From positions 62,001 to 126,000 of the forward strand of contig JAHDBN010000003.1 in assembly GCA_020630335.1 (NCBI GenBank): DNA of 64,000 nucleotides, given 5' to 3'. This document shows positions 1 to 64,000 of this stretch, piece after piece. Positions within the stretch are counted from its first letter, which is position 1; each line of letters begins with the position of its first letter. Under the pieces are notes generated by a model. That model searched no databases. It was not told the DNA's origin and saw only the letters and a program-made list of their open reading frames with translations. The stretch is from Bacteriovoracaceae bacterium (GTDB lineage Bacteria; Bdellovibrionota; Bacteriovoracia; Bacteriovoracales; Bacteriovoracaceae). The position numbers were made by a program, and so were the translations under genes.

Positions 1-148
1 GAGATACAAAAACATTTTCTTCTAATTTAGCCAATTTTAGTGTTAGCGAGGTTTTGAGAATCCTTGTTTCTATAGGGACTTCTTTTAATTCTATAGAGTA
101 AGAAAATGATGAGAGAAGTAAAAAGCAAACAAGATTACTTAGAGACAC
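1..148 (-). CDS. Partial exported protein (N-terminus only)
   Basis: A minus-strand frame opens with GTG at 146-148 and stays open to the window edge, about 49 codons. A clear AAGGAG ribosome binding site lies 8 bases upstream of the GTG. The first 20 or so residues form a signal peptide (VSLSNLVCFLLLSSFSYS), followed by a charged segment beginning IELKEVPIETRILK. The start overlaps the end of the preceding minus-strand gene by 14 bases, so the two are probably co-transcribed and translationally coupled. The rest of the gene lies outside the window, so the function cannot be judged. Confidence 0.7.
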   Translation of the reverse strand, partial: MSLSNLVCFLLLSSFSYSIELKEVPIETRILKTSLTLKLAKLEENVFVS

Positions 149-968
149 AATATTTCTCCTTGAGATTCGTAATAATAGGGTTTTGATCTTTAACTCTTTT
201 TAGAATTCTGCATCTTCGATGTATATCAACACTGTTTAGATACTCATCGGTAAATTTAGAAAAGTTCTCAGAAGTGTAAGTTAGTACTTCTTCTTCTCTT
301 GTATATTGTCTTTCATGAAAGGAATTAATTTCAAGAGAATTAATAATATTAGTATCTAAGATAATAAACCATCCCGTTTTGTATGGAGTGTACATTGCGA
401 TTTTGAAGTCATTGTCTAAAACTATGGTATAGGTTAGGAGTTTTCTTAAAAAAGGAATTAACATACAAGATGAAAACTTCGAATCTCGCTCCTTGAGAGT
501 ATTAAAAACATTACTGATTTCTTTTTGTTTGTTTGCATCGAAAATTTTATATTTTTGATTAAGCTTTATACTATAAAGTTGATTCCCGAAATTTATACTA
601 GAGAAAGGATCTTTAGCTATATAAAGACCTGGACCAAACTCTAAAAGTTTATTCTCGTCTTCTATGTAATAAACGAGTGCTCGTTTATGAAGATAGTTTC
701 CATGAACAGATCCACCTGAATAATTATAATGAAATGCTGTATTTTCTTTTATGAGTTCTTGCTTTTTTTCTTTACTCATTTCTAAAGTACTAGCATCCTT
801 AATTTTAGTGGAGTTGTTTAATATTGCTTCAAGACATGCTTTCTTATTTTCTTCTTGAGGGTAAGTTTCAAGAATATGAGATATTCCAATTCTTAATTTA
901 TCACTCTGATCATTAGATAGAGCTTTGGTAATAATAAAAATGCATAAGAGCAGTATAAGAGTTTTCAT
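135..968 (-). CDS. Exported protein with ADP-ribosyltransferase-like motif pattern
   Basis: A 277-residue protein with an N-terminal signal peptide (about residues 1-18). I do not recognise a named family. The middle resembles the ADP-ribosyltransferase (ART/PARP/Tpt1-like) fold: an FHYNYSGGS strand near residue 79, a GPGLYIAKDPFSS segment near 112-124 that looks like the GLYLA/DP..S motif, then an FGNQLYSIKL strand. An acidic REEEV segment lies near residue 242 where a catalytic Glu could sit. The gene overlaps the downstream exported-protein gene by 14 bases. The export signal and the motif layout are seen; the enzymatic role is inference. A non-catalytic protein with a similar fold is equally possible. 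Confidence 0.7.
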   Translation of the reverse strand: MKTLILLLCIFIITKALSNDQSDKLRIGISHILETYPQEENKKACLEAILNNSTKIKDASTLEMSKEKKQELIKENTAFHYNYSGGSVHGNYLHKRALVYYIEDENKLLEFGPGLYIAKDPFSSINFGNQLYSIKLNQKYKIFDANKQKEISNVFNTLKERDSKFSSCMLIPFLRKLLTYTIVLDNDFKIAMYTPYKTGWFIILDTNIINSLEINSFHERQYTREEEVLTYTSENFSKFTDEYLNSVDIHRRCRILKRVKDQNPIITNLKEKYCVSK

Positions 969-1190
969 GATGATTTCTTATCTCAATTAGACTCAAGATT
1001 AATTTTGCGATGCGTTTTTTTGTAATTTTTACTTCTATTATGGAGTTAGGAGTCTTTTGAATCATTTGAGATATTAGAAGTTTGATATTGATTCACTTAA
1101 AAGGAGCTGTGCGTTAAGTATGTCTATTTATTTTTATATTCTTTCATTTATCAATTAAAAACAGATAAAAAATTGACGAATTTCTGTGTT

Positions 1191-1220
1191 TTGCAAAAAG
1201 TCTCATTTTTTGATTAGACT
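1191..1220 (+). promoter_or_regulatory. Possible sigma70-type promoter
   Basis: TTGCAA (1191-1196) and TAGACT (1215-1220) are separated by 18 bases, about 28 bases before the start of the glycine-rich protein gene. Both hexamers are imperfect matches to the consensus, so this is only a candidate. The rest of the 969-1247 gap shows nothing convincing. Confidence 0.35.
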
Positions 1221-1247
1221 AAAGTAGTACATAACAAAGGAGTGTTT

Positions 1248-1535
1248 ATGGAAATTTTAAGTATGTTAATCCCACTTATTACAGGTGGAGGTGGTGGTAT
1301 CGCTGCTGGAAAAATGATGCCTAAGTTTAGCCTTGGAACTATTGGAAATATTATCTGTGGTATCTTAGGTGGTGGAATTGGATCTCAAGTTCTTGGATCT
1401 GTTCTTGGTGTTGCTGCTGGTGGAGAGACTGGTCTTGATATTGGTGGGTTACTTGGAAATGTTGCTGCAGGTGGTGTTGGCGGTGGTGGTCTTATGGCCG
1501 TTGTTGGTATGATTAGAGGTATGATTTCTAAGTAA
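1248..1535 (+). CDS. Small glycine-rich membrane protein
   Basis: A 95-residue hydrophobic protein with repeated glycine runs (GGGGG, GGGIG, AAGG, GGVGGGG) and at least three possible membrane segments separated by short loops. An upstream in-frame GTG at 1242 is rejected because it lies inside the AAAGGAG ribosome binding site (1236-1242); the ATG at 1248 has proper spacing. Similar glycine-zipper-like proteins of about 90 residues occur in many proteobacteria without known function. It is a single gene, with a possible promoter just upstream and a strong terminator 26 bases downstream. A role in membrane packing or stress is only a guess. Confidence 0.75.
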   Translation: MEILSMLIPLITGGGGGIAAGKMMPKFSLGTIGNIICGILGGGIGSQVLGSVLGVAAGGETGLDIGGLLGNVAAGGVGGGGLMAVVGMIRGMISK

Positions 1536-1560
1536 AAATTTATTTTTTTAAATTTTATGA

Positions 1561-1584
1561 GGCCCATATTTATGGGCCTTTTTT
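1561..1584 (+). terminator. Intrinsic terminator
   Basis: A perfect 8-bp stem (GGCCCATA / TATGGGCC) with a 2-base loop is followed by six T. It ends the glycine-rich protein transcript and sits between that gene and the convergent pseudouridine synthase gene. Confidence 0.9.
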
Positions 1585-1588
1585 ATTC

Positions 1589-2173
1589 TCAAATAATATC
1601 TTCTCTTGATACTTCTAAGTATTTTCCTAATTGAAGCTTAATCTTATCGAGAGAAATTTTCCCAACTCCAGAGCGAATAAGTCTTAATGTTGGAAAGCCT
1701 ATGGCAGCAGTCATTCTTCGAACTTGTCTATTTTTTCCTTCAGTTAAAATCATTTCGAGCCAAGCTGTGGGAATATTTTTTCTTTCTCTGATTGGTGGAT
1801 TTCTCTCCCATATTTCAGGAGGAGTAATCATTCTTACTTTGCAAGGAAGAGTCTTGCCTGTTTTAATTTTGATGCCAGATCGTAATTGATCAAGAGCGGT
1901 TTCAGAAGGAATTTTTTCGACTTGTACCCAGTAAGTTCTTTGGTGAGAATCTAAGAAATTTTTAATAAAAGGCCCATCATTGGAGAGCAAAAGCAGTCCT
2001 TCTGAGTCTTTATCTAGTCTTCCCGCAGCATAGACTTCTTTAGGAAGGTTGAAATTAGAGAGTGTTCTGTGGATATCAGAAGTAAATTGAGATAAAACCC
2101 CAAAAGGCTTGTTAAAAATTATATAGCGATGATTCTTCTCTTTCATTGTTTTTATATCTTTGCTATACCGCAT
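1589..2173 (-). CDS. rluE: 23S rRNA pseudouridine synthase, RluE-type
   Basis: A short RsuA/RluB/E/F-type pseudouridine synthase of about 185-194 residues that lacks an N-terminal S4 domain, as is typical of RluE. The diagnostic catalytic loop GRLDKDSEGLLLLSNDG carries the nucleophilic Asp. An N-terminal FNKPFGVLSQF motif and a C-terminal EGKNRQVRRM motif are both present. RluE modifies U2457 of 23S rRNA in E. coli; the target here is inferred from the family. The start is uncertain: ATG at 2171-2173 lies only 3 bases from the divergent methyltransferase start, and ATG at 2144-2146 would leave 30 bases. Neither has an obvious ribosome binding site. Confidence 0.9.
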   Translation of the reverse strand: MRYSKDIKTMKEKNHRYIIFNKPFGVLSQFTSDIHRTLSNFNLPKEVYAAGRLDKDSEGLLLLSNDGPFIKNFLDSHQRTYWVQVEKIPSETALDQLRSGIKIKTGKTLPCKVRMITPPEIWERNPPIRERKNIPTAWLEMILTEGKNRQVRRMTAAIGFPTLRLIRSGVGKISLDKIKLQLGKYLEVSREDII

Positions 2174-2176
2174 TTA

Positions 2177-3304
2177 ATGAGAAAAAGTACAGTACCTAAA
2201 ATTCATCCAACTTCATTGGAATTATGTAAGAAAAATCATCCTTGGATCACTAAGGATGAATTTAGCGTAGAGTTTGATGAGAGTTCTATTCTCTTAGAGA
2301 TTGATGAATTAGATGATGAGTTATTTCTTCATGATCCGACTCATCCAAGTATTAAGGCCAGGCGTTGGGGGAAAAGTGAGATGCTTTTTGTTATGGATCT
2401 AGAAGATCGTATTGCAAATGCCATCTTGGAACGAGTAAATATAAAGGATAGAGAGAATATTTATCTTTGCTTTGGAGAAGCCGATTCGTTACCAGGGCTT
2501 TTTATTCAAAAATTAAATCAAGTGATTTTAATTCAATATCAAGCGTATTTTTGGGAAGATCTCTTAGAGATGGTTATTGATTTCTTGAAAAGAAGATATC
2601 CTAGAATAGAAAATATTTTCACTCAAAAAAGAATCGCTGGAGCTAAAAAAGAACACCCAAAAGTTGTTTTAGGTGAAGAGGTTTCAGATATTGTGATTGA
2701 AGAATTTGGACTTCAGTACGAAATCAGATTACAAGCTCAACATGATATTGGAATTTATACTGATATGAGCAGTATAAGAAAAAAAATTAATCCTTTGTTT
2801 GAGAAATCAAAAACAGTTTTAAATCTTTTCTCTTATACTGGAGCCTTTTCATTACAAGGTTTGAAAAATAAATGCCAAGTTACTTCAGTAGATCTTTCAG
2901 GCAAGTATATGTCTTGGTTAGAAAAAAATATCAAGCTCAATGAATTACCTTCCTCGGATCATCAGTCAGTAGTGAAGCCTGTAAATAAGTTCTTAGCTTC
3001 TAATCAAGATAAATTTGATCTTATCATTTCTGATCCTCCAAGTTTTTCCACAGATGGAAAGAAATCTCAGAGTGCCTTAGATTTTTATAAAAAAAGTTGG
3101 GGTGATTTCGCTAAGGCCCTTAGTAAAAATGGAAAATTAGTAGTTTTTTTAAATACCCATAAAATTAATAGAACCAAATTCAGAAGAGTGATTCCTAGGA
3201 ATTGGAAAGTTGAAAGAGAACTTTATATGTCTAAGGATTGTCCTTTACTTCAAGGATTTCCAGAGGGAGACTATCTTAAAGGATTTGTTTTAACTCATGG
3301 ATAG
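2177..3304 (+). CDS. Class I SAM-dependent rRNA methyltransferase, RlmI/RlmK-like
   Basis: A 375-residue protein of the RlmI/RlmK (COG1092) type. It has an N-terminal PUA-like region, a middle region, and a C-terminal Rossmann methyltransferase domain from about residue 185. Visible motifs are the SAM-binding NLFSYTGAFS and the catalytic DPPSFS. The family forms 5-methylcytosine or 7-methylguanine in 23S rRNA, but the exact base here is unknown. I chose the ATG at 2177, which begins MRKSTVPKIHP; the longer frame from 2129 would overlap the divergent pseudouridine synthase. The gene is first in a run with the DCC, MFS, DUF5522 and typA genes and overlaps the next by 8 bases. Confidence 0.88.
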   Translation: MRKSTVPKIHPTSLELCKKNHPWITKDEFSVEFDESSILLEIDELDDELFLHDPTHPSIKARRWGKSEMLFVMDLEDRIANAILERVNIKDRENIYLCFGEADSLPGLFIQKLNQVILIQYQAYFWEDLLEMVIDFLKRRYPRIENIFTQKRIAGAKKEHPKVVLGEEVSDIVIEEFGLQYEIRLQAQHDIGIYTDMSSIRKKINPLFEKSKTVLNLFSYTGAFSLQGLKNKCQVTSVDLSGKYMSWLEKNIKLNELPSSDHQSVVKPVNKFLASNQDKFDLIISDPPSFSTDGKKSQSALDFYKKSWGDFAKALSKNGKLVVFLNTHKINRTKFRRVIPRNWKVERELYMSKDCPLLQGFPEGDYLKGFVLTHG

Positions 3305-3689
3305 AATAGTATTTTTTGATGGTGTTTGTAATTTATGTAGCACAACCGTTGATACCTTGATGGCTTTAGATAAAAAACGCGTTCTTAAATATGCTTCTTT
3401 ACAAGGTGAAACTGCAAAGAAACTATTATCCGAAGAGAAAATCCAAAACTTAGACTCTATTGTTTTTTATGAAGATGGAGAGATATTCGAAAGATCAGAA
3501 GCTATTGGGAAAATTTTATGTTCGATAGGCTCCATTTATAAACTAGCTGGAAAAATAGTTTTATTTTTCCCTCTTTCTATTACTGATCTTATCTATAAAT
3601 TTATAGCCAGAAATCGTTACAAATTTTTTGGAAAAAAAGATACTTGCCGTCTTCCTACAGCTGAAGAACGCAGTTACTTCCTTGATTAA
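3297..3689 (+). CDS. DCC-family thiol-disulfide oxidoreductase-like protein (DUF393, YuxK-like)
   Basis: A 130-residue protein that starts directly with the family signature FDGVCNLC (D9, C12, C15), the DCC motif that gives DUF393 its name. A thioredoxin-like fold is predicted for the family, but the substrate is generally unknown. A hydrophobic stretch (KIVLFFPLSITDLIYKF) lies near residues 87-103, a usual feature. The start codon overlaps the end of the methyltransferase gene, and the stop is followed directly by the GTG of the MFS gene, so this is a middle gene in a tight operon. Confidence 0.85.
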   Translation: MDRIVFFDGVCNLCSTTVDTLMALDKKRVLKYASLQGETAKKLLSEEKIQNLDSIVFYEDGEIFERSEAIGKILCSIGSIYKLAGKIVLFFPLSITDLIYKFIARNRYKFFGKKDTCRLPTAEERSYFLD

Positions 3690-4874
3690 GTGAGCAATCC
3701 ACAAAAAGTTATTTTACTTAGATCCTTAAGAGCAATTTTTTTGATTATGAGTGTCGCGGTACCCCTTTTTCAATCAAAAGGATTAAGCTTTGGAGAAATT
3801 TTTTATTTACAAGCAATATTCGGAGCAACAATAGGTATTCTTGAAGTTCCTTCTGGTTATATTGCAGATTTATTTGGAAGAAAAAATACTCTAATATTAG
3901 GAACAGTGTTCGATGGACTGGGGCTGACATATCTTTATTTCGCAACAGGTTTTTATGATTTAGTTTTTTTTGAAATTTTACTAGGTATTGGGATGAGTCT
4001 TATCTCGGGAATTGATCTTGCGATATTATATGATTCTATTGAGAAATCAAAAAATGAAAAAATGAAAAAAACAAAGGCCTTGAGCAATATGAGGTTTTAT
4101 GTCCAAATAGCATCTGCCTTTGGCGCAGTTGTTGGTGGATTTTTAGCGTCTCAATCTTTTGATCTTTTAGTAAAGGTACAACTTGTGATTGGTTGGCTTC
4201 CTTTAGTAGTTGCAATGTCTTTATTTGAACCCAAGATTGAAAGAATGGGAGATAAACATAAAGAAAACTTTAAAGATATTTTTTTTCAGTTATTTAAAAG
4301 CGATAAGTTATTGCGACTGACGATGATTAATTGGGTTGTATGGTGCCATTCAACTTATTTTGGTTATTGGATGCTACAAAAATATTGGGAAAATATAGGG
4401 ATAGCAATTGTATACTTTGGAGTTATCTATGCTATTTACCAGGTAGTAGCTGCTATATTTTCTAAATATGCTTATCTTATTGAAGAAAAACATGGAGTTG
4501 CGATATGTTTATGGAGCTTAAGTGTTCTACCGGTTATTGGGTATTTATCAATTGCTTACATACATGAAGTTTGGGGAGTTATTTTTGCTTTATGTTTTGC
4601 TATCCCTAGAGGGATTACGCAAGTAATTCTGATTGATGCATTAAACTCACGAGTTCCAGACAAGATGAGGGCCACGGCTAATTCAATTAATAGTCTAATG
4701 TTGAGAATAGGATTTATTTTAGCAGGGCCCGTGATAGGTTTCTTACTTGAAAGATATGAATTGTCTTCGGTGAGTTTAATGTTATCATTAACCTTTATAG
4801 TTTGTAGTTTTATTTTAATACCACAATTAATTAAAGAAATTGAAAAGAACGAGAAAAATGACTCAAGAATTTAA
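3690..4874 (+). CDS. MFS transporter
   Basis: A 394-residue polytopic membrane protein with about 12 hydrophobic segments and a long basic loop near residues 181-203. The loop after the second segment reads GYIADLFGRKNTL, matching the MFS signature between helices 2 and 3. A shallow repeat of that motif pattern appears in the second half. The start is a GTG directly abutting the preceding TAA. Substrate cannot be read from the sequence; drug or metabolite export are both possible. The 3' end overlaps the DUF5522 gene by 17 bases. Confidence 0.85.
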   Translation: MSNPQKVILLRSLRAIFLIMSVAVPLFQSKGLSFGEIFYLQAIFGATIGILEVPSGYIADLFGRKNTLILGTVFDGLGLTYLYFATGFYDLVFFEILLGIGMSLISGIDLAILYDSIEKSKNEKMKKTKALSNMRFYVQIASAFGAVVGGFLASQSFDLLVKVQLVIGWLPLVVAMSLFEPKIERMGDKHKENFKDIFFQLFKSDKLLRLTMINWVVWCHSTYFGYWMLQKYWENIGIAIVYFGVIYAIYQVVAAIFSKYAYLIEEKHGVAICLWSLSVLPVIGYLSIAYIHEVWGVIFALCFAIPRGITQVILIDALNSRVPDKMRATANSINSLMLRIGFILAGPVIGFLLERYELSSVSLMLSLTFIVCSFILIPQLIKEIEKNEKNDSRI

Positions 4875-5253
4875 GCCCATGTCAGCAGAAGTATTAAAAG
4901 AGCGCGGAAGGTGTTGCAAAAGTGCTTGTTTGCATTGTCCTTATGGACATACTCTAAAAACTCAAGGCCTTGAGTTAAAAAACGTCCAAGAAAAAGATAT
5001 CCCAGAATTAAATGCTCTTTTATCAGAATACGGTAAACAAAAACCACTCTCATTTATTGATAAGTTATTGCATGAAAATCTAGGAGAAAAAAAAGAAAAT
5101 CTAGAGATTTCTTCAGAAAATATTCAAAAATGTAAGCTGATATTTTTAAAAGACCACTATTGTGGTTTCCTTTACGATTTTAATGAGCTGTACTTAGAAA
5201 AAGATTTCAGGTTTCAAGGGATTACGCTTGAAGTTGTGAAGGAATACATTTAG
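4858..5253 (+). CDS. DUF5522-type cysteine-cluster protein
   Basis: A 131-residue protein whose N-terminus carries RGRCCKSACLHCPYG (residues about 17-31). This cysteine cluster is characteristic of the small DUF5522 family and looks like a metal-binding knuckle. The remaining 100 residues are charged, contain an isolated Cys-Gly pair near 103, and match nothing I know. ATG at 4858 is chosen because it begins at the conserved region; an upstream in-frame ATG at 4840 lies inside the MFS coding region. The gene sits 12 bases before typA, in the same orientation. Most family members are just the cluster, so the C-terminal extension is unusual. Confidence 0.75.
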   Translation: MTQEFKPMSAEVLKERGRCCKSACLHCPYGHTLKTQGLELKNVQEKDIPELNALLSEYGKQKPLSFIDKLLHENLGEKKENLEISSENIQKCKLIFLKDHYCGFLYDFNELYLEKDFRFQGITLEVVKEYI

Positions 5254-5265
5254 TCTGTCATTCAT

Positions 5266-7077
5266 ATGAAACCAATTAAAAATATCGCAATCGTGGCACA
5301 CGTTGATCACGGAAAAACTACTCTTATAGATGAAATCTTTAAACACTCAGGGGTTTATCGAGATGTCGATCAGGCAACTGACCGAGTAATGGATTCAGGG
5401 GATCTTGAAAAAGAAAGAGGGATTACAATTACAGCAAAAAACTGTGCTGTTGATTGGAATGATATTAAATTAAATATTGTCGATACTCCAGGTCACGCCG
5501 ACTTTGGTGGAGAGGTTGAAAGATCTCTTATGATGGTAGATGGAATCTTATTACTTGTTGATGCAGCTGAGGGACCTTTGCCACAGACAAGGTATGTTCT
5601 TCAAAAAGCACTTGAAAGAAATTTAAAAATTGCTGTTATGATTAACAAGATTGACAGACAAGATGAAAGACATGAAGAAGTAAAAGGTGAAGTTGAAGAT
5701 TTAATTTTAGATCTTATCGATCAAGTTGGACTTGATGATTATGATATAGATATTCCTTTTTACTATGGTTCAGGACGAGATGGATATTCTAGTCAAGATC
5801 CAAGTTTAAGAGAAGGAAGTCTTTCTCCATTATTAGATCTTTTTACAGGTGATTATTATCCATTCCCTAATTTAAAAGCAGAGGGTGATTTTAAGTTTTT
5901 AATCACTAATCTCGCGTATTCTTCTTATCTTGGAACTTTAATGACTGGAAGAATTATCGAAGGAAAGATTGAAAAAAATCAACAAGTTCAAATTTTTGGA
6001 AGAGAGAAGGTAAGTAAATTTAAAGTAGGAAGTATTCAGGTTTATCAAGGCTTAGAGCAAGCTAATGTTGATACCGCTTATGCTGGTGAGATTATTAGTA
6101 TCTCAGGTTTTAATGATGCTGAGATTGGAGATACAGTTGCTGCTATGGGGATTGATACTCCTTTAGATCGAATTGAGATTGAGCCTCCTACGGTTTCAAT
6201 TAGTGTTTCCGTCAATACATCTCCAATCGCTGGTCGAGAGGGTGAATATCTAACGAGTAGAAAGCTAGAAGAATTTTTAGTTGAAGCTTGTAGAAATAAT
6301 GTTGCTTTGAAATATGAGTCTACTGAAGATCCTAAGATCTTTATTCTTAAAGGTAGAGGAGAGTTACAATTAGCAATTGTTTTTGAAGAAATTAGAAGAA
6401 AGGGTTTTGAATTAATGGTTTCAAGGCCGAGTGTTATTACTAAAGAAGTTGATGGAAAACTTCAAGAGCCTTTCGAAAGAGTTGTTGTTGATATACCAGA
6501 AGATTCAACTGGTGGTGTGACGGAAAAAATGGCAACAAGAAAAGGAGTCATGGAAGCAATGGCACCTTATGGATCTGGTAGAGCGAAGGTAGAATTTATT
6601 ATTCCATCTAGAGGGTTAATTGGATTAAGATCAGAATTCTTAACACTTACTAGAGGTGAAGGGCTAATGAGTTCTTATTTTATTGGTTATAAAGATCATC
6701 TTGGAAAAATGTTATCAAGAACAAACGGAGCTTTAATTTCAGATAGAAAAGGAAAAACTACTCCTTATGCACTTTTTAATCTTCTGAGTTCAGGAAAACA
6801 ATTTGTTAAACCTGGGGAAGAGGTTTATGAAGGTATGGTTATTGGTGAACATACGCGTCAAAATGATTTAAACATTAATGTGTGCCGAGAAAAGCACCTA
6901 ACTAGTGTTAGAACTGCTGGTAAAGATGAGAACGTTTCATTACCACCTATAAAGAATAGAACACTAGATTGGGCCATTGATTGGATTGATGATGATGAAT
7001 GGGTCGAAATTACTCCTGAAAACATAAGAATTCGTAAAAAAATACTACCTGCCAATATGCGTCATGTGAAAAGATAG
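5266..7077 (+). CDS. typA: Ribosome-associated GTPase TypA/BipA
   Basis: A full-length 603-residue translational GTPase. The G1 loop AHVDHGKTTL is at residues 11-20; DTPGHADFGGEVERSL (G3) and NKIDR (G4) follow. The domain order is GTPase, beta-barrel, EF-G III/V-like domains and the BipA-specific C-terminus (LIGLRSEFLTLTRGEG). The family acts at the ribosome in 50S assembly and stress or cold adaptation. It is the last gene of the run beginning at 2177. The start has only a poor ribosome binding site, consistent with coupling to the upstream gene 12 bases away. Confidence 0.97.
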   Translation: MKPIKNIAIVAHVDHGKTTLIDEIFKHSGVYRDVDQATDRVMDSGDLEKERGITITAKNCAVDWNDIKLNIVDTPGHADFGGEVERSLMMVDGILLLVDAAEGPLPQTRYVLQKALERNLKIAVMINKIDRQDERHEEVKGEVEDLILDLIDQVGLDDYDIDIPFYYGSGRDGYSSQDPSLREGSLSPLLDLFTGDYYPFPNLKAEGDFKFLITNLAYSSYLGTLMTGRIIEGKIEKNQQVQIFGREKVSKFKVGSIQVYQGLEQANVDTAYAGEIISISGFNDAEIGDTVAAMGIDTPLDRIEIEPPTVSISVSVNTSPIAGREGEYLTSRKLEEFLVEACRNNVALKYESTEDPKIFILKGRGELQLAIVFEEIRRKGFELMVSRPSVITKEVDGKLQEPFERVVVDIPEDSTGGVTEKMATRKGVMEAMAPYGSGRAKVEFIIPSRGLIGLRSEFLTLTRGEGLMSSYFIGYKDHLGKMLSRTNGALISDRKGKTTPYALFNLLSSGKQFVKPGEEVYEGMVIGEHTRQNDLNINVCREKHLTSVRTAGKDENVSLPPIKNRTLDWAIDWIDDDEWVEITPENIRIRKKILPANMRHVKR

Positions 7078-7166
7078 ACACAAAATACTTTGTAAGATTT
7101 GAGTTGCTTGAAATATGTTCCCATAAATTGTACTTATTTAATAATAATACAACTTGGGAGAGTCTT

Positions 7167-7754
7167 ATGAAGTTTTTATCACTAATCTTAATCACTTTTT
7201 CATTATCTGCTTTTAGTGCAGATTCTGATGGATATTTCTTTGATACAGTCGTTAGATTATTAGAAGAAAACTATGACATGGTTTGCTCTAAAAGATCTGG
7301 GAAAAAATATCATTGTCATCCTTCAGTTTCTACAAAGATTGGATTTGAAGTTTCACTGGATAAAACATTTTTTCTTTTTAGATGGATAAACGGTGGGAAA
7401 TATTCAATAAAGTTTGAAACTTTTAATAATTCAGATATGGAGTTAATGAAACTTGATCCTGCTAAAGATCAAGATGACTTTCATGAAAATTATCCAAAAA
7501 CTGAAAAGTTTTATGGAAGACAATTATCATTAGATTTTATTAAAGTTGTTTCTGATATTAAAAGAGCTGACTGTAATCCTTTAGAACGTCAACTTAAAGG
7601 TTATAGTGGAGTTGGTGATAACTCTTTTAAAGTAAAGAAATACAAGAAAAAGCCTATGCAGGAATCAAAGTGCTTTGAGAGTGACGGAAATGTAATCAAT
7701 GTTCAAGCTGTTTATGAGAATGGGATCATTCGAAGAATAGTTATTAAAGAGTAA
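7167..7754 (+). CDS. Secreted protein of unknown function
   Basis: A 195-residue protein with a signal peptide (MKFLSLILITFSLSAFSA) and likely cleavage before DSDG. The ATG at 7167 has a GGGAG ribosome binding site 6 bases upstream; the frame opens earlier but without a signal sequence. The mature part has five cysteines, a lysine-rich segment (KVKKYKKKPM) and no family I recognise. It stands alone after typA, with a weak hairpin terminator downstream. Confidence 0.75.
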   Translation: MKFLSLILITFSLSAFSADSDGYFFDTVVRLLEENYDMVCSKRSGKKYHCHPSVSTKIGFEVSLDKTFFLFRWINGGKYSIKFETFNNSDMELMKLDPAKDQDDFHENYPKTEKFYGRQLSLDFIKVVSDIKRADCNPLERQLKGYSGVGDNSFKVKKYKKKPMQESKCFESDGNVINVQAVYENGIIRRIVIKE

Positions 7755-7798
7755 TTCAGATTAATCTAAAAAAACTTAATATATATTTAAAATACTTT

Positions 7799-7825
7799 GG
7801 GATCTTTAAGGTCCCAATGATTTTC
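7799..7825 (+). terminator. Weak terminator-like hairpin
   Basis: GGGATC (7799-7804) pairs with GGTCCC (7810-7815), with one G-T pair and a TTTAA loop. It is followed by a T-rich stretch. The hairpin lies 45 bases after the secreted protein stop and directly before the next start codon, so it could terminate the first gene or shape the leader of the second. Confidence 0.45.
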
Positions 7826-8245
7826 TTTTTAAATCCTAAAATTTTAGTCTGTGATGAGGATAAAACAGAAGTCAAAATCCCTCTTAATTGGAAATCAAAG
7901 AATCATTTAAAAAGTATGTATTTTGGAAGTTTGTGTGCTGGGGCAGATATAGCGGGCGGATTTAGTGCCATGAAGTTTATAAAAGAGTCAGGCAAGAATG
8001 TTCATTTATCATTTAAAGATTTTAAAGCTGAGTTTTTAAAAAGAGCTGAAGCAGACACACATTTTATTTGTGAGCAAAATGATGAAATTAAAAGATTTGT
8101 TCAAGAAGTAATAAGCACACCAAATGTTAGAAAAGAATTTCCTCTTAGAATAAAAGCTGTTTGCCCTAAGATTAGTAGTGAAGAAGTAGCTCGATTCGAA
8201 CTACTTCTTTCATTGAAATTTAAAGCGATAGATCAGAACAATTAA
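7817..8245 (+). CDS. Hypothetical protein
   Basis: A 142-residue frame starting at an ATG immediately after a small hairpin and with no good ribosome binding site. There is no signal peptide and no family I recognise. It contains four cysteines spread along the chain and ends in an acidic/hydrophobic helix. Its last 26 bases overlap the convergent gene, and a 9-bp hairpin lies inside its final codons. These points lower confidence that the annotated start, or even the gene, is functional; codon choice is otherwise like its neighbours. Confidence 0.5.
   Translation: MIFFLNPKILVCDEDKTEVKIPLNWKSKNHLKSMYFGSLCAGADIAGGFSAMKFIKESGKNVHLSFKDFKAEFLKRAEADTHFICEQNDEIKRFVQEVISTPNVRKEFPLRIKAVCPKISSEEVARFELLLSLKFKAIDQNN
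8181..8209 (-). terminator. Hairpin between convergent genes, possible terminator
   Basis: AAGAAGTAG (8181-8189) and CTACTTCTT (8201-8209) form a perfect 9-bp stem around an 11-base loop that can pair further. It lies 11 bases past the stop of the minus-strand gene ending at 8220, but also inside the last codons of the plus-strand frame. No strong T-run follows on either strand. Confidence 0.4.
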
Positions 8246-8633
8246 AAATTGATCCAGTTTTATTTTTCCAATTATTCTTAGTTAATGAGAAAGCTTTTGG
8301 TCCGTGATAAGTAGAACTGTGAATCATTTCTACACTTAAAGCAATAGCTCCTTTTGATGTTCCTTTAAAGCCTCTTAAAAAATCTCTTTCAAAACCAATT
8401 GTAGTTGAATCTTTTGATATTTTTGGCATATGGCCAAGAACATAAACTTCAGTTTCTCCTGGAAGAGATGCCCAAACTTCTTCATTAAGTGGGTTTTTTA
8501 TTGCGTTTCTATAGTTTTTAATCACAAATGTGATTTGACATTTTTCTCCAGAATCTGAAACTCCATGATAAGTTCCCATTTTAAAACCTGAGAAGGCAGA
8601 CAAAGATAACAAGCATATTAAAATAAATTTCAT
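8220..8633 (-). CDS. Small secreted protein of unknown function
   Basis: A 137-residue protein with a signal peptide (MKFILICLLSLSAFSGF) and a good AGGAG ribosome binding site in the minus strand at about 8639-8643. The mature region is beta-rich, with two cysteines (near residues 32 and 132) that could form a disulfide. A GTYHGVSDSGEKCQITF segment near the N-terminus suggests a small periplasmic or secreted beta domain. I do not recognise the family. Confidence 0.7.
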   Translation of the reverse strand: MKFILICLLSLSAFSGFKMGTYHGVSDSGEKCQITFVIKNYRNAIKNPLNEEVWASLPGETEVYVLGHMPKISKDSTTIGFERDFLRGFKGTSKGAIALSVEMIHSSTYHGPKAFSLTKNNWKNKTGSIFNCSDLSL

Positions 8634-8779
8634 ATAATCTCCTTTAGATAATTAATATAGAAAGAATCTCTTGGGCTTGTAGTTTAGTCAACAGAAGACA
8701 AGTGGCGCGGTGCATTTTTATTTAAAATCTAAAATTGTTAAAATGATTTAAGACTTGATCTTTATGACAGGTACTGGTT

Positions 8780-9487
8780 ATGAAATATTTATTTATTGGA
8801 AATGGAAACGTTTCTAAAAATTTATTCTTTTACTTTAAATCACTAGGTGTAGATTGTTCTGTATGGTCTAGATCTTTGTCTTCAGAAAAAGACTTACGAA
8901 AACAAGTCGATGAAGCAAGTATTATTTTACTAGCATTACCAGATAAAGCACTCAAAAATGTCTTTGATGAGTATCCAGTTCTAAGAAAGCAAGCATGTTT
9001 TCATTTTTCAGGAAGTTTTTATTCTGATGATATTAAAGGATTACATCCTTTAATGAGTTTTGCTAAAGAAGAAGTTTTAAGCTTAGAAGTTTTGCGGAAA
9101 ATGAATTTTGGAATTGATTTTTCTTTAAATGAGTTTAGAGAGACATTTCCTTTTTTATTAAATCCTGTTTTTGAAATCTCTTCAGAGATGAAAACATATT
9201 ATCACTTTCTTTGTGTACTTACTGGAAACTTTACTAAATATCTCTGGCAGTTTGCAAAAAATGAGTTCGAGTTGAGATTTCAAAATTCAGAAGCTTTAAT
9301 TCCTTATTTAGAACAAACGATGAAGGAAGTATTGTCTGATGAGAATTTCTTTACAGGCCCATTAGAGAGAAAAGAGTCAGAGATAATAAAAAAATATCAC
9401 ACAGAATTAAAAGATAAAAAAGAATTAAGAGATCTGCTGAGTTCATTTTATGAATTCAGAAAAAAGGAATTCAATGAAGTACGCTAA
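8780..9487 (+). CDS. Rossmann/DUF2520-type dehydrogenase, candidate ketopantoate reductase (PanG-like)
   Basis: A 235-residue protein starting with a dinucleotide-binding Rossmann segment (YLFIGNGNVSKNLFFYF), followed by LLALPDKAL and the FHFSGSFYS and LHPLMSF motifs typical of Rossmann/DUF2520 proteins. Its C-terminal half is helical. It is the first gene of the pantothenate/CoA operon and overlaps panB by 14 bases; no panE- or ilvC-like gene is visible here. A third ketopantoate reductase class, PanG, has been described in Francisella, and related proteins sit beside panC in other bacteria. Fold and context are seen; the reductase activity is inference. Confidence 0.75.
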   Translation: MKYLFIGNGNVSKNLFFYFKSLGVDCSVWSRSLSSEKDLRKQVDEASIILLALPDKALKNVFDEYPVLRKQACFHFSGSFYSDDIKGLHPLMSFAKEEVLSLEVLRKMNFGIDFSLNEFRETFPFLLNPVFEISSEMKTYYHFLCVLTGNFTKYLWQFAKNEFELRFQNSEALIPYLEQTMKEVLSDENFFTGPLERKESEIIKKYHTELKDKKELRDLLSSFYEFRKKEFNEVR

Positions 9488-10253
9488 AGATTTTATTCGC
9501 TCTCATAAAAAAATTACTATGGTAACGTGTTATGATTTTACTTTTGCCAAAATTCTAGAAGAATCAAGTGTTGACTCAATTTTGGTCGGGGATAGTTTAG
9601 GGATGGTTGTTTATGGCCATGATGATACCTTAGGGGTTGATGTTGATACAATGGCAAAACATACAGCAGCTGTAAGAAACGGGGCTCGTTCTAAGTTCAT
9701 TATTGCTGATATGCCTTTCTTATCAGCAAGGAAAGGGATGACTTTTGCGATGGAAGCTGCTCATAAATTAATGAGTGCTGGCGCCAGTGCTATTAAAATT
9801 GAAGGAGTTATTGGACAAGAAGAAATTCTTAAAGCTTTGGTAAATGCAGGAATTCCAGTCATGGGACATCTAGGTCTAACTCCTCAGTATTATCAATCAC
9901 TTGGAGGCTTTAGGGTACAAGGTAAACAAGCCGAAGTTCATCAAGAGATTTTAAGACAAGCTAAAATTTTGGAAGCTTTAGGTATATTCTCTATTGTTTT
10001 AGAATGTGTTCCTAATAAATTAGCGAAAGAAATTCATCAACATTTAGAGATACCTATTATTGGAATAGGAGCAGGACAAGAAGTAGATGGACAGGTATTA
10101 GTACTTCATGACTTATTGGGCTTAAGTGGTGCGAATTTTAAATTTATAAAAGAATTTTCAGACTTAAAAACAAAAACATTAGAAGGTATTTCAAGTTATA
10201 TTAGTGAAGTGAATCAAGAATTATTTCCAAGCGACAAAGAGAGTTTTCAGTGA
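9474..10253 (+). CDS. panB: 3-methyl-2-oxobutanoate hydroxymethyltransferase
   Basis: A 259-residue PanB that makes ketopantoate from 2-ketoisovalerate and 5,10-methylene-THF. Hallmarks are MVTCYDFTFAKILE near the start, SILVGDSLGMVVYGHDDTL with the metal-binding Asp, a GHLGLTPQ loop and IGIGAG. The start at 9474 has an AAGGA ribosome binding site. A frame start at 9450 would add eight residues that lie inside the upstream gene. It overlaps both neighbours and belongs to the panG-like/panB/panC/coaC/coaB/coaX/panD operon. Confidence 0.96.
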   Translation: MKYAKDFIRSHKKITMVTCYDFTFAKILEESSVDSILVGDSLGMVVYGHDDTLGVDVDTMAKHTAAVRNGARSKFIIADMPFLSARKGMTFAMEAAHKLMSAGASAIKIEGVIGQEEILKALVNAGIPVMGHLGLTPQYYQSLGGFRVQGKQAEVHQEILRQAKILEALGIFSIVLECVPNKLAKEIHQHLEIPIIGIGAGQEVDGQVLVLHDLLGLSGANFKFIKEFSDLKTKTLEGISSYISEVNQELFPSDKESFQ

Positions 10254-10999
10254 GAATTATTAAATCAATTAAAGAGATGAAGAAACTATCTTTAGATAAT
10301 AGATCTTTAGGATTTGTTCCAACATTAGGTGGATTACATGATGGGCACTTGCATTTGGTGAGAGCTAGTCTTAAAAAATGTGATAAAACTGTGGTTTCAA
10401 TTTTTTTAAATCCCACTCAATTTAACGATGAGCTGGATCTGATGACTTATCCTGCAAACCTAGATGAAGACATCAAAAAACTAGAAAGCCTTGGAGTTGA
10501 TTTTCTTTTTACTCCTCAAAAAGATGATATCTACCCTGATGGGTATAAATTTAAGGTTGAAGAATTAGAAGATTCAAAAATTTTAGAGGGAGAGAAGCGT
10601 CCTGGCCACTTTGATGGCGTTTTAACTATCGTCATGAAACTATTAAATATCGTTTCACCTAAGATTGCTTTTTTTGGGAAAAAAGATTTCCAGCAATACA
10701 CTTTGATAAAAAAAATGAGCCAAGACTTTTTTATGGATTGCGAAATAGTAGCGTTAGATACAATCAGGGAAGAAAGTGGACTGGCCATGAGTTCTAGAAA
10801 TGAAAAACTTGATCCAAGGGCGCGCGAAAATGCTGCAAAGTTTTATCAAGCTTTAAAAAAGAAAAATAGTTGTGAAGAAATTAAACAAGAATTAAAAGGA
10901 TATGGATTTGATGTGGAATATGTTGAAGACTGGAATGGACGCAGACTCGGTGCCATTAATTATGAAGGAGTGAGATTAATAGATAATGTTAGCATATAA
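10250..10999 (+). CDS. panC: Pantothenate synthetase
   Basis: A 249-residue ATP-dependent ligase joining pantoate and beta-alanine. The nucleotidyl-transferase HxGH motif is H30-D-G-H33 within FVPTLGGLHDGHLHLV. FFGKKDFQQY and LAMSSRN are the expected downstream motifs. It is shorter than the usual 280 residues, with the C-terminal domain trimmed. It begins with GTG overlapping the panB TGA, a sign of translational coupling, and overlaps coaC by 14 bases. Confidence 0.95.
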   Translation: MRIIKSIKEMKKLSLDNRSLGFVPTLGGLHDGHLHLVRASLKKCDKTVVSIFLNPTQFNDELDLMTYPANLDEDIKKLESLGVDFLFTPQKDDIYPDGYKFKVEELEDSKILEGEKRPGHFDGVLTIVMKLLNIVSPKIAFFGKKDFQQYTLIKKMSQDFFMDCEIVALDTIREESGLAMSSRNEKLDPRARENAAKFYQALKKKNSCEEIKQELKGYGFDVEYVEDWNGRRLGAINYEGVRLIDNVSI

Positions 11000-11546
11000 A
11001 AAAATACTTATTGTTATCTCTGGCTCAATTGCTAGTTATAAAAGCTTAGATCTTATTTCTAAATTAAAAAAACAAAAAATAGAAGTAGACGTTATTATGA
11101 CTGATGGAGCTAAGAGATTTATCACGTCAGCTAGTGTCGAAGGCTTGAGCGGAAAAAGAGTGTTTGATGATCTTTTTGAAGATGGAAAGATGATGGATCA
11201 TATTTATCTTACGAGAAATTATGATCTTTTTTTAGTATACCCCGCAAGTGCTGATTTTATCGCAAAAGTAGCACAGGGCAGAGCATTGGATTTAGCAACA
11301 ACGACTTTATTAGCTTTAAATTTTAAGAAGCCGTTTTGGCTAGCACCTGCTATGAATCCTTCAATGTACGCTCATCCAGCAACGCAAGAGAATATTAAGA
11401 AGTTAAAAAAGTGGGGAGTAAAAATCATAGGGCCTAATAAAGGATTAATGGCTTGTGGAGATCAAGGAATTGGTCGCTTGGTAGAACCTTTAGAGATAAT
11501 GGAGCTTATAAAAGATGAAAGTCTTAATCATTTCAGGGCCAACTAG
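10986..11546 (+). CDS. coaC: Phosphopantothenoylcysteine decarboxylase (stand-alone CoaC)
   Basis: A 186-residue flavoprotein of the HFCD family. The catalytic residues expected from the CoaBC decarboxylase domain are present: H72, N124 in the PAMNPSMY motif, and C157 in ACGDQGIGRL. It decarboxylates 4'-phospho-N-pantothenoylcysteine to 4'-phosphopantetheine. In most bacteria this is the N-terminal half of a fused CoaBC. Here it stops at TAG and the synthetase half follows as a separate frame with a 32-base overlap, not a simple frameshift, since each half has its own plausible start. Confidence 0.93.
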   Translation: MLAYKKILIVISGSIASYKSLDLISKLKKQKIEVDVIMTDGAKRFITSASVEGLSGKRVFDDLFEDGKMMDHIYLTRNYDLFLVYPASADFIAKVAQGRALDLATTTLLALNFKKPFWLAPAMNPSMYAHPATQENIKKLKKWGVKIIGPNKGLMACGDQGIGRLVEPLEIMELIKDESLNHFRAN

Positions 11547-12171
11547 AGAAAAAATTGATGATATTAGATTTATATCTAATATCAGCACGGGTTCAACAGG
11601 TTCGTTTCTTGCAAGATTTTTAAGTAAGAATCATCAAGTGACTCAGTTATTTGGTAAAGGTTCTCTTTGTTTTGATGGATCTGATGATTTGGCTGAATTT
11701 GAGTCAACTCATAACTTAAAGGATTTAGCTTATAAATATTTATCCTCCAATTCCTTTGATGCAGTTATTATGTGTGCAGCAGTTAGTGATTATAGTATTG
11801 CTGGTATTGAAGTAAATGACATTAAGTATAAAGTAGGTGAGATTCCTAAAATTTCTTCAGATGCAAGTTTAAGCATTAGCTTGACTCGGAATGAAAAAAT
11901 TATTCAAGGGTTTAAAGAATTTTCTAAAAATAAAAATATCAAAGTGATAGGTTTTAAATTAACTTCTAATGCAGAATCAGACGAAGCTAAAGAAGCAGTA
12001 AATAAATTATTTAAATCAGAGGTTGATTTTGTGGTTCACAATGATTTGAGTAATATTTCAAAAGAAAAGCATGCTGGAAATATTTTCTCTCAGAACAAAA
12101 GCTTAGCTTATTTTGAATCTAAAGAAAGTATGGCAAGAAATTTAGAGAAAATTTTGGAGGTACAGGAATGA
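11515..12171 (+). CDS. coaB: Phosphopantothenate-cysteine ligase (stand-alone CoaB)
   Basis: A 218-residue synthetase that couples 4'-phosphopantothenate and cysteine. Recognisable motifs are SGPTREKIDDIRFISN, STGSTG, AAVSDY and GFKLT. The protein is on the short side, and I do not see the KIKK-type lysine motif of E. coli CoaB, as expected for the separate CoaB type known from streptococci and enterococci. It overlaps coaC by 32 bases and coaX by 4. The nucleotide used (ATP or CTP) cannot be told from this sequence by eye. Confidence 0.9.
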   Translation: MKVLIISGPTREKIDDIRFISNISTGSTGSFLARFLSKNHQVTQLFGKGSLCFDGSDDLAEFESTHNLKDLAYKYLSSNSFDAVIMCAAVSDYSIAGIEVNDIKYKVGEIPKISSDASLSISLTRNEKIIQGFKEFSKNKNIKVIGFKLTSNAESDEAKEAVNKLFKSEVDFVVHNDLSNISKEKHAGNIFSQNKSLAYFESKESMARNLEKILEVQE

Positions 12172-12935
12172 TTTTGTGTCTTGATGTAGGGAACTCACAA
12201 GTTTATGGTGGATGCTTTGAGGGTGAGAAGCTTTTATTTACTTTTAGAAAAAAAGGAACTCATCGTCTTTCTAGTGATGAATTAGGAATCTTTCTTACTA
12301 ATATTTTAGAGCAAAAAGGATTAGAACTTTCTCAGATAAGCGCAGTAGGGTTTTGTTCAGTAGTTCCACAAGTTATTCACTCCTTAAAAAATGCGATTCG
12401 AAAATACTTAAACATTGAACCTTTATCGATTGGGCCTGGAATGAAAACAGGGCTTCAGATCAAGTATAAAAACCCATTAGAAGTAGGTGCTGATAGAATT
12501 GCGAATGCTATTGGAGCAAGAAGTTTGTTCCCTGATGAGAATTGTATTTTAGTAGACTTAGGGACAGCGACAACTTTTTGTCTCGTATCAAAAGAAGGGC
12601 ATTACCTTGGTGGAGCCATTGCACCTGGCCCAAGAATTTCCATGGAAGTTTTAGAAGAAAAAACTGCAATGCTACCTTCTGTTGAAATTATCAAACCTAG
12701 CGAAGCTCTTGGGCTTTCAACTGTTTCCTCTATTCAATCTGGGATCTATTATTCTCAATTGGGTTTAATAAGAGAGCTTTCAGAAAGATTTAAAAGCGAA
12801 TATTTTGCTGGAGAAGCAAGAGTTATAGGTACAGGTGGTTTTTCATCCTTGTTTAAGAGTGAAAATGTCTTTGACGAAATATTACCAGATCTAGTTTTAA
12901 AAGGTTTATTAAGTTTTTTAAGGAAAAATATTTAA
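12168..12935 (+). CDS. coaX: Type III pantothenate kinase
   Basis: A 255-residue ASKHA-fold kinase performing the first committed CoA step, phosphorylating pantothenate. DVGNSQVYGG is the phosphate loop, GADRIANAIGA the pantothenate-binding segment, DLGTATTF the second phosphate motif and GTGG the adenosine motif. Type III kinases are typically not inhibited by CoA. A GGAGG ribosome binding site lies 10 bases before the ATG, which overlaps the coaB stop by 4 bases. It is followed 9 bases later by panD. Confidence 0.95.
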   Translation: MILCLDVGNSQVYGGCFEGEKLLFTFRKKGTHRLSSDELGIFLTNILEQKGLELSQISAVGFCSVVPQVIHSLKNAIRKYLNIEPLSIGPGMKTGLQIKYKNPLEVGADRIANAIGARSLFPDENCILVDLGTATTFCLVSKEGHYLGGAIAPGPRISMEVLEEKTAMLPSVEIIKPSEALGLSTVSSIQSGIYYSQLGLIRELSERFKSEYFAGEARVIGTGGFSSLFKSENVFDEILPDLVLKGLLSFLRKNI

Positions 12936-12944
12936 GGAGATAAT

Positions 12945-13289
12945 ATGGCCTCAATTGAAATCTTAAGAGGAAAAATACACAGAGCAATTGTAACGGATGC
13001 CAATTTGAATTATGAAGGATCAATTTCAATTGATCCTAAACTTTATGAAGCGGCAGGGTTAATGCTTAATCAAAAAGTTGATATAGTGAATATTAATAAT
13101 GGAGAGAGAATTTCTACTTATATTATTAAGGGGGGAGATGGAGAAATTTGCTTGAATGGAGCTGCGGCGAGAAGGGCTCAAAAAGGCGATAAAGTTATTA
13201 TTATTGGTTATCATCGATTAGAAGAAAATGAAGCTCTTAATTATCAACCTAAGATTGTTATGGTTAATGAGCATAATGTAATGCTTTAA
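12945..13289 (+). CDS. panD: Aspartate 1-decarboxylase (pyruvoyl-type)
   Basis: A 114-residue proenzyme that makes beta-alanine from aspartate. The self-cleavage site is visible as NYEGSIS; cleavage between G25 and S26 yields the pyruvoyl group. [14 protein letters not shown] and [12 protein letters not shown] are conserved downstream. It has a strong AAGGAG ribosome binding site and closes the pantothenate/CoA operon. Its stop overlaps the convergent PLP-fold gene by 4 bases, and I see no separate terminator. Confidence 0.96.
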
Positions 13290-14077
13290 CTTATAATGCT
13301 CCACCATAAAGCGTTGTTTTCAGCAGACTCTTTAATAAAGCTCCAAACTTTCGCATCAATATTTAGATTCGTTTGAAAAGGAGGAGGAGTTTTAGATTTT
13401 TCATCTATTGAAGTACTTGATTCATGATATTTAATTTTAAGTTTATATTGTTGAGAACGTACTTTAGCTTTAAGAGTTTTATCTTCGTTTAAATCAACTA
13501 GGTGTATAAATATATGCTTGGGTATTACTGCTCGTAATGCATTAAAAACAACCCCCGAAACTAATGGGATCCAAATCTCTGAAATACGATCGTTATTTTC
13601 AATTGTTAGCCATTGATCTAAAAATATTTCACTAAGCATCGCCTCATATAAAGGATGCTTTAGATCAAAAGGTAAATGAAAATTTCTTAAACTTTCTTGA
13701 GTTTTTTCAAGTGCTTCATATTTTGCTTGCTCAAAAGTACTTGTTGTGTGAATACACGCTTTATTTTCTAAGATACTTTTTTTGTATTCATGATCTTGTG
13801 AAGAGAAAATAGTGCATCTCATATTTAAATTTTTAATGGCAAGGCTAAGGTACAATGCCGTAAAGTCATTTCTAGATGAAGCGTAGAGAATATGATTAAA
13901 ACCTTTTCTTTTTAAATCTAAGAGTAAAGATATAAGGGCCCTATGTTTTATTCCTCCAACAAGTGAACTGTCTCTCATGTAAAATACAGTCCTATTATCT
14001 TGAAAGGTAACCTTGCTCAATTCTGATTTCTTTGAGTAAGGAGAGTAAGAAATGTTATTGTTTGAATCTATGTTCAT
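13286..14077 (-). CDS. PLP-dependent fold-type II-like protein, possibly degenerate
   Basis: A 263-residue protein. The N-terminal third resembles the PLP-lyase superfamily: [16 protein letters not shown] recalls the RDD..GGTK.RA lysine motif, and [18 protein letters not shown] recalls the phosphate-binding SSGN segment with its usual Gly changed to Arg. The second half is short and lacks a convincing Gly-rich PLP phosphate cup. An [10 protein letters not shown] segment at the end resembles C-termini of the same family. It may be an active unusual lyase, a binding protein, or an enzyme losing function. An AGGTGA ribosome binding site supports expression. Confidence 0.6.
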
Positions 14078-14126
14078 AATTCACCTATCTTGAGATGAAA
14101 TATAACGAACTTTAATTATTTCTCTA

Positions 14127-14567
14127 TTAACATTTGTTAAAGTATTTAAACATTAAGTGGTGCGCTCCGACACCTTCAATTTCAAATTCTGATCCTTTTA
14201 TGATGTATCCAAGGCGTTGATAAAAAGGAATAGCTTTAATTCTCGCATTAAACCATAAACAAGTACATTTTTTAAGCATAAGTTTTTTTTCAGCTTCTTT
14301 AATAAGTGAACTTGCATGTCCAAGTTGTCTAAAATTTGGATGTGTGGCCATGCCTCTGAGTCGATACTGTTTCCCTTCAAATAAAGGGTTTTCCTCATAT
14401 TGATAACTTGAAATAGAAACTAAAGAATTATGATGAAAACTGCCAAGATGAAAACTCTCTTGATCAAAATCCATTGGGAATTTACAACTTTCCAAATTAA
14501 GTCCAGGTCTTAAGACTAATTGTCTTAGGTGATAAGTGTCTTCAGGAGTAATTTTTTTGATCATCAT
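14127..14567 (-). CDS. GNAT-family N-acetyltransferase
   Basis: A 146-residue acetyltransferase. The acetyl-CoA pyrophosphate loop is RGMATHPNFRQLGHASSLI near residues 69-87, and WFNARIKAIPFYQRLGY near 103-119 is the typical motif B. The substrate is unknown; small GNATs of this shape often act on protein N-termini or small amines. It lies 8 bases downstream of the broken deaminase gene, so the two were probably one transcript. The first two codons are both ATG, leaving a one-residue ambiguity. Confidence 0.85.
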   Translation of the reverse strand: MMIKKITPEDTYHLRQLVLRPGLNLESCKFPMDFDQESFHLGSFHHNSLVSISSYQYEENPLFEGKQYRLRGMATHPNFRQLGHASSLIKEAEKKLMLKKCTCLWFNARIKAIPFYQRLGYIIKGSEFEIEGVGAHHLMFKYFNKC

Positions 14568-14575
14568 TAATAATT

Positions 14576-14919
14576 TTACCAGAACTTTTGATGTATTTTA
14601 GAAAAATTTTTATTAGCTTCTAACTGGATGGATGAAATTTTTCGAACACCACTTTTAAAAAGATCTTTAGATGATAGCTCTAAAGTTCTTTTTACAATTT
14701 GAGCTAACTCTTGATTGCTTGTAGTGAAGAAAACTGTCTGGATTCCAGACCAATAGATAGCGGCAGAGCACATGGCACATGGCACATGGCACAGGGTTCA
14801 GTACTAGACTAAAGAATAGAAGATAAAATTCTTTTAGAAGAGTATTTTTTGTAAGCTTTTTGAATTAATAAAAGCTCTGCGTGATGAGTGGGATCTTGAT
14901 TGCTGACGATTTGTAAAGT
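14576..14919 (-). pseudogene. Broken nucleoside (guanine/cytosine) deaminase gene
   Basis: Read on the minus strand, a CMP/dCMP-type deaminase can be pieced together. LQIVSNQDPTHHAELLLIQKAY carries the catalytic HAE motif, and STEPCAMC and SAAIYWSGI carry the PCxxC zinc motif, but these parts are not in one frame. A TAG stop (14809-14811) separates HAE from PCxxC. Three tandem copies of a 7-base unit at the PCAMC codons, where one would suffice, add 14 bases and shift the frame. A TGA precedes the HAE part, and no start or N-terminal strand is intact. The 69-residue frame from 14785 is only the C-terminal remnant. Confidence 0.85.
14768..14792. repeat. 7-bp tandem repeat (GCACATG x3 plus GCAC)
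   Basis: GCACATG occurs three times in a row (14768-14774, 14775-14781, 14782-14788), followed by GCAC. On the minus strand it spans the codons for the deaminase PCAMC motif. One unit plus the partial copy reproduces the conserved motif in frame, so two extra units (14 bases) look like a slippage expansion. Confidence 0.9.
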
Positions 14920-15023
14920 TCAATATCCATACTTTTTAAGTATTACAATTATTTATAATATTCATTTTAGTAATGCTGAATAAAGCATTAACTTAGTTAC
15001 ATGACTTCAACAAAGGAGATTAT

Positions 15024-15110
15024 ATGAAGCATGAATTAATCAGAAAGATTATGAACGAGAGGAAGAAAGATGGATTCAAGGCAAAGTGTTGTCTTTGGAA
15101 AAGGTATTAG
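15024..15110 (+). CDS. 28-residue small ORF, possible leader or small protein
   Basis: ATG at 15024 follows an AAAGGAG ribosome binding site with 6-base spacing, among the strongest in the window. The peptide begins MKHELIRKIMNERK and ends KAKCCLWKRY. It is very basic with a Cys-Cys-Leu-Trp segment and no signal peptide. A perfect hairpin with a T-rich tail follows 10 bases after the stop, and the next gene starts 50 bases after it. This could be a stand-alone small protein or a leader peptide that controls the GRDP-like gene by attenuation. No family is recognised. Confidence 0.5.
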   Translation: MKHELIRKIMNERKKDGFKAKCCLWKRY

Positions 15111-15120
15111 ATGGAAAGTA

Positions 15121-15147
15121 GGCGAGAGATAAGCTCTCGCCTTTATT
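15121..15147 (+). terminator. Hairpin terminator or attenuator
   Basis: GGCGAGAG (15121-15128) pairs perfectly with CTCTCGCC (15134-15141) around a 5-base loop, and TTTATT follows. It separates the small ORF from the GRDP-like gene, whose ribosome binding site (AAAGGAG) begins just after it. Confidence 0.7.
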
Positions 15148-15159
15148 AAAAGGAGAAAA

Positions 15160-15585
15160 ATGAAATCGTTAAATGAAATAAAAAACTTTAAGCATATTGG
15201 AGTTATTGATAGATATAACAAAGATAACCCAGAGTACGCGAATCAAGGAAATCAGATTTTTGAAGATCTTATGATTTTTTTCTGGGCCTCTAATCAACAT
15301 TCGATAGATCAAAAAGAAAACCTAAATAATAAAGACCTTGATTTTGTCTATATCATGGACGAGAAAATGCTACAGATCGATAGGATGTGGCATGTCTTCT
15401 TACTTTTTACTAAAGATTATATGGATTTTTGTGAAGAGTATTTTGGTGAGTATATTCATCACTTACCAGATATTGTTCCTGGAATGGAAAAATCTGAAAA
15501 AGACTTTGAAGTGAATTTAGAAAGGTTTCTTAATTACAATTACGATCTTCTCGGGCACGAGGTAATTGAAAGGTGGTTTTGCTAG
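15160..15585 (+). CDS. GRDP-like (PF07173-type) protein
   Basis: A 141-residue cytoplasmic protein. RMWHVFLLFTKDYMDFCEEY and FGEYIHHLP, near residues 74-102, match the pattern WH...T..Y...C...FG..HH found in bacterial relatives of the plant glycine-rich-domain proteins. The His/Cys arrangement suggests a metal site, but the biochemical role is unknown. The ribosome binding site (AAAGGAG) is strong and lies right after a hairpin terminator, so expression may depend on read-through from the small ORF upstream or on a promoter hidden in that stretch. Confidence 0.7.
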   Translation: MKSLNEIKNFKHIGVIDRYNKDNPEYANQGNQIFEDLMIFFWASNQHSIDQKENLNNKDLDFVYIMDEKMLQIDRMWHVFLLFTKDYMDFCEEYFGEYIHHLPDIVPGMEKSEKDFEVNLERFLNYNYDLLGHEVIERWFC

Positions 15586-15650
15586 GTTTTTATGGATTAT
15601 TTCTTTTAAATAATCTGGTACTTTCTTAGAAATTTGTTTAAAATTTGAAA

Positions 15651-16928
15651 ATGGATAGTTTCAAAGTAAAAGGGCCATCTAGGCTTGAAGGTGAAGTTTC
15701 AATATCAAGAGCGAAGAACTCTTGTCTGCCCTTAATGGCAGGTACTTTGTTGTGCCAAAATCCTGTTGGGTTAAAGTCTTTACCTAATTTGCGTGACATT
15801 AGAACAATGAAAAAATTGATGTCTGGTTTTGGAGTGAAACTCCAAGATGATCAATTTCATTGTGATGATATCCATAATACTTATGCTCCTTATGAATTAG
15901 TTAAAACAATGAGAGCATCAGTTTTAGTTCTTGGGCCTTTGCTTTCAAGGTTTGGAGAAGCAAAAGTTTCTCTTCCAGGTGGGTGTGCAATTGGAACGAG
16001 ACCTGTTGATTTGCACCTTGATGGATTAAAAAAACTTGGAGCTGAGATTAATGTTGAAGGTGGATATATTTATGCTAAAGCTAAAAGATTAAAAGGGGCA
16101 AAGATTGATCTTATGTTCCCAAGTGTTGGAGCAACAGAAAATCTTTTGATGGCAGCTGTTTTTGCAGAAGGTGAAACAATTATTTCAAATGCGGCAAGAG
16201 AACCTGAAGTCGTTGATTTAGGAAATTTTCTAAATCAAGCATTTGAAGATTTAAAAATTGCTGGGTTAGGAACTTCCACTCTTAAAATCCAAGGTATTTC
16301 TCAAAATAGTAAAAATAAAGAAATTATTTATACTCCTATTCCAGATAGAATAGAAGCTGCGACTTTTATTATTGCGGGGGTGATGACTAATTCATTTCTT
16401 TCAATAAAAGATTGTGATAAAGCTCACCTCGGATCTGTGACAAATGCTTTGCAAATGAGTCATGCAAATTTAAAAATTCATGATTCTGTTATCGAAGTAA
16501 TGCCTAGAAATAAAGAGCTAACTGGTTTCAATTTAAGAACGACTCCTTATCCTTATTTTCCTACTGATGTACAAGCTCAGTTTATGGCCTTGGCAACGAT
16601 GATTAATGATACTTCAATTATTTCTGAAGAAATTTTTGAGAATCGATTTATGCACGTTCCTGAATTAAATAGAATGGGAGCAGATATTAGGCTTAATAAC
16701 CAAACAGCAGTAATTGTTGGAGGGAAAAGATTAAAAGGTGCACCAGTAATGTGTACGGATTTAAGAGCTAGTGCTGCACTTGTTTTGGCAGCGATGATTG
16801 CTGATGGTGAAACAAATATTCAAAGAGTTTATCATTTGGATCGCGGGTATGATGGTTTTGAGAAAAAACTCACCTCTCTTGGTTGCGAGATACAAAGAGT
16901 TAACTTAAGTGCTAGAGCTCAAGCTTAA
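15651..16928 (+). CDS. murA: UDP-N-acetylglucosamine 1-carboxyvinyltransferase
   Basis: A 425-residue MurA, the first committed step of peptidoglycan synthesis, transferring enolpyruvate from PEP to UDP-GlcNAc. The catalytic Cys is C112 in LPGGCAIGTRPVDLHLDG (fosfomycin-sensitive form) and K21-x-N23 region reads RAKNSCLP. YPYFPTDVQAQFMAL and RASAALVLAAM are conserved. The ATG at 15651 is preferred over a TTG six bases earlier. No ribosome binding site is seen; a TAAAAT at 15639-15644 would place transcription start near the ATG, but a matching -35 is not convincing. It overlaps the HIT gene by one base. Confidence 0.96.
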   Translation: MDSFKVKGPSRLEGEVSISRAKNSCLPLMAGTLLCQNPVGLKSLPNLRDIRTMKKLMSGFGVKLQDDQFHCDDIHNTYAPYELVKTMRASVLVLGPLLSRFGEAKVSLPGGCAIGTRPVDLHLDGLKKLGAEINVEGGYIYAKAKRLKGAKIDLMFPSVGATENLLMAAVFAEGETIISNAAREPEVVDLGNFLNQAFEDLKIAGLGTSTLKIQGISQNSKNKEIIYTPIPDRIEAATFIIAGVMTNSFLSIKDCDKAHLGSVTNALQMSHANLKIHDSVIEVMPRNKELTGFNLRTTPYPYFPTDVQAQFMALATMINDTSIISEEIFENRFMHVPELNRMGADIRLNNQTAVIVGGKRLKGAPVMCTDLRASAALVLAAMIADGETNIQRVYHLDRGYDGFEKKLTSLGCEIQRVNLSARAQA

Positions 16929-17266
16929 TGACTATTTTTGAAAAAATAATAAATAAAGAAATTCCAGCTTCTATTGTCTATGAAGATGAATCAGTTTTAG
17001 CGTTTAATGATATTGCGCCTCAAGCTCCAACGCATGTACTTTTTATTCATAAACTTTCTAAAACTAAGAATGTATCAGAAATGATGAAGAATCACCCAGA
17101 ACAGATTCAAGATCTTTTTAATGCAATTACTTCATTTGCCAAAGAGAACAACTTTGAAGATGGTTACCGAGTTGTTACTAATCAAGGAAAATCTGGTGGA
17201 CAGACAGTATTTTATACTCACTTTCATTTCCTTGCAGGGGCTTCTCTAGGGAGATTTGGGAAGTGA
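16928..17266 (+). CDS. HIT-family (HinT-like) nucleotide hydrolase
   Basis: A 112-residue HIT protein, the usual length for HinT. It begins IFEKIINKEIPASIVYEDE and has the substrate segment AFNDIAPQAPTHVLFIHK. The triad region is QTVFYTHFHFLAGAS: the first His of the H-x-H-x-H motif is replaced by Tyr (Y96), while the nucleophile equivalent H98 and H100 remain. HinT proteins hydrolyse purine nucleoside phosphoramidates. The gene lies between murA and guaA with 1- and 4-base overlaps. Confidence 0.9.
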   Translation: MTIFEKIINKEIPASIVYEDESVLAFNDIAPQAPTHVLFIHKLSKTKNVSEMMKNHPEQIQDLFNAITSFAKENNFEDGYRVVTNQGKSGGQTVFYTHFHFLAGASLGRFGK

Positions 17267-18792
17267 ATGATATCTGGATCGTAGACTTTGGATCTCAATA
17301 CACTCAATTAATTGCTAGAATTTATAGAGAACTTGGTTTTAAAAGTAGTATCTTTACAATCAAAGATTCCCTAAAAGCTTTAAGAGAAAAGAAACCAGGA
17401 CTTTTAATTCTTTCTGGTGGTCCCCAATCAGTATTTGAAGATAGTAATGATTACACATTATTTTTCAACCAAGATATTCCAGTCTTAGGAATTTGTTATG
17501 GGATGCAATTAATTGCTCAGTACTTTGGAGGCAAGGTTAAAAAAGGAAAGATTGGTGAGTATGGTAAAAGCCGAGTTTTGCAAACTCAGAAAATATTTTC
17601 TTTTACTTCTTTTAACGCTTGGATGAGTCATAGTGATCATGTTGAAGTACTTCCTGATGGTTTTTCAAAAATTTTAGAGAGTGAGAATGGATTAGTCGCA
17701 GGAATAAAAAAAGATGATACTAATCTATGGGGATTACAATTTCACCCTGAAGTTATTCATACTGAACATGGCAAAGATATTCTTGCCTATTTTGCTGAAA
17801 AATCTAACTTAGAAAACACATGGAAAGCTAAGAGTATTCTTAATGAGTGCTTAGAAACTGTATCTCAGGTAGGTGAAGAAAAAGTGTTATGCGCTTTTTC
17901 TGGAGGAGTAGACTCATTAGTCGCTGCGACACTTGCGCATCAAAAAATTGGGAGTAATCTTTATTGTTTTTTTGTAGATCATGGACTTTTAAGATTACAA
18001 GACTTAGATCATATAGAAGTCTTAAAAAAAGAAACAAATCTAAACATTGAAATCATTGATGCTAAAAAAGAATTTTTATCTTTATTGGATGGAGTAGATG
18101 ATCCAGAACAAAAAAGAAAAATTATAGGAAAAACCTTCATAGAAGTGTTTGATAAAAAAGTAAAAGAATATCAGATAAGTCATAACTTTAAATTCTCCTA
18201 CTTGCTTCAAGGAACTCTCTACCCTGATGTTATTGAATCAACTAGTCCGCATAAAAAAGATGGTAAATCTGTAACGATAAAGTCTCATCATAATGTTGGA
18301 GGACTTCCTGAAAAAATGAATCTTAAACTCTTAGAGCCTTTGAGATTTTTATTTAAAGATGAAGTGCGAATGATGGGGAAAGAGTTAGGTTTAGATGAAA
18401 AGTGGTTAAATAGACATCCTTTCCCTGGACCAGGGCTTGGAATCAGAATTCTGGGGGCAATAGATAAGGAGAAAATTAGACAGGTTCAATTGAGTGATCA
18501 AATTATGTTTGAGGAGCTTGTAAATGCTGATTTTTACAACAAATGTTGGCAATCTCTTACAGTACACATCCCTCAGAAGACGGTAGGGGTAAAAGGTGAT
18601 GGGCGAGCATACGAAGAAGTAATATGTGTTAGAATAGTAGAGAGTAGAGATGGGATGACTGCGACTTGGTCTCATATTCCATATGATCTTTTAGATAAAA
18701 TCTCTTCTCGAATTACCAACGAGGTTTCAGGTATAACACGTGTCGTTTATGATATAACGTCAAAGCCTCCTGGTACTATAGAATGGGAGTAG
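17263..18792 (+). CDS. guaA: GMP synthase (glutamine-hydrolysing)
   Basis: A 509-residue two-domain enzyme converting XMP to GMP. The N-terminal class I glutaminase has the nucleophile motif GICYGMQL, with His and Glu in FHPEVIHTE. The ATP pyrophosphatase domain starts at FSGGVDSLVAAT. The C-terminal dimerisation domain ends with the conserved TSKPPGTIEWE, so the gene is complete. The GTG start overlaps the HIT-gene stop, indicating coupling. Confidence 0.97.
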   Translation: MNDIWIVDFGSQYTQLIARIYRELGFKSSIFTIKDSLKALREKKPGLLILSGGPQSVFEDSNDYTLFFNQDIPVLGICYGMQLIAQYFGGKVKKGKIGEYGKSRVLQTQKIFSFTSFNAWMSHSDHVEVLPDGFSKILESENGLVAGIKKDDTNLWGLQFHPEVIHTEHGKDILAYFAEKSNLENTWKAKSILNECLETVSQVGEEKVLCAFSGGVDSLVAATLAHQKIGSNLYCFFVDHGLLRLQDLDHIEVLKKETNLNIEIIDAKKEFLSLLDGVDDPEQKRKIIGKTFIEVFDKKVKEYQISHNFKFSYLLQGTLYPDVIESTSPHKKDGKSVTIKSHHNVGGLPEKMNLKLLEPLRFLFKDEVRMMGKELGLDEKWLNRHPFPGPGLGIRILGAIDKEKIRQVQLSDQIMFEELVNADFYNKCWQSLTVHIPQKTVGVKGDGRAYEEVICVRIVESRDGMTATWSHIPYDLLDKISSRITNEVSGITRVVYDITSKPPGTIEWE

Positions 18793-18794
18793 GC

Positions 18795-19340
18795 ATGAAA
18801 AAATTATTAGTTATTATGACATTTTTAGTTTCAAGTTTTTCTTTAGCTGGAGATGTTAGAGTTTTAGTTGGGTTAAGCCCAGCGGGATCTTTTGAAGCTC
18901 AGGCTAAAATTCATAATGGAGTAGTTAAGACTTCAAAGGGAAAGTTTTTTGCGAGAAATATGTATGTTTATGCAAAAGATTTAAAAACTGGTATTGGACT
19001 TAGAGATGATCATTTGTATAAAAGATTAGATTTAAAAAAACATCCTAAAATTAAAGTCTTAAAAGCTGTAGGCAAGTCTGGTAAAGGGGTTGCTATTGTC
19101 GAAATTCGAGGAGTGAAAAAGAAAGTTCCATTTAAGTTTTCTAAAAAATCTGGTGGAAAAGTAGCTTTTGATATGGATATTGTTCTTAAAGATTTTAAAT
19201 TTGATAAAAAGAAAGATGGCCTTAGTTATATGGGCATTGGTGTTAAAGATAAGATTTCAATTTCTGGAATGCTTAAATCAATGAAGTATGTGGCCAAGAA
19301 AAAAAAGAAAAGAAACTCTAGAGCTCTTGCTAGTGAGTAG
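18795..19340 (+). CDS. YceI-family exported protein
   Basis: A 181-residue protein with a signal peptide (MKKLLVIMTFLVSSFSLA) and a YceI-like beta-barrel. The family signature is visible as LRDDHLYKRLDLKKHPKI, and a FDMDIVLKDF segment follows. YceI proteins bind polyisoprenoid-type lipids in the periplasm or secreted space. The C-terminus is very basic (KKKKKRNSR). I start at 18795 because it begins the signal peptide and has a GGGAG-type site; an upstream ATG at 18783 lies inside guaA. It follows guaA by 2 bases, so it probably shares its transcript. Confidence 0.85.
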   Translation: MKKLLVIMTFLVSSFSLAGDVRVLVGLSPAGSFEAQAKIHNGVVKTSKGKFFARNMYVYAKDLKTGIGLRDDHLYKRLDLKKHPKIKVLKAVGKSGKGVAIVEIRGVKKKVPFKFSKKSGGKVAFDMDIVLKDFKFDKKKDGLSYMGIGVKDKISISGMLKSMKYVAKKKKKRNSRALASE

Positions 19341-19433
19341 TAGTTAAGGCTTACTTATCTCCAATAGATTGAAAAACTTGCCCCTATATTTACTCTAATT
19401 TAGTTTTAAGTAGAATTTATTTAGAGGTGATTT

Positions 19434-20303
19434 ATGAAAATGTTTTCTTTATTAATTTTTTTAGTTCTATTTTTCTCGTGTGGCCCAGACACTGCACATC
19501 TAGGAGATCCTTCTAGCTCAGGTACAGTTAATCCTGTTTCTCCTGTTGATGTAGATTTGAATTCGATATCAGGACTTCCTTGTCCAGGACCTAATGCAAT
19601 CTCAGGAAGTTGTATTCCAGATGGAGCAACGGTTGTAGTTGATTGCGGAGCTGGTTCTACAAGTACAACTTGTAGCAATGGAACATTTAGTATTGCAGCA
19701 GTTAGTTTTCCTGCAACTTGTCCTAGAACATGTACGGCAACTATTACTGATCAATATGGAAATAGTGGAACTGACTCAGAACATAATGCTTATTATGCTG
19801 CAGAACTTGTGACGGTTAAAACTATGGACGATGTCTTAGGTGATGGTGATTGCTCTAGCGGAGTGTGTACTGCTACTCAAGGTGAAACTGTTATTTTTAG
19901 TATTAAGGTGAGCAATCTTGGATCTCACGGAGCAACAGGAGTACAAACTCTAGATCTTTGTCCTGCAGGTACAGGCTATCAAGCTCACAGCTCGACGATT
20001 GGAACTTATGATTCTTCAACAGGTATTTGGAATATTGGAGCTTTAGCCAATGGTGCGAGTGCGACTTTAGAGTTAAGTTGTATGATAAGAGTCGCTTCTG
20101 GAAGTGTGAAAAATTGTGTTAAGGAAGCTAAAGGTAATGAGTATGATCCGACTAGCTCAGGTGATGATTATTGTGAAGAAGTTAAAATACTAGCTCCTAC
20201 GACAACTACGGTTTATGCAACTACTACGACGAGCACAACCACAACTACCACTTATACCACGACGACTACGACAACAAGCACTACAACAACTACGATATAT
20301 TAA
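19434..20303 (+). CDS. Lipoprotein with SGxC module, DUF11-like domain and poly-Thr tail
   Basis: A 289-residue lipoprotein (lipobox LFFSC near residue 16). It has three parts. A cysteine-rich module around residues 49-95 contains ISGSCIPDGATVVVDCG and FPATC. A DUF11-like domain (about 120-255) contains GETVIFSIKVSNLG. The tail of about 35 residues is nearly all Thr with a few Ser/Tyr, encoded by mixed ACN codons. The module recurs in the lipoproteins at 38244 and, more weakly, 40089; the DUF11-plus-Thr-tail order recurs at 40089. The tail may be a flexible or glycosylated stalk; that is inference. Confidence 0.8.
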   Translation: MKMFSLLIFLVLFFSCGPDTAHLGDPSSSGTVNPVSPVDVDLNSISGLPCPGPNAISGSCIPDGATVVVDCGAGSTSTTCSNGTFSIAAVSFPATCPRTCTATITDQYGNSGTDSEHNAYYAAELVTVKTMDDVLGDGDCSSGVCTATQGETVIFSIKVSNLGSHGATGVQTLDLCPAGTGYQAHSSTIGTYDSSTGIWNIGALANGASATLELSCMIRVASGSVKNCVKEAKGNEYDPTSSGDDYCEEVKILAPTTTTVYATTTTSTTTTTTYTTTTTTTSTTTTTIY

Positions 20304-20310
20304 ATTATAG

Positions 20311-20350
20311 AAGCCTTTTGTAAATATTAAATATTTACGCAAGGCTTTTT
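20311..20350 (+). terminator. Intrinsic terminator
   Basis: AAGCCTT (20311-20317) pairs with AAGGCTT (20341-20347), enclosing a second inner stem TAAATAT/ATATTTA. A T-run ends the structure. It terminates the poly-Thr lipoprotein transcript, so dnaE needs its own promoter in the 79 bases that follow. Confidence 0.85.
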
Positions 20351-20429
20351 GAAAGAATTTACCAGAGTTTTCTACTATACCATTTCTATTCTTTAAGAGA
20401 TTATAAGTATTCGAAATTAGGATATTTAA

Positions 20430-23400
20430 TTGAGCTTACTTAATTCTCATTCAGATAGTTTTGTACATCTACATTTACACACCCAGTATTCTTTATTGGA
20501 TGGAGCTTTACGTCTAAAAGACTTATTTCAAAAATGTAATGAGTTTGGAATGCCAGCGGTTGCTAGTACAGATCACGGTAATATGTTTGGTGCTATTGAT
20601 TTTTACACCCAGGCTAAGAATGCAGGTGTAAAACCTATTATTGGAAGTGAAATTTATTTTACTCCTGGTTCTAGATTTGATCGTAAAGCAGCAAGAAGAA
20701 CTACAGTTTTAGATTCACAAGATGCTGAGGAAAGTAAATTTCAAATTCATCATTTAGTATTGATGGCCAAAAATAAAATAGGGTATCAAAATCTTTGTAA
20801 GCTTTTATCTAAAGCTTATCTTGAAGGGTTTTATTATAAACCTCGAGCAGATATTGAATTATTAAAAGAATTCTCCGAAGGCCTTATCGCGACGACAGCT
20901 TGCTTGAAAGGAGAAGTTGCCTATAACCTTTTTACTGGAAATGATGAAAGAGCTCATGATGCTGTCTTAAAGTATAGAGAATTATTTAAAGATGATTTTT
21001 ACTTAGAAATTCAAGAAAATGGTTTAGCTGAACAAGTTGATGTTAATAAGAAATTAATTAGTTATGCAAATGATTTATCTATTCCTTTAGTTGCTACTAA
21101 TGATGTTCATTATTTAACAAGAGAAGATGCCGCTGCTCAAGAAGTATTACTTTGTATTCAAACAGGTAAAACTTTTAATGACGAGAAAAGAATGAAGCTT
21201 ACGAGTAATGAGTTCTTTTTGAAATCCCCAGAGCATATGAGAGAAGCTTTTCATTACAATAAGGAAGCTTGTGATAATACTTTAAGGATCGCAGATAAAT
21301 GTAACCTAGAGTTAAATTGGAAAGATGAAAAAGGAAGACAGATTTATCATCTTCCTGATTTTGAGATTAAGACTGAAGAAACTCCTGAAGAGTTCTTTGA
21401 AAGAGAATCCAAAGAAGGCTTGGAGAATAGATTTCAAGGGCCTCATTTTAAAAAGTTAAGAGAACTTTCTAATTGGGAAAGTGAAATTAAACCTAAATAT
21501 TATGATCGATTAACTGAAGAAGTAGAAATGATTAAGAGTACTGGTTTTTCTGGTTACTTTTTAATAGTTTCTGATTTTATTCGTTGGTCAAAGAAAAATG
21601 ATATTCCTGTTGGGCCAGGGAGAGGATCTGGAGCTGGTTCACTAGTTGCTTACGCCTTAGACATCACGAATATCAATCCCATTCCTTACAACCTTCTTTT
21701 TGAAAGATTTATTAATCCTGAAAGAATTTCAATGCCAGACTTTGATGTAGATTTTTGCCAGGAAAGAAGAGCTGAAGTTATTGATTATGTTACTCAAAAG
21801 TATGGGCAAGAAAGAGTTGGGCAAATTATCACCTTTGGAAAGTTACAAGCCAAAGCATGTATAAGAGATGTTGCGAGAGTTTACGGACTTCCTTACTCAG
21901 AGTCAGATAGGTTAGCAAAACTTATTCCGGATGAATTAGGAATAACACTAGATCGTGCTCTAGAAATAGAGCCTAAGTTTCAAGAAGCTTATGATGGCGA
22001 TCAAAAAATCAAAAGAATTATTGATATTTCAAGAAGATTAGAAGGCTTGATGAGGCATGCTTCAATTCATGCAGCAGGTGTAATTATTACGAATGAGCCT
22101 TTAGTGAATTATTGTCCATTATATAAAGGACGAGAAGGCGAACAAGTTGTTCAGTTTGATAAAGATTTTTCTGAAGAGATTGGATTAGTAAAATTTGATT
22201 TTCTTGGTTTAAAAACTCTAACTGTTATTCAAAATGCAGTAAATCTTATTAGAAGAGATTATGATGACGCTTTTGATATAGAATCTATCGATTTAGAAGA
22301 TAAAAATATTTATGATTATATTTCAACAGGTGCGACTTCTGGAGTTTTTCAATTAGAGTCAGCAGGGATGAAGGATCTTTGTAAGAGGATTAAGCCTGAT
22401 AATATAGAAGACATTACTGCTATTAATGCTCTTTTTAGACCTGGACCTCTTGGTTCAGGGATGGTTGATGACTTTATTGAAATCAAGCATGGAAGAAAAG
22501 ACATGAGCTTTCCTTTCCCAGAGCTTGAAGAGATTTTAAAAGAAACTTACGGGATAGTTGTTTATCAAGAGCAGGTAATGAATATTTCTCGTATCATTGC
22601 GAATTATACTTTGGGGCAAGCAGATATGCTCCGTAGAGCAATGGGAAAGAAAAAAATTAAAGAAATGGATAGGCATAAAGAGATCTTTAAAAAAGGTGCT
22701 CTTGAAAATAACTTTGATGTCGCTAAGGCTGAAGAGTTATTTGATTTAATGGCAAAGTTTGCTGAGTATGGTTTTAATAAATCTCACGCAGTTGCTTACG
22801 CTTACATTGCTTATCAAACAGCTTTTTTAAAGTACTATTATAAAGCTCCATTTTTCGCAGCTCTTTTAGGTACTGAAATTAATAATACAGATAAAATTAC
22901 TAACTATATTAATGATGCAAAAGAACATGGAATAGAAATTCTTCCTCCTGATATTAATGAATCACTTTGGCTTTTTAATACGATAGGAAAAGAAACTATT
23001 CGTTTTGGAATGGGAGCAGTGAAAAATGTTGGTAAGGGAGCTGTTGAGGCAATAATTTCTGAGCGTGAAGAAAATGGTCCGTATAAAGGTTTAATTGATT
23101 TATGCTCTAGAGTGAGTCTTTCTAAAATGAATAAGAGAGTTTTAGAATCATTAATTAAAGTGGGAGCATTTGATTCTTGCGAGAAATATAATAGAAGTAC
23201 TTTGCTAGAGAATTTAGAAGCAATTTTAAGTGCATCTCAAAGAAAACAAAAAGATCTTGAATCAGGCCAAGGGAATTTATTTGATGCTTTTGGAGCTGAA
23301 GAAAGTGAAGCGGTTAGTATTGATATTAAAGAAGTTGAAGGACTGGATGAAAAAGCAAAATTAAGTTTTGAATATGCTTTAATGGGAATTTATGTTTCAG

Positions 23401-23987
23401 GCCATCCTTTAGACCGAGTGAGATCTGTGATCAAAGATTTAAGTTCAATGGAGATCTCAAGTATTCCAGGAATACAAGGACATGATAAAAGAGAAGTGAC
23501 TCTTGCAGGTTTAATGACGATAGAAAAATCATTTATTACCAAAAAAGGTGATAAGATGTGCTTTGCTCGTCTAGAAGATTTAAGTGGTAAGATTGAGTGT
23601 GTTGTTTTTCCATCAGTTTTTTCTGAGTATGAACATTTTCTTGGTTCAGAAGATCCACTTATCGTTAAAGGTTTTATAAATTTAGCTGAAGATCCTAGGA
23701 AATTTTTTCCTTCTAAAATTTTCAAACTAAGTGAGAGAGCAGAGAGTGAAGTGAGAAAAGTTTCTGTTTCAGTTGATCTTCATCATAAAAATCAAAAATC
23801 AATAATGGAGTTAAAAAAAATATTACAAACATTTAAAGGAACAACTCCTATTGAATTAATTTTTGATGATGGAGAGTGTAAAGCAAAAATGAGTCTCGGA
23901 GAAGATTACTATGTTAATCCTCACCCTAAAATGGTCAGTCAAATCAACGAGCTTTTTAAAGGAAACTGTGTTAACTTTAATATATGA
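20430..23987 (+). CDS. dnaE: DNA polymerase III alpha subunit
   Basis: A 1185-residue DnaE1-type replicative polymerase. The N-terminal PHP domain starts at once with HLHLHTQYSLLDG. The palm carries the catalytic PDFDVDF motif at about residues 436-442, preceded by GPGRGSGAGSLVAYAL. A helix-hairpin-helix region and a C-terminal OB domain (VTLAGLMTIEKSF, FARLEDLSG) follow. The start is TTG at 20430 with an AGGA site 8 bases upstream; the conserved PHP domain begins 12 residues later, so no later start is possible. The stop overlaps the next gene by 4 bases. Confidence 0.97.
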   Translation: MSLLNSHSDSFVHLHLHTQYSLLDGALRLKDLFQKCNEFGMPAVASTDHGNMFGAIDFYTQAKNAGVKPIIGSEIYFTPGSRFDRKAARRTTVLDSQDAEESKFQIHHLVLMAKNKIGYQNLCKLLSKAYLEGFYYKPRADIELLKEFSEGLIATTACLKGEVAYNLFTGNDERAHDAVLKYRELFKDDFYLEIQENGLAEQVDVNKKLISYANDLSIPLVATNDVHYLTREDAAAQEVLLCIQTGKTFNDEKRMKLTSNEFFLKSPEHMREAFHYNKEACDNTLRIADKCNLELNWKDEKGRQIYHLPDFEIKTEETPEEFFERESKEGLENRFQGPHFKKLRELSNWESEIKPKYYDRLTEEVEMIKSTGFSGYFLIVSDFIRWSKKNDIPVGPGRGSGAGSLVAYALDITNINPIPYNLLFERFINPERISMPDFDVDFCQERRAEVIDYVTQKYGQERVGQIITFGKLQAKACIRDVARVYGLPYSESDRLAKLIPDELGITLDRALEIEPKFQEAYDGDQKIKRIIDISRRLEGLMRHASIHAAGVIITNEPLVNYCPLYKGREGEQVVQFDKDFSEEIGLVKFDFLGLKTLTVIQNAVNLIRRDYDDAFDIESIDLEDKNIYDYISTGATSGVFQLESAGMKDLCKRIKPDNIEDITAINALFRPGPLGSGMVDDFIEIKHGRKDMSFPFPELEEILKETYGIVVYQEQVMNISRIIANYTLGQADMLRRAMGKKKIKEMDRHKEIFKKGALENNFDVAKAEELFDLMAKFAEYGFNKSHAVAYAYIAYQTAFLKYYYKAPFFAALLGTEINNTDKITNYINDAKEHGIEILPPDINESLWLFNTIGKETIRFGMGAVKNVGKGAVEAIISEREENGPYKGLIDLCSRVSLSKMNKRVLESLIKVGAFDSCEKYNRSTLLENLEAILSASQRKQKDLESGQGNLFDAFGAEESEAVSIDIKEVEGLDEKAKLSFEYALMGIYVSGHPLDRVRSVIKDLSSMEISSIPGIQGHDKREVTLAGLMTIEKSFITKKGDKMCFARLEDLSGKIECVVFPSVFSEYEHFLGSEDPLIVKGFINLAEDPRKFFPSKIFKLSERAESEVRKVSVSVDLHHKNQKSIMELKKILQTFKGTTPIELIFDDGECKAKMSLGEDYYVNPHPKMVSQINELFKGNCVNFNI

Positions 23988-24733
23988 AATTTATTTTTTT
24001 AGCATGGATGCTTTTATCTTCTAGCTTTATTTTAGCTAATGACACAATAACTCAACCCAAAAGAATTTTTTTAGACTTTGAATATTCTCTTAGTAGTTTT
24101 TCTTGGAAAGATTTTGATTTAAACGAAACTCAATTTTCTAAAAAATTAGTAAGTTCTTGGATGAAAAAAATCTCTGAAGCAAATTCCATTGAAGTGTTAG
24201 ATTTGAAAAAAACAAGCTCTGAAATTACCGATGAAGATATTAAGCTAAAGCTCTATGTTAAATTAAGAAAATTAAGTTATGAAAGAGAGCAATTTTATTT
24301 TAGTTATAAAGTTGATTATACTTTTTTAAATAATAAGGGTGATCTTATTGATAGAGGACAAGAATTTGAAGGTTCTTATTCTCTTCATACCAAAAAAGAA
24401 GAGCTAGCAGAAAAAGTAGGGAAATTTATTTATGCTCAATCTTCAAATTCAATTTCTCATATGAGTTATGTTCTTTCTAGACCTATGAGGAAAAAACAAC
24501 ACACACTTTTATCTGTTAGGTATAATAATTTTCAAGAGGTTCAAGATTTTGTAAAAAAATTAAATGAGAACTTTGCGATGGCAAAAGTTAAGAAAATTTC
24601 AGATTCTAGCGCTATATTAGAGATAGAAGGTCAAAAACAACAAGTAGAGCTTGTTGTGAATAGTATGAAGCGAAAGGGTTCTCCTGTAGAGTTCGTTCAG
24701 AGTCGAGGCCTTGCCAGCGACACTAGCTTGTAA
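23984..24733 (+). CDS. Exported hypothetical protein
   Basis: A 249-residue protein with a signal peptide (about residues 1-18). It is mixed alpha/beta and rich in Lys and Ser, with a late segment (LLSVRYNNFQEVQDFVKKL) that looks like a small ferredoxin-like or FlgT-like alpha/beta domain. I do not recognise the family. Its ATG overlaps the dnaE stop, so it depends on dnaE for translation or transcription. The 3' end overlaps the convergent DMT transporter gene by 11 bases. Confidence 0.65.
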   Translation: MKFIFLAWMLLSSSFILANDTITQPKRIFLDFEYSLSSFSWKDFDLNETQFSKKLVSSWMKKISEANSIEVLDLKKTSSEITDEDIKLKLYVKLRKLSYEREQFYFSYKVDYTFLNNKGDLIDRGQEFEGSYSLHTKKEELAEKVGKFIYAQSSNSISHMSYVLSRPMRKKQHTLLSVRYNNFQEVQDFVKKLNENFAMAKVKKISDSSAILEIEGQKQQVELVVNSMKRKGSPVEFVQSRGLASDTSL

Positions 24734-25601
24734 AATTTAAACTAAATGCACACAAAAATAAAATTAGACATAAGAGCATAGTCTTACTTGGTTTTCTTTT
24801 CATTATAAGACTCTCAAAAATAGTAGTTAGTACTGGCCCAGTCACTGATATCGCTGTAATAACTGAAAGAACACCAAGCTTGATTGCATTTAAATAAAAA
24901 AACAAAGAAAGAAAGGTCCCTATAAAACTAAAGATGATAGCTTTGAATTTTAGATTCTTATCTAATTCTTGAAATTTCTTAATAAGTTTTATAGGTCTGA
25001 AAAAAGAGAGTAGTAAAAAAAATAAAATGGCTCCCAAGCATCTAATAAAATTAGCAGTACTTCCATCGAACTGAGTTGAGATAAAAGCTTTTTTACTAAG
25101 ATAGACACCCGTTCCATCAAGAAAAATCCCAAAGATTGCGGCATATAATCCAACTAAATTCCAAGACTTATTTTTCTTAATATTTTCTAAGGCAAAAAGA
25201 ATGAGACATATAATAAAAAGAGTAACTGCTAGAATATTTTTTAAATGGATATGCTCATTTAAAATTAAAGCATCAACAAATAAAAACACAATAGGTTGGA
25301 ATGCAAATAGGATTAGAGTTCTTGCAGGGCCAAGCTCAACAAAACCTTTAATAAGGAAAATATCTCCAAGTCCTAGCCCTATAAATCCTGATAATAGAAA
25401 AAATAAAGAACCAGTGACAAAGATTTGATGATCAGAGAATAAAAAAAGAGCACTAAAGCTTATCGTGGCAATAATTGCTTTAAAGCAATTCATCCAAAGC
25501 GATCCATTTTTTTTAGATAAAATAGCAAAGTAAATTGTAGATATAGAGAAGCAAAGATTTGCGCTAAGCGCAAAAAGAGTAGCTATTTGAGCGTTTTTCA
25601 A
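24723..25601 (-). CDS. EamA/DMT-family transporter
   Basis: A 292-residue inner-membrane protein with about 10 hydrophobic segments arranged as two EamA repeats; the second half begins near WNLVGLYAAIFGIFLDG. Conserved Gly/Pro positions such as ELGPARTLILFAFQP fit the drug/metabolite transporter superfamily. The start is TTG, overlapping the ferredoxin gene stop (TTGA); the next ATG would delete the first membrane helix. The substrate is unknown. Confidence 0.82.
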   Translation of the reverse strand: MKNAQIATLFALSANLCFSISTIYFAILSKKNGSLWMNCFKAIIATISFSALFLFSDHQIFVTGSLFFLLSGFIGLGLGDIFLIKGFVELGPARTLILFAFQPIVFLFVDALILNEHIHLKNILAVTLFIICLILFALENIKKNKSWNLVGLYAAIFGIFLDGTGVYLSKKAFISTQFDGSTANFIRCLGAILFFLLLSFFRPIKLIKKFQELDKNLKFKAIIFSFIGTFLSLFFYLNAIKLGVLSVITAISVTGPVLTTIFESLIMKRKPSKTMLLCLILFLCAFSLNFTS

Positions 25602-25858
25602 GCGTTTTCGACACCATCGTCACCAATTGAACAGACTGGACACATATCTGCTTGCTCTTGGCATAAATCAATTTCTTCTTGAGTTTGAGGCTGTTTTTTT
25701 ACGTAAGCATTTCCATAATCATCTTCAGCAAAAAAATCTGGCGCACCTGAATAACAAACATTACAAGCAATACAGCCTTCTCCATCATCATCATCAGGAT
25801 CAGTACAATACCACTTTCCAGCAATATTTAGTTTGTGTTTCTTTTTTGGGTTTGCCAT
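25598..25858 (-). CDS. Small ferredoxin, single iron-sulfur cluster type
   Basis: An 86-residue acidic protein. GCIACNVC gives C29, C32 and C35, and MCPVCSIG gives C73 and C76; together these can ligate one 4Fe-4S (or 3Fe-4S) cluster. An SGAPDFF segment after the first cysteines matches single-cluster ferredoxins. A stretch DPDDDDGEG just before the first Cys is unusually acidic. A clear AGGAG site precedes the start. It is translationally coupled to the transporter gene downstream on the minus strand. Confidence 0.85.
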   Translation of the reverse strand: MANPKKKHKLNIAGKWYCTDPDDDDGEGCIACNVCYSGAPDFFAEDDYGNAYVKKQPQTQEEIDLCQEQADMCPVCSIGDDGVENA

Positions 25859-25928
25859 TAACTATTCTCCTGAATGAGGTTAATATAAATAAGATTATAA
25901 AGTAGTGCAATATTAATTGGAAGCAGGA

Positions 25929-27653
25929 ATGAGAAGTGATAAGCAATGCATAGAATTAGCTAAAAAATGGGCCGATAATCCCTATTTTGATTTAAGTGAT
26001 AGAGAACAGTTAAAAGAAGATTTAGTTTCTAACCCTAAAAAGGTAGCCGAGTCTTTCTATATGGATTTAGAGTTTGGAACTGCTGGGATTAGATCTATTG
26101 TTGGCTTTGGCCCTAATCGTTTAAGTATTTATAATATCAGAAAAGCCGCATTTTCACTGGGAAGTGTTGTTAAAAATGAGGGTGGTAGTAAAGTCGTCAT
26201 TTCTTATGATTCAAGACTTACAAGTTTAGAGTACGCTAATGCAAGTGCTAAAGTTTTTTCAGCTCTAGGGTTTGATGTTTTTCTTGTTTCTAAACCAACA
26301 CCTACTCCAGTACTTTCTTTTTTCGTTCGTGAGTTAAAATGTGATTGCGGAGTAATGATTACTGCTAGTCACAATCCACCTAATTATAATGGTTTCAAAG
26401 CGTATTGGTCAGATGGAGCACAAATTACGCCTCCAAACGATTCTAAAATTATTAATAAGTTTAAAGCTACCTCTTGGGAGGATCTTGAAAAATTAGTAAC
26501 ACAAAAAGAGAAAATTCAATATATAGAAGATAAGTTTTATGACACTTATATTGAAAGAATCACAAATGAGCATTTAAGAAAAGATCTCATTCAAAAAAAA
26601 GGAAATGAATTAAAGATTATTTATACTCCTTTGCATGGTGTGGGATATGAGTGCATGAAAAAAAGCTTTGATGCCCTCGGGTTTAACTCTGTTGATTATT
26701 TAGAATCTCAAAGAGATCCTAATGGAAATTTTCCTACTACAATGTATCCTAATCCTGAGGATCCAGAAGCTTTAGAGCTAGCAGTGAAAGCGATGCAGGA
26801 TCAAGGTGCAGATCTTGTTATTGGAGCTGATCCAGATGCTGATAGAATGGGAATTGCTCTTAATGATAATGGAGTGAGTTATCCGACTGGAAATCAAATA
26901 GCGTATGCTACTTTGTATTATAAGCTTTTAACCTTGAAGGAATTCTCAAAAATTCCTCAGAAACCATTTGCTGTAAAAACAATTGTTACAAGTCCATTAC
27001 AAGAAAAAATCTGTTCTCATTTTAATGTAAAGTTAATTGATACTCTTACCGGATTCAAGTGGATTGGTGCGGCGATGGAAACTAGAGATGATTCTAATTA
27101 TATTTATGGAAGTGAAGAAGCATTTGGTTCTTTAACTCATAAGTATATTAGAGATAAAGATGGAATAAGTGCTGCTTGTGTTTTTTCAGAAATGCTACTT
27201 TTTTGTAAGAGTAAAAATATGAGTTTTCATGATTTCTTACAAGAGATCTATAAAATGTTTGGTTATCATTATGAAAAATTAGTTAGTAGCACGTATCCTG
27301 GTAAAGAGGGATTAGGGAAAATAAAAAGAATAATGACAAGCTTAAGAGGTGAGGGGGCTCATGAAATTTCAGATTTAGACCTCTTAGAAATCAGAGATTA
27401 TGAAGGCTTGTTTGTTTATGATCTAAAAAGTAAGAAGAAATCTCAACTAGATTTCCCACAAAAGAGTAATGTTTTGACTTTTGTTTATAAAGAAGGAGTG
27501 AGTGTTCATGTCAGGCCTTCGGGAACTGAGCCGAAGATAAAATTTTACTTACAATACGCAGAAGATTCATTTGATAAAGATTCTAAAATGAGAGCGAATT
27601 TAATTTTAGAGAAATTAGAAAAAACAATAAGGTCATATTGTGATGAAATCTAA
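25929..27653 (+). CDS. Phosphohexomutase (phosphoglucomutase/phosphomannomutase, PGM2-like)
   Basis: A 574-residue alpha-D-phosphohexomutase. The N-terminal LEFGTAGIRSIVG and the phosphoserine loop MITASHNPPNYNGFKAY are present. The metal loop GADPDADRMGIA and the sugar loop YGSEEAFG follow. The C-terminal phosphate loop VRPSGTEPKIKFY is intact. This length and sequence match the PGM2-like branch that acts on glucose-1-phosphate or related sugars. ATG at 25929 is chosen with a GGAAG site upstream; a TTG 12 bases earlier is also in frame. It overlaps queC by 11 bases. Confidence 0.93.
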   Translation: MRSDKQCIELAKKWADNPYFDLSDREQLKEDLVSNPKKVAESFYMDLEFGTAGIRSIVGFGPNRLSIYNIRKAAFSLGSVVKNEGGSKVVISYDSRLTSLEYANASAKVFSALGFDVFLVSKPTPTPVLSFFVRELKCDCGVMITASHNPPNYNGFKAYWSDGAQITPPNDSKIINKFKATSWEDLEKLVTQKEKIQYIEDKFYDTYIERITNEHLRKDLIQKKGNELKIIYTPLHGVGYECMKKSFDALGFNSVDYLESQRDPNGNFPTTMYPNPEDPEALELAVKAMQDQGADLVIGADPDADRMGIALNDNGVSYPTGNQIAYATLYYKLLTLKEFSKIPQKPFAVKTIVTSPLQEKICSHFNVKLIDTLTGFKWIGAAMETRDDSNYIYGSEEAFGSLTHKYIRDKDGISAACVFSEMLLFCKSKNMSFHDFLQEIYKMFGYHYEKLVSSTYPGKEGLGKIKRIMTSLRGEGAHEISDLDLLEIRDYEGLFVYDLKSKKKSQLDFPQKSNVLTFVYKEGVSVHVRPSGTEPKIKFYLQYAEDSFDKDSKMRANLILEKLEKTIRSYCDEI

Positions 27654-28308
27654 ATCTTTGATTTTAGTTAGTGGGGGGATGGATTCATTACTTATCACTG
27701 CTCTTGCACATGAAAGATCTGATGAGCTTTATGCTCTTTTTTATGATTATGGGCAAAAAACATCTAGAAAAGAAAGGTCTGCTTTCGATAAGATTTGTGA
27801 TTTCTATGATATAGCTTTTGAGAATAGAAAAGTTTTAGATCTAAAAGAATTGAAAACCATAGGTGGAAGTTCTTTAACTGATGAAGGAATTGATGTTTCA
27901 GTTGAGCTAGATAAGGATGAGATTCCTAAATCCTATGTTCCGTTCAGAAATACCATTTTTCTAAGTTTCGCAGCGTCTGTTGCTGAAGCGATGGGTGTTG
28001 ATAATATTATCATTGGAGCTGTATTAGAAGATGCTCCAGGGTATCCTGATTGCAGACCGGAGTATTATGAGTCGTTTAATAAACTTTTAAGAGTTGCTGC
28101 AAAAGATCAGTCTCTTCAAGTGGAAACACCTATTATTCATTTAAAGAAATCAGAAATACTAAGAAAATGTTTAGAATTAAAAGCTCCCTTAGAGCTTTCG
28201 TGGTCTTGTTATCAGTCAGAAGAAAAACCTTGTATGAGTTGCGATTCTTGTTTGTTACGAACAAAGGCCTTTAGAGAGATTAATCAAGAAGATCCTCTTA
28301 TAAAATGA
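27643..28308 (+). CDS. queC: 7-cyano-7-deazaguanine (preQ0) synthase
   Basis: A 221-residue ATP-dependent enzyme that makes preQ0, the precursor of queuosine. Motifs are the P-loop SGGMDS, YVPFRNTIFLS, GYPDCRPEYY and the zinc site WSCYQSEEKPCMSCDSC. No queD, queE or queF is visible nearby. The family also makes preQ0 for DNA or tRNA modification, so the end product cannot be decided. GTG at 27640 is an alternative start one codon earlier. It overlaps both neighbours. Confidence 0.95.
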   Translation: MKSKSLILVSGGMDSLLITALAHERSDELYALFYDYGQKTSRKERSAFDKICDFYDIAFENRKVLDLKELKTIGGSSLTDEGIDVSVELDKDEIPKSYVPFRNTIFLSFAASVAEAMGVDNIIIGAVLEDAPGYPDCRPEYYESFNKLLRVAAKDQSLQVETPIIHLKKSEILRKCLELKAPLELSWSCYQSEEKPCMSCDSCLLRTKAFREINQEDPLIK

Positions 28309-29282
28309 AAGTTTATCTTGTTGGAGGCGCAGTACGAGATGAGCTTTTAGGAAGAAAAGTTCATGACAAGGATTATGTCGTTGTCGGGAGCTCTCCTGAA
28401 GAAATGAAAGCAAAGGGGTTTATTTCGGTAGGGAAGTCTTTTCCCGTTTTCTTGCATCCTAAAACAAAAGAAGAATATGCTCTTGCTAGAAAAGAAATTA
28501 AAGTTGGGGAAGGTTATAAAGGGTTTAATTTCATTTTTGATAACACCGTATCCCTAGAAGAAGACCTTTGTAGAAGAGATTTTACAATCAATGCAATGGC
28601 CAGAAGTGACAAAGAAATCATTGATTTATTTAATGGACAAGAAGATCTTAGAAATAAAACATTGAGGCATGTGTCTCAACATTTCTCAGAAGATCCACTG
28701 AGAGTCTTACGAGGACTCCGTTTTGCAGCGACTCTAGGATTTAATATTGAAGCAACGACAAAAGAATTGATGAAAAATATGATAGAGAACGGAGAACTTA
28801 CAGAGCTTTCATCAGATAGGATTTTCAAGGAGCTTAAAAAGGTTTTTTCTTCTGGGTACACCTCTCGATTTATAGAGCTTCTTAAGGATTACAATTTATG
28901 TGAATTTATCTTTGGATCAGAGCTTGAGGAGAGAGAAGATCGGTTTGATCTTCTTTTTTTTGAACAACTTCTTTATGTTGGGGTAGAGGAATCTTTTTTT
29001 AAAAAATATAATGTTTCTAATCAGTTTAAAAAAATATACAAGTACTCACTTGCATTCAAAAATCTTAGTTTTTCTCCTGAGAGCATTTATGAATTTTTTA
29101 AAATGATAAGAAAAGATGAGATAAGTCTTGCTTCATTGGAAAAAATTTATCAACCCGAAAAATCATTGATTCCGACACTCAGAGCGTTAAGAAAGCTGAA
29201 AATTCCTCCTAAGATAATTTTGGCGGAAAGAATAGAAAGAGAAAAAGAATTAATTAAAGAAGTTTTTCAGAAGGAAAATTAA
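28305..29282 (+). CDS. cca: CCA tRNA nucleotidyltransferase
   Basis: A 325-residue class II nucleotidyltransferase that adds or repairs the tRNA 3' CCA end. GGAVRDELLGRKVHDKDYVV carries the two metal-binding Asp residues, and RRDFTINAMA and LRVLRGLRFAATLGF are classic. It lacks the C-terminal HD domain of the E. coli type. It ends the phosphohexomutase-queC-cca operon, its ATG overlapping the queC stop. Confidence 0.95.
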   Translation: MKVYLVGGAVRDELLGRKVHDKDYVVVGSSPEEMKAKGFISVGKSFPVFLHPKTKEEYALARKEIKVGEGYKGFNFIFDNTVSLEEDLCRRDFTINAMARSDKEIIDLFNGQEDLRNKTLRHVSQHFSEDPLRVLRGLRFAATLGFNIEATTKELMKNMIENGELTELSSDRIFKELKKVFSSGYTSRFIELLKDYNLCEFIFGSELEEREDRFDLLFFEQLLYVGVEESFFKKYNVSNQFKKIYKYSLAFKNLSFSPESIYEFFKMIRKDEISLASLEKIYQPEKSLIPTLRALRKLKIPPKIILAERIEREKELIKEVFQKEN

Positions 29283-29283
29283 A

Positions 29284-29314
29284 AAAGCTCCATCAATGAA
29301 CTTGATAGAGCTTT
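29284..29314. terminator. Bidirectional terminator between cca and beta-barrel gene
   Basis: AAAGCTC (29284-29290) pairs with GAGCTTT (29308-29314), with an inner ATCAA/TTGAT stem. On the minus strand six T follow it, so it best terminates the minus-strand beta-barrel gene; on the plus strand the T-tail is weaker. Confidence 0.75.
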
Positions 29315-29322
29315 AGTTCTTG

Positions 29323-29973
29323 CTAAATAGTTGCGCCACCATTACTAGGTTGACTCAATGTCTCTTTCTTTTCCATTTCTTCTAGTTTTTTTCGTTGTTC
29401 CTCAATTTTATTATCAGTCATGCCCATTCGATGAAATCCCCAAGTAAGCATTATCGACAAGGCATTTAAATTCTTTTCCTTAGCAGTATTTCCTGAGAAA
29501 AAGTTTATTTGATCGTATACCTTGTGCTTACCAAGTAAAGAATAGCAAAGTTCTACACTGAATTGACCAAAATTCATTCCAAGTGATGGTCGTATAGTAA
29601 AAGAAGAAACAGAATCTTCGGGTGCATAATCAAGCTTCATAAGCGTAACCCCTAGGCCTAATCCAATAAAAGGATACAAGTTTGAACTAAGTGGATGATA
29701 ATATCTTCCTACTGCTAAGAGTGGAAACATCGATTTGACATGGCCTTTTTTCCCTTCATCAAGATCTGCAAAGTTAACTGAAAATCCTAGATCGGCACCA
29801 AGAGTAATTCTCTTGCTAAGATCATGATTATATCCAAAATTAAAGCCTAATAAGCCATTATGATCTCTGTCTTCAGCTACATCTCCTGTGATTTTTGAGT
29901 ATGAAAGAGAACTTGACCAGCTTCCAGAAATAGCTTGGAGAGTAAAGAGTGTGAGTAAAATAAAAATTTTCAT
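29323..29973 (-). CDS. Outer membrane beta-barrel protein
   Basis: A 216-residue protein with a signal peptide (MKIFILLTLFTLQAISGS) followed by alternating amphipathic strands (LLGFNFGYNHDLSKRITLGADLGFSV-type) typical of small 8-stranded barrels such as OmpW/OmpX-like proteins. The last 40 residues are not barrel: a charged helix (EEQRKKLEEMEKKE) and a short tail follow, likely periplasmic. No substrate can be named. An AAGGAAA-type site precedes the start. A lipoprotein gene lies 33 bases upstream on the same strand. Confidence 0.78.
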   Translation of the reverse strand: MKIFILLTLFTLQAISGSWSSSLSYSKITGDVAEDRDHNGLLGFNFGYNHDLSKRITLGADLGFSVNFADLDEGKKGHVKSMFPLLAVGRYYHPLSSNLYPFIGLGLGVTLMKLDYAPEDSVSSFTIRPSLGMNFGQFSVELCYSLLGKHKVYDQINFFSGNTAKEKNLNALSIMLTWGFHRMGMTDNKIEEQRKKLEEMEKKETLSQPSNGGATI

Positions 29974-30006
29974 TATTTAATTTCCTTTTTTATAATTTGT
30001 AATTTT

Positions 30007-30477
30007 TTAACGTATCATTTTAGATTCCATGAGTGTGAGATAAATGTCTTTAGCGAACTGTTGTCCTCGACCGGCACCCCAAACATCCAATTGCCAAACC
30101 TCTGATTGGTTTTCTAAATCTGTAATTTTAATTAAATATTTAGAAGAAGTACCATAAGAACCGGTTCGTCTTACTGTGTCATCTATCGACATAATAAATT
30201 TGGGCTTGAAATCTTTCATTTTTTCAGCAAGTTTTTTATCTTTGTTGAGTGCTGTTTTCCCATAGGAATAGTAGGTATTTCGAATAGAGTCACTTTGAAA
30301 CTGGTTTTTTAATTCAAGAAGTAAACTATTTTCATAAGTTTCTGATACCATATCAAAACTTGTAATTATTAAAACATCTTGAAGAGTTTTGTTATAATTT
30401 TCAGCTTTAACTGGTTTTAAGGGAACAGTCCCACAACCAACTAAAATTATAAACAGAACTAAGTGCATGATCCTCAT
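30007..30477 (-). CDS. Lipoprotein of unknown function
   Basis: A 156-residue lipoprotein with lipobox LVGC (cysteine near residue 15) and an AGGAG site before the start. The mature protein has an ALNKDKKLAEKMKDFKPKFI segment and a beta-strand pattern (YLIKITDLENQSEVWQLDV) reminiscent of a periplasmic LpoB/DUF799-like alpha/beta fold. Family assignment is not certain. It is followed by the beta-barrel gene on the same strand and may be co-transcribed. Confidence 0.7.
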   Translation of the reverse strand: MRIMHLVLFIILVGCGTVPLKPVKAENYNKTLQDVLIITSFDMVSETYENSLLLELKNQFQSDSIRNTYYSYGKTALNKDKKLAEKMKDFKPKFIMSIDDTVRRTGSYGTSSKYLIKITDLENQSEVWQLDVWGAGRGQQFAKDIYLTLMESKMIR

Positions 30478-30704
30478 TGTTTTCTCCTAGAAAAATGTAA
30501 AATAAAGTACTTTTAATAATAAGCAATTTCTTCTTCTTGTCGATAAAATTACCAGCACTAATTTGCAAAAATTTGTAAAAATGAGAAGGAACCTGATCTA
30601 AAGTGTCGGAAAGCTTACATTTTGGTTACTTTTTTTCTTTTTGGTGGCAATTTGGCACTTTTTCTAGCCTGGTGCAGGAGCTCAACTATAAGTTAAGGCT
30701 AGGA

Positions 30705-30721
30705 AAGATCTTCCAGATCTT
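30705..30721. promoter_or_regulatory. Palindrome upstream of beta-barrel/metalloprotease operon
   Basis: AAGATCT-TCC-AGATCTT is a perfect 7-bp inverted repeat 39 bases before the beta-barrel start. No T-run follows, so a terminator is unlikely; it could be an operator or an RNA hairpin in the leader. The surrounding 30478-30759 gap holds no gene. Confidence 0.4.
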
Positions 30722-30759
30722 GTCACGATTCTTGCATCATGCTGGGTAAAGGAGAAGGC

Positions 30760-31569
30760 ATGAAGCTTCTAGTGAGAATTTTATTTATAAGTTTGTCGGT
30801 GTTTGCCGTTGAGAAGGAGCTTGAAAGTGAGACTGAGATAAAGAAAAGTAGATTTAATGCGAAAATCTCAAATACTTTTTATACAAATAGATATAAGTCT
30901 AGTTCTGCAAGATCCAACTTTTTCTTGTATTCAACTGCTGGATTAGGTCATCAATTAACTGATGATTTGAAAGTTAATTATAGATTGAGTTATTTAAAGA
31001 GGTTAGAAAACTATAGAGAAGGTTACTTGAATGATTTTCAAGTAAGCTCTGTGATTGCTAGTATAAAATTAAGCGATAAAATCTCTTATTCGCTAACTCC
31101 CATTGTAAAGCTAGTTTTGTCTCCAGATAAGAGAAAGCAATACTACGAAAAAGGATCAATAGGTTTAAATAATAACTTTTCGTATCAGTTGAATGAAAAA
31201 ATAAGTTTAGGAATCAATCCTCGAATCACTAAATACATTCATAAGTACAAAACGAATTTTTTTGGAGGTAGTAATACTAGCTATGCAGGAGCTGCCTCTT
31301 TTTGGGGGAGTTACGCTTTTAATTCAAAGCTAAGTTTATATACAGAGTGGGATTGGAAACAACCTGTAACTTATAGGAATAATAAAAAAGATACAATTGG
31401 AGCATTCCTAGTTAATGCAAGTTATGCTTTTAATTCTAACTTTAAAATGAATATTGGTGTTAGTTCTGAAAATAGTATTTTAAATGATATTGGTGAAACT
31501 CGTGGAGTTACTGATTATATAGTCACAAACAATTCCTTATTTTATGGAGGCATAGATGTTTTATTCTAA
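30760..31569 (+). CDS. Outer membrane beta-barrel, porin-like
   Basis: A 269-residue protein with a signal peptide (MKLLVRILFISLSVFA) and many alternating strands (FFLYSTAGLGHQLT, LSLYTEWDWKQPV, FLVNASYAFNSNFKMNIGVS). It ends in Phe (GGIDVLF), the usual C-terminal signature of BAM-inserted barrels. ATG at 30760 has an AAAGGAG site; an earlier in-frame ATG at 30739 does not. The metalloprotease gene starts 10 bases after the stop, so the two are one operon; the barrel could be an anchor or exit route for it, which is speculation. Confidence 0.75.
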   Translation: MKLLVRILFISLSVFAVEKELESETEIKKSRFNAKISNTFYTNRYKSSSARSNFFLYSTAGLGHQLTDDLKVNYRLSYLKRLENYREGYLNDFQVSSVIASIKLSDKISYSLTPIVKLVLSPDKRKQYYEKGSIGLNNNFSYQLNEKISLGINPRITKYIHKYKTNFFGGSNTSYAGAASFWGSYAFNSKLSLYTEWDWKQPVTYRNNKKDTIGAFLVNASYAFNSNFKMNIGVSSENSILNDIGETRGVTDYIVTNNSLFYGGIDVLF

Positions 31570-31579
31570 AGGAGAGAGT

Positions 31580-34500
31580 ATGAAAGCTATAACTATCTTA
31601 CTAATGGCCTTGTTTTTTTCATGTGCAAAAGAAAGGCCTTTTGAAAAAGTTTTTAAGAATCAAGAAATTATTCCTAAAAGCTTAATTACTACCGATGAAA
31701 ATCCTGGCGAAGCTGTTGTTTACAATAAAGGAGATGCTGATCTAGAGATGAAACTTCATGACAGTATTTATCTTTATATCCCTACAGTAGAACAAGGAGG
31801 ATATTATAATGCTGGAGCCAGATCTTTTTTCGTCGGAGAAGAAAAACTTGCAAAGTTTAAAATTACTAAAGATAAATTAGAAGTTTTTAAGTTAGTGATT
31901 GATGATAATATCAATAATAATCAATTAAATTCACAAGCAATTTTAGAAATACCGGTGACTCATAAAGATTATCAATGTCAAGAAAATGCAGATAATGAAT
32001 GCTCTAATAAAGAAGAGGAAAAAAATGATGTAGCTTGGAATAAAAAGAGTTTAATGGAGATGAATTTTTCAGGTATGAAAATACTTGAATCAGGAACTTT
32101 ACCTATTGATATTCAAAACCTGTTTATGCCTTGTTATCAAGAATTATCATCCAAAGTTTCTAGCTGGAGTATAACTAAAGATTCAGTTCATATTATTGTC
32201 GATAAGACATTTAAAACAAATATTCTATGTTCAAGGGTCAGAACCTTTGAAGATCTTGCAAAAACTACTTTTACACAAAGACATCATTATCAGTTTAAAA
32301 AATTAAATAAGATTGCTAAGAAGAATTATAAGCCAATTAGTTATAATAAAAATCCTGGCTTTGGTTACTTTTTCACTGAGAAGAAAAAACTTTCTGCTGA
32401 TAATAGAGAAGTTTATTACTCAAAAACAAATCTTATGAAAAGGTTTGCACCTAATGAAAAGATTAAATATTACCTAAGTGCAAATTTAATGAAGCCTGAG
32501 AATGCATCAATTTTAAAAGCAACGAAAGAGTCGGTTGCAATGATTAATGAAAGTTTTCAAAAAGCTGGGAATACGACTGAGATAGAGTTAATGGCCACTC
32601 CGAGAGAAGAAGGAATTCATGATGTTAAGAATTCTATTATTTTAGTGGAGGAACCACTAACTTCAGGTCTTTTAGGTTATGGACCGAGTATTGCTAATCC
32701 TTTAACAGGAGAGATTGTTCAGGCTCAAACTGTTATGTATCTGGGAAATCATATTAAATATATTAGAAGAACATATGATGAATTAGTTTCAAGAGCATCT
32801 CAAAAGCAAGCAGTAAAGGCTGAGGCTGAAAGTAGTGCAGATGATTCAAAGGCAAGTGAAATGATTGCTGAGCATCAATTTGCACCTATGCTAGATATAG
32901 TTACTAGTGATGCTTTAGATTTTGAAACATCATTGAGAGTGAATGGTACTGCTGCATTCTTTGAGAAGCAAAGATTTAATGCATATATGAAAACGCAAGA
33001 ATCGGATTTACCAACGATGCAAAGACTTGATGCACTTTTTGAGTCAGAGTCAGATTATGATCTTTTAGCCAAAAGAAATATGTTTCATGGTGATTTCTTG
33101 AACTCTGATAAATTAGTTAAAGATATTTTGAAAAAAAATAACTGGAAAGTTAATGAGCTTAAGCCTTGGATGCTTTTAAGTGACTCTGAAAGAGAAGATG
33201 TGATCGACTTGATTGTTCCTCATATTTGGAAGTCAGTTTTAATTCATGAGCTTGGACATAATCTTGGGCTAAGACATAACTTTTCTGGTTCTGAAGATAA
33301 AGATAATTTTTATACCAAAGATGAACTTGATTCGATGGGAATAGAGCAAGATATTAAATTATCTTCAGTGATGGATTATAATTATTCAGATCTTGATGCA
33401 CTTCCTATTCTTGGGAAATATGATATTGCCGCTTTAAAGTTTGGGTACTCTCAAGAAATTGATACAAAAGATGGAAAGACTCTAAGTTTTGAAAAATCAG
33501 TATCTGAGATTAAGCCAGCAGATCTTGCAAATAAGGTTGCCTTTAAGTATTGCTCAGATGAGGGAGTTTCAACTCAACCAATGTGTAATAGATTTGATGA
33601 AGGAACGACTTATAATGAAGTTGTCGATCATTACATTAGAAACTTCTATAAGTCTTATAAGTACTCAAATACAAAGTTAGATAAATTGCACTTCTCTGAG
33701 TATGACAATTTAGCTTCTTTAAATGCTAAGTATCAAAGAACATTTCTACCTTTAAGAAGATTCTTTGAAGTCTTTGAGATTTATGATGATGCTTATAAAA
33801 AAGGTCAAATTACTCAAGGTAGTGCAAATTACACTGCTTATATGGAGCTCTATCAAGCAGTGAATAAAATCGCTATTTTTGCTATAAACGTATTAAAAGA
33901 AGTCGATGCTCATTGCCAAATAGTAAATGCAATGAATGGGCAAGGAGCTTGGTATTCATTAAGTATGTTTAGAGAAACTAGTTGCGCTGCCATTGGACCT
34001 ATTCAAACTGCTTCTGGAATGTTTATTCCTGTCGCTCAAGTGGGAACACCTTTGAATCATGTTAAATCTGCGAAAAATGGTTCATCTTATATTGATGAGA
34101 TTGATGTAAGAGGATTCTGGATGGACAAAATTTTAGCGGTTCATCTTTTAACTAAAAAAACTTTTGGAAGTCCTGCTTTTGATAGTTTAACTGGAAGTTT
34201 TGTTTCAAGAAATGTTTTACTTGCTAAGGATTATACCGTTGGAGAAGCACTTAAAGATGTTATGATTTCTCAGATTGATGGAATACATACTGGAGAAAAG
34301 TTAGTTGTAAGTTTAGCTGATGGTTCGGTTTCTAAGCAAAATGTTCAAATCAATCAAGCAGAGGCAGATTTTATTGAAAATGATATTAATAGAATGATGA
34401 ATAGAGTAGTTGGTATGAAGAAAGGAGCGACACATATCACGAAACTTCTTTTAAATTTCATGCTGACTGGTGATGATGGTTTTGACGCTAAACTCTCAAA

Positions 34501-35107
34501 CCCTTTAGTCAAAGATTATATCGTTTATGATACAATGGATGCTACTAGACCTAATCAAGTAAAAACTCAGTATGGAACATATTCTTTTCCTGACGGGAGT
34601 GTTGCTATCAAATCTATTGTTGAAAAAATGAATCTCTCTGAAGAAATCAAGAGCAAAGATTCTGGTGCCTTAGAGGTTATCTCGACTGGAATTATTCAAG
34701 GTAAAGATAGCGAATCTATTCAAAAGGATGTTGCAACTTATATCGATGTAGTTTCTAAAAATCTATACGATAGTTTTAAAGCGATTCTTGATGCTCTGAG
34801 TTCTATTAACAAAGAAAAAGTTGAAGCATTCCTTGCTGGAGATGAGAGTAGTCTTTCTAAGGAAGAAGGTGAGTTACTTAAATCTCTTCCGAAAACTTTA
34901 TTAGAAGTGAAAGTGAAAAATGCTGAAGCTTCAGGAGAGGTTTTAGCAGAAGAGTTTGTTGTTTCTAATATAGGAGGAGCGGACTCTTTGAATGAGACAA
35001 TTAGTGAGTTAAGTGAGTTAACCAAAGCTACATTAAAATCAATAGCTAAGGGTTCTTTGAATACTAAAGAGCATTACGAGAAAGTTTTAAGTTCTCTTGC
35101 TTTATAA
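31580..35107 (+). CDS. Large zinc metalloprotease lipoprotein
   Basis: A 1175-residue lipoprotein (lipobox LFFSC near residue 15). The zinc-binding motif HELGHNLGLRHNFSGSEDK is near residues 556-574, followed by the Met-turn SSVMDYNYSD near 597. This places it in the metzincin-like zincins with an extended DUF4953-like surround. The first 450 residues contain a long beta-rich region and a Glu/Ala/Ser-rich linker; the last 200 form helices. A GGAGAG site precedes the ATG at 31580. A strong terminator follows. Role: probably extracellular or envelope protein degradation; substrates unknown. Confidence 0.85.
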   Translation: MKAITILLMALFFSCAKERPFEKVFKNQEIIPKSLITTDENPGEAVVYNKGDADLEMKLHDSIYLYIPTVEQGGYYNAGARSFFVGEEKLAKFKITKDKLEVFKLVIDDNINNNQLNSQAILEIPVTHKDYQCQENADNECSNKEEEKNDVAWNKKSLMEMNFSGMKILESGTLPIDIQNLFMPCYQELSSKVSSWSITKDSVHIIVDKTFKTNILCSRVRTFEDLAKTTFTQRHHYQFKKLNKIAKKNYKPISYNKNPGFGYFFTEKKKLSADNREVYYSKTNLMKRFAPNEKIKYYLSANLMKPENASILKATKESVAMINESFQKAGNTTEIELMATPREEGIHDVKNSIILVEEPLTSGLLGYGPSIANPLTGEIVQAQTVMYLGNHIKYIRRTYDELVSRASQKQAVKAEAESSADDSKASEMIAEHQFAPMLDIVTSDALDFETSLRVNGTAAFFEKQRFNAYMKTQESDLPTMQRLDALFESESDYDLLAKRNMFHGDFLNSDKLVKDILKKNNWKVNELKPWMLLSDSEREDVIDLIVPHIWKSVLIHELGHNLGLRHNFSGSEDKDNFYTKDELDSMGIEQDIKLSSVMDYNYSDLDALPILGKYDIAALKFGYSQEIDTKDGKTLSFEKSVSEIKPADLANKVAFKYCSDEGVSTQPMCNRFDEGTTYNEVVDHYIRNFYKSYKYSNTKLDKLHFSEYDNLASLNAKYQRTFLPLRRFFEVFEIYDDAYKKGQITQGSANYTAYMELYQAVNKIAIFAINVLKEVDAHCQIVNAMNGQGAWYSLSMFRETSCAAIGPIQTASGMFIPVAQVGTPLNHVKSAKNGSSYIDEIDVRGFWMDKILAVHLLTKKTFGSPAFDSLTGSFVSRNVLLAKDYTVGEALKDVMISQIDGIHTGEKLVVSLADGSVSKQNVQINQAEADFIENDINRMMNRVVGMKKGATHITKLLLNFMLTGDDGFDAKLSNPLVKDYIVYDTMDATRPNQVKTQYGTYSFPDGSVAIKSIVEKMNLSEEIKSKDSGALEVISTGIIQGKDSESIQKDVATYIDVVSKNLYDSFKAILDALSSINKEKVEAFLAGDESSLSKEEGELLKSLPKTLLEVKVKNAEASGEVLAEEFVVSNIGGADSLNETISELSELTKATLKSIAKGSLNTKEHYEKVLSSLAL

Positions 35108-35123
35108 AAAAACATAAAAAAAA

Positions 35124-35150
35124 GGGCCTTCTTAGAGGCCCTTTTTTTTT
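35124..35150. terminator. Strong bidirectional intrinsic terminator
   Basis: GGGCCT (35124-35129) and AGGCCC (35136-35141) flank a 6-base loop. Nine T follow on the plus strand and seven A precede it, so it serves both the metalloprotease gene and the convergent NTR-like gene. Confidence 0.95.
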
Positions 35151-35169
35151 CTCTTCTTAAACTTTAAAA

Positions 35170-35619
35170 TTATTTCTTTAAAAACTCTAATGCCTGTTGA
35201 TACTTCTTTTTATTTTCAGACTCTACTAGATATTGATATGAACTACATGAATTAATTCTAACTAATTTATTTTTTGAATCTAAAAATAAAATAACACTTT
35301 CTTCTTTTCCAAGCCTCACTTCTTGCCCGCACATAGCAAAATTATTACCACCTCTAACAAATAAAACATCATTGAGTAAAAAATTCTCAGGTAAAAAACT
35401 AGTATCGTATTCACCTGTTACAATTTTATTTCCTTTGAAAATATCAACAATCTGTAATGATTGATAATTTGAATTATCATCAATATAAGAATTTAATGCT
35501 TTCGCTTCAATTATATATTTAGAGTTTTTAATAAGTTCTTTTAACTTGGGAGGATGAGCGCAAGAACAAGTAAATGCTTGTAGAGTAAAAAGTGATAAAA
35601 GAAGTAATAAAGTTTTCAT
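35170..35619 (-). CDS. Secreted NTR/TIMP-like cysteine-containing protein
   Basis: A 149-residue protein with a signal peptide ending near TC|SCAHP. The mature N-terminus begins with Cys-Ser-Cys, then ELIKNSKYIIEAKALN and a VDIFKGN strand. This is the layout of bacterial proteins related to the netrin/TIMP (NTR) fold: N-terminal C-x-C, a strand ending in VFKG, and later cysteines (near residues 97 and 124). Such proteins are not proven protease inhibitors in bacteria. The gene is convergent with the large metalloprotease gene and divergent from a LysR regulator. Confidence 0.65.
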   Translation of the reverse strand: MKTLLLLLSLFTLQAFTCSCAHPPKLKELIKNSKYIIEAKALNSYIDDNSNYQSLQIVDIFKGNKIVTGEYDTSFLPENFLLNDVLFVRGGNNFAMCGQEVRLGKEESVILFLDSKNKLVRINSCSSYQYLVESENKKKYQQALEFLKK

Positions 35620-35660
35620 AAAGATCCTTTGTTCCAGCCGACTTATACGGCATGAATTAT

Positions 35661-35677
35661 TTATAGTTCAACTATAA
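35661..35677. promoter_or_regulatory. Palindromic LysR-type binding site candidate
   Basis: TTATAGT-TCA-ACTATAA is a perfect 7-bp dyad matching the T-N11-A style of LysR boxes. It lies between the divergent NTR-like and LysR genes. One half (TCAACTATAAGT) recurs exactly at 30682-30693 before the beta-barrel/metalloprotease operon. Confidence 0.55.
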
Positions 35678-35725
35678 GTGAAAAAGCTTTACGAACGAAT
35701 TTAAATATAATAAACATATTATTAA

Positions 35726-36601
35726 ATGAAACTTAATAATATTGATTATAATAAACTCAAGTATTTGAGTGTTTTAGCAGAAGAACAAAGCTTAAAAAAA
35801 GCCTCAGAAGTTGTGGGTGTAACGAATTCTGCGATGCATCAATCGGTTAAAAAATTAGAGTCAGAAATTAATGAAACTCTCTTCTTTCGTTCAGGAAACT
35901 CTTATATTCCTACAGATGCATGTAAAAACTTATTACAATTTTTTCATGAATTTGAAATTCATTTTACCAACTTTTTAGATTCAGCTGATGACGATAAAAT
36001 ATCAGGTGCAATTAAAATTGGTTTACCTATTAACTTTTCAAAGAATGTTTTTAATAAGGTATTAAAGGAATATTTTGCTCATTACCCTAGAGTAAGCTTT
36101 CAAGTAAAAACTGGAAAATCCAATGACTTAGCAGAGATGGTTTTAAATTTTGATTTAGATCTTGCATTTATTGATGAAGGGTCAATGTCAAAACTTTCAG
36201 ATAAATTATTAGAAAAACATGCTTATAAAGAAGTTTTAGAGTTATGTTGTTCAAAAGATTTTTATACGCAGTTTGTTAGAGGTGAGAAGCTAAATTTGGC
36301 AGAGCTTCCTCATATTGCCTACTCTGAATCGTTAGGCTTATTAAAGCGTTGGTATAGTAAAAATCGCTTGAAGTTCAAAGAACCAAAAACATTGCATATC
36401 ATTGATAACCTTGAAACAATTAAACAATATGTTTCAGATGGTTTTGGAATCGCTGTTCTTCCTAATAATTTCTTAAAAACAGATCCCAGCCTTAGAATTT
36501 TAAAAAAAGACTCGCGTGGAATACAAAATAATGTCGTTATGATTCAGAATTTAGATTATATTCCAAGCAATCAGGTTAAAAAACTATTAGAATTTATTTA
36601 G
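35726..36601 (+). CDS. LysR-family transcriptional regulator
   Basis: A 291-residue regulator. The N-terminal winged HTH shows the LysR pattern: LKYLSVLAEEQSLKKASEVVGVTNSAMHQSVKKLE (given in pieces: A-x-S-x2-A-S near 15-21, VTNSAMHQSVKKLE near 31-44). A C-terminal effector domain (about 95-290) starts ISGAIKIGLP. A TATAAT at 35706-35711 would place transcription start a few bases before the ATG, so the leader is very short and no ribosome binding site is seen. It is divergent from the NTR-like gene with a palindrome between. Confidence 0.88.
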   Translation: MKLNNIDYNKLKYLSVLAEEQSLKKASEVVGVTNSAMHQSVKKLESEINETLFFRSGNSYIPTDACKNLLQFFHEFEIHFTNFLDSADDDKISGAIKIGLPINFSKNVFNKVLKEYFAHYPRVSFQVKTGKSNDLAEMVLNFDLDLAFIDEGSMSKLSDKLLEKHAYKEVLELCCSKDFYTQFVRGEKLNLAELPHIAYSESLGLLKRWYSKNRLKFKEPKTLHIIDNLETIKQYVSDGFGIAVLPNNFLKTDPSLRILKKDSRGIQNNVVMIQNLDYIPSNQVKKLLEFI

Positions 36602-36604
36602 ATT

Positions 36605-37276
36605 TTATTCCTTGGAATTCTTTGGGCATCTTTTTTGATAAAAATATGGATCTCTAATTTTTCTTATTAAATTTCTCATTCTATTTTTTCTAAAAAGAAT
36701 TTTTGAAAATTCCATTTCTCCAAGTAAGTAAAGAAGATCTGTCTCTATTGCTAATAACTCAGGAGTATATTTATCTAGGCATTTTTTATTTTTGGCATTC
36801 TTTTTTGTGTGCAGAAAAAAGACATTAGTAATACCAATCAAATCTGTAACGAATCTTTTAATTGAACTTCTAGTTGAAATATTTTCATTTGGAAGTATTT
36901 TAAATGATTTCTCACCATTCTTTAAAAACGCCATATAAAGATCTAGGGAAGGATATCTTTTTTTAGAGTTACATACTGAGTAATATATAGAATCACTAAT
37001 AGTAGCTCCCTCTATACCAATAAGGTGACTTATTAGAGTTTGATTTAAGTAGAAGTGATAATTCTCTTTTTCATCTTTGTGTATTCTTAGTTCTTCTCTT
37101 CCAAGGCATCTCGTTAATCTATGTTGCATTTTTTCTGTTTTGCTAACTCTTTTGTTTATAGTACCTTTAGAGTTAAAAGAGTCATGATTTTTAACTTGGT
37201 GTTTATGATGTGGATGAGCTGAGACATTAAGAGAAAAATACAATGAACCGATAAGTATAATATTGATAAGTTTCAT
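36605..37276 (-). CDS. Secreted protein with His-rich N-terminus
   Basis: A 223-residue protein with a signal peptide (about residues 1-20) followed immediately by HPHHKHQVKNH, a possible metal-binding stretch exposed at the mature N-terminus. The rest is basic and helical with four well-spaced cysteines (near residues 57, 107, 165, 217). No family is recognised. It is convergent with the LysR gene (3 bases between stops) and divergent from tatC. Confidence 0.65.
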   Translation of the reverse strand: MKLINIILIGSLYFSLNVSAHPHHKHQVKNHDSFNSKGTINKRVSKTEKMQHRLTRCLGREELRIHKDEKENYHFYLNQTLISHLIGIEGATISDSIYYSVCNSKKRYPSLDLYMAFLKNGEKSFKILPNENISTRSSIKRFVTDLIGITNVFFLHTKKNAKNKKCLDKYTPELLAIETDLLYLLGEMEFSKILFRKNRMRNLIRKIRDPYFYQKRCPKNSKE

Positions 37277-37322
37277 ACTTATTAGTTTAAGATGAAATAA
37301 AAGGAATATATAGAGGCCATTA

Positions 37323-38066
37323 GTGAAAGAGATGAGTTTTTCTGATCATTTAACCGAGTTAAGAAGTACGATGATACGCATTTTATTAATTTGGGGAATT
37401 GCATTTATGGTATGCTATGCATTTGGTGATAAAATTGCTGATTTCTTATTAATCCCACTTAGAAATGCATTGAATGGTGAAGGAGAAATTGTTTTTCTTG
37501 AAATCTTCGATAAAGTCTTAGCTAAATTCCAGCTTGGATTCTGGTCAGGTATTATTTTTTCATCGCCTTTATGGTTTTATGAGCTATGGAAATTTATTAA
37601 ACCTGCGATGTATGAAAAAGAAGTTAAAGTTGTAAGGCCTTTTATTCTTGTAGGCTTTATCCTTTTTGTTTTAGGAATTTTATTTGGATATTATATTGCA
37701 TTTCCTTTTGCTTTTGATTTGATTTTAAATTTTGATATTTCTACGGTCGAAGAGATTAAAGCAAGTATTAATTTAAGATCTTATCTTGTCATGTTTTCTA
37801 AAATCTTATTGTTTCTAGGAGTTTTGTTTCAGCTGCCCAATCTGATGTTGGTTCTAGGTTTTATGGGAATCGTAACGAAGCAATCACTTGCAGCAATTAG
37901 ATCATATGTTTATGTAGGCTTCGCTGTTGTTTCTGCAATGTTAACTCCACCAGATCCGACAACTTTACTTCTACTATGGGTTCCCTTAGTTTCATTGTAC
38001 GAATTAGGTATCTTGGGAGTGAGTTTTATTGTTCATCCTTACCTGAAAAAAAAACATATGTCTTAA
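37323..38066 (+). CDS. tatC: Sec-independent protein translocase TatC
   Basis: A 247-residue membrane protein with six hydrophobic helices, the core receptor of twin-arginine translocation. Diagnostic segments are FSDHLTELRSTMIR at the N-terminus, SSPLWFYELWKFIKPAMYEKE after helix 2, and SAMLTPPDPTTLLLLWVPL in the later helices. The start is GTG at 37323 with an AGAGG site; ATG three codons later is an alternative. No tatA or tatB gene is next to it. Confidence 0.95.
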   Translation: MKEMSFSDHLTELRSTMIRILLIWGIAFMVCYAFGDKIADFLLIPLRNALNGEGEIVFLEIFDKVLAKFQLGFWSGIIFSSPLWFYELWKFIKPAMYEKEVKVVRPFILVGFILFVLGILFGYYIAFPFAFDLILNFDISTVEEIKASINLRSYLVMFSKILLFLGVLFQLPNLMLVLGFMGIVTKQSLAAIRSYVYVGFAVVSAMLTPPDPTTLLLLWVPLVSLYELGILGVSFIVHPYLKKKHMS

Positions 38067-38243
38067 AAAGAGCGTTTGATGTTCGGCATTATTTTTTAAT
38101 TTGTGTAATTTAAATTTGCCAATTTCTGTTGGTGTTATAAACCCTTATCCAACTAGATAGCTTTGAAGAATGTGAAAAAACTTATAGTTAAAGTTTCTGG
38201 TAAAATTAATCGATTAGTAAGAAATAAGTAAGGAAGGAATACT

Positions 38244-39692
38244 ATGAGATTTTCATTTTGGATTTTATTTATTAATCTAATTCTTTTTGTTTCGTGTAAT
38301 CAAAATGCATACTTGGTTGAAGGAGGTTCAATTAGCCCCTTTGTTGATTTATCTGATATTTCTAGCATTGTAACTCCAGGTACTCACAATTTATCTGGAA
38401 GTTGTTTGCCCAATGGAAGTGTGATTACTGTCGACTGCGGAACGGGATCCAGTGCGCCTGTTTTATGTTCTGGAGGAGCATTTACTATCCCGAGTGTATC
38501 CATTTCATCTCTTCCTGCAACTTGTTCGGTTAGTTCTACACCGCCAGGAGGTACAGCTTTATCTGATGATGAAACCACGGGAAGTCCCGTGACAACATGG
38601 CTTTTAGGACAAATAGAACTTGAGAATTATATCAATACGAATGGGGAATATACTTTTAGAAACTCTTCAAAAACTAGTCCAAACAATAATATTGTTAATA
38701 CGAGTTGGGAGATTATTCCTACTGTTTATTCCTCAAATGGTTATAATGGATCTAGTAGTACTTCTGGTACAGGAGAGATATTTTCTTTTTTAGCTCCAGT
38801 TGTAGATGTTACACAGCCTACAAATCTGTATGATACTTGTGACACAGATAGCACACTGTATGAGGTAGAGAGTGGTGCATATAATGTAAATGAATTAACA
38901 AGCCTAGAGTTTAGTGGATTTTGGGTAGAAGGTGGAGGTGGAACGATAGATCAAAGTTTAGGTTCTGTCGTTGGGGGGATTTTTATTTATGATTCATTAG
39001 CAGCTACGCCAATTCAAACATTTGTTGAGTCGACTTTAGATGCTCAGGGAGTTGTTTATTCTAGTGTTTCTGTGACGGTTTCAAATACTTTTCCTTACTT
39101 GAGTTTAAATATTTTAGGACTCCAACCCATAAGTACAACATTAGGAATACGATTTCCGAATATCAGTTATTCAATTAGAGGAACGGGTGAAAGCTCAGGC
39201 GGACTAGGTTCATTACCAGGTGAAGGGCTCTCCTACTTAATTGCATTTGTGAATAGTTTTGAGGATTTCTCTAATTGCTCCGCGGGAGTGACAACAATTT
39301 CTGGTGCTAATCATGATTTTACTCTTAAGATGACTACAACAGATAATTTAGGGAATACTGTGACTACTCACTCTTTGTTTTGGCTAAGAGACAACTATCT
39401 AGGTGTATTGATACCCGGTGCTGATATAAGTGTTAGTGGAACAATTTTAAATCTTAATGATGACAGTGTATCTATTTTAGATTCATCTCCTCCAGATACG
39501 GTTTATGATGATTTCTATCTAGATATTAATGCTGATGGTACAGATGATTACAATCAGACGACAACTCCAGGGTTTGTGCATGATTATGTTTTACCTGGAA
39601 GCTATTCAGGAAAGTATTCAATCGATGATGCTGATTATTGGGGAATGGGATCAGGGGAAGTCTTTTCAGAATATATAATAAATATTCCTTAA
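38244..39692 (+). CDS. Lipoprotein with SGxC module
   Basis: A 482-residue lipoprotein (lipobox LFVSC near residue 18). Residues about 47-95 repeat the module seen at 19434: LSGSCLPNGSVITVDCGTGS against ISGSCIPDGATVVVDCGAGS, ending with LPATC versus FPATC. The remaining 380 residues are Ser/Thr/Gly-rich beta structure with few charges, ending in an acidic DIN-ADG-TDDY region that could bind calcium. Surface exposure is likely. The AACTTATAGTT before it resembles the LysR-site half, reversed. A GGAAGG-type site precedes the ATG. Confidence 0.75.
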   Translation: MRFSFWILFINLILFVSCNQNAYLVEGGSISPFVDLSDISSIVTPGTHNLSGSCLPNGSVITVDCGTGSSAPVLCSGGAFTIPSVSISSLPATCSVSSTPPGGTALSDDETTGSPVTTWLLGQIELENYINTNGEYTFRNSSKTSPNNNIVNTSWEIIPTVYSSNGYNGSSSTSGTGEIFSFLAPVVDVTQPTNLYDTCDTDSTLYEVESGAYNVNELTSLEFSGFWVEGGGGTIDQSLGSVVGGIFIYDSLAATPIQTFVESTLDAQGVVYSSVSVTVSNTFPYLSLNILGLQPISTTLGIRFPNISYSIRGTGESSGGLGSLPGEGLSYLIAFVNSFEDFSNCSAGVTTISGANHDFTLKMTTTDNLGNTVTTHSLFWLRDNYLGVLIPGADISVSGTILNLNDDSVSILDSSPPDTVYDDFYLDINADGTDDYNQTTTPGFVHDYVLPGSYSGKYSIDDADYWGMGSGEVFSEYIINIP

Positions 39693-40088
39693 GTTAGAAA
39701 AAATAGTAAGGATTATCAAGTTTTAGTAAATTGGATGATTTTACTTCAAAAGTTATGAGGAGCAGTTTAGGGATTCATTTCAATTATGCTTGAGGGGGCT
39801 TCTTGAGAATTGAAGATTTCTTTTAGGATTACTACTATATATAGAGAGCTTCACAAAATTGATAAGATCTGAGTAGTACTTTAAGATTCACTGTTGTAGG
39901 GTGGAAGTAGTGGAGTGAATTCTTACTAGGGTTTTAAATTACTAAATTTTCCTGATTCACTCTTTATTTGCCAATTTTTCAAGGCAGAAATTTTCAATTT
40001 TTTTAGCTTATCTCAAATCTAGAGCATCCTTTAGAGCTTTTGATGTTTTTTAATAAACTTCAATGGAAGTGATTTTAAAATAGAATAG
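39693..40088. other. Gene-free intergenic region (396 bases)
   Basis: No frame longer than about 12 codons with a credible start is seen, and I find no tRNA-like fold, strong hairpin or repeat. It is AT-rich and probably holds the promoter of the poly-Thr lipoprotein gene, but no clear -35/-10 pair stands out. Confidence 0.5.
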
Positions 40089-41477
40089 ATGAAAACTTTA
40101 AAACTTATTTCTTTATTTCTATTTATATTTCTTAGTTCGTGTGGACAGAACACAAATGTTTTAGTTTTTGATGGCATCGGTTTTAAAGGCTTAGAAAAAA
40201 AAGAAACTGATAATAGCTTTCAATCCTTAGGATGCGCGCCAACTCATAAAGAAGTACATTTGTCTGGCTTTTGTTCAAAAGAAAATTCAATCATTGATAT
40301 TTCGAGTACCGATATGCTTCCTAGTAGTGTGAGTTGTGATTGTGTCAGTGGAGAGTATAGGTGTGGAGGAGTAGTCTTTCCAGGAAATTTAAGAAATGGT
40401 TTGAGTCCAAAAATATCTATCAAAATATCTGATGATGAAAAGGTAGAAGAGATTTCAGAAAGTATTAAGATTTGTGCCAATGATTTAAGAGTTTCCAAAG
40501 TTGTTGATGTGACTGAACCTATGGTTGGAGATCTTATTGAATATACAATTAGAATTGAAAACTTTGGGCCTGGAGATATAACAAACTTTAGTCTTAAAGA
40601 TATTTTACCTTCTGGTATTAACTACGAAACTCATTCTGACCAGCAAGGAACTTATAATCCTACTTCTGGTCGTTGGGTTGTTGATCGCTTAGATATAAAG
40701 GATAGTTTTGAATTAAATATTCAAGCGAAAGTTGATATTGGGACAGAAGGTGAAGTTATCACTAATATTATTACTGATATAGAGATGGATTCTGAAGATT
40801 CTTCTAGAGGTGATGATTTAGAAGAAAGTATTTCAGTATTTAAACCAGTACCGACAACTACGACTACAACTACGACTACGACTACGACTACAACTACAAC
40901 TACAACTACAACTACAACTACAACTACAACTACAACTACAACTACGACTACAACTACGACTACAACTACGACTACAACTACAACTACAACTACAACTACA
41001 ACTACAACTACAACTACAACTACAACTACGACTACAATGCGAGGTTGTGGTGGAGGTTTATGTACAACGACGACAACAACTAGTACTACTAGGACCACAC
41101 AATGTCGAACTATGTGGGTTCAGCCTAGCCAAATAACAGTTGATTCAGGAAGGTTCGTAGGGAATGGACGATGGATTGTTTCACCAACAGAAACGATCAC
41201 AGCGAATATTCAAGTTCCTTCTAATACTAAAAGCTATAGAGTTTGGATAGAAAGTGGTTTTGGAAGATCTTCAGAAGCTTGGCTTGCAAATGGATCGAGT
41301 GAAGAAACAATTACTTGTTTTCCGAATTCAGATAATACTAGATATTCTTGTACAGGAACTACAGCGCCAATAACAGAAAATGCGATTAAATGGTTTGAGA
41401 TTGATCATCCTTCATGTGAAAGTCCACCTTGTACTAGGGTTTGGCTCGAGTATTCTACCTGTGAACTTGAAGATTAG
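40089..41477 (+). CDS. Lipoprotein with DUF11-like domain and 61-residue poly-Thr tract
   Basis: A 462-residue lipoprotein (lipobox LSSC near residue 18). Order of parts: a diverged SGxC-type module (HLSGFCSKENS), a DUF11-like beta domain (about 140-250; VGDLIEYTIRIENFGPGD), then residues 256-316 all Thr, then MRGCGGGLC and a second small Thr/Ser run. The C-terminal domain of about 120 residues has several cysteines and many Trp/Arg (CRTMWVQPSQ, KSYRVWIESGFGRSS). The same DUF11-then-Thr order occurs at 19434. The Thr tract may be a mucin-like stalk exposing the C-terminal domain; glycosylation is speculation. Start lacks a clear ribosome binding site. Confidence 0.8.
   Translation: MKTLKLISLFLFIFLSSCGQNTNVLVFDGIGFKGLEKKETDNSFQSLGCAPTHKEVHLSGFCSKENSIIDISSTDMLPSSVSCDCVSGEYRCGGVVFPGNLRNGLSPKISIKISDDEKVEEISESIKICANDLRVSKVVDVTEPMVGDLIEYTIRIENFGPGDITNFSLKDILPSGINYETHSDQQGTYNPTSGRWVVDRLDIKDSFELNIQAKVDIGTEGEVITNIITDIEMDSEDSSRGDDLEESISVFKPVPTTTTTTTTTTTTTTTTTTTTTTTTTTTTTTTTTTTTTTTTTTTTTTTTTTTTTTTTTTTTTMRGCGGGLCTTTTTTSTTRTTQCRTMWVQPSQITVDSGRFVGNGRWIVSPTETITANIQVPSNTKSYRVWIESGFGRSSEAWLANGSSEETITCFPNSDNTRYSCTGTTAPITENAIKWFEIDHPSCESPPCTRVWLEYSTCELED
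40854..41036 (+). repeat. Hexanucleotide tandem repeat (ACTACR), 61 Thr codons
   Basis: A 183-base run alternates ACT with ACA or ACG without interruption, about 30 copies of a 6-base unit. It encodes Thr only. Changes by whole units keep the frame, so strains can vary in stalk length without losing the protein. Confidence 0.95.
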
Positions 41478-42304
41478 GTGAGGCTTAATAGTATCTCTCT
41501 TGTTATCTTAGAGACAAAACAATCAGAATTTCCAGTTGGATCTAAGTTAGGGGCAAGTTCAACAATATCTGCTCCGACAAAGTTTTTTTGATTTAAAATT
41601 TTAAGAATTTTCATGAAATTATTAAAACTCTCTCCTCCAGCTTCAGGGGTTCCGGTGCCAGGAATAAAAGAAGGGTCAAAGAAATCAACATCTAAAGTAA
41701 GATAAATGGGTTGAGAGTCTGGAACATCCTTAAGAGTTGAAAGTAGATCTTCTAGATTTAAAATAAGACTCTTTGCTTCTCTCATTAACTTATATTCTTC
41801 TTGAGTTCCAGACCTGATTCCATATTGAATAAATCCTTGTTCTGGCCCTAAAAGATCTAAGGTTCTTTTCATTATACAAGCATGAGAATCTGGAGTTCCT
41901 AAATAAGTATCTCTTAAATCTGCATGAGCATCTAGTTGAAGAATGAGTAAATCTTCAAACGTTTCAAGATATGCTTTTATAGGCATAATTGAAATAGAAT
42001 GCTCACCTCCTAGAGTTACGAGAGGTGATGTTTTTAAATCTTTTTCGATTAAAGCTTCAAACTCATCTTTTAAGCTTGAAAAGTTTTCAGACTCAATATT
42101 ACCTAAATCGAAAATACTTTTTCCTTCTAAGTTTTTGTCTAAATAAGGAGAATATGTTTCTAAATTATCACTCGCTGCTCTAATGGCATCTGGTCCTAGA
42201 CGAGCACCTTTTCTATAACAAGCGGTTCCATCAAAGTTAATACCAAGAAGATAAATACCTTCATCATTTTGTAATTCTACTTTTTTTGACTCTAAAAAAT
42301 TCAT
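41474..42304 (-). CDS. speB: Agmatinase (ureohydrolase family)
   Basis: A 276-residue arginase/agmatinase-family enzyme. The manganese site is intact: GGEHSIS, DAHADLRD and DVDFFDPSFIPGTGTPEAGG. The family also contains arginases and related hydrolases; pairing with spermidine synthase suggests agmatine to putrescine. It overlaps the upstream speE gene by one base on the same strand and converges with the poly-Thr lipoprotein by 4 bases. No arginine decarboxylase gene is in the window. Confidence 0.92.
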   Translation of the reverse strand: MNFLESKKVELQNDEGIYLLGINFDGTACYRKGARLGPDAIRAASDNLETYSPYLDKNLEGKSIFDLGNIESENFSSLKDEFEALIEKDLKTSPLVTLGGEHSISIMPIKAYLETFEDLLILQLDAHADLRDTYLGTPDSHACIMKRTLDLLGPEQGFIQYGIRSGTQEEYKLMREAKSLILNLEDLLSTLKDVPDSQPIYLTLDVDFFDPSFIPGTGTPEAGGESFNNFMKILKILNQKNFVGADIVELAPNLDPTGNSDCFVSKITREILLSLT

Positions 42305-43158
42305 TATAATCCAATTTTTCTTTTATGAAGGTTTGAAAGTTGAAAGGCCCCAATGTGCCAATCTGTGTTATACCACTTTAGACTTCTTTCTAAGTTCTTC
42401 ATTTGTAAAATTTTAGATCTCACAAGGTTTGTTGGTTGATATTTTTTAGAACTAAATCCAAAAGTCCAATATACCCCTGGATAAATTAACATGGGAGCAT
42501 AGAAGGATTTAACGATAGGGAATGCCTTTTTCATATTTGAATAAATCTTTTTAATTCCGTATTCATCAAGAAATGGATTCTCTGTTTGGTTAATCATAAT
42601 TCCATCATCTTTTAGTGACTCATAAACGTTTTTATAAAACTTTTCAGTAAATAGGCCAGCAGCAAAATCTTCAGGATCAGTTGAATCGATGACGATAATA
42701 TCATAATGATTTTTTTTTGATTGAATAAATTCTATACCATCAGTTGTATGAACATTAACTCTGGGATCGTTAAGGCCTGATGTGCACTCAGGGAAGAATT
42801 TTTTTGAAACTTCAATGACTCGTTCGTCTATTTCTACAAGGTCTATTGATGTAATATCACTATGTTTAACATACTCTCTGACAACACCACCATCACCTCC
42901 ACCAATGACTAAAACATTCTCAACTTCAGGCTTACACATATAGGGTACATGAGAGACAACTTCGTGATAAACAAATTCATCAGCTTGAGAGACCATGGTT
43001 TTATTATCAAGAAGAAGAAGTTTTCCAACACTATGAGTATCAAGAACTTTAATGTTTTGATATTTTGATTGTTCTTCATGAAGCAATTGCTTAACTTTAA
43101 AACCAGTCATGTGAGAGTTAAAGTAAGAAATTTCACTGAACCATTGATCTTTATGCAT
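42304..43158 (-). CDS. speE: Spermidine synthase
   Basis: A 284-residue polyamine aminopropyltransferase. VLVIGGGDGGVVREYVKH is the cofactor-binding motif, DLVEIDERVIEVSKKFFP follows, and IIVIDSTDPEDFAAGLFTE is the catalytic stretch with the general-base Asp. It transfers an aminopropyl group from decarboxylated SAM to putrescine. An AGGAG site lies 9 bases before the start. It forms an operon with speB. Confidence 0.95.
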   Translation of the reverse strand: MHKDQWFSEISYFNSHMTGFKVKQLLHEEQSKYQNIKVLDTHSVGKLLLLDNKTMVSQADEFVYHEVVSHVPYMCKPEVENVLVIGGGDGGVVREYVKHSDITSIDLVEIDERVIEVSKKFFPECTSGLNDPRVNVHTTDGIEFIQSKKNHYDIIVIDSTDPEDFAAGLFTEKFYKNVYESLKDDGIMINQTENPFLDEYGIKKIYSNMKKAFPIVKSFYAPMLIYPGVYWTFGFSSKKYQPTNLVRSKILQMKNLERSLKWYNTDWHIGAFQLSNLHKRKIGL

Positions 43159-43292
43159 GTAAGGTACTCCTGTAAGAATATGGCCAACACTATCTCATTT
43201 TTAAATTAACTTGCAAACCGGTGGAAGATGATCCCAATGCGGTGTGTAACTGACACTTGTCTTTTTTAAACAGCTTTTATTGGCCCTAGGAA

Positions 43293-43309
43293 TTGGCATG
43301 GGGCCTGCA
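43293..43309 (+). promoter_or_regulatory. Sigma-54-type promoter candidate
   Basis: TTGGCATGGGGCCTGCA has GG and GC exactly 10 bases apart and agrees with the -24/-12 consensus (YTGGCACGRNNNTTGCW) at all but two positions. It lies 107 bases before the DksA/TraR-like gene start, on the same strand. No other promoter stands out in the 43159-43415 gap, which also serves the divergent speE gene. Confidence 0.55.
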
Positions 43310-43415
43310 GTGTATAGGGGCAGAGAGAGTGTCCTTAGGATGAGGAATTTAGAGTCACAAAAAGTTACAGGAAGTAACTTAATCTCTCTCTCTAAAAGAA
43401 AAAAGGAGAACACTT

Positions 43416-43817
43416 ATGGATAAGAAATTTTTAAAAGAGCAGGAAGCTTACTTTTTAAAACTCATGGATGACATTAGAAATAAGATGTCCAACTTTACTG
43501 GCGCTAAATTAACTGATGGAGATGTAGTTGATCAATGCCATACCAATGACGAAAACGATAAAAATATTAAGTTAAATAAGAGAATGACGAATTTTTTAAG
43601 AAAGATTACTCATTCTTTAAGTCAGATTGAAAATAATACTTATGGAACTTGTACTGAATGTGAATGTGATATCTCTAAAGATCGTTTGCAAGCAAGGCCA
43701 ACAGCAACTCTTTGTATAGATTGTAAAGAAGCTCAAGAAGCTTATGAGAGATGTACTCATAAAAATAGAGCGATTCATCAGCTCGCTTGGGTTAATGTTT
43801 CTAATAAGATGCAGTAA
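43416..43817 (+). CDS. DksA/TraR-type C4 zinc finger protein
   Basis: A 133-residue protein. A helical N-terminal hairpin is followed by the zinc finger GTCTECECDISKDRLQARP and LCIDC: C79-x2-C82-x17-C100-x2-C103, with an extra C84. The IS..RL..RP.A.LC spacing matches the DksA/TraR family that binds RNA polymerase. The acidic coiled-coil tip of DksA is represented only by a TDGDVVD loop, so the activity may differ. It has an AAAGGAG site and a sigma-54-like promoter match upstream. Confidence 0.85.
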   Translation: MDKKFLKEQEAYFLKLMDDIRNKMSNFTGAKLTDGDVVDQCHTNDENDKNIKLNKRMTNFLRKITHSLSQIENNTYGTCTECECDISKDRLQARPTATLCIDCKEAQEAYERCTHKNRAIHQLAWVNVSNKMQ

Positions 43818-43864
43818 ATAGTTACTGCATCTACTCTTTTAAATTACTTCTCTTATTAAAGATT

Positions 43865-43890
43865 CATGGCTTTATTCCGATAAAACCATG
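43865..43890 (+). promoter_or_regulatory. Hairpin reaching the subtilase start codon
   Basis: CATGG-c-TTTAT and ATAAA-a-CCATG form a stem with one mismatch and a TCCG loop. Its last base is the G of the GTG start codon at 43890. No ribosome binding site is seen. A T-run begins 8 bases later, so it may instead end the preceding transcript. Confidence 0.5.
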
Positions 43891-45557
43891 TGAAGTATTT
43901 TTTTATAGTTTTTATTTTTCTTAGTTCTTGTGAATTTAATTCTTCATTAGAGAAAAAAGAAATCAAGATTTCAAAAGATAAAGAAATTACACCTAATACT
44001 CCCATTATACCCAATAATCCATTCTTTGATAAATCTGGTTTAATAAAGTGTGAAGACTTTGAAAATGTTCTTGGAGTAAACGATCCATACTCTTGTTTTC
44101 AATGGCACTTAAATGCGAACGCTCAATCGATTAGAGATCTTTCTCGTTCAGGGTTTATATCATCAAAACCTGTGATTGATATCAACGCAGGAGATACATT
44201 AAAGCAATATAATGGGAGTGGAATACGAGTTCACGTTAGCGATGGAGGACTTGATGCTGATCATGAAGATCTTAAAGAAAATTTTATTTTAAAAGACTCT
44301 AGGAATTATTTAGAATCTATTAGTGATGCTTTTAAACCAACTCTTGATAATCACGGAACAGCATGTGCAGGATTAATAGCAGCTGAAGGAAATAATAATA
44401 TTGGGGGGATAGGGGTTGCTTATAATTCAACCTTCTCAGGTGATAATATCATTGTTTCCTACAATTCTTCACTACCTCAATCTGCCATTCAAGCTGATTC
44501 CATAAAAAAAAGCTCAGACATTGATATAAGAAGTGCAAGTTATGGCTTTAGTATTTCAAATGGGAATTATGTTCATATGGAAAGAGATGAGCTTGAATTT
44601 GAGAATTATAAATACTCCACAACTCAAAATAATATTTTTCATATTAAGTCTAGTGGTAATGATGGTGCAATTATTGGAGCTGATGGAAACACAGAAGCAG
44701 CTGATTCAATTGTTTATGTTCACAATGTCGCTGCAGCTAATTGGGATAAAGAAATAGCTTATTACTCTACTCCAGGAGCAAATCTTTTTATTACAGCTCC
44801 AGCGGGAGAAAATAGAAACCTGGGAACTTGCACGACTAATGATAATGATGCTTATACATGTCGCTTTTCAGGTACTTCTGCAGCAACACCAATTGCTGCA
44901 GGTGTAGGGGCTGTGGTTTTAGAGGCCTTAAAAGAAAATAAGCCCAATGCTAGGTGGATTGACCTTGCTTGGATTTTAGCGAAAACAGCTAAGCCTAATC
45001 TTATTAGTGACAGAAATGTTTACAATCAAAATATAGGATCTCAAAAAAAAATCTCACGTGTAACGAATGGTTTTGGATTAACTCATAGTTTTGATCAAGG
45101 TTTTGGATTAATTGATCTCTCAGCGGCTGTTGATTTTGCTAAAAAGTATACAGGAAGTATTCCAGATCCTGAACTGTTAGAAAATTCTGAGGAGTTTGAG
45201 AAGACTCTAAAAGAAGGAACTTGTGAAGATGTGAGTTTTGAAATTAACCAAGATTTTCAAGTTTGGTCTGCGGAAGTAAATATTCATATGCATGACGTAA
45301 ATTATGGAGATATTGGGATTTTTCTTGTGATGCCGGATGGTAAGATTAGCATGGTGAAGACGAGTCGAGCATCTACAAGTCTTGATGATGGAGCTGATAA
45401 TTTAGAACCAGAATCTTTTTTTGGAGTGAGAGCACCTATGGGAATTAATGCAAAAGGTATATGGAAGGTTAGAGTGTGTTCGAGAAAAGATGATGGAGAT
45501 TTCACCTCAGCATCTTTGAATATTTATGGGTTTAATAATTTAGAAACTTTAAAGTAG
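43890..45557 (+). CDS. Subtilisin/kexin-like serine protease lipoprotein with P-domain
   Basis: A 555-residue lipoprotein (lipobox FLSSC near residue 14). The S8 triad is visible: Asp in VSDGGLDADHEDL near 117, His in NHGTACAGLIAAEGNN near 154, Ser in SGTSAATPIAAGV near 329. Residues about 425-550 look like a proprotein-convertase P-domain (VWSAEVNIHMHDVNYGDIGIFLVMPDG cut in two: WSAEVNIHMHD, GDIGIFLVMPDG). There is no obvious propeptide. It starts with GTG, at the foot of a hairpin. A membrane-anchored coiled-coil protein gene follows 9 bases after the stop. Confidence 0.88.
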   Translation: MKYFFIVFIFLSSCEFNSSLEKKEIKISKDKEITPNTPIIPNNPFFDKSGLIKCEDFENVLGVNDPYSCFQWHLNANAQSIRDLSRSGFISSKPVIDINAGDTLKQYNGSGIRVHVSDGGLDADHEDLKENFILKDSRNYLESISDAFKPTLDNHGTACAGLIAAEGNNNIGGIGVAYNSTFSGDNIIVSYNSSLPQSAIQADSIKKSSDIDIRSASYGFSISNGNYVHMERDELEFENYKYSTTQNNIFHIKSSGNDGAIIGADGNTEAADSIVYVHNVAAANWDKEIAYYSTPGANLFITAPAGENRNLGTCTTNDNDAYTCRFSGTSAATPIAAGVGAVVLEALKENKPNARWIDLAWILAKTAKPNLISDRNVYNQNIGSQKKISRVTNGFGLTHSFDQGFGLIDLSAAVDFAKKYTGSIPDPELLENSEEFEKTLKEGTCEDVSFEINQDFQVWSAEVNIHMHDVNYGDIGIFLVMPDGKISMVKTSRASTSLDDGADNLEPESFFGVRAPMGINAKGIWKVRVCSRKDDGDFTSASLNIYGFNNLETLK

Positions 45558-45566
45558 GGATAAATA

Positions 45567-46286
45567 ATGAAAGTTAAGATCATATTTTTTTCAAGTTTCT
45601 TACTAATACTTGGATGGTTTTTCTTTACTTCAGAAAAAACAAAAAAAAGAAGTGAGATGAAACAAACTAAAACAAAATTACATAAATCTGAAAATACTAT
45701 TAAAGAAGTAAAGAAGACTGCTGAAGTTCAAAAAAACAAAAGGGAAGTTAAACGAGAGCTTGCGCAAACGGAAGTAAAGAGGTTAGAAGAGAAAGAGAAA
45801 AGCACTAAGAACTTTTTTAAGTGGGAAGAAGCGAAAACAAAATTTTTTCTAAATGAAGAGAAAATAAAATCAGGAACCAAAGATTACTTCGTGTCAGATA
45901 AAGTTTATTCAATCAAAAAAGATAATTATTCAGAAGATTTGGGAAAAATCATCTTTGAGCATGATAACTTAATTAGTTTTCTTCCTCACTCAAGAGTGGA
46001 TGATTCAAGCTTTTTTCCAGTGATATTTAAAAATCATGGACATAGGCCCTTACACATGACGGGCATTGTCGTTATTGATTATAATCATGATAAATCAATA
46101 ACAAATTATAATGATCTAGAAATATCTAAAATGGATTTAGGGGAAGTGAAATACGATGATAGAGAATTAAAAAAAACTTGGGTTGAAATAAGTTCTTTTG
46201 ATAAATTTGAAAAAATTTCAGAATTATCACCCACTTCAACCAAAGTATATTTAGAATTTCACAAGCCTAAGCTTATTCGTGAATGA
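45567..46286 (+). CDS. Membrane-anchored coiled-coil protein, neighbour of the subtilase
   Basis: A 239-residue protein with one N-terminal membrane segment (about residues 4-20) and no cleavage site, then a long charged coiled-coil (about 22-90) very rich in Lys and Glu. The C-terminal 140 residues are a beta-rich domain (FLPHSRVDDSSFFPVIFKNHGHRPLHMTGI in pieces: LPHSRVDD, VIFKNHGHRP). The family is not recognised. It directly follows the subtilase gene, so it may be a partner, substrate adaptor or chaperone; that is inference. Confidence 0.65.
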   Translation: MKVKIIFFSSFLLILGWFFFTSEKTKKRSEMKQTKTKLHKSENTIKEVKKTAEVQKNKREVKRELAQTEVKRLEEKEKSTKNFFKWEEAKTKFFLNEEKIKSGTKDYFVSDKVYSIKKDNYSEDLGKIIFEHDNLISFLPHSRVDDSSFFPVIFKNHGHRPLHMTGIVVIDYNHDKSITNYNDLEISKMDLGEVKYDDRELKKTWVEISSFDKFEKISELSPTSTKVYLEFHKPKLIRE

Positions 46287-46291
46287 GTTAA

Positions 46292-48205
46292 CTATATCGC
46301 AAACCCGCTAAGCTCTTGAATGATCTCTTGAGATCTTTTAACAAAATCACTTTTCTTCTCTTGATCTAAGCCATCACTTGAAATCATAGCAAGGTCTTGA
46401 ACATGATGAACAATTTTTGATGCTAATTCTTTTTTATCATTACTTTCAAAAAGTTTATAAGCATTTTGTATGAGTGAATGAGCAGGGTTTACAACTAAAG
46501 TTCTTTTTACCTGCATCGCTTCAGCGTTTTGTCCCATTGATCTTGTAATTTGTTGAAATCGTTTCATGTTTTGATCAAATTTAAAGTATGCGGGAGCTGT
46601 ATTAGCTTCAATGTTTTTTACTTCAACTTCTAAGTTTGGATCATCTTTTAGAGTCTCTTTAAAGAAGTCTTGAACTTTCATATCTTCTGGGCTTGAAGCT
46701 TGAGATTCAATTAAATTTTCAAACTCTGTATCAATTGAAGAGAACTTATATTCATTCTCACCTTGCTTTTTATACTCAATGTGCTGAGTTAAGTGAGGAT
46801 CAATATAATTATCTGTTTCTACAGCTGGAATATTTTTGGATTGAAGTTGGCTTAAAAGAGCAGGGTCTCCAGCACCAATTTGATAGTTCAGTACTTTTCC
46901 TTTGAGTTTTTCTTTAAACTCTTCAGGAATAGATTCTTGGTATTCACTTAAGGTAACAAATTTTTCATCTGACGTTTTTAAAAGCATATGTTCTCTTAAG
47001 ATTTCATCAAACTTATCATCAGAGATAATTCCATACTTTACAAACATTCCAATATCAGGCCAATAGTTCTCAAACTTCTCTCTATCATTTCTAGAAAGCT
47101 TCTTAAGAGACTCTGCAACCTTTTTAATAATATAGTTTGATATCTTCTTAATATTTGGATCACCTTGTAGGGCAGATCTTGAAACATTCAAAGGTATATC
47201 TGTTGAATCAATTGCACCTTTTAGCATTGATAAAAATTCAGGTACGACATTTTTCATATTATCAGATACAAAAACTTGCTTGCAATAAAGCCTGATATTA
47301 TTTTCGTTGAAAGGTTTAGCTGGATTAATTTTAGGAAAGAATAAAATTCCTTGCAGGGTAAATGGATGATCAATGTTTAGATGTAGCCAAAATAAAGGTT
47401 CAGGATCCATTGGAAACATTTTGGAATAAAAGTTCTTATATTCTTCATCACTTACTTTGGATGGATCTTTTTTCCATAAAGGCTGAGTTTGATTAATGAT
47501 ATCAATACCAATTTCTTTTTTATCTTCTTCTTTTTCTGCTTTTAAATTTTCTTCTAATGTCTTAGTTCTTTCATTCTCATCGATAAGCTCAATAGGATAA
47601 GGCATAAAATCACAGTATTGCCTTAAAGTAGATCGAGTTTTAAAACTTTGAAGAAACTCTGAAGAGTCCTCATTGATATGAAGAGTAATGGAAGTTCCAA
47701 TCTCATCTTTAGAAGAATCAGAAAATTCATATTCAGTATCTCCCTCACAACTCCACATTACAGCTTTGCTATCTTTGCTCATAGATTTTGAGTTAATAAC
47801 GACTTTATCAGCGACCATAAAACTTGAATAAAACCCTAGACCAAACTTTCCGATAATTTCATCTTTGGAATCATTTGAGTTTAAGTCTTTCATCTTCTCA
47901 ACAAATTCCTCAGCTCCAGAGAAAGCAAGTTGAGCAATGTATTTCTCTACCTCTTCTTCCGTCATCCCAATTCCATTATCAGTGATGGTAATTGTTTTAG
48001 CATTTTTATCTATGCTGACATCTACCTTACCCTCAGGAGCGACTTCATTATTATTTTTAGAAAGAGTGATCCTCTTTGTGATCGCGTCACAAGCATTTGA
48101 TACTAATTCTCTTAGAAAAATATCATGCTCAGAATAAAGCCATTTTTTAATAATAGGGAAAATGTCATTAGTATTAACTGAAATTGTTCCTTTTTTTGAT
48201 GTCAT
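46292..48205 (-). CDS. htpG: Molecular chaperone HtpG (Hsp90)
   Basis: A 637-residue Hsp90 homologue of normal length. The N-terminal GHKL ATPase domain shows ELVSNACDAI, ITDNGIGMTEEEV and GKFGLGFYSSFMVADKV. The middle domain carries the conserved Arg region NVSRSALQGD, and the C-terminal dimerisation domain is present. It has an AGGAG site 8 bases before the ATG. It is transcribed alone, converging on the coiled-coil gene and divergent from the asparaginase-domain gene. Confidence 0.97.
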   Translation of the reverse strand: MTSKKGTISVNTNDIFPIIKKWLYSEHDIFLRELVSNACDAITKRITLSKNNNEVAPEGKVDVSIDKNAKTITITDNGIGMTEEEVEKYIAQLAFSGAEEFVEKMKDLNSNDSKDEIIGKFGLGFYSSFMVADKVVINSKSMSKDSKAVMWSCEGDTEYEFSDSSKDEIGTSITLHINEDSSEFLQSFKTRSTLRQYCDFMPYPIELIDENERTKTLEENLKAEKEEDKKEIGIDIINQTQPLWKKDPSKVSDEEYKNFYSKMFPMDPEPLFWLHLNIDHPFTLQGILFFPKINPAKPFNENNIRLYCKQVFVSDNMKNVVPEFLSMLKGAIDSTDIPLNVSRSALQGDPNIKKISNYIIKKVAESLKKLSRNDREKFENYWPDIGMFVKYGIISDDKFDEILREHMLLKTSDEKFVTLSEYQESIPEEFKEKLKGKVLNYQIGAGDPALLSQLQSKNIPAVETDNYIDPHLTQHIEYKKQGENEYKFSSIDTEFENLIESQASSPEDMKVQDFFKETLKDDPNLEVEVKNIEANTAPAYFKFDQNMKRFQQITRSMGQNAEAMQVKRTLVVNPAHSLIQNAYKLFESNDKKELASKIVHHVQDLAMISSDGLDQEKKSDFVKRSQEIIQELSGFAI

Positions 48206-48280
48206 GAATCTTACTCCTAGCTATAAATTTAAGTTTTTGTTAATATGGGCTGAATTTAGCAAGAGTCAAGGGTGAGATAA

Positions 48281-48850
48281 ATGAATCATTTAGAAAAGTT
48301 CGAAAAATTTGAGAATAAAAAGTCTAAAATGCTTATTCTCTCGACTGGTGGGACAATAGAGAAAACCTATGATGAAGGTGATGGGAGCTTGAAGAATAGA
48401 GAGTCCGTGATTAAAGATCGAATTATAGACGAGCTGCGTTATCCTTATAAAGAATTTATTATTAATGAAGTGATGCAGAAAGATTCCTTAGACATGAATG
48501 AAGAAGATAGAGATCTGATTTATGATTTTATTAGAGGTTTTGAGCGTATGCGATTACCAACTATTGTTTTGCATGGCACAGATACTATGGATCAGACTAT
48601 TGCTCGCTGCCAAGAACGATTACTTGATGACACAGCTATTAGTGTTCCGGTGGTATTTACTGGAGCGATGAGACCTCTGGGCTTTGAAGACAATGATGCT
48701 TCTCAAAACTTAGTAGAAGCAATTGCTTGCGCTGATATTTTAACTCCAGGGTTTTATCTAAGTTTTCATGGCCAGCTTTTTTATCCAAATAGTTTTAAAA
48801 AAAATAAAAGTTTAAGAACATTTGAAAAAATTCTAGGAGAGAGAAAATGA
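48281..48850 (+). CDS. Asparaginase-domain protein (single domain)
   Basis: A 189-residue protein covering only the N-terminal domain of an L-asparaginase. ILSTGGTIEKTYDE contains the first catalytic Thr, LHGTDTMDQT the second Thr-Asp pair, and FTGAMRPLGFEDNDASQNL the following motif. Type I/II asparaginases are about 330 residues, so the C-terminal domain is missing; short forms of this kind are known in other bacteria. It is the first of an operon with a kinase-like gene, a PfkB kinase, asnS and an ABM-like gene, and overlaps the next by 4 bases. Confidence 0.85.
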   Translation: MNHLEKFEKFENKKSKMLILSTGGTIEKTYDEGDGSLKNRESVIKDRIIDELRYPYKEFIINEVMQKDSLDMNEEDRDLIYDFIRGFERMRLPTIVLHGTDTMDQTIARCQERLLDDTAISVPVVFTGAMRPLGFEDNDASQNLVEAIACADILTPGFYLSFHGQLFYPNSFKKNKSLRTFEKILGERK

Positions 48851-49818
48851 AAGCTCTAAGAGATTGGGATGTTTTAGATACAACAAGTTATTTGAATTCA
48901 AGAGGAATTGATGGACAGGTTGTTGATCTTTCAAAAGCTGGTGAAGGAAATATGAATTGTACGTTAAGGGCCACCCTGAATAATGGAGATGTTGGAAGTG
49001 TGATTCTTAAACAATCAAGTGACTTTTGTGAGAAATATCCTGATGTGCCTGCTCCTATCTCAAGAATAGAAGAAGAGGTGAGGTTTTATAATTTGGCTTC
49101 AGCTAATACATCGATCAATTCTAAGATTCCTCAGGGGAAGCATTTTGATAGAGAGAATCATATTTTTGTCATGCAAGACTTAGGAGAAGGACATGATTTC
49201 TCCTTTGTTTATGAAGGAGAAAATATTTCAGCTGAAGATTTAAAATCGATTGCTCAAATTTTAAGTGACTTACATTCGATTGATACTTCAGGGCAAGTTT
49301 TTTCTAATTCAGAAATGAGAAAATTAAATCATGCTCACATGTATGATATTCCCTTGAAAGTGGATAATGGATTAGATCTTAATTCAATTTGCTCTGGGCT
49401 AGATGAGCTAGCGAAGAGATTAAAAAATAATAATGAATATGTTCAAGAAATTTATAAACTTGGTGATTGTTATTTACAAAGTGGCGAGACTCTACTTCAT
49501 GGTGATTTTTATCCTAATAGCTGGTTGAAATGTAATGGAGAAATCTATCTCATTGATCCAGAATTTGGCTTTATCGGAGCTAAAGAATTCGATTTAGGCG
49601 TGAGTGTTGCTCATTTACACCTATCAAATCACCCTGAAGAGTTAATTAATCTTTATTTGAATAGTTATAAGCAAAGCTATGATGAAATCTTAATGAATAA
49701 ATTTACTGGAGCCGAGATCATGAGAAGACTTCTAGGATATGCTCAGCTTCCAATTAAAAAAGATCTTAAGAAATTAGAGTCTTTATTAGAACTTTCTAAA
49801 ACACTTGTGTTAAACTAG
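48847..49818 (+). CDS. APH/choline-kinase-like phosphotransferase
   Basis: A 323-residue protein with a protein-kinase-like fold. The catalytic loop LLHGDFYPNSWLKC and the metal loop IDPEFGFIGAKEFDLGV match aminoglycoside phosphotransferase/methylthioribose-kinase relatives (H-G-D-x-x-x-N; D-P-E). An N-terminal VILKQSSDF supplies the ATP-binding Lys. The substrate is not evident; the neighbouring PfkB kinase suggests a small-molecule sugar or nucleoside. An AGAGAGA-type site precedes the start. Confidence 0.82.
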   Translation: MKALRDWDVLDTTSYLNSRGIDGQVVDLSKAGEGNMNCTLRATLNNGDVGSVILKQSSDFCEKYPDVPAPISRIEEEVRFYNLASANTSINSKIPQGKHFDRENHIFVMQDLGEGHDFSFVYEGENISAEDLKSIAQILSDLHSIDTSGQVFSNSEMRKLNHAHMYDIPLKVDNGLDLNSICSGLDELAKRLKNNNEYVQEIYKLGDCYLQSGETLLHGDFYPNSWLKCNGEIYLIDPEFGFIGAKEFDLGVSVAHLHLSNHPEELINLYLNSYKQSYDEILMNKFTGAEIMRRLLGYAQLPIKKDLKKLESLLELSKTLVLN

Positions 49819-49853
49819 TTTACTGTTTCTATTGGATTATTTAAGGGGAAAAT

Positions 49854-50855
49854 TTGAAAACAATTGATGTATACGCTTTAGGAAACGCTTTAGTTGATTC
49901 AGAGTTTAAGGTAACTCCAGAATTTTTAAATGAAGCCAGTATTGAAAAAGGCTTGATGACTTTAATAGATGAGAAACGCCTAAAAGAAATTTCTGAAAAA
50001 TTGAATAGAGAAGCAGATAAGAGAGCTTGCGGTGGCTCTGCAGCGAATACAGTGATTGCTCTTGCTCAACTGGGAGGGAGTTCGTTCTATGCTTATAAAG
50101 TTAATGATGATGAAGATGGAAAATTTTATACAACAGATTTAAAAGCCAATGGAGTAGATTTTTCTAAAAAATCTATAGCAAAAGGAGCAGACCCGACTGG
50201 AAGATGTGTGGTTTTTGTTACTCCGGATGCAGACCGAACAATGAATTCCTATCTTGGGATTTCTGCGAGTTTCGCTTCTGAGAATTGTGATTTTGATCAA
50301 ATAAAAGATGCTAATTACTTATACATTGAAGGATATTTAGTAACTTCAGAAAAAGCGATGAAAGCAGTTGATGAAGCGATGAGTATTGCAAAATCTAGTG
50401 GAGCTAAAATCGCTTTAACTTTATCTGATCCAGGGATAGTTAAGTTTTTTAAAGATCAGTTTAAGCATATATTGAAAGAACCTGTTGATTTATTGTTTTG
50501 TAATGAAGAAGAGGCGATGAGTTTAACTGATACTGAAAATATATCAGATGCCTTTGAGGGATTAAAAAATTATTCAAAAACATTTGCGATCACGACAGGA
50601 AAGTCTGGATCATTAGTGTTTAATGGTGAAGAAAAAATAGAGGTAGAAGGTTTTGAAGTTGAAGCAGTTGATAGTAATGGAGCAGGGGATATGTATGCGG
50701 GAGCATTCATGTTTGCTCTTTCTCAAGATAAAAGTTTTTCAGATGCTGGTAGACTAGCAAGCTTCTTTTCATCTCGTGTTGTTTCCAGTTATGGGCCTCG
50801 AGTAGAAAAGGGGCAAATGAGATTATATATGAACGAATTTAAAGGAATGAAATAA
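49854..50855 (+). CDS. PfkB-family kinase, adenosine-kinase-like
   Basis: A 333-residue ribokinase-family enzyme. CGGSAANTVIALAQLGG is the first PfkB signature and DSNGAGDMYAGAFMFAL the second, with the catalytic Asp. The length, VDVYALGNALVDSE-like start and domain order are closest to adenosine kinases, but other nucleoside or sugar kinases remain possible. It begins with TTG after an AAGGGG site and is followed directly by asnS (TAATG overlap). It is in the operon beginning at 48281. Confidence 0.85.
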   Translation: MKTIDVYALGNALVDSEFKVTPEFLNEASIEKGLMTLIDEKRLKEISEKLNREADKRACGGSAANTVIALAQLGGSSFYAYKVNDDEDGKFYTTDLKANGVDFSKKSIAKGADPTGRCVVFVTPDADRTMNSYLGISASFASENCDFDQIKDANYLYIEGYLVTSEKAMKAVDEAMSIAKSSGAKIALTLSDPGIVKFFKDQFKHILKEPVDLLFCNEEEAMSLTDTENISDAFEGLKNYSKTFAITTGKSGSLVFNGEEKIEVEGFEVEAVDSNGAGDMYAGAFMFALSQDKSFSDAGRLASFFSSRVVSSYGPRVEKGQMRLYMNEFKGMK

Positions 50856-52240
50856 TGAGAACTTTAATTAAAGATCTTTTCTTGGATTCAAAAAAGTTTT
50901 TAAATAAAGAAGTTGAAATTAAGGGCTGGGTTAAATCTTTAAGAAAATCTAAAGCGTTTAGTTTCGTAGTTATAAACGATGGATCTTGTTTCCAAGACCT
51001 TCAAATTATTGTTGATCAAGATGCTCCTAATTATGAAGAAGTCTCTAGCTCTTTAACAGGAACATGCATGGCAATTAAAGGGATAATTGTTGAATCGGGT
51101 GGGCGACAGCCAATTGAGATGCAAGGAAAGGTTCCTTCTATAATAGGAAAAGTTTCAGAAGATTATCCTCTTCAAAAAAAGAAGACATCTTTAGAGTTTC
51201 TAAGAGAAGTTGCTCATGTAAGAGCGAGAACTAATACTTTATCCGCTGTATTTAGAGTAAGACATCACCTTGCTCAAGCGACGCATAAGTTTTTTTCTGA
51301 TCTAGGATATTATTATATTCATACACCTCTCATTACTGCTTCTGATGCTGAGGGGGCGGGAGAGTTATTTAGAGTGAGTACTTTGGATATAAAAAACCCA
51401 CCAAAGACTGATAAGGGTGACATTGATTTTTCAAAAGATTATTTTGAAAGTGAAACCTTCTTAACATGCACGGGGCAATTACAAGCGGAGAGTTTAGCTC
51501 TTTCAATGGGAGGGGTATATACTTTTGGCCCAACCTTTAGATCTGAAAACTCTCATACATCCAGACATCTTTCAGAATTTTGGATGGTTGAACCAGAAGT
51601 TGCTTTTGCTGATCTTGATGATGTTGCTGATCTTGGAGCGAAGTATATTCAATATTTAATTCAGTATGCTTTTGAACATTGCCCAGATGAGTTAGCTTTT
51701 TTTGAAAAACAATATCAAAAAGATCTTCAAGAAACTCTAAAACACGTTGCTGAAACAGATTTTAAAAAAATCACTTATACCGAAGCTGTCGAGATTTTAA
51801 TAAAGTCAGATAAGAAGTTTGATTTTAAAGTAGAGTGGGGTAGTGATCTTCAGACTGAACATGAGAGATTTTTAACAGAAGAGCATTTTAAAGCTCCAGT
51901 GATTGTGACGGATTACCCAAAAGATATAAAAGCTTTTTATATGAAGCTTAATGAAGATGGAAAAACTGTTAGAGCGATGGATATTCTTGTTCCGGGTGTA
52001 GGTGAAATCATCGGTGGTTCTCAAAGAGAAGATGACTATGAAGGCCTTCGCAACAGAATAAAAGAATGTGGCCTCGATGAAAAAGATTATTCTTGGTATC
52101 TTGATCTAAGAAAATTTGGAGGAGCTCCGCACGCTGGTTTTGGGTTAGGATTTGAGAGAGCGATTATGTATATCACCGGAATGAGTAATATTAGAGATGT
52201 GATTGCTTTTCCTCGTTTTCCTGGGAATGCTTCTTTTTAG
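50855..52240 (+). CDS. asnS: Asparaginyl-tRNA synthetase
   Basis: A 461-residue class IIb synthetase. An N-terminal OB anticodon-binding domain (VEIKGWVKSLRKSKAFSF) precedes the class II core. The core shows motif 1, motif 2 (FGPTFRSENSHTSRHLSEFWM, given as FRSENSHTSRHLSEFW) and motif 3 (GFGLGFERAIMYITG). It charges tRNA-Asn. The 3' end, from about 52075, has a decayed copy 1.4 kb downstream. It is part of the operon with an asparaginase-domain protein, which suggests linkage to asparagine supply. Confidence 0.96.
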   Translation: MRTLIKDLFLDSKKFLNKEVEIKGWVKSLRKSKAFSFVVINDGSCFQDLQIIVDQDAPNYEEVSSSLTGTCMAIKGIIVESGGRQPIEMQGKVPSIIGKVSEDYPLQKKKTSLEFLREVAHVRARTNTLSAVFRVRHHLAQATHKFFSDLGYYYIHTPLITASDAEGAGELFRVSTLDIKNPPKTDKGDIDFSKDYFESETFLTCTGQLQAESLALSMGGVYTFGPTFRSENSHTSRHLSEFWMVEPEVAFADLDDVADLGAKYIQYLIQYAFEHCPDELAFFEKQYQKDLQETLKHVAETDFKKITYTEAVEILIKSDKKFDFKVEWGSDLQTEHERFLTEEHFKAPVIVTDYPKDIKAFYMKLNEDGKTVRAMDILVPGVGEIIGGSQREDDYEGLRNRIKECGLDEKDYSWYLDLRKFGGAPHAGFGLGFERAIMYITGMSNIRDVIAFPRFPGNASF

Positions 52241-52251
52241 CAAGAGATTTT

Positions 52252-52545
52252 ATGGTTATTGATATTATCAAGTACAAATTAGCGGATGGGATTACAGAAG
52301 AATTCTTAAGAGAATCAGCTGAAGATATTTTGTCATTATGGATGAGTAAGCAAGAAGGTTTCGTGAAATGGCAGATTAATAAAACAGATAAAGGCTACGT
52401 GGACTTTGTCTTTTGGGAAACAAAAGAAGCTTTAGACTCAGCAACAGTAAAAATGAAAGATATTCCTGCAGATCATAATTGGCTTAAATGTTATGATATG
52501 ACCTCTGTTAGTGCCGAAAAAGCATCTAATCTCTTTACTTTTTAA
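52252..52545 (+). CDS. ABM/dabb-like ferredoxin-fold small protein
   Basis: A 97-residue protein with an alpha/beta pattern like the antibiotic-biosynthesis-monooxygenase (ABM) fold: DIIKYKLADG, GFVKWQINKTDKGYVDFVFW, then a helix with AL-SAT. Such proteins may be heme-degrading, oxygenase-like or merely binding domains; no catalytic residues are obvious. It begins 11 bases after asnS and is the last gene in the operon from 48281. Confidence 0.68.
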   Translation: MVIDIIKYKLADGITEEFLRESAEDILSLWMSKQEGFVKWQINKTDKGYVDFVFWETKEALDSATVKMKDIPADHNWLKCYDMTSVSAEKASNLFTF

Positions 52546-52630
52546 TTAGTATCTCTGACTAAAATGCTTCTTTCTATGCAGAAAGTAAGCTTCTTCATAA
52601 CATTGATAAGTGGCTTTAAAAAAAATAACG

Positions 52631-53428
52631 ATGTTTCAGAATACTTTGCTATATATCTGCTTAGTTTTTTCGCTCTCTACTTATTCTCAGTTAAGTCCAT
52701 ATTTCTCTCCTCATGATTTAAGACATTCTAATAAACAACTTGGTAAGCAAAAAAAGAATAAACTCTATTTTTCCGACAATGGACTCCCTAATATCATTCT
52801 GTTGGGATATTGGTATCCGACTAATATGATGATTCGAGATTTTAATGCGAATCCTAAGCTCAACCCGAAGTGGATAGGTGAGAACTGGGAAGGCAGAGGA
52901 TATAATATTTACTCTTTCTCTCCTGACTTTCCTTATAAAACATTGAAAGGAGTAGGAGATTTTACAGTAGATTATCAAAGTAGTTTTAGTGATTTTTGGA
53001 GAATCATGCCTAAATATACACCTGTTGCGATTTTATCTTTTGGACGAGCAAAAGAAAATAATGACTGGGAGATAGAGAGTATTGTCTATAATAACTTTAA
53101 TCAATGGCGAGGGGATTTTAAGTTCCCTTATAAACCTAAAAGAAAAACGGTAAGATATAAAAAATTTCAAAGAATCCAGACAGCGTTCCCTAAAAAAAGA
53201 ATAAAAGAACAGCTCGTACGAAAACTGCCTGAACTGAATGTTTTCATTGATGAACAGGGATCAGGAGATTTTTTATGTGAATATATGGCCTATCAAATTT
53301 ATTGGTATCAGAGTTTTTATCCGAATATGAGATATGGCATTCATACTCATATTGGAGCAGAGAGTTCTATGAGTACATTAAAAAAAGGTCTTGGGATCAC
53401 TCTTAGAGAGTTAATCTTATCGTTGTAA
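52631..53428 (+). CDS. Secreted pyroglutamyl-peptidase-like (C15) protein
   Basis: A 265-residue protein with a signal peptide (MFQNTLLYICLVFSLSTYS). ILLGYWYPTN, PVAILSFGRA and QGSGDFLCEYMAYQIYWYQ resemble pyrrolidone-carboxylate peptidase, where the catalytic Cys sits in a similar GxFLCNxxxY segment. A following GIHTHIGAES may hold the catalytic His. Bacterial C15 enzymes are normally cytoplasmic, so an exported version is unusual. The start is ATG at 52631; an upstream GTG at 52610 would add residues before the signal. No ribosome binding site is clear. An asnS remnant lies just downstream. Confidence 0.68.
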   Translation: MFQNTLLYICLVFSLSTYSQLSPYFSPHDLRHSNKQLGKQKKNKLYFSDNGLPNIILLGYWYPTNMMIRDFNANPKLNPKWIGENWEGRGYNIYSFSPDFPYKTLKGVGDFTVDYQSSFSDFWRIMPKYTPVAILSFGRAKENNDWEIESIVYNNFNQWRGDFKFPYKPKRKTVRYKKFQRIQTAFPKKRIKEQLVRKLPELNVFIDEQGSGDFLCEYMAYQIYWYQSFYPNMRYGIHTHIGAESSMSTLKKGLGITLRELILSL

Positions 53429-53499
53429 AGTGATTGTTAAAATTAAAAAAATGGAAAATTCTTTTCTCGTTCTTGTCGAAGTAGTCTAGATGTTTGTGA

Positions 53500-53630
53500 A
53501 GGTGCTAAGGTAGATAAAAGAATATTTCCCTTTAGAACCTTACAGACGATGAAAAAGATTATTCTTGGTATCTTAATTTAAGAAAATTGGATTGAACTTC
53601 GCACGTTTTTCTGGGAATGCTAATTTTTAA
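53500..53630 (+). pseudogene. Decayed copy of the asnS 3' end
   Basis: From 53547 to 53588, 40 of 42 bases match asnS 52075-52116 (DEKDYSWYL-LRK). A short stretch then matches the GAPHA region, an internal deletion follows, and TTTTTCTGGGAATGCT (53606-53621) matches the asnS terminus. The frame has a TGA at the junction, so it cannot code for the synthetase end. Weaker similarity seems to extend upstream to about 53500. The region has no other gene. Confidence 0.8.
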
Positions 53631-53725
53631 TTTAAATTGACCACTTTTTTTGTCATTTGTTTCTTTCTGAAAAGACGATTTTCTTGTTATTAGGTGGAAT
53701 GAGTGATGTAGTTTATTCTCAATAG

Positions 53726-55159
53726 ATGGGAATGGGAAAATATATTATTTTGATGAGCATAGTTGTATCTTGTGCTTTTAATAAAAATGAGAAAGAGCAA
53801 CTTTTCTCAAAATCAAAAAACATTTATGTTTTAGATAAAAAGAAAGTTGATATCCTGGAAGGGAACTTAGTGTTTTTAATGACAGAATTAGAGGATGGTT
53901 CTTCTCAGGTCACTGCTCAAATAGTTCTAGAAAATCAAGACAGAGTGAATATACCTGAAAAATTCATAGATAGAGATAAACATAAAACAGGTCAGAAGGT
54001 AATTGCCTATAGGGAGGGAAATAAGATTGTTAACTGTAACTTTTTATCTGAAGTAAAAGTTTCTAATCGAAATGATAGTAAGAAGAAGAAATTAAAGTTT
54101 TATATCGTTGTATCTAAAGATTTTCCTAGCCAGTTAATTACTGAAAGTAAGCTAAAAAAGCATTTAGATTACTTCGAAGATGCAATGTTTCGGACATCTA
54201 GTAAGCAATACTTGAAAGATCGATATGACATAGAAGTTTTTGATGTTGGGGATGATGCTAACTTTTATAGCTTTCTTTCGTATTCAAACTATATTAATGA
54301 GAGACGAGATAATTCAGAATATGATCATGTTGTTTACTTATCCTATGCTTTTAGAGGAGGAGGATGGGCCGGAAAAGCAGACTTGGGTGGTAAGCAAGTT
54401 TGGATGACTATAGCGCCAAGTGATAAAAATGAGTTTAACCAAGTACTTTTACACGAGATAGGACATAATCTCGGCTTTTTGCATTCTTCGACCGAAACTC
54501 ATGAGTATGGAGATAAAACAAGTCTTATGGGAGGTTTGTTCGATAGTTCTTGTCGAGAATCTACTAAAAAAATGAATTTTTCAGCATATCATTTTTTTAA
54601 TGAATGGGGAGGAGTATTTAGGCATAAATTTAAAATGTATAGAGATCATCGAGCCAAGAGCTTTTCTGAAAAACTTATCCTTGGACACTTTAATAAAAAG
54701 AAGTCATTAAATGATTTAAAAAAAGAAAAATGGGGAGCAGTTAAGATTTATCGTAATGATCACCCTGAACACGGTGATATTGATATTACTATTTCTCTTT
54801 TAGATAATTGTCATCAAATTTCGAATGGAAAAGATGGAGTTTTTATTCATGAGAAAAATGTATTATTAAAAGAATTAAAAGAAAAAGAAACTTATAATTA
54901 TAAAAATTTGTATGAAATCAAATATGTTGATAAACAATCTTTTCGATCAAGGGCCATTGTAGAGATAAAGAAGATTGAGCAAGCTTCGCCTGTTTCATCA
55001 GTCCCATTATCTTGTCGTTCTAGTATTGAGATTTGTGAAGCTGCAAAGTTAGATGAGGATATGCCTATATATATTTTTCATGGAACATTAAAACAAGAGT
55101 ATGACAAGATATCGCCTATCACAGAGTGCGAAGAATATCTTCCTGCTTGTATTCATTGA
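53726..55159 (+). CDS. M11/gametolysin-like zinc metalloprotease lipoprotein
   Basis: A 477-residue lipoprotein (lipobox VVSC near residue 16). The zinc site HEIGHNLGFLHSS is near residues 243-255, followed by HEYGDKTSLMGG, as in gametolysin (M11) enzymes where YGD..S.MG includes the Met-turn. An N-terminal region (about 30-140) with a beta barrel-like pattern precedes a metalloprotease-type alpha/beta core, and a C-terminal domain (about 350-477) has six cysteines. ATG at 53726 is used; ATG at 53732 is an alternative. It is one of at least four exported peptidases in this window. Confidence 0.82.
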   Translation: MGMGKYIILMSIVVSCAFNKNEKEQLFSKSKNIYVLDKKKVDILEGNLVFLMTELEDGSSQVTAQIVLENQDRVNIPEKFIDRDKHKTGQKVIAYREGNKIVNCNFLSEVKVSNRNDSKKKKLKFYIVVSKDFPSQLITESKLKKHLDYFEDAMFRTSSKQYLKDRYDIEVFDVGDDANFYSFLSYSNYINERRDNSEYDHVVYLSYAFRGGGWAGKADLGGKQVWMTIAPSDKNEFNQVLLHEIGHNLGFLHSSTETHEYGDKTSLMGGLFDSSCRESTKKMNFSAYHFFNEWGGVFRHKFKMYRDHRAKSFSEKLILGHFNKKKSLNDLKKEKWGAVKIYRNDHPEHGDIDITISLLDNCHQISNGKDGVFIHEKNVLLKELKEKETYNYKNLYEIKYVDKQSFRSRAIVEIKKIEQASPVSSVPLSCRSSIEICEAAKLDEDMPIYIFHGTLKQEYDKISPITECEEYLPACIH

Positions 55160-55264
55160 TGTTGAAGTTTCTTTAATTTAAAGAAGAAAGAAATTATAGG
55201 GTGCAAACGATTTTAAGGGCTAGAATGTTCTTAAATAATAGAAAAAAATACCCACTGCCACATA

Positions 55265-55293
55265 TTGTGTACAAACCCTAATTTAACTATAAA
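55265..55293 (+). promoter_or_regulatory. Possible sigma70-type promoter
   Basis: TTGTGT (55265-55270) and TATAAA (55288-55293) are 17 bases apart, 45 bases before the ATG of the PilZ-GAF-AAA regulator gene. The -35 box is a weak match and the -10 a good one. Confidence 0.45.
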
Positions 55294-55338
55294 GTTTTCT
55301 AGTTTTATTCCGAGAAGTAATAAAACAAGGATAATTTT

Positions 55339-57315
55339 ATGATTAAGAGTTTATCAGAATTTCGTTTTTTCAAGTCTTTTAGAATTCCTCTCAATTCTAG
55401 TGATGATGTACGTTACTCCGTCACTAAGGAAGATCTTTATTCAGATAGAGGAGAGTTTCTAGATGATGCTCAGATTGTTGATGTAAGCATTACCGGTCTT
55501 GGGCTAAAAACAAAGGCAAAGCTTTCTGTGGATGATGAAGTCTCAGTTTCAATGAGCTACAAGCGATTAAGATTTGATGTGACAGGTAAAGTCGTTAGAG
55601 TTTTTTCTGGTCATTTTAATGATCCAACTATGACTTATGGACTTGAGATTTCTGAAGAAGAAGACCTTGTTTATATGAAAAGATTTGTAGATCAACTTAT
55701 TTCCCACTTTAATCAGGAGAGAGTGAAAGATAGCTTAAAGAAGCTTGCTCTTGCTGAGTTTAATGAGGACATTACTGAGGGCTTTGAAATGCTCTCTTTA
55801 ATGTTGTCACTTTATAAAGATATTATGAATTTTTCAGGTAAAGAAGGGTTTATTGATTCTATCTTAGAAGAAAGCTTAAGAATGCTGAATGCTCAAAGAG
55901 GTGTTGTTTATTTAATTAATACTGAAACAAATCAGTTAGAAGCAAAACACGCTATTGGTGTTGAAAAGAAAAAGTTATCTTTTGATTATAGAAAAGGTGT
56001 AGCAGGAGCTGTTTACACTACTACTAGTGGACTTAATGTTGATAAAGGACATGAGAAATTAAAATTTTATGAAAAAATAGATAAAAAACTTGGAGTAGAA
56101 ACAAAGTCTGTTATTTGTAATCCAATTTTTAATAAACAAGATAAACCAATAGGTGTTATTGAAATTGTAAACAAGAGAAATGAGCCAAGGTTCACAGAAG
56201 AAGATGAAAAAGTGATGAGATTTTTATCTTTGATTTATTCAAGCTTCTTTGCTCAATATGATCCAGTTTCAGAAAAATCTCTCATTAGACGTTTCAGTGC
56301 ACCAAACCCAAGAGCTTTAATTTGGATTGGAAGATCAGCACATACGACAGATTTAAGAAAATGTATTTTAAAGTTAAAAGACTTATCTGATCCCGTTCTC
56401 ATAATGGGAGAGAGAGGAGTTGGGAAAAAACTTTATGCTAAAATTCTTCATAAAGAAGGAAATAGAGGAGCAGATGATTTTGCTGTGATAAATTGTTCAA
56501 CAATGAATGATAAAGATATAGAAGAAAAGTTTTTCAAAAATGAAACAGGTTATCTTTACAGTTGTGTTGGAGGAACAGTATGTTTTTCTGATATTGAAAA
56601 ATTATCAAAAGACATGCAACGAAAAGTATTCAAGGCGTTTAGTGAGAATGAAGCAAAAGATAAAGATCATAGTATTAGATTTATCTTTACTTCAAATACC
56701 TTACCTCTTGATTTGAAAAGAGAAGGTGTTCTAACAACTGAAATGTTTAATATTTTAAATGAAAATATTGTAAATATTCAACCAATTAGAGAAAGAAAAA
56801 AAGATGTCAAAGAACTACTAGACTATTACTTAGCTAAGGAATGTCAGGCTCAAGGGTATTTATTAAAAGTTTTCTCTGATGAAATCAAAGAAAAACTCAC
56901 AGAATATGAGTGGCCTGGAAATGTTGCTGAATTAACCAATGCAATTGGAAGACTAGTGAGATTTAATACTAAAAATCATGTTATTACTGAAGTTGATGAT
57001 AAGATTTTATCAATCCTTCAAAAGCCAATGAATGTGAGAATTTCTTCAGAAATACCATTTGTGAATGATTCTTCATTGCCTCTTAAAGAAAGAGTTCTTT
57101 TAGTCGAAAGAGAGCTTATCCTTGCTGAGATTAAGCAAGTTAAAGGAAACAAATCTCAAGCTGCTAAGAATATGGGGATTAGTAGAGAAGCCTTAAGAAA
57201 GAAGCTTATTGCTTGTACAAGGGTTCATGAGAAGACTTTAGAGCTTGCTAAAGAGCGTAAAGTTAAAGGTATTGATGAAGAGACAAAAATCATTAAAATG
57301 CCAAAAGCTGTTTAA
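55339..57315 (+). CDS. PilZ-GAF-AAA+-Fis regulator lacking GAFTGA
   Basis: A 658-residue protein with four parts. PilZ-like domain (about 15-115): DVSITG at 48-53 matches D/NxSxxG, but the upstream RxxxR c-di-GMP motif is absent. GAF domain (about 160-300). AAA+ domain (about 325-555): Walker A GERGVGKKLYAK. The GAFTGA loop that contacts sigma-54 is missing (NETGYLYSCVGG instead), and the Walker B region reads GGTVCFSDIE where GGTLFLDEI is usual. C-terminal Fis-type HTH (EIKQVKGNKSQAAKNMGISR-like). It is probably a sigma-54-independent or non-ATPase regulator; inference. Confidence 0.85.
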   Translation: MIKSLSEFRFFKSFRIPLNSSDDVRYSVTKEDLYSDRGEFLDDAQIVDVSITGLGLKTKAKLSVDDEVSVSMSYKRLRFDVTGKVVRVFSGHFNDPTMTYGLEISEEEDLVYMKRFVDQLISHFNQERVKDSLKKLALAEFNEDITEGFEMLSLMLSLYKDIMNFSGKEGFIDSILEESLRMLNAQRGVVYLINTETNQLEAKHAIGVEKKKLSFDYRKGVAGAVYTTTSGLNVDKGHEKLKFYEKIDKKLGVETKSVICNPIFNKQDKPIGVIEIVNKRNEPRFTEEDEKVMRFLSLIYSSFFAQYDPVSEKSLIRRFSAPNPRALIWIGRSAHTTDLRKCILKLKDLSDPVLIMGERGVGKKLYAKILHKEGNRGADDFAVINCSTMNDKDIEEKFFKNETGYLYSCVGGTVCFSDIEKLSKDMQRKVFKAFSENEAKDKDHSIRFIFTSNTLPLDLKREGVLTTEMFNILNENIVNIQPIRERKKDVKELLDYYLAKECQAQGYLLKVFSDEIKEKLTEYEWPGNVAELTNAIGRLVRFNTKNHVITEVDDKILSILQKPMNVRISSEIPFVNDSSLPLKERVLLVERELILAEIKQVKGNKSQAAKNMGISREALRKKLIACTRVHEKTLELAKERKVKGIDEETKIIKMPKAV

Positions 57316-57370
57316 ATTTATTTCCAATAAGTAGTATTTAATATTACTATCAGTTCTATAGGAGTTATCT

Positions 57371-58750
57371 ATGAAAAGAAAACTATTTGGAACCGATGGT
57401 ATTCGAGGTAAGGCAAACTTATTCCCAATGACTGGCGAAGTGGCCATGGCATTAGGCCGGGCTGTTACTCATTACTTTCAAAAATCACAAACGAGAAGAT
57501 CTAATAGAAAAACTCCTTTAATTATCATTGGTAAAGATACAAGACTTAGTTGTTATATGTTAGAGCAAGCATTTGCATCTGGAGTGTGTTCTCAGGGAGG
57601 AAAAGCGATTCTTACTGGGCCTCTTACAACTCCAGGAGTTGCTTTTGTAACGCAATCAATGAGAGCAGATGCTGGGATTATGATTAGTGCGTCTCATAAT
57701 CCGTATTATGATAATGGAATAAAGATCTTTGATAGCACAGGACATAAACTTCCAGATATTGTAGAAGCACAGCTTGAAGAGTTAATTTTGAATCAAGATC
57801 TTTTAGATGAAAAATTACATGAAGATTTAGGACGAGCAAAAAGACTTGATGAAGTTATGGGCCGTTATATTGTTCAGGCGAAACAAGCCTATAATCTTAA
57901 TAGCTCGTTAGAGGGAATGAGAATCGTTGTGGATTGCGCTAATGGTGCTGGCTATAAAGTCGCTCCTATGATTTTTGAAGAACTAGGAGCAGAGGTTATT
58001 TCTATTGGAGTAAAGCCTAATGGAACTAATATTAACAAAGGATGTGGCGCTCTCTTTCCTGATCAATGTGCTAAAGCAGTAATCGATTATAGAGCAGATA
58101 TGGGTGTTTGTTTAGATGGAGACGGTGATAGATTAATTGTTGTCGATGAGAAAGGTAAAGTTATCGATGGAGATAGTTTAATAGGGACTTTATCCAACTA
58201 TCTTTATGAAAGAAATGAATTAGGCGCTGATAAGTTAGTTGTTGGAACAGTGATGTCTAATGTGGGACTAGAAAAATATTTAGAAAACAAAAAAATTAAT
58301 TTTCATAGAACGAAAGTTGGAGATAGATATATTGTCGAGAAAATGTTGAACTCAACTTGTGTGTTTGGGGGAGAGCCTTCTGGGCATTTAATTTTTAAAA
58401 ATTACTCAACTACAGGTGATGGAATCTTGGCAGCTTTAAAAGTGATTGAATGCGCTCAGTACTTTAATAAACCAATTAGTGAGTTAACTGCAGAAGTTGA
58501 ATTATATCCACAAATCTTAAAAAATGTCCGAGTAAAAGAAAAAATACCTTTTGATCAGTTAAAGTCAGTCCAAAAATCAGTAAAAGATGCTGAGAATCTT
58601 CTAAAAGGAAATGGGCGAATTCTCTTAAGATATTCAGGAACTGAAGAGCTTGCTAGAGTCATGGTTGAAGGGCCTAAGGACGAGACGATTTATCATATTT
58701 GTGAAAATATCGTGACGGCTTTAGAGAAAGATATTGGAGTTATTCAGTAA
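57371..58750 (+). CDS. glmM: Phosphoglucosamine mutase
   Basis: A 459-residue enzyme converting glucosamine-6-P to glucosamine-1-P for peptidoglycan and LPS. FGTDGIRGKAN opens the protein; ISASHNPYYDNGIKIFD carries the phosphoserine (S108); DGDGDRLIVVDEKG is the metal loop; and GEPSGHLIFK is the sugar loop. RYSGTEELARVMVEG is the phosphate-binding loop. An AGGAG site precedes the ATG. It has the normal length. Confidence 0.96.
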   Translation: MKRKLFGTDGIRGKANLFPMTGEVAMALGRAVTHYFQKSQTRRSNRKTPLIIIGKDTRLSCYMLEQAFASGVCSQGGKAILTGPLTTPGVAFVTQSMRADAGIMISASHNPYYDNGIKIFDSTGHKLPDIVEAQLEELILNQDLLDEKLHEDLGRAKRLDEVMGRYIVQAKQAYNLNSSLEGMRIVVDCANGAGYKVAPMIFEELGAEVISIGVKPNGTNINKGCGALFPDQCAKAVIDYRADMGVCLDGDGDRLIVVDEKGKVIDGDSLIGTLSNYLYERNELGADKLVVGTVMSNVGLEKYLENKKINFHRTKVGDRYIVEKMLNSTCVFGGEPSGHLIFKNYSTTGDGILAALKVIECAQYFNKPISELTAEVELYPQILKNVRVKEKIPFDQLKSVQKSVKDAENLLKGNGRILLRYSGTEELARVMVEGPKDETIYHICENIVTALEKDIGVIQ

Positions 58751-58790
58751 GACCAACTCCTTTAATAAGACTTAAAAAACATCTGCCTAA

Positions 58791-58819
58791 TTGAGTAAAA
58801 TTTTAAGCATGAGTATACT
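58791..58819 (+). promoter_or_regulatory. Sigma70-type promoter giving a leaderless nnrD transcript
   Basis: TTGAGT (58791-58796) and TATACT (58814-58819) are separated by exactly 17 bases, a near-consensus promoter. Its transcription start would fall at about 58826-58828, that is on the start codon of nnrD. No ribosome binding site is present. Confidence 0.65.
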
Positions 58820-58830
58820 ATATACTCATG
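58808..58830. promoter_or_regulatory. Perfect 10-bp dyad over nnrD -10 box and start codon
   Basis: CATGAGTATA and TATACTCATG flank a CTA spacer. The dyad overlaps the -10 element and ends with the ATG of nnrD, a place where a repressor would block initiation; an RNA role is less likely if the transcript starts inside it. Confidence 0.7.
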
Positions 58831-60399
58831 AGAGTCGTTAATAAAAAAGAAATCCTTGAAATTGAAAAAGCATCTTTTGGTGAGTTTGGATTAACTAAAG
58901 ATTTAGTGATTGAAGGAGTCGGTCGAGAGATTTCAGATTTTATTTTAGAAAATTTCATTGAAGATTTAGATACTTCCAGTTTTATTTTTTTAATTGGTGC
59001 TGGTAATAACGGAGCTGATGGATTAGCAGCTGCTCGAAACCTTAGTAATAAGGGATTAAATGTTAGAGTGTTTTTTATCGCGGGAAATGAGAAACTTTCT
59101 GATGAGCTAAAAATTCAAATGGATAGGGCAAAAGCTTTCGAGGTGCGAGGTAATGAAATAGACGATGCGAAATATCTAGAATCTTTTTTATTACAAAATT
59201 CTCAGCAAAATATTATCATAGATGCTATTTCAGGAACTGGAGTCAGACTTCCTCTAGCTGAAAAAGTTTATGACTTCATAAATGTTATTAATGAAAATAG
59301 TGATTTCACTATTTCTATAGACCTTCCTTCTGGCGTAGATACGAATTCTGGTAAAGTACAAGGGACTGCAGTGAAAGCAGATATTACTCTTTCAATTGGA
59401 TTTCCTAAAATTGGTTGTTTTATAGGAGAAGGAGTGAATTATATAGGGCAAATAGAAAATTTAGAGATTGGTTTTTCTCATAAATTAAAGTCTGGAGACA
59501 AAGAGCTCGCCGATCTTGATCAAGTAGTAGATATAGCTAGACTTAGATCAAAGTTTGAAGATAAAAAGTCATTTGGGCATACACTATTACTTGGTGGTTC
59601 TCACGGGTTAACAGGTTCTTTAGTGATGGCCTCTGAAGCAGCACTTAGAGTTGGTGTTGGAGTTGTGACTGCAGCAACTTGGGAGCCACAGTATTTAGAA
59701 TTTGTTAGTAGATTAATCCCAGAAATTAAAACAGGTTATATTCCTTTGGATGATTCTAGGTGGGGAGCATTAGTAAGTGATCTAGAGAAATATGATTCTA
59801 TAGTTATCGGTCCAGGGCTTGGAGTTTCAGCTCGATCAAGAAGATTAGTTCATAAAATTTTAGAATCTTATCAAGGCCCAGTTGTGTTAGATGCTGATGC
59901 GATAAACGTTTTGAGCATAAAAGATGATCTGGCCCTATTACAAAACAGAAGAAATCCTACTATATTAACTCCACATTTTGGAGAAATGGCTAAATTTTTT
60001 AAAGTTGAGAAAAGTAAAATTCACGCTGAACCAATTAAGTATCTAAAACAAGCAGTTGATCAAACCAATGCCTTGGTTGTTTTAAAAGGCCCATGCACAT
60101 TTTTAGGTTTTCCTAGTGGGCAAGTTTATTTAAATTATTCACCTAACTCTGGTATGGCATCTGGTGGGGTTGGTGATGTTCTTGCTGGAATTTTAGGTGG
60201 TTTTGCAGCTCAAGATCATACAATGAAAAAAAATATATCAAGATATGAGAAAATAGTAAGCTTGGATAAAACAGTTTTACTTGGGGTAATGATGCACTCA
60301 AGAGCAGGCTACTTTGCTTCTCAAGATCTTGGTGATCGTTATATGACTGCGACCTCAATTATTAATTCATTACCTAAAGCCTTTGAAGAGATTAAATAA
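58828..60399 (+). CDS. nnrD: Bifunctional NAD(P)HX epimerase/dehydratase
   Basis: A 523-residue fusion for repair of hydrated NAD(P)H. The N-terminal YjeF_N domain (about 1-215) has IGAGNNGADGLAAARNL and SIDLPSGVDTNSGKV. The C-terminal ribokinase-like dehydratase (about 225-520) has the GPGLG motif, VVLDADAINVL, TPHFGEMAKFF and the catalytic loop SGMASGGVGDVLAGILGGF. The ATG lies inside a perfect dyad and directly after a strong -10 box, so the transcript is probably leaderless. tsaE follows one base later. Confidence 0.95.
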   Translation: MRVVNKKEILEIEKASFGEFGLTKDLVIEGVGREISDFILENFIEDLDTSSFIFLIGAGNNGADGLAAARNLSNKGLNVRVFFIAGNEKLSDELKIQMDRAKAFEVRGNEIDDAKYLESFLLQNSQQNIIIDAISGTGVRLPLAEKVYDFINVINENSDFTISIDLPSGVDTNSGKVQGTAVKADITLSIGFPKIGCFIGEGVNYIGQIENLEIGFSHKLKSGDKELADLDQVVDIARLRSKFEDKKSFGHTLLLGGSHGLTGSLVMASEAALRVGVGVVTAATWEPQYLEFVSRLIPEIKTGYIPLDDSRWGALVSDLEKYDSIVIGPGLGVSARSRRLVHKILESYQGPVVLDADAINVLSIKDDLALLQNRRNPTILTPHFGEMAKFFKVEKSKIHAEPIKYLKQAVDQTNALVVLKGPCTFLGFPSGQVYLNYSPNSGMASGGVGDVLAGILGGFAAQDHTMKKNISRYEKIVSLDKTVLLGVMMHSRAGYFASQDLGDRYMTATSIINSLPKAFEEIK

Positions 60400-60400
60400 T

Positions 60401-60850
60401 ATGCATAAAAAAGAATTTAAAATTTGGAAGAAAGCAAGAACAAATGATTACCCGTATATTGTTAATGAGATTAAAACAGAGGTCGTCTTGCCAGCGATCA
60501 TTTTTCTAGAAGGCCCTATGGGAATTGGGAAAACAACCTTCACTCAATATTTCACTGAGGATAATATTAGCAGTCCTACTTACTCAATTCTTACTGATTA
60601 TTCTGAAATAGTGCATGCTGATTTCTATCGTTTAAAAAGTTCTGAAGAACTTTATGAGCTAGAGCTTTCTATGTACTTAGAGGAAAAATCATATTTCTTA
60701 GCAGAGTGGGGACTTCAGTATTTTAATTCTTTATTTTCTTCTCATATTCCTGAAGGGTTTAATTATTATTTACTGGAGTTAAAAAGTGTTGAAGGAAATA
60801 ATGAAGAGCGAGATCTAGTGTTTTATGAAATTGATCCATTACTATCTTAA
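60401..60850 (+). CDS. tsaE: tRNA threonylcarbamoyladenosine biosynthesis ATPase TsaE
   Basis: A 149-residue ATPase that works with TsaB and TsaD in the t6A tRNA modification. Walker A is EGPMGIGKTTFTQYF (residues about 37-51); SPTYSILTDY, HADFYRLKS and LAEWG are the family's other motifs. The start ATG at 60401 lies 1 base after the nnrD stop; an in-frame ATG at 60383 lies inside nnrD. It is the second gene of the nnrD transcript. Confidence 0.92.
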   Translation: MHKKEFKIWKKARTNDYPYIVNEIKTEVVLPAIIFLEGPMGIGKTTFTQYFTEDNISSPTYSILTDYSEIVHADFYRLKSSEELYELELSMYLEEKSYFLAEWGLQYFNSLFSSHIPEGFNYYLLELKSVEGNNEERDLVFYEIDPLLS

Positions 60851-60933
60851 GTAAAAGAAAAACATTGATGGTAGATTTTTCCTCTCTATATGAAAGAAAC
60901 TTTAAGAATTATAAATAAAAAATTCAAATTTTC

Positions 60934-60953
60934 CTTGCATAGGGGCAAGTTTT
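60934..60953 (+). terminator. Weak terminator-like hairpin after tsaE
   Basis: CTTGC (60934-60938) pairs with GCAAG (60945-60949) and TTTT follows. The stem is short, so termination would be partial. Confidence 0.35.
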
Positions 60954-60994
60954 GCCATAGGTTCATAAGTTTTTAATTTTTTTTACATCTATTG

Positions 60995-61023
60995 TTGACG
61001 TAAGTGTTTTAATAAGGTGATAC
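60995..61023 (+). promoter_or_regulatory. Probable promoter of the rrf2 gene
   Basis: TTGACG (60995-61000) and TGATAC (61018-61023) are 17 bases apart. Transcription would begin near 61030, giving a leader of about 95 bases that contains the three hairpins described below. Confidence 0.55.
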
Positions 61024-61039
61024 TTATACTTGAGAAGAG

Positions 61040-61103
61040 TTTTAGTATCAATTACTAAAAAGTCTCCGAATGGCAGGGAACGCCATTTGATAGTTTTTAC
61101 TAT
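61040..61103 (+). promoter_or_regulatory. Structured leader of the rrf2 gene (three dyads)
   Basis: Three consecutive inverted repeats lie in the leader. TTTTAGTA/TACTAAAA (61040-61060) is perfect over 8 bp. AATGGC/GCCATT (61069-61087) is perfect over 6 bp. ATAGT/ACTAT (61090-61103) is perfect over 5 bp. The first could be an operator for autoregulation; the set could fold as an RNA element. Confidence 0.6.
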
Positions 61104-61125
61104 TAAACTTTATGGAGGATGAAAA

Positions 61126-61758
61126 ATGAGACTAACGTCAAAAGGACGGTACGCCGTCAGAGCAATGCTCGACCTAACAATGCACAGTAGTGGAAATCCA
61201 GTTCGACTACAAGAAATCTCTAAGAGACAAGCGATTAGCTTACATTACCTAGAGCAACTTTTTAGAAAGTTGAGAACAGGTTCTGTTGTTAAGTCTGTAA
61301 GAGGACCAGGTGGTGGTTATGTTCTTTCTAGATCTATGGATGAAATCACTATCAGTGATGTTCTGAAAAGTGTAGGAGAAAACATTGACCCTGCAAGAGA
61401 TATCAAAGGTAACCCTAGTTCAGGTGTAAACTTTGGTGAAGAAAACGCAGGTATGGTAACAACTCCTGAATTTCACATGGTTAAGAATTATTTTCAAAAT
61501 CTTGGAACGATCATGAGTGAGTACTTATCTACAACTACTCTTGGTGATCTAATGAGAAGATCTAAAGATCTTCCAATGCAAAATTTTGCAAACCAAAATC
61601 CAATTGCTCAGCAAAGTCCAATGCAATCTAGTGAATCATCATGGAGACCATCTACGATGACTAACAATGCAAGCGGAATTAGCAATAATAGTAATTCTCA
61701 AACGAGTACGAATTCATCTTCATTTATTAATAACACGAGAATTGGTTCAGATTTCTAA
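61126..61758 (+). CDS. Rrf2/IscR-family regulator without cluster cysteines, long disordered tail
   Basis: A 210-residue protein. The N-terminal winged helix begins MRLTSKGRYAVRAMLDL, with VRGPGGGYVLSRS as the wing, as in IscR. The 2Fe-2S ligand loop that normally holds three Cys is here ENIDPARDIKGNPSSGVN and contains none, so a cluster cannot be ligated in the IscR manner. From about residue 150 the chain is a Ser/Asn/Gln-rich tail with no fold. It has a GGAGG ribosome binding site. The cysteine desulfurase follows directly, as in isc or suf operons. Confidence 0.85.
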   Translation: MRLTSKGRYAVRAMLDLTMHSSGNPVRLQEISKRQAISLHYLEQLFRKLRTGSVVKSVRGPGGGYVLSRSMDEITISDVLKSVGENIDPARDIKGNPSSGVNFGEENAGMVTTPEFHMVKNYFQNLGTIMSEYLSTTTLGDLMRRSKDLPMQNFANQNPIAQQSPMQSSESSWRPSTMTNNASGISNNSNSQTSTNSSSFINNTRIGSDF

Positions 61759-61767
61759 TCAAACTCG

Positions 61768-62877
61768 GTGATATATTGTGATTACAATTCATCTGCCCCT
61801 CTAAGTGAAAACTTAAGAGGGGTTTTTTTTGATCTTCCTTTTGCGAATCCTTCTGCTCAGCATCGGGAAGGAAAAAAATCTTTAAAAGCTATAAACGAAA
61901 CAACAAAGTATTTAAAAGAATATTTTGGTGTTGATGATTATGAAGTTTTTTATCATTCAGGTTCTACTGAAGGATGCAATCAATGCATTCAGGGCTCTTT
62001 GGAAAAAGGTGATACCTTTTTTTATTTTCCCTTAGATCATTCCGCTATTTTGTCACAGGTTAATTATTTATCAAAAATGGGGATCAAGTGTGTTGAATTA
62101 GAAATTTCACAAGACTTAGACTTCTTAGAAAAAAATATTGAGATCATGAAAAAGAGTATCTCTAAAAAAGGACTTTTAAATTTCACATGGGTTCATAATG
62201 AGACAGGACGAATTTGGAACTTAGATATTATAGAACGCTTGAAAAAAGATATTCCTAATCTTTTGGTTCACGTTGATGCAACTCAGAGTATAGGGAAAAT
62301 CAAAGATTACAAGAATGTGAGATCTGCAGATTTTTTCACTTACAGTGGACATAAGTTTGGAGCCTTAAATGGAGTAGGCTTTAGCTTTTATAAGAAAAAA
62401 CCTAAAGCTTTGATTTATGGAGGGAAACATCAAAAAGGCTTAAGGGCTGGCACTTTAAATATTCAAGGTATTGTTTCGTTACGATATGCGCTTGAAGATT
62501 TAGAAAGTAAAATCTCACTTGATCATTGCATTAATATTCAAAAAGAACTGGATGATTTATTTCAAAGACTTGTTTCTAAGAATTTAATCTTGGATTTTTC
62601 ACATCAACCAAACAAGGCGTGGAATACCTTGTTTCTTGTTTTCAAAGAATTAAAAACTCAAATCCTTTTACCGGCGATTGATCTCGTAGGAGTTTCGTTA
62701 GGATCAGGATCAGCCTGCTCTTCAGGTATTTTTGAAGAGAATAAGCTTTTAAACTCTTTAGGGTTGCAAGCGTACTCTAAGAACACTTTAAGAGTATCTG
62801 TCTCTCCGCTAAGTGATTTAGCGACTTTGAAAGAGACATTACTTCGGATTGAAGGAGTGATTGAAAAACTAGCTTAA
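61768..62877 (+). CDS. Cysteine desulfurase (NifS/IscS family)
   Basis: A 369-residue PLP enzyme releasing sulfur from cysteine for Fe-S clusters and thiolated tRNA. The N-terminus YCDYNSSAPLSENLRG is the family start, so the GTG at 61768 must be right. HSGSTEGCN, HVDATQSIGK and the PLP-Lys in YSGHKFGALNGVGF follow. The catalytic Cys is in GSGSACSSGIFEENKLL. No ribosome binding site is seen, and an intrinsic terminator (61796-61830) lies inside codons about 10-21. IscU, IscA and other cluster genes are not in view. Confidence 0.92.
   Translation: MIYCDYNSSAPLSENLRGVFFDLPFANPSAQHREGKKSLKAINETTKYLKEYFGVDDYEVFYHSGSTEGCNQCIQGSLEKGDTFFYFPLDHSAILSQVNYLSKMGIKCVELEISQDLDFLEKNIEIMKKSISKKGLLNFTWVHNETGRIWNLDIIERLKKDIPNLLVHVDATQSIGKIKDYKNVRSADFFTYSGHKFGALNGVGFSFYKKKPKALIYGGKHQKGLRAGTLNIQGIVSLRYALEDLESKISLDHCINIQKELDDLFQRLVSKNLILDFSHQPNKAWNTLFLVFKELKTQILLPAIDLVGVSLGSGSACSSGIFEENKLLNSLGLQAYSKNTLRVSVSPLSDLATLKETLLRIEGVIEKLA
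61796..61830 (+). terminator. Intrinsic terminator inside the cysteine desulfurase gene
   Basis: CCCCTCT (61796-61802) and AGAGGGG (61816-61822) pair perfectly, with an inner AAG/CTT pair and a TGAAAA loop; eight T (61823-61830) follow. It has all the parts of a Rho-independent terminator. It is 28 bases into a coding frame whose conserved start must lie upstream of it. Confidence 0.85.
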
Positions 62878-63851
62878 AGTTGTCTCCAGGATTTGAGTAT
62901 ATGCTCTAAATGTTCTGGATGAATATGAGTACAATAATTTGCTCGATGTCTGGACTCTAGCAATGGACTAGAAACAAGAAAATATTTCATAGGCTTTCTA
63001 TTTCTTTTCCTAAAAAGTGAATGAGTTCTATTAGGTAAATACAAAAAATCATAAGGAATATCTTTAAGACAAGTAAAATCTTCTCTATGAGTAAAGTAGC
63101 TAATCAAAAATAGATCCCAAGGAATAAATCCTTTTGATCCAGGCCATATTCTCCACAAACTCTTCCAGATTTTAGTTTTTTTCGCAACCCAACGATAAGG
63201 CCCTTTTAATTTTTCTTTCATAAATTCAAGGTGTTTCTTGCTCCATAAAAGGTGAGTCATACTTTCCACAGGAATCATTGTTATTGGAATATAAGAATTC
63301 ATGATGGCCCTCACAGCTTCAGGGTCACCATCTATATTAGTATCTGGAAATAGAATCCTTTTTTTTCCAAAGACAACTTCATATTCTAATCTCTTGCCTC
63401 CGAGGAGAACGATTTCTTGAATTTGAGAAATAAGATCAGGTCTAAGAAGTATAAGACTTGCAATATTAGTTAATCGTCCAGAAGCAATAATAGTGATTTT
63501 CTGATTTTTGAGTACTTTTATCATTTGATAAATGGCTTGATTATAAGAACCAAGTTCTTGGCTACTTTTTGCTCCCTGGTAAACTTTTAAATGATCTTGA
63601 TTAAAGTTTTTGAGGAGCTTTAGGCTCCATTTTTTTTGATGTTCAAGATCATTGATATTTCCATAAACGGTAGAAAGCCCCTTGATATCGAGTTTATCTT
63701 GATGATTAATCAGATGAATTAAAGCATAAGCATCATCTGGATCTCTAATTTTTTTCCCAAAAGCGAGGTCGTAATCAAACCACAATGCAGTTTTTGCAAA
63801 GATAGTTAAGGGAAGTATTAAAAAAGTGATAACCTTCATAAGAAGCTTCAT
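62874..63851 (-). CDS. Exported nucleoside hydrolase (IunH-like)
   Basis: A 325-residue protein with a signal peptide (KLLMKVITFLILPLTIFA) followed by an inosine-uridine hydrolase-like domain. The calcium-binding Asp cluster at the domain start reads FDYDLAFGKKIRDPDDAYAL, related to DTDxGxDDA but with an insertion. GLSTVYGN, IIASGRLTNIASL and NIDGDPEAVRAI are further motifs. It cuts N-glycosidic bonds of nucleosides, here probably in the periplasm or outside. The start is uncertain: ATG at 63849-63851 is chosen, ATG at 63837-63839 would also give a signal peptide, and the frame stays open to the window edge. Confidence 0.85.
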   Translation of the reverse strand: MKLLMKVITFLILPLTIFAKTALWFDYDLAFGKKIRDPDDAYALIHLINHQDKLDIKGLSTVYGNINDLEHQKKWSLKLLKNFNQDHLKVYQGAKSSQELGSYNQAIYQMIKVLKNQKITIIASGRLTNIASLILLRPDLISQIQEIVLLGGKRLEYEVVFGKKRILFPDTNIDGDPEAVRAIMNSYIPITMIPVESMTHLLWSKKHLEFMKEKLKGPYRWVAKKTKIWKSLWRIWPGSKGFIPWDLFLISYFTHREDFTCLKDIPYDFLYLPNRTHSLFRKRNRKPMKYFLVSSPLLESRHRANYCTHIHPEHLEHILKSWRQL

Positions 63852-64000
63852 ATTATGTGGATGGTGTCCAAAAGTCATGGCCATAATGACTCCAAATGGT
63901 GCTTTTAGATTCCAATCTTGTAAGAAAAATCTGCCATGGCGATTAGCATTAAGTGCGGTGCTCAGAGATAAGTACTTGAATTTAAAGCTAAGATAAAACT

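Follow-up and report, generated by a model that had tools for sequence, protein, structure and literature searches.

A small open reading frame of 28 codons recurs directly upstream of genes for GRDP-like proteins, and we propose, with a probability of roughly 0.6, that it encodes the precursor of a RiPP-like peptide with the GRDP-like gene as its dedicated partner. The proposal is based on the constant N-terminus of the peptide, its variable cysteine-bearing end, its recurrent partner, the possible tailoring and export genes of some loci and the occurrence of tandem precursors, features typical of RiPP loci. The GRDP-like protein is probably the enzyme that modifies the peptide. The pair lies in a window of 64,000 nucleotides, the whole stretch of DNA that was analysed, from a Bacteriovoracaceae genome of 2.36 Mb in 39 contigs, and has the following features.

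15013..15018, plus strand: Shine-Dalgarno sequence AAGGAG of the small open reading frame, by direct reading of the sequence
15024..15110, plus strand: small open reading frame, 28 amino acids, MKHELIRKIMNERKKDGFKAKCCLWKRY, ATG to TAG, the proposed precursor peptide
within 15024..15110, plus strand: leader-like N-terminus MKHELIRKIM and C-terminal KCCLWKRY of the proposed precursor
15087..15092, plus strand: codons of Cys22 and Cys23, invariant in the eight peptides first aligned
15120..15142, plus strand: intergenic hairpin of 9 bp with a weak T-tail, from folding; hairpins of unrelated sequence lie in the same place in many relatives
15150..15155, plus strand: Shine-Dalgarno sequence AAGGAG of the GRDP-like gene, by direct reading of the sequence
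15160..15585, plus strand: GRDP-like gene, 141 amino acids, predicted all-helical, the proposed partner or modifying enzyme of the peptide
15379..15462, plus strand: block D74-x-x-W77-H78 ... T84, Y87, F90 ... H100-H101, invariant in the eight- and seven-sequence alignments, a candidate metal or active site

The window holds this two-gene core only. Neither the small open reading frame nor the GRDP-like protein matched Pfam or NCBIfam at E ≤ 1, and the window gave no Rfam match at gathering scores and no tRNA. Upstream of the pair, on the other strand, lie a GNAT gene (Pfam PF00583) and a PALP-like gene (weak match to PF00291), and the reading frames downstream we take, from their sequences, to be murA, a HIT protein gene and guaA. 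A remnant of a deaminase-like gene, with stops in all three frames, occupies 14570-14960 on the minus strand; it carries HAE and PCAMC motifs, and a perfect 7-base tandem repeat (GCACATG, 3.7 copies, 14768-14793) lies at the PCAMC region. The GNAT gene and the pair are separated by only about 107 bases in genome G066, of the same genus, compared with the remnant-bearing arrangement of the window.

The preliminary description of this DNA reported a 28-codon frame with a near-perfect ribosome binding site and the ending KCCLWKRY, and this frame is indeed present at 15024-15110, with AAAGGAG ending 5 bases before its ATG. Peptides this short would be easily overlooked by gene finders, and the suggestion of an unannotated small protein is borne out by the recurrence of the peptide: it precedes GRDP-like genes in two groups of bacteria and also in an Aureibacter plasmid. 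Within the family the GRDP-like protein was matched in 10 of 129 genomes at E ≤ 0.01, seven of the matches being clear. Two others (G043 and G046, loci L010 and L011) are chance matches within an unrelated asparaginase-like reading frame and a third match (G035, L009/L100) is to a longer and only distantly related protein; the close set excludes these three. The seven clear loci and a further locus, L034, all have a small open reading frame immediately before the gene, and its product shows a CC motif and a similar N-terminus (for example MKEKLITKILKERKACGCKPKCCLWKRY, MKEALIKKILAAKTAKGNYRPKCCMVMGKK, MKTKKTKIKETKKELIARLMAKGGGNGGKCCGRCNY and MTKEEMICRIIRYITQKPSAKKTCCGR). A direct search with the 28-residue query, in which matches at E > 0.1 were treated as chance, retrieved only four of the upstream peptides, at E ≤ 1.4e-4, and the others were seen by reading the upstream sequence. 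A lack of conservation of the peptide or its Cys-Cys segment in relatives was to have refuted the small protein; in fact the peptide is found again before GRDP-like genes of relatives, and all eight peptides first aligned keep the Cys-Cys pair.

Per site, synonymous changes outnumber amino-acid changes in these peptides. The pN/pS ratio is 0.20 between the window peptide and its nearest relative, that of G066, and for three Legionellales sets it is 0.15 (4 peptides), 0.24 (8) and 0.17 (9), the pairs inside one set not being independent. It is thus almost certain that a peptide is made and that selection acts on it as such; from the ratios of 0.15-0.24 together with the ribosome binding site, we infer translation of the small open reading frame itself. 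Alignments of 42 and of 8 peptides reveal a constant leader-like N-terminus, MKxxLIxxI, and a variable cysteine-bearing C-terminus, the motif of which differs between lineages (KCC, WCGPGTC, HACGICGMC, ECWNGCWNS). Each of the 84 peptides found adjacent to a GRDP-like gene carries cysteine within its last 20 residues, two or more in 81 cases; the three with a single cysteine there count against a RiPP precursor, as does the very short cysteine segment of some lineages (CCG, CCR). Two near-identical precursors, each with one cysteine, stand in tandem in locus L156.

An alignment search with the GRDP-like protein at E ≤ 1e-5 gave matches in 90 of 143 Legionellales genomes, with up to six per genome; within the phylum of the window, 30 of 368 genomes had a match. 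One hundred loci were extracted, comprising 7 from the family, 15 from other members of the phylum, 70 from Legionellales (part of more than 100 places found) and 8 distant ones, the remaining 92 being the close set. They contain 10,539 small open reading frames, 10,120 of them outside the training loci, and a profile of the 7 family peptides matched 21 of the latter at E < 0.05. Twenty of these 21 sit directly upstream of a GRDP-like gene, a position occupied by 542 (5.4%) of the 10,120, so that the recurrence of the small open reading frame beside GRDP-like genes is far above chance. Wider profiles made from 51 peptides (42 and 9), drawn from part of the same loci and used at E < 0.1, place an adjacent peptide in 84 of the 92 close loci (7/7 in the family, 12/15 in the phylum, 65/70 in Legionellales), the presence in relatives that the preliminary description had proposed to look for. 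With these profiles an adjacent peptide was found in none of the 8 distant loci, and eight close loci, which weigh against the RiPP-like reading, had none at E < 0.1, one of them (L139) beginning at a contig start; the lone non-adjacent match falls in L057, itself a GRDP-like locus with no adjacent match.

The same association emerges when no profile is used. A Shine-Dalgarno match followed by 20-60 codons with at least two cysteines in the last 14 residues was found upstream of 53/67 GRDP-like genes compared with 10/422 other genes in 68 loci, and upstream of 57/67 compared with 55/422 when one cysteine sufficed. The linkage of the small open reading frame to the GRDP-like gene is thus supported. 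Co-variation of the two partners is modest: 32/84 GRDP-like proteins share the peptide type of their best match below 50% identity, for a label-shuffle mean of 21.4 and with 35/2000 shuffles reaching this value, only modestly above shuffled labels, and this is counted against the RiPP-like reading.

The small open reading frame, the hairpin and the GRDP-like gene form one unit, both genes being present or absent together. G067 and G068, the other two genomes listed for the genus, keep the order PALP-like, GNAT, murA, HIT, but the GNAT match is followed after only about 100 bases by that of murA, and no peptide or GRDP-like match is found in this gap; G066 has both genes. The neighbours of the unit vary. 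Across the loci a same-strand gene begins in the next 200 bases downstream in only 18 instances, and several of these genes are housekeeping genes, such as murA in the window. LysR-type genes occur in 10 loci (Pfam checked on three), and in Legionellales an HxlR regulator occurs in 13 loci and a methyltransferase in 11 (Pfam checked on one each). A P450 or JmjC gene stands beside the GRDP-like gene in few loci only; a cytochrome P450 gene overlaps it in one locus of the window's phylum (L165) and in one of Legionellales (L109). Exporter genes comprise ABC transporters in the E. coli and Agrobacterium loci described below and an MFS gene after the pair in L162 (genome G317), with none beside the window pair. 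Among the neighbours in the window and in most Legionellales loci read, there was no protease, exporter or recognised RiPP enzyme. In L006 (G099) a fatty-acid-desaturase-family gene (564-1445, minus strand) lies 44 bases downstream of the GRDP-like gene and is possibly another oxidative tailoring enzyme.

An AlphaFold2 model of the GRDP-like protein, built with four sequences, is all-helical (pLDDT 85.4, pTM 0.82). Foldseek returned nothing from the PDB at E ≤ 0.001, a sequence search showed no relative in the PDB, and three VIA-align rows considered as fold relatives from the PDB have Z-scores of 2.0-2.6, which are not meaningful. The first row from the Foldseek viral library is a Harvfovirus "Glycine-rich domain-containing protein-like" entry (BFVD A0A3G5A0N6; probability 1.00, TM 0.62/0.63, E 0.045, 20% identity), and on the strength of this fold match the GRDP-like label of the preliminary description is fair, although PF07173 is not reached by sequence: the window protein has no hit to that family at E ≤ 1 and falls short of its curated score, and a Pseudomonas relative, at 16.1 bits, stays below the cut-off of 22.7. 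PHROGs gave nothing at E ≤ 0.1 for the window protein, and scans of viral_contigs gave no confirmed relative. Seven diverse sequences share invariant L4, F34, D74, W77, H78, F80, T84, Y87, F90, H100 and H101. The model places H78 one turn of helix from D74, which makes a metal site formed by these two residues with H100/H101 plausible; no catalytic activity of a GRDP-like domain was found on record.

Relatives on mobile elements carry the cysteines in another arrangement. Searches with tblastn gave 44 plasmid records at E ≤ 0.01 (75 at E ≤ 1) and 2 phage records, from which 20 plasmid and 2 phage-collection regions were hand-picked and read, representing 19 organisms once duplicates and the scaffold MT837770 had been set aside. 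Several of these regions match weakly, at E 0.05 to 0.3 only, so that their homology rests on the D-x-x-W-H and H-H pattern, which the protein of Streptomyces NBC_00158 lacks. By eye, 13 of the 19 organisms have two or more cysteines in a C-terminal tail of the GRDP-like protein itself, namely E. coli (GSVCGCSGKGCGAGCSCNSR), Agrobacterium (twice, in tandem), Rhizobium, three Streptomyces, Cupriavidus, Azospirillum, Sutcliffiella, Thermobacillus, Jeotgalibacillus, Paenibacillus and Klebsiella phage 05F01. A separate cysteine peptide is present in three (Aureibacter, Pseudomonas savastanoi and Piscirickettsia), and neither tail nor peptide in the last three (Rhodococcus, Streptomyces NBC_01136 and Maritalea), which count against a RiPP precursor. 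A scripted count found at least three cysteines in the last 40 residues of 12/18 GRDP-like reading frames in the plasmid and phage records, a set that includes two from MT837770 and misses the Streptomyces proteins, compared with 6/85 other reading frames in those records and 11/422 in the chromosomal loci.

In E. coli the gene for the tailed GRDP-like protein is followed by an ABC transporter gene and a gene for a JmjC/cupin protein. At least 80% of this three-gene operon is present in 29 of 5,426 complete E. coli genomes, at no place on a chromosome and on small plasmids, of about 7.9 kb in most rows seen; two of the regions read, L045:4896-8121 (pAVS0947-D) and L043 (pHUSEC41-3), show it on small mobilizable plasmids. 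The operon is a candidate modified-peptide locus. The Agrobacterium plasmid pAtCFBP6625a (L170:1549-5156) encodes two tandem cysteine-tailed GRDP-like proteins, then a glycosyltransferase, so annotated with Pfam scores just below the cut-off, and an ABC transporter. The fecal scaffold MT837770, deposited as "Bacteriophage sp.", has an Agrobacterium-like gene set and looks bacterial rather than phage. Two tails resemble multi-core precursors, being composed of many short repeats with one cysteine each, ADCLR in Azospirillum (L183:1300-2127) and PAYCAR in Cupriavidus (L180:1333-1947). The protein of Klebsiella phage 05F01 (L176:2303-3163) ends in a long Ser-Cys repeat tail, and the distant GRDP-like protein of L100 (G035, open frame 1275-2460) has two similar tail segments, Q-C-[ED]-TPSG, possibly another form of core in cis. 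On the P. savastanoi plasmid (L173:1982-4074) a peptide ending NNGGGGHCQGGGGW precedes the GRDP-like gene and an apparent multi-pass membrane protein. Two NCBIfam matches were set aside as chance: NF033719 for the E. coli protein (E 0.00047, with 19.6 bits where the cut-off is 425) and the thiazolylpeptide bacteriocin family NF033400 for an Agrobacterium tail (E 0.54, 10.3 bits against 30).

From these features we infer chemistry at the cysteines. The N-terminus MKxxLIxxI would serve as a recognition leader and the C-terminal cysteine segment, KCCLWKRY in the window, as the core, on which the GRDP-like domain would act, in trans here and in cis elsewhere, perhaps by way of a metal held by Asp74, His78 and His100/His101. 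The hairpin may limit read-through into the partner gene, so that one transcript would yield more precursor than enzyme, and in some clusters a P450, JmjC protein or glycosyltransferase would finish the product and an ABC or MFS transporter export it.

Of the preliminary description's 8-bp hairpin with a T-tail, read as the small gene's own terminator, the hairpin stands, with 9 pairs and a 5-base loop at 15120-15142. The T-tail that follows, TTATTAAAA, is poor and the hairpin is absent from the list of a consensus terminator scan, so that the label of terminator is uncertain. The hairpin is present in both the minimum-energy and the centroid structure of a 171-base stretch (-32.1 kcal/mol, z -2.16), and the intergenic piece alone has z -6.4 against mononucleotide shuffles. 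Among 43 hand-chosen pairs, with starts chosen automatically (that of L005 probably wrongly), the gap exceeds 45 bases in 24, and 20 of these 24 fold better than mononucleotide shuffles (z < -2) into hairpins of unrelated sequence between lineages. The order of small open reading frame, hairpin and gene, with the CC codons near the end of the frame, would suit the leader peptide controlling the GRDP-like gene that had been suggested as the other possibility, in which translation or stalling at the cysteine codons controls the hairpin and hence, by transcription attenuation, the gene. Two leader pairings point the same way: in the window the leader can pair over 6 bp with the 3' arm of the hairpin (reached by 31/500 shuffles), and in L167 over 7 bp with the 5' arm (18/500). 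However, no antiterminator pairing recurs in the 14 loci tested, where the best pairings are of 3-7 bp and mostly at shuffle level, and 15/43 pairs, with overlapping genes or at most 20 bases between them, leave no room for a hairpin. The peptide sequence is conserved instead, with selection along its length, which a stalling codon run does not need, and elsewhere the cysteine segment is on the GRDP-like protein itself. We therefore regard such a regulatory leader as very improbable.

A somewhat better case, still an unlikely one, can be made for an unmodified peptide that acts as a cysteine-based carrier or sensor of metals or thiols, with the GRDP-like protein as its binding partner or target in metal handling or redox. 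CC and CxxC-like motifs are common at the C-termini, the invariant Asp and His residues of the domain could hold a metal, and LysR and HxlR regulators accompany many loci, yet the C-terminal motif varies, where a fixed metal site should stay the same, and possible tailoring enzymes and exporters occur in several clusters. The patchy presence of the two-gene unit, its empty sites, its copies on plasmids and the several copies in some genomes would also fit a cassette of toxin-antitoxin or bacteriocin-immunity style, in which the peptide is active and the GRDP-like protein neutralises it; the joining of cysteine segment and domain on one chain in the cis form would be odd for a toxin and its antidote, and we give this arrangement little credence.

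The RiPP-like reading places the pair beside known precursor-maturase pairs, which likewise have a short precursor with a conserved N-terminus and a variable cysteine C-terminus directly upstream of the partner, often a hairpin between the genes and, in some loci, tailoring or export genes; here, in contrast, the partner is GRDP-like, a recognised RiPP enzyme is absent from the pair and the system is known from its genes. The MNIO (DUF692) metallophore RiPPs, such as the bufferins, are also cysteine peptides with a small dedicated cluster, and differ in that the GRDP-like protein of the window matches no Pfam or NCBIfam family at E ≤ 1. Plant glycine-rich domain proteins (PF07173) have a domain followed by a low-complexity tail, as in the tailed GRDP-like proteins, and the Harvfovirus fold match links the window protein to proteins of this name; by sequence the window protein does not reach that family, and the Pseudomonas relative reaches only the 16.1 of 22.7 bits given above. 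NCBIfam scans of the window pair and of a set of GRDP-like proteins brought up no domain related to nitrile hydratase or Nif11. In the NHLP/Nif11 study (Haft, Basu, Mitchell 2010, PMC2887384), NHLP precursors lack the metal-binding residues of nitrile hydratase and, like the GRDP-like proteins of the cis form, combine a large enzyme-like domain with a hypervariable tail rich in heterocyclisable residues on one chain; unlike them, the GRDP-like proteins of the trans form keep invariant Asp and His residues, and the cysteine segment here is on a separate peptide. The GRDP-like domain stands alone while the peptide has a leader-like N-terminus of its own, which speaks against a role of the domain as just a giant leader.

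Within literature mostly outside subscription, and judged by titles and the openings of abstracts, nothing was found on bacterial GRDP-like proteins paired with cysteine peptides, nor, in the same scope, anything joining GRDP names with RiPP terms. The family names alone brought up plant, fungal and animal work and unrelated papers among the matches listed. The terms "JmjC" and "RiPP" do occur together in two biphenomycin papers among the matches listed. The pairing suggests an undescribed route to modified peptides: RiPPs are known as a kind, whereas a GRDP-like family as partner would be a novelty.

The pairing gives a domain family of no known function a partner that recurs with it, namely a cysteine peptide encoded next to the domain or as part of its own chain. 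Modification of cysteines by the GRDP-like protein, if it takes place, would define a new RiPP class across several phyla. The system is small, with two genes, and the version on small E. coli plasmids puts an E. coli host at hand. More tentatively, and at somewhat less than even odds, GRDP-like domains may be widespread, unrecognised metalloenzymes that modify cysteine peptides, in trans on tiny precursors in the window's phylum, Legionellales, Aureibacter, Pseudomonas and Piscirickettsia, and in cis on their own cysteine-rich or repeated tails in E. coli plasmids, Rhizobiales, Streptomyces, Bacillales, Azospirillum and a Klebsiella phage. If true, this would constitute a new RiPP class, and the GRDP/DUF1399 domain, which is also found in plants and giant viruses, would have its first lead to a function.

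What the first reader, a model, noticed from the sequence alone, without database searches (positions are those of the whole stretch)
61796..61830. Rho-independent terminator embedded in the first codons of the cysteine desulfurase
A perfect 7-bp G/C-rich stem with eight T follows within codons about 10-21 of a gene whose N-terminus is clearly conserved. It is probably the terminator of the upstream rrf2 gene that has come to overlap the desulfurase. Translation of the first codons by a ribosome would prevent the hairpin, while free RNA would terminate. Desulfurase output would thus depend on initiation at the GTG, an attenuation-like switch between regulator and enzyme. I know of no described example of this arrangement for iscS-like genes.
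Basis: partly seen in the sequence, partly recalled or inferred. Interest (0 to 1): 0.75.

Follow-up and report, generated by a model that had tools for sequence, protein, structure and literature searches.

The report
Conserved transcription terminator inside desulfurase gene
In predatory-bacteria relatives (Bacteriovoracaceae/Halobacteriovoraceae), a transcription stop signal that closes a regulator gene lies inside the first codons of the next gene, a cysteine desulfurase, and evolution has kept its RNA hairpin by matched silent changes, so making the enzyme must depend on reading through that stop.

Summary
At 61796-61822 an 11-bp stem (7 bp, a bulged A, 4 bp) with a GAAA loop, followed by eight T (61823-61830), lies in codons 10-21 of a GTG-started cysteine desulfurase directly downstream of rrf2. 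I fetched 109 orthologs from the same class (48 genera sampled). The stem-loop is embedded at the same codons in nearly all. It is kept by compensatory changes, many at third codon positions paired with third codon positions; four such pairs changed Watson-Crick type at least 14-27 times each on a tree. Its free energy is far below synonymous-codon shuffles (median z -3.9). A terminator score is positive in 90/109 genes against 9% of shuffles. Four genomes that lost it have an ordinary intergenic terminator instead; three in which rrf2 is not adjacent also lack it. It is absent from Rfam and occurs once per genome. So it is an RNA element under selection, most likely the rrf2 terminator doubling as an attenuator of the desulfurase: any full-length desulfurase mRNA must cross it. 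That translation of the weak-start (GTG/TTG) desulfurase ORF suppresses it is inferred, not shown; termination itself is untested. New variant of a known kind (compare ampC/frd, pyrBI).

The parts
61126..61758 (+). rrf2 gene (Rrf2-family regulator, IscR-like but without cysteines in this genome), stop TAA 61756-61758
   Evidence: ORF; Pfam Rrf2 E 4e-31; IscR model below cut-off, rrf2_super above
61768..62877 (+). group I (NifS/IscS-like) cysteine desulfurase, GTG start 9 nt after the rrf2 stop, no evident Shine-Dalgarno; SGHK lysine and SACSSG cysteine present
   Evidence: ORF and sequence; Aminotran_5 E 2e-32; best NCBIfam NifS below cut-off
61768..61770 (+). weak start codon GTG of the desulfurase; orthologs: GTG 52, TTG 36, ATG 9, none found 9
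61796..61822 (+). terminator stem-loop: 61796-61802 pairs with 61816-61822, bulged A 61815, 61803-61806 pairs with 61811-61814, GAAA loop 61807-61810
   Evidence: class-wide covariation; near relatives
61823..61830 (+). U-tract (T8), codons V19 F20 F21
   Evidence: U-richness above synonymous expectation in relatives
60995..61024 (+). promoter-like site of rrf2 (TTGACG-18-GATACT), motif recurs in relatives (TTGACGT..AAGGTSATACT)
   Evidence: consensus match, inspection of relatives; not shown to be active

Best explanation
The element is the intrinsic (Rho-independent) terminator of rrf2, placed inside the first ~25 codons of the cysteine desulfurase gene. RNA polymerase coming from the rrf2 promoter stops at the T-run unless the hairpin is prevented, giving mostly rrf2-only mRNA. 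Every full-length desulfurase mRNA must contain the hairpin, so it is necessarily also an attenuator of the desulfurase. The most likely release mechanism is a ribosome that has started at the weak GTG/TTG of the desulfurase and follows RNA polymerase closely, covering the 5' arm (pyrBI/ampC type). A ribosome that stops at the rrf2 stop codon, usually 28 nt before the stem, would not cover it. Shown here: structure, RNA-level selection in the sense strand, terminator-like score, exchange with intergenic terminators. Inferred: that it terminates, that translation suppresses it, and that this sets a low and adjustable enzyme-to-regulator ratio.
For: Stem covaries in 91 aligned genes: 89.6% of cells paired, 272 double-change cells vs 105 in shuffles, covariation 0.502 vs 0.180, 0/500, slid controls at most 0.187. 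Third-third codon pairs: 90/97, 86/97 and 71/97 Watson-Crick against 38, 27 and 26 expected, using all four pair types, with at least 17, 27 and 22 changes of pair type on a tree built without these codons. G-U outnumbers A-C 65:23 in the outer stem, so the sense RNA is the structured strand. MFE below synonymous shuffles, median z -3.95, 93/109 under -2. U-tail above synonymous expectation, p 2e-8. Terminator score positive in 90/109, 9% of shuffles. Intergenic terminator in 4 genomes, all without the embedded one; 3 genomes without adjacent rrf2 also lack it. Desulfurases of other classes without adjacent rrf2 have no comparable element. Weak start codons in 88 of 97 with a start found, while rrf2 starts with ATG in 102/106. 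An advancing ribosome suppresses the pyr leader terminator, and stalling upstream restores termination (PMC5021804).
Against: No RNA 3'-end or reporter data. In about seven relatives (L015, L024, L054, L070, L083, L087, L099) a stem is present but the U-tract is poor, so the hairpin may have another or additional role. The U-tail excess is small (nT 3.12 vs 2.75), partly because the protein needs Phe there. The exchange with intergenic terminators is only about 4 independent events, too few for a tree-based test. L035, L065, L088, L102 and L112 have neither. The input signal, if any, is unknown.
Confidence: 0.72

Rival explanations
1. Constitutive leaky terminator: it closes rrf2 transcripts and fixes a low desulfurase share by simple read-through, with no dependence on translation.
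For: Terminator score and exchange with ordinary intergenic terminators; no conserved alternative fold or leader peptide codons upstream.
Against: The hairpin lies in translated codons, where ribosomes are known to interfere with terminators (PMC5021804); retention inside the CDS across a class, although an intergenic site is possible, hints that the position matters.
Confidence: 0.18
2. The hairpin acts on translation or mRNA stability (for example pausing the early ribosome or protecting an rrf2 mRNA 3' end made by processing), not on transcription.
For: In about seven relatives a stem is kept with a poor U-tract.
Against: U-richness above synonymous expectation, most genes with positive terminator score, and replacement by canonical terminators.
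Confidence: 0.08
3. Coincidence of codon choice: conserved Ser-Pro-Leu and Gly-Asp-Phe codons happen to pair, and Phe codons give the T-run.
For: Parts of both arms encode conserved residues, and invariant pairs say nothing.
Against: Third-third covariation with all four pair types, synonymous shuffles, and slid controls; residue swaps (Asp/Glu, Ser-Asp/Ala-Ala) follow the pairing.
Confidence: 0.01
4. DNA palindrome bound by the Rrf2 protein or another regulator.
For: Rrf2 proteins bind palindromes; the site adjoins its gene (general knowledge).
Against: Arm sequences change freely while complementarity is kept; G-T is preferred over A-C in one strand only.
Confidence: 0.01

Closest known systems
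E. coli frd operon terminator = ampC attenuator (described in PMC6045580); B. pseudomallei nlpD1 terminator = penA attenuator (PMC6045580)
   Same: The terminator of an upstream gene doubles as attenuator of the next gene; for ampC, growth-rate-dependent anti-termination has been reported
   Different: There the terminator is in untranslated sequence before the start codon; here it is wholly inside the downstream coding sequence and covaries under the codons
pyrBI-type ribosome-mediated attenuation (pyr leader terminator, PMC5021804)
   Same: A translated stretch overlaps an intrinsic terminator and a close ribosome would suppress it; no antiterminator fold needed
   Different: There the translated part is a dedicated leader peptide; here it is the N-terminus of the enzyme itself, with a conserved protein motif
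ORF-internal 3' ends and premature termination in E. coli (PMC7815308)
   Same: 3' ends inside ORFs, some with terminator-like signals
   Different: That is a list of mapped ends; this is one orthologous element kept by covariation over a bacterial class
IscR/CymR-type rrf2-desulfurase operons
   Same: rrf2-family regulator followed by a cysteine desulfurase
   Different: Rrf2 here lacks the IscR cysteine set (0-2 Cys) and no other isc gene directly follows in the window

Membership tests
Intrinsic terminator | GC-rich stem-loop directly followed by a U-tract | tested here: met
   for the window; positive score in 90/109 orthologs, poor U-tract in about 7 that have a stem
Intrinsic terminator | Causes RNA release without Rho | not testable with these tools
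   Needs Term-seq or in vitro transcription
Ribosome-mediated attenuator, pyrBI/ampC type | Translated or ribosome-bound stretch reaching into the terminator | tested here: met
   Hairpin lies in codons 10-18 of an ORF whose N-terminus is conserved
Ribosome-mediated attenuator, pyrBI/ampC type | Read-through depends on ribosome position | not testable with these tools
   Needs a reporter
trp/his-type attenuator | Mutually exclusive antiterminator hairpin upstream | tested here: not met
   RNAalifold of 47 equally spaced genomes finds no upstream stem or pairing with the 5' arm
Known Rfam element | Match above gathering score | tested here: not met
   No relevant match even at E 1
IscR (Fe-S Rrf2) | Conserved three-cysteine ligand set | tested here: not met
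   Rrf2 has 0 Cys in the window, 0-2 in 106 orthologs; IscR model below its cut-off
Group I cysteine desulfurase | PLP lysine (SGHK) and catalytic Cys loop (SACSSG) | tested here: met
   Both present in the translation; Pfam match

The most novel reading that the evidence does not exclude
An enzyme gene whose own first codons serve as the leader of a translation-sensing attenuator, kept for a whole bacterial class, in which RNA pairing dictates synonymous codons and even residues (Asp/Glu, Ser-Asp/Ala-Ala). Desulfurase output would report how readily the weak start is translated, giving a feedback between Rrf2 synthesis, translation and sulfur mobilisation.
Probability: 0.45. Interest if true: 0.82.

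Novelty: new variant of a known kind. Interest (0 to 1): 0.7.

Why it matters
Terminators inside coding sequence are usually regarded as accidents masked by translation. Here one is kept by selection across a class (48 genera sampled), at one orthologous site, under a constrained protein. It gives a clean, countable case of a transcription signal and a protein sharing the same bases, offers a testable translation-sensing control of sulfur mobilisation in predatory-bacteria relatives, and warns that terminator finders that exclude coding sequence will miss such elements.

Tried and rejected
Simple terminator scan: missed the site. Rfam: no match. Plasmid collection: no match. Antiterminator or leader-peptide attenuator: no conserved upstream pairing. 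Programmed frameshift from rrf2 into the desulfurase: considered because many relatives seemed to lack a start codon, but GTG/TTG starts overlapping the rrf2 end were found in most, and GEINQ* is also kept where an ATG start lies far downstream, so dropped. Element elsewhere in the genome: the covariance model finds one convincing hit per genome. True start downstream of the hairpin: rejected, since the N-terminal motif is conserved and no Met follows for about 100 codons. Literature: no paper on this arrangement in the held library.

Full report
OBSERVATION. The window sequence at 61790-61835 reads CATCTGCCCCTCTAAGTGAAAACTTAAGAGGGGTTTTTTTTGATCT. The stem is CCCCTCT with AGAGGGG, then AAGT with ACTT across one bulged A, closed by GAAA, and is followed by eight T. 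It folds at -17.6 kcal/mol, z -4.4. It lies in frame within codons 10-21 of the desulfurase ORF 61768-62877, 37 nt after the rrf2 stop. A stricter terminator scan of both strands of the window finds only seven strong sites; this is the third best and the only one at a gene start.

WHERE. The window is part of a 2.36-Mb genome. Relatives come from one family code that makes up the whole class held (129 genomes, 48 genera). Named records with orthologs are Halobacteriovorax, Halobacteriovoraceae and Bacteriovoracaceae MAGs. The desulfurase is a group I enzyme; rrf2 is an IscR-like Rrf2 protein without the cysteine ligand set.

RNA-LEVEL SELECTION. I fetched 109 orthologs. In 93 the 5' coding segment folds below z -2 against synonymous-codon shuffles of the same gene (median z -3.95). 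The window gene itself is z -2.3. Ninety-one could be aligned without gaps. RNAalifold recovers the outer 11-bp stem unaided. Counting the named structure gives 89.6% paired cells and 272 double changes, against 105 in shuffles and at most 107 in slid controls. The strongest evidence is at pairs joining third codon positions: codon 9-22 (C-G 52, G-C 23, A-T 11, T-A 4), codon 10-21 (G-C 32, T-A 28, A-T 17, C-G 9) and codon 11-20. On a tree made from the rest of the protein these pair types changed at least 17, 27 and 22 times. Mismatches are G-T far more than A-C (65:23), which points to the sense RNA. Residues follow the RNA: codon 23 is Asp or Glu as its third base pairs with codon 8, and Ser9/Asp23 become Ala9/Ala23 together. 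In the window's near relatives the shortened hairpin is kept, with C-G to T-A changes in L007.

TERMINATOR CHARACTER. A d'Aubenton-Carafa-type score (formula from memory) is positive in 90/109 genes and in 9% of synonymous shuffles. Tail U-richness exceeds synonymous expectation modestly (nT 3.12 vs 2.75, p 2e-8). Four genomes (L022, L061, L072, L097) carry a canonical intergenic terminator between rrf2 and the desulfurase, and none of them has the embedded one. Three (L038, L047, L098) have no rrf2 next to the gene and lack it. These are about four independent events, suggestive but not significant on the tree. Desulfurases of other classes in the phylum without adjacent rrf2 show no comparable element; a few reach z about -2 to -2.8. 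Two genomes of another class with rrf2 adjacent have hairpins of different sequence at the same place, one followed by TTTTTC (L161, L193); L199, with rrf2 adjacent, has none in the coding sequence. Counter-evidence: about seven relatives have a stem with a poor U-tract, and five have neither signal.

MECHANISM. Any mRNA coding for the whole enzyme contains the terminator, so read-through is required (deduction). The rrf2 stop is usually 28 nt before the stem (47 of 97), too far for a terminating ribosome to mask it (inference from ribosome footprint). Desulfurase starts, taken as the nearest in-frame canonical codon, are GTG or TTG in 88 and ATG in 9, whereas rrf2 starts with ATG in 102/106. 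No upstream antiterminator is conserved. A ribosome close behind polymerase is known to suppress the pyr leader terminator (PMC5021804), and the frd terminator acts as the ampC attenuator (PMC6045580). I therefore favour a pyrBI/ampC-like attenuator whose leader is the enzyme's own N-terminus. Termination and its dependence on translation are untested.

NOVELTY. No Rfam family, no other convincing copy in the genome, class-restricted covariance-model hits apart from one weak hit, and no paper found on this arrangement (the library is incomplete). It is a new variant of a known kind.

Noticed in passing
61126-61758 and orthologs: The IscR-like Rrf2 has no cysteine in the window; 97 of 106 orthologs have exactly one, usually in D/E-C-VGENI, so it cannot hold an IscR-type cluster by the usual ligands.
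   Followed up: partly
61560-61758 and orthologs: Rrf2 carries a low-complexity Asn/Ser/Thr/Ala-rich C-terminal tail; in most relatives it ends in a conserved GEINQ* even where the desulfurase start lies far downstream.
   Followed up: partly
L012, L014, L020, L025, L036, L039, L051, L068, L092: No ATG, GTG or TTG start for the desulfurase frame near the rrf2 end; AUC (AUA in L092) is the nearest candidate. Possible non-canonical start.
   Followed up: no
61024-61125: rrf2 has a long 5' leader; a hairpin GGCAGGGAACGCC (61067-61089) seems to covary within the genus, and a TTGACGT..ATACT promoter-like motif and TTATGGAGGA recur across the family.
   Followed up: partly
L161, L193 (another class of the phylum): rrf2-adjacent desulfurases with their own, differently built hairpin at the same codons, one with a T5 tail: either older common origin or parallel evolution.
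   Followed up: partly
28934-28954: Terminator-like AGAAGATC..GATCTTCT followed by T7 inside an ORF (28305-29282).
   Followed up: no
35124-35141: Strong two-way terminator with T-runs on both strands.
   Followed up: no
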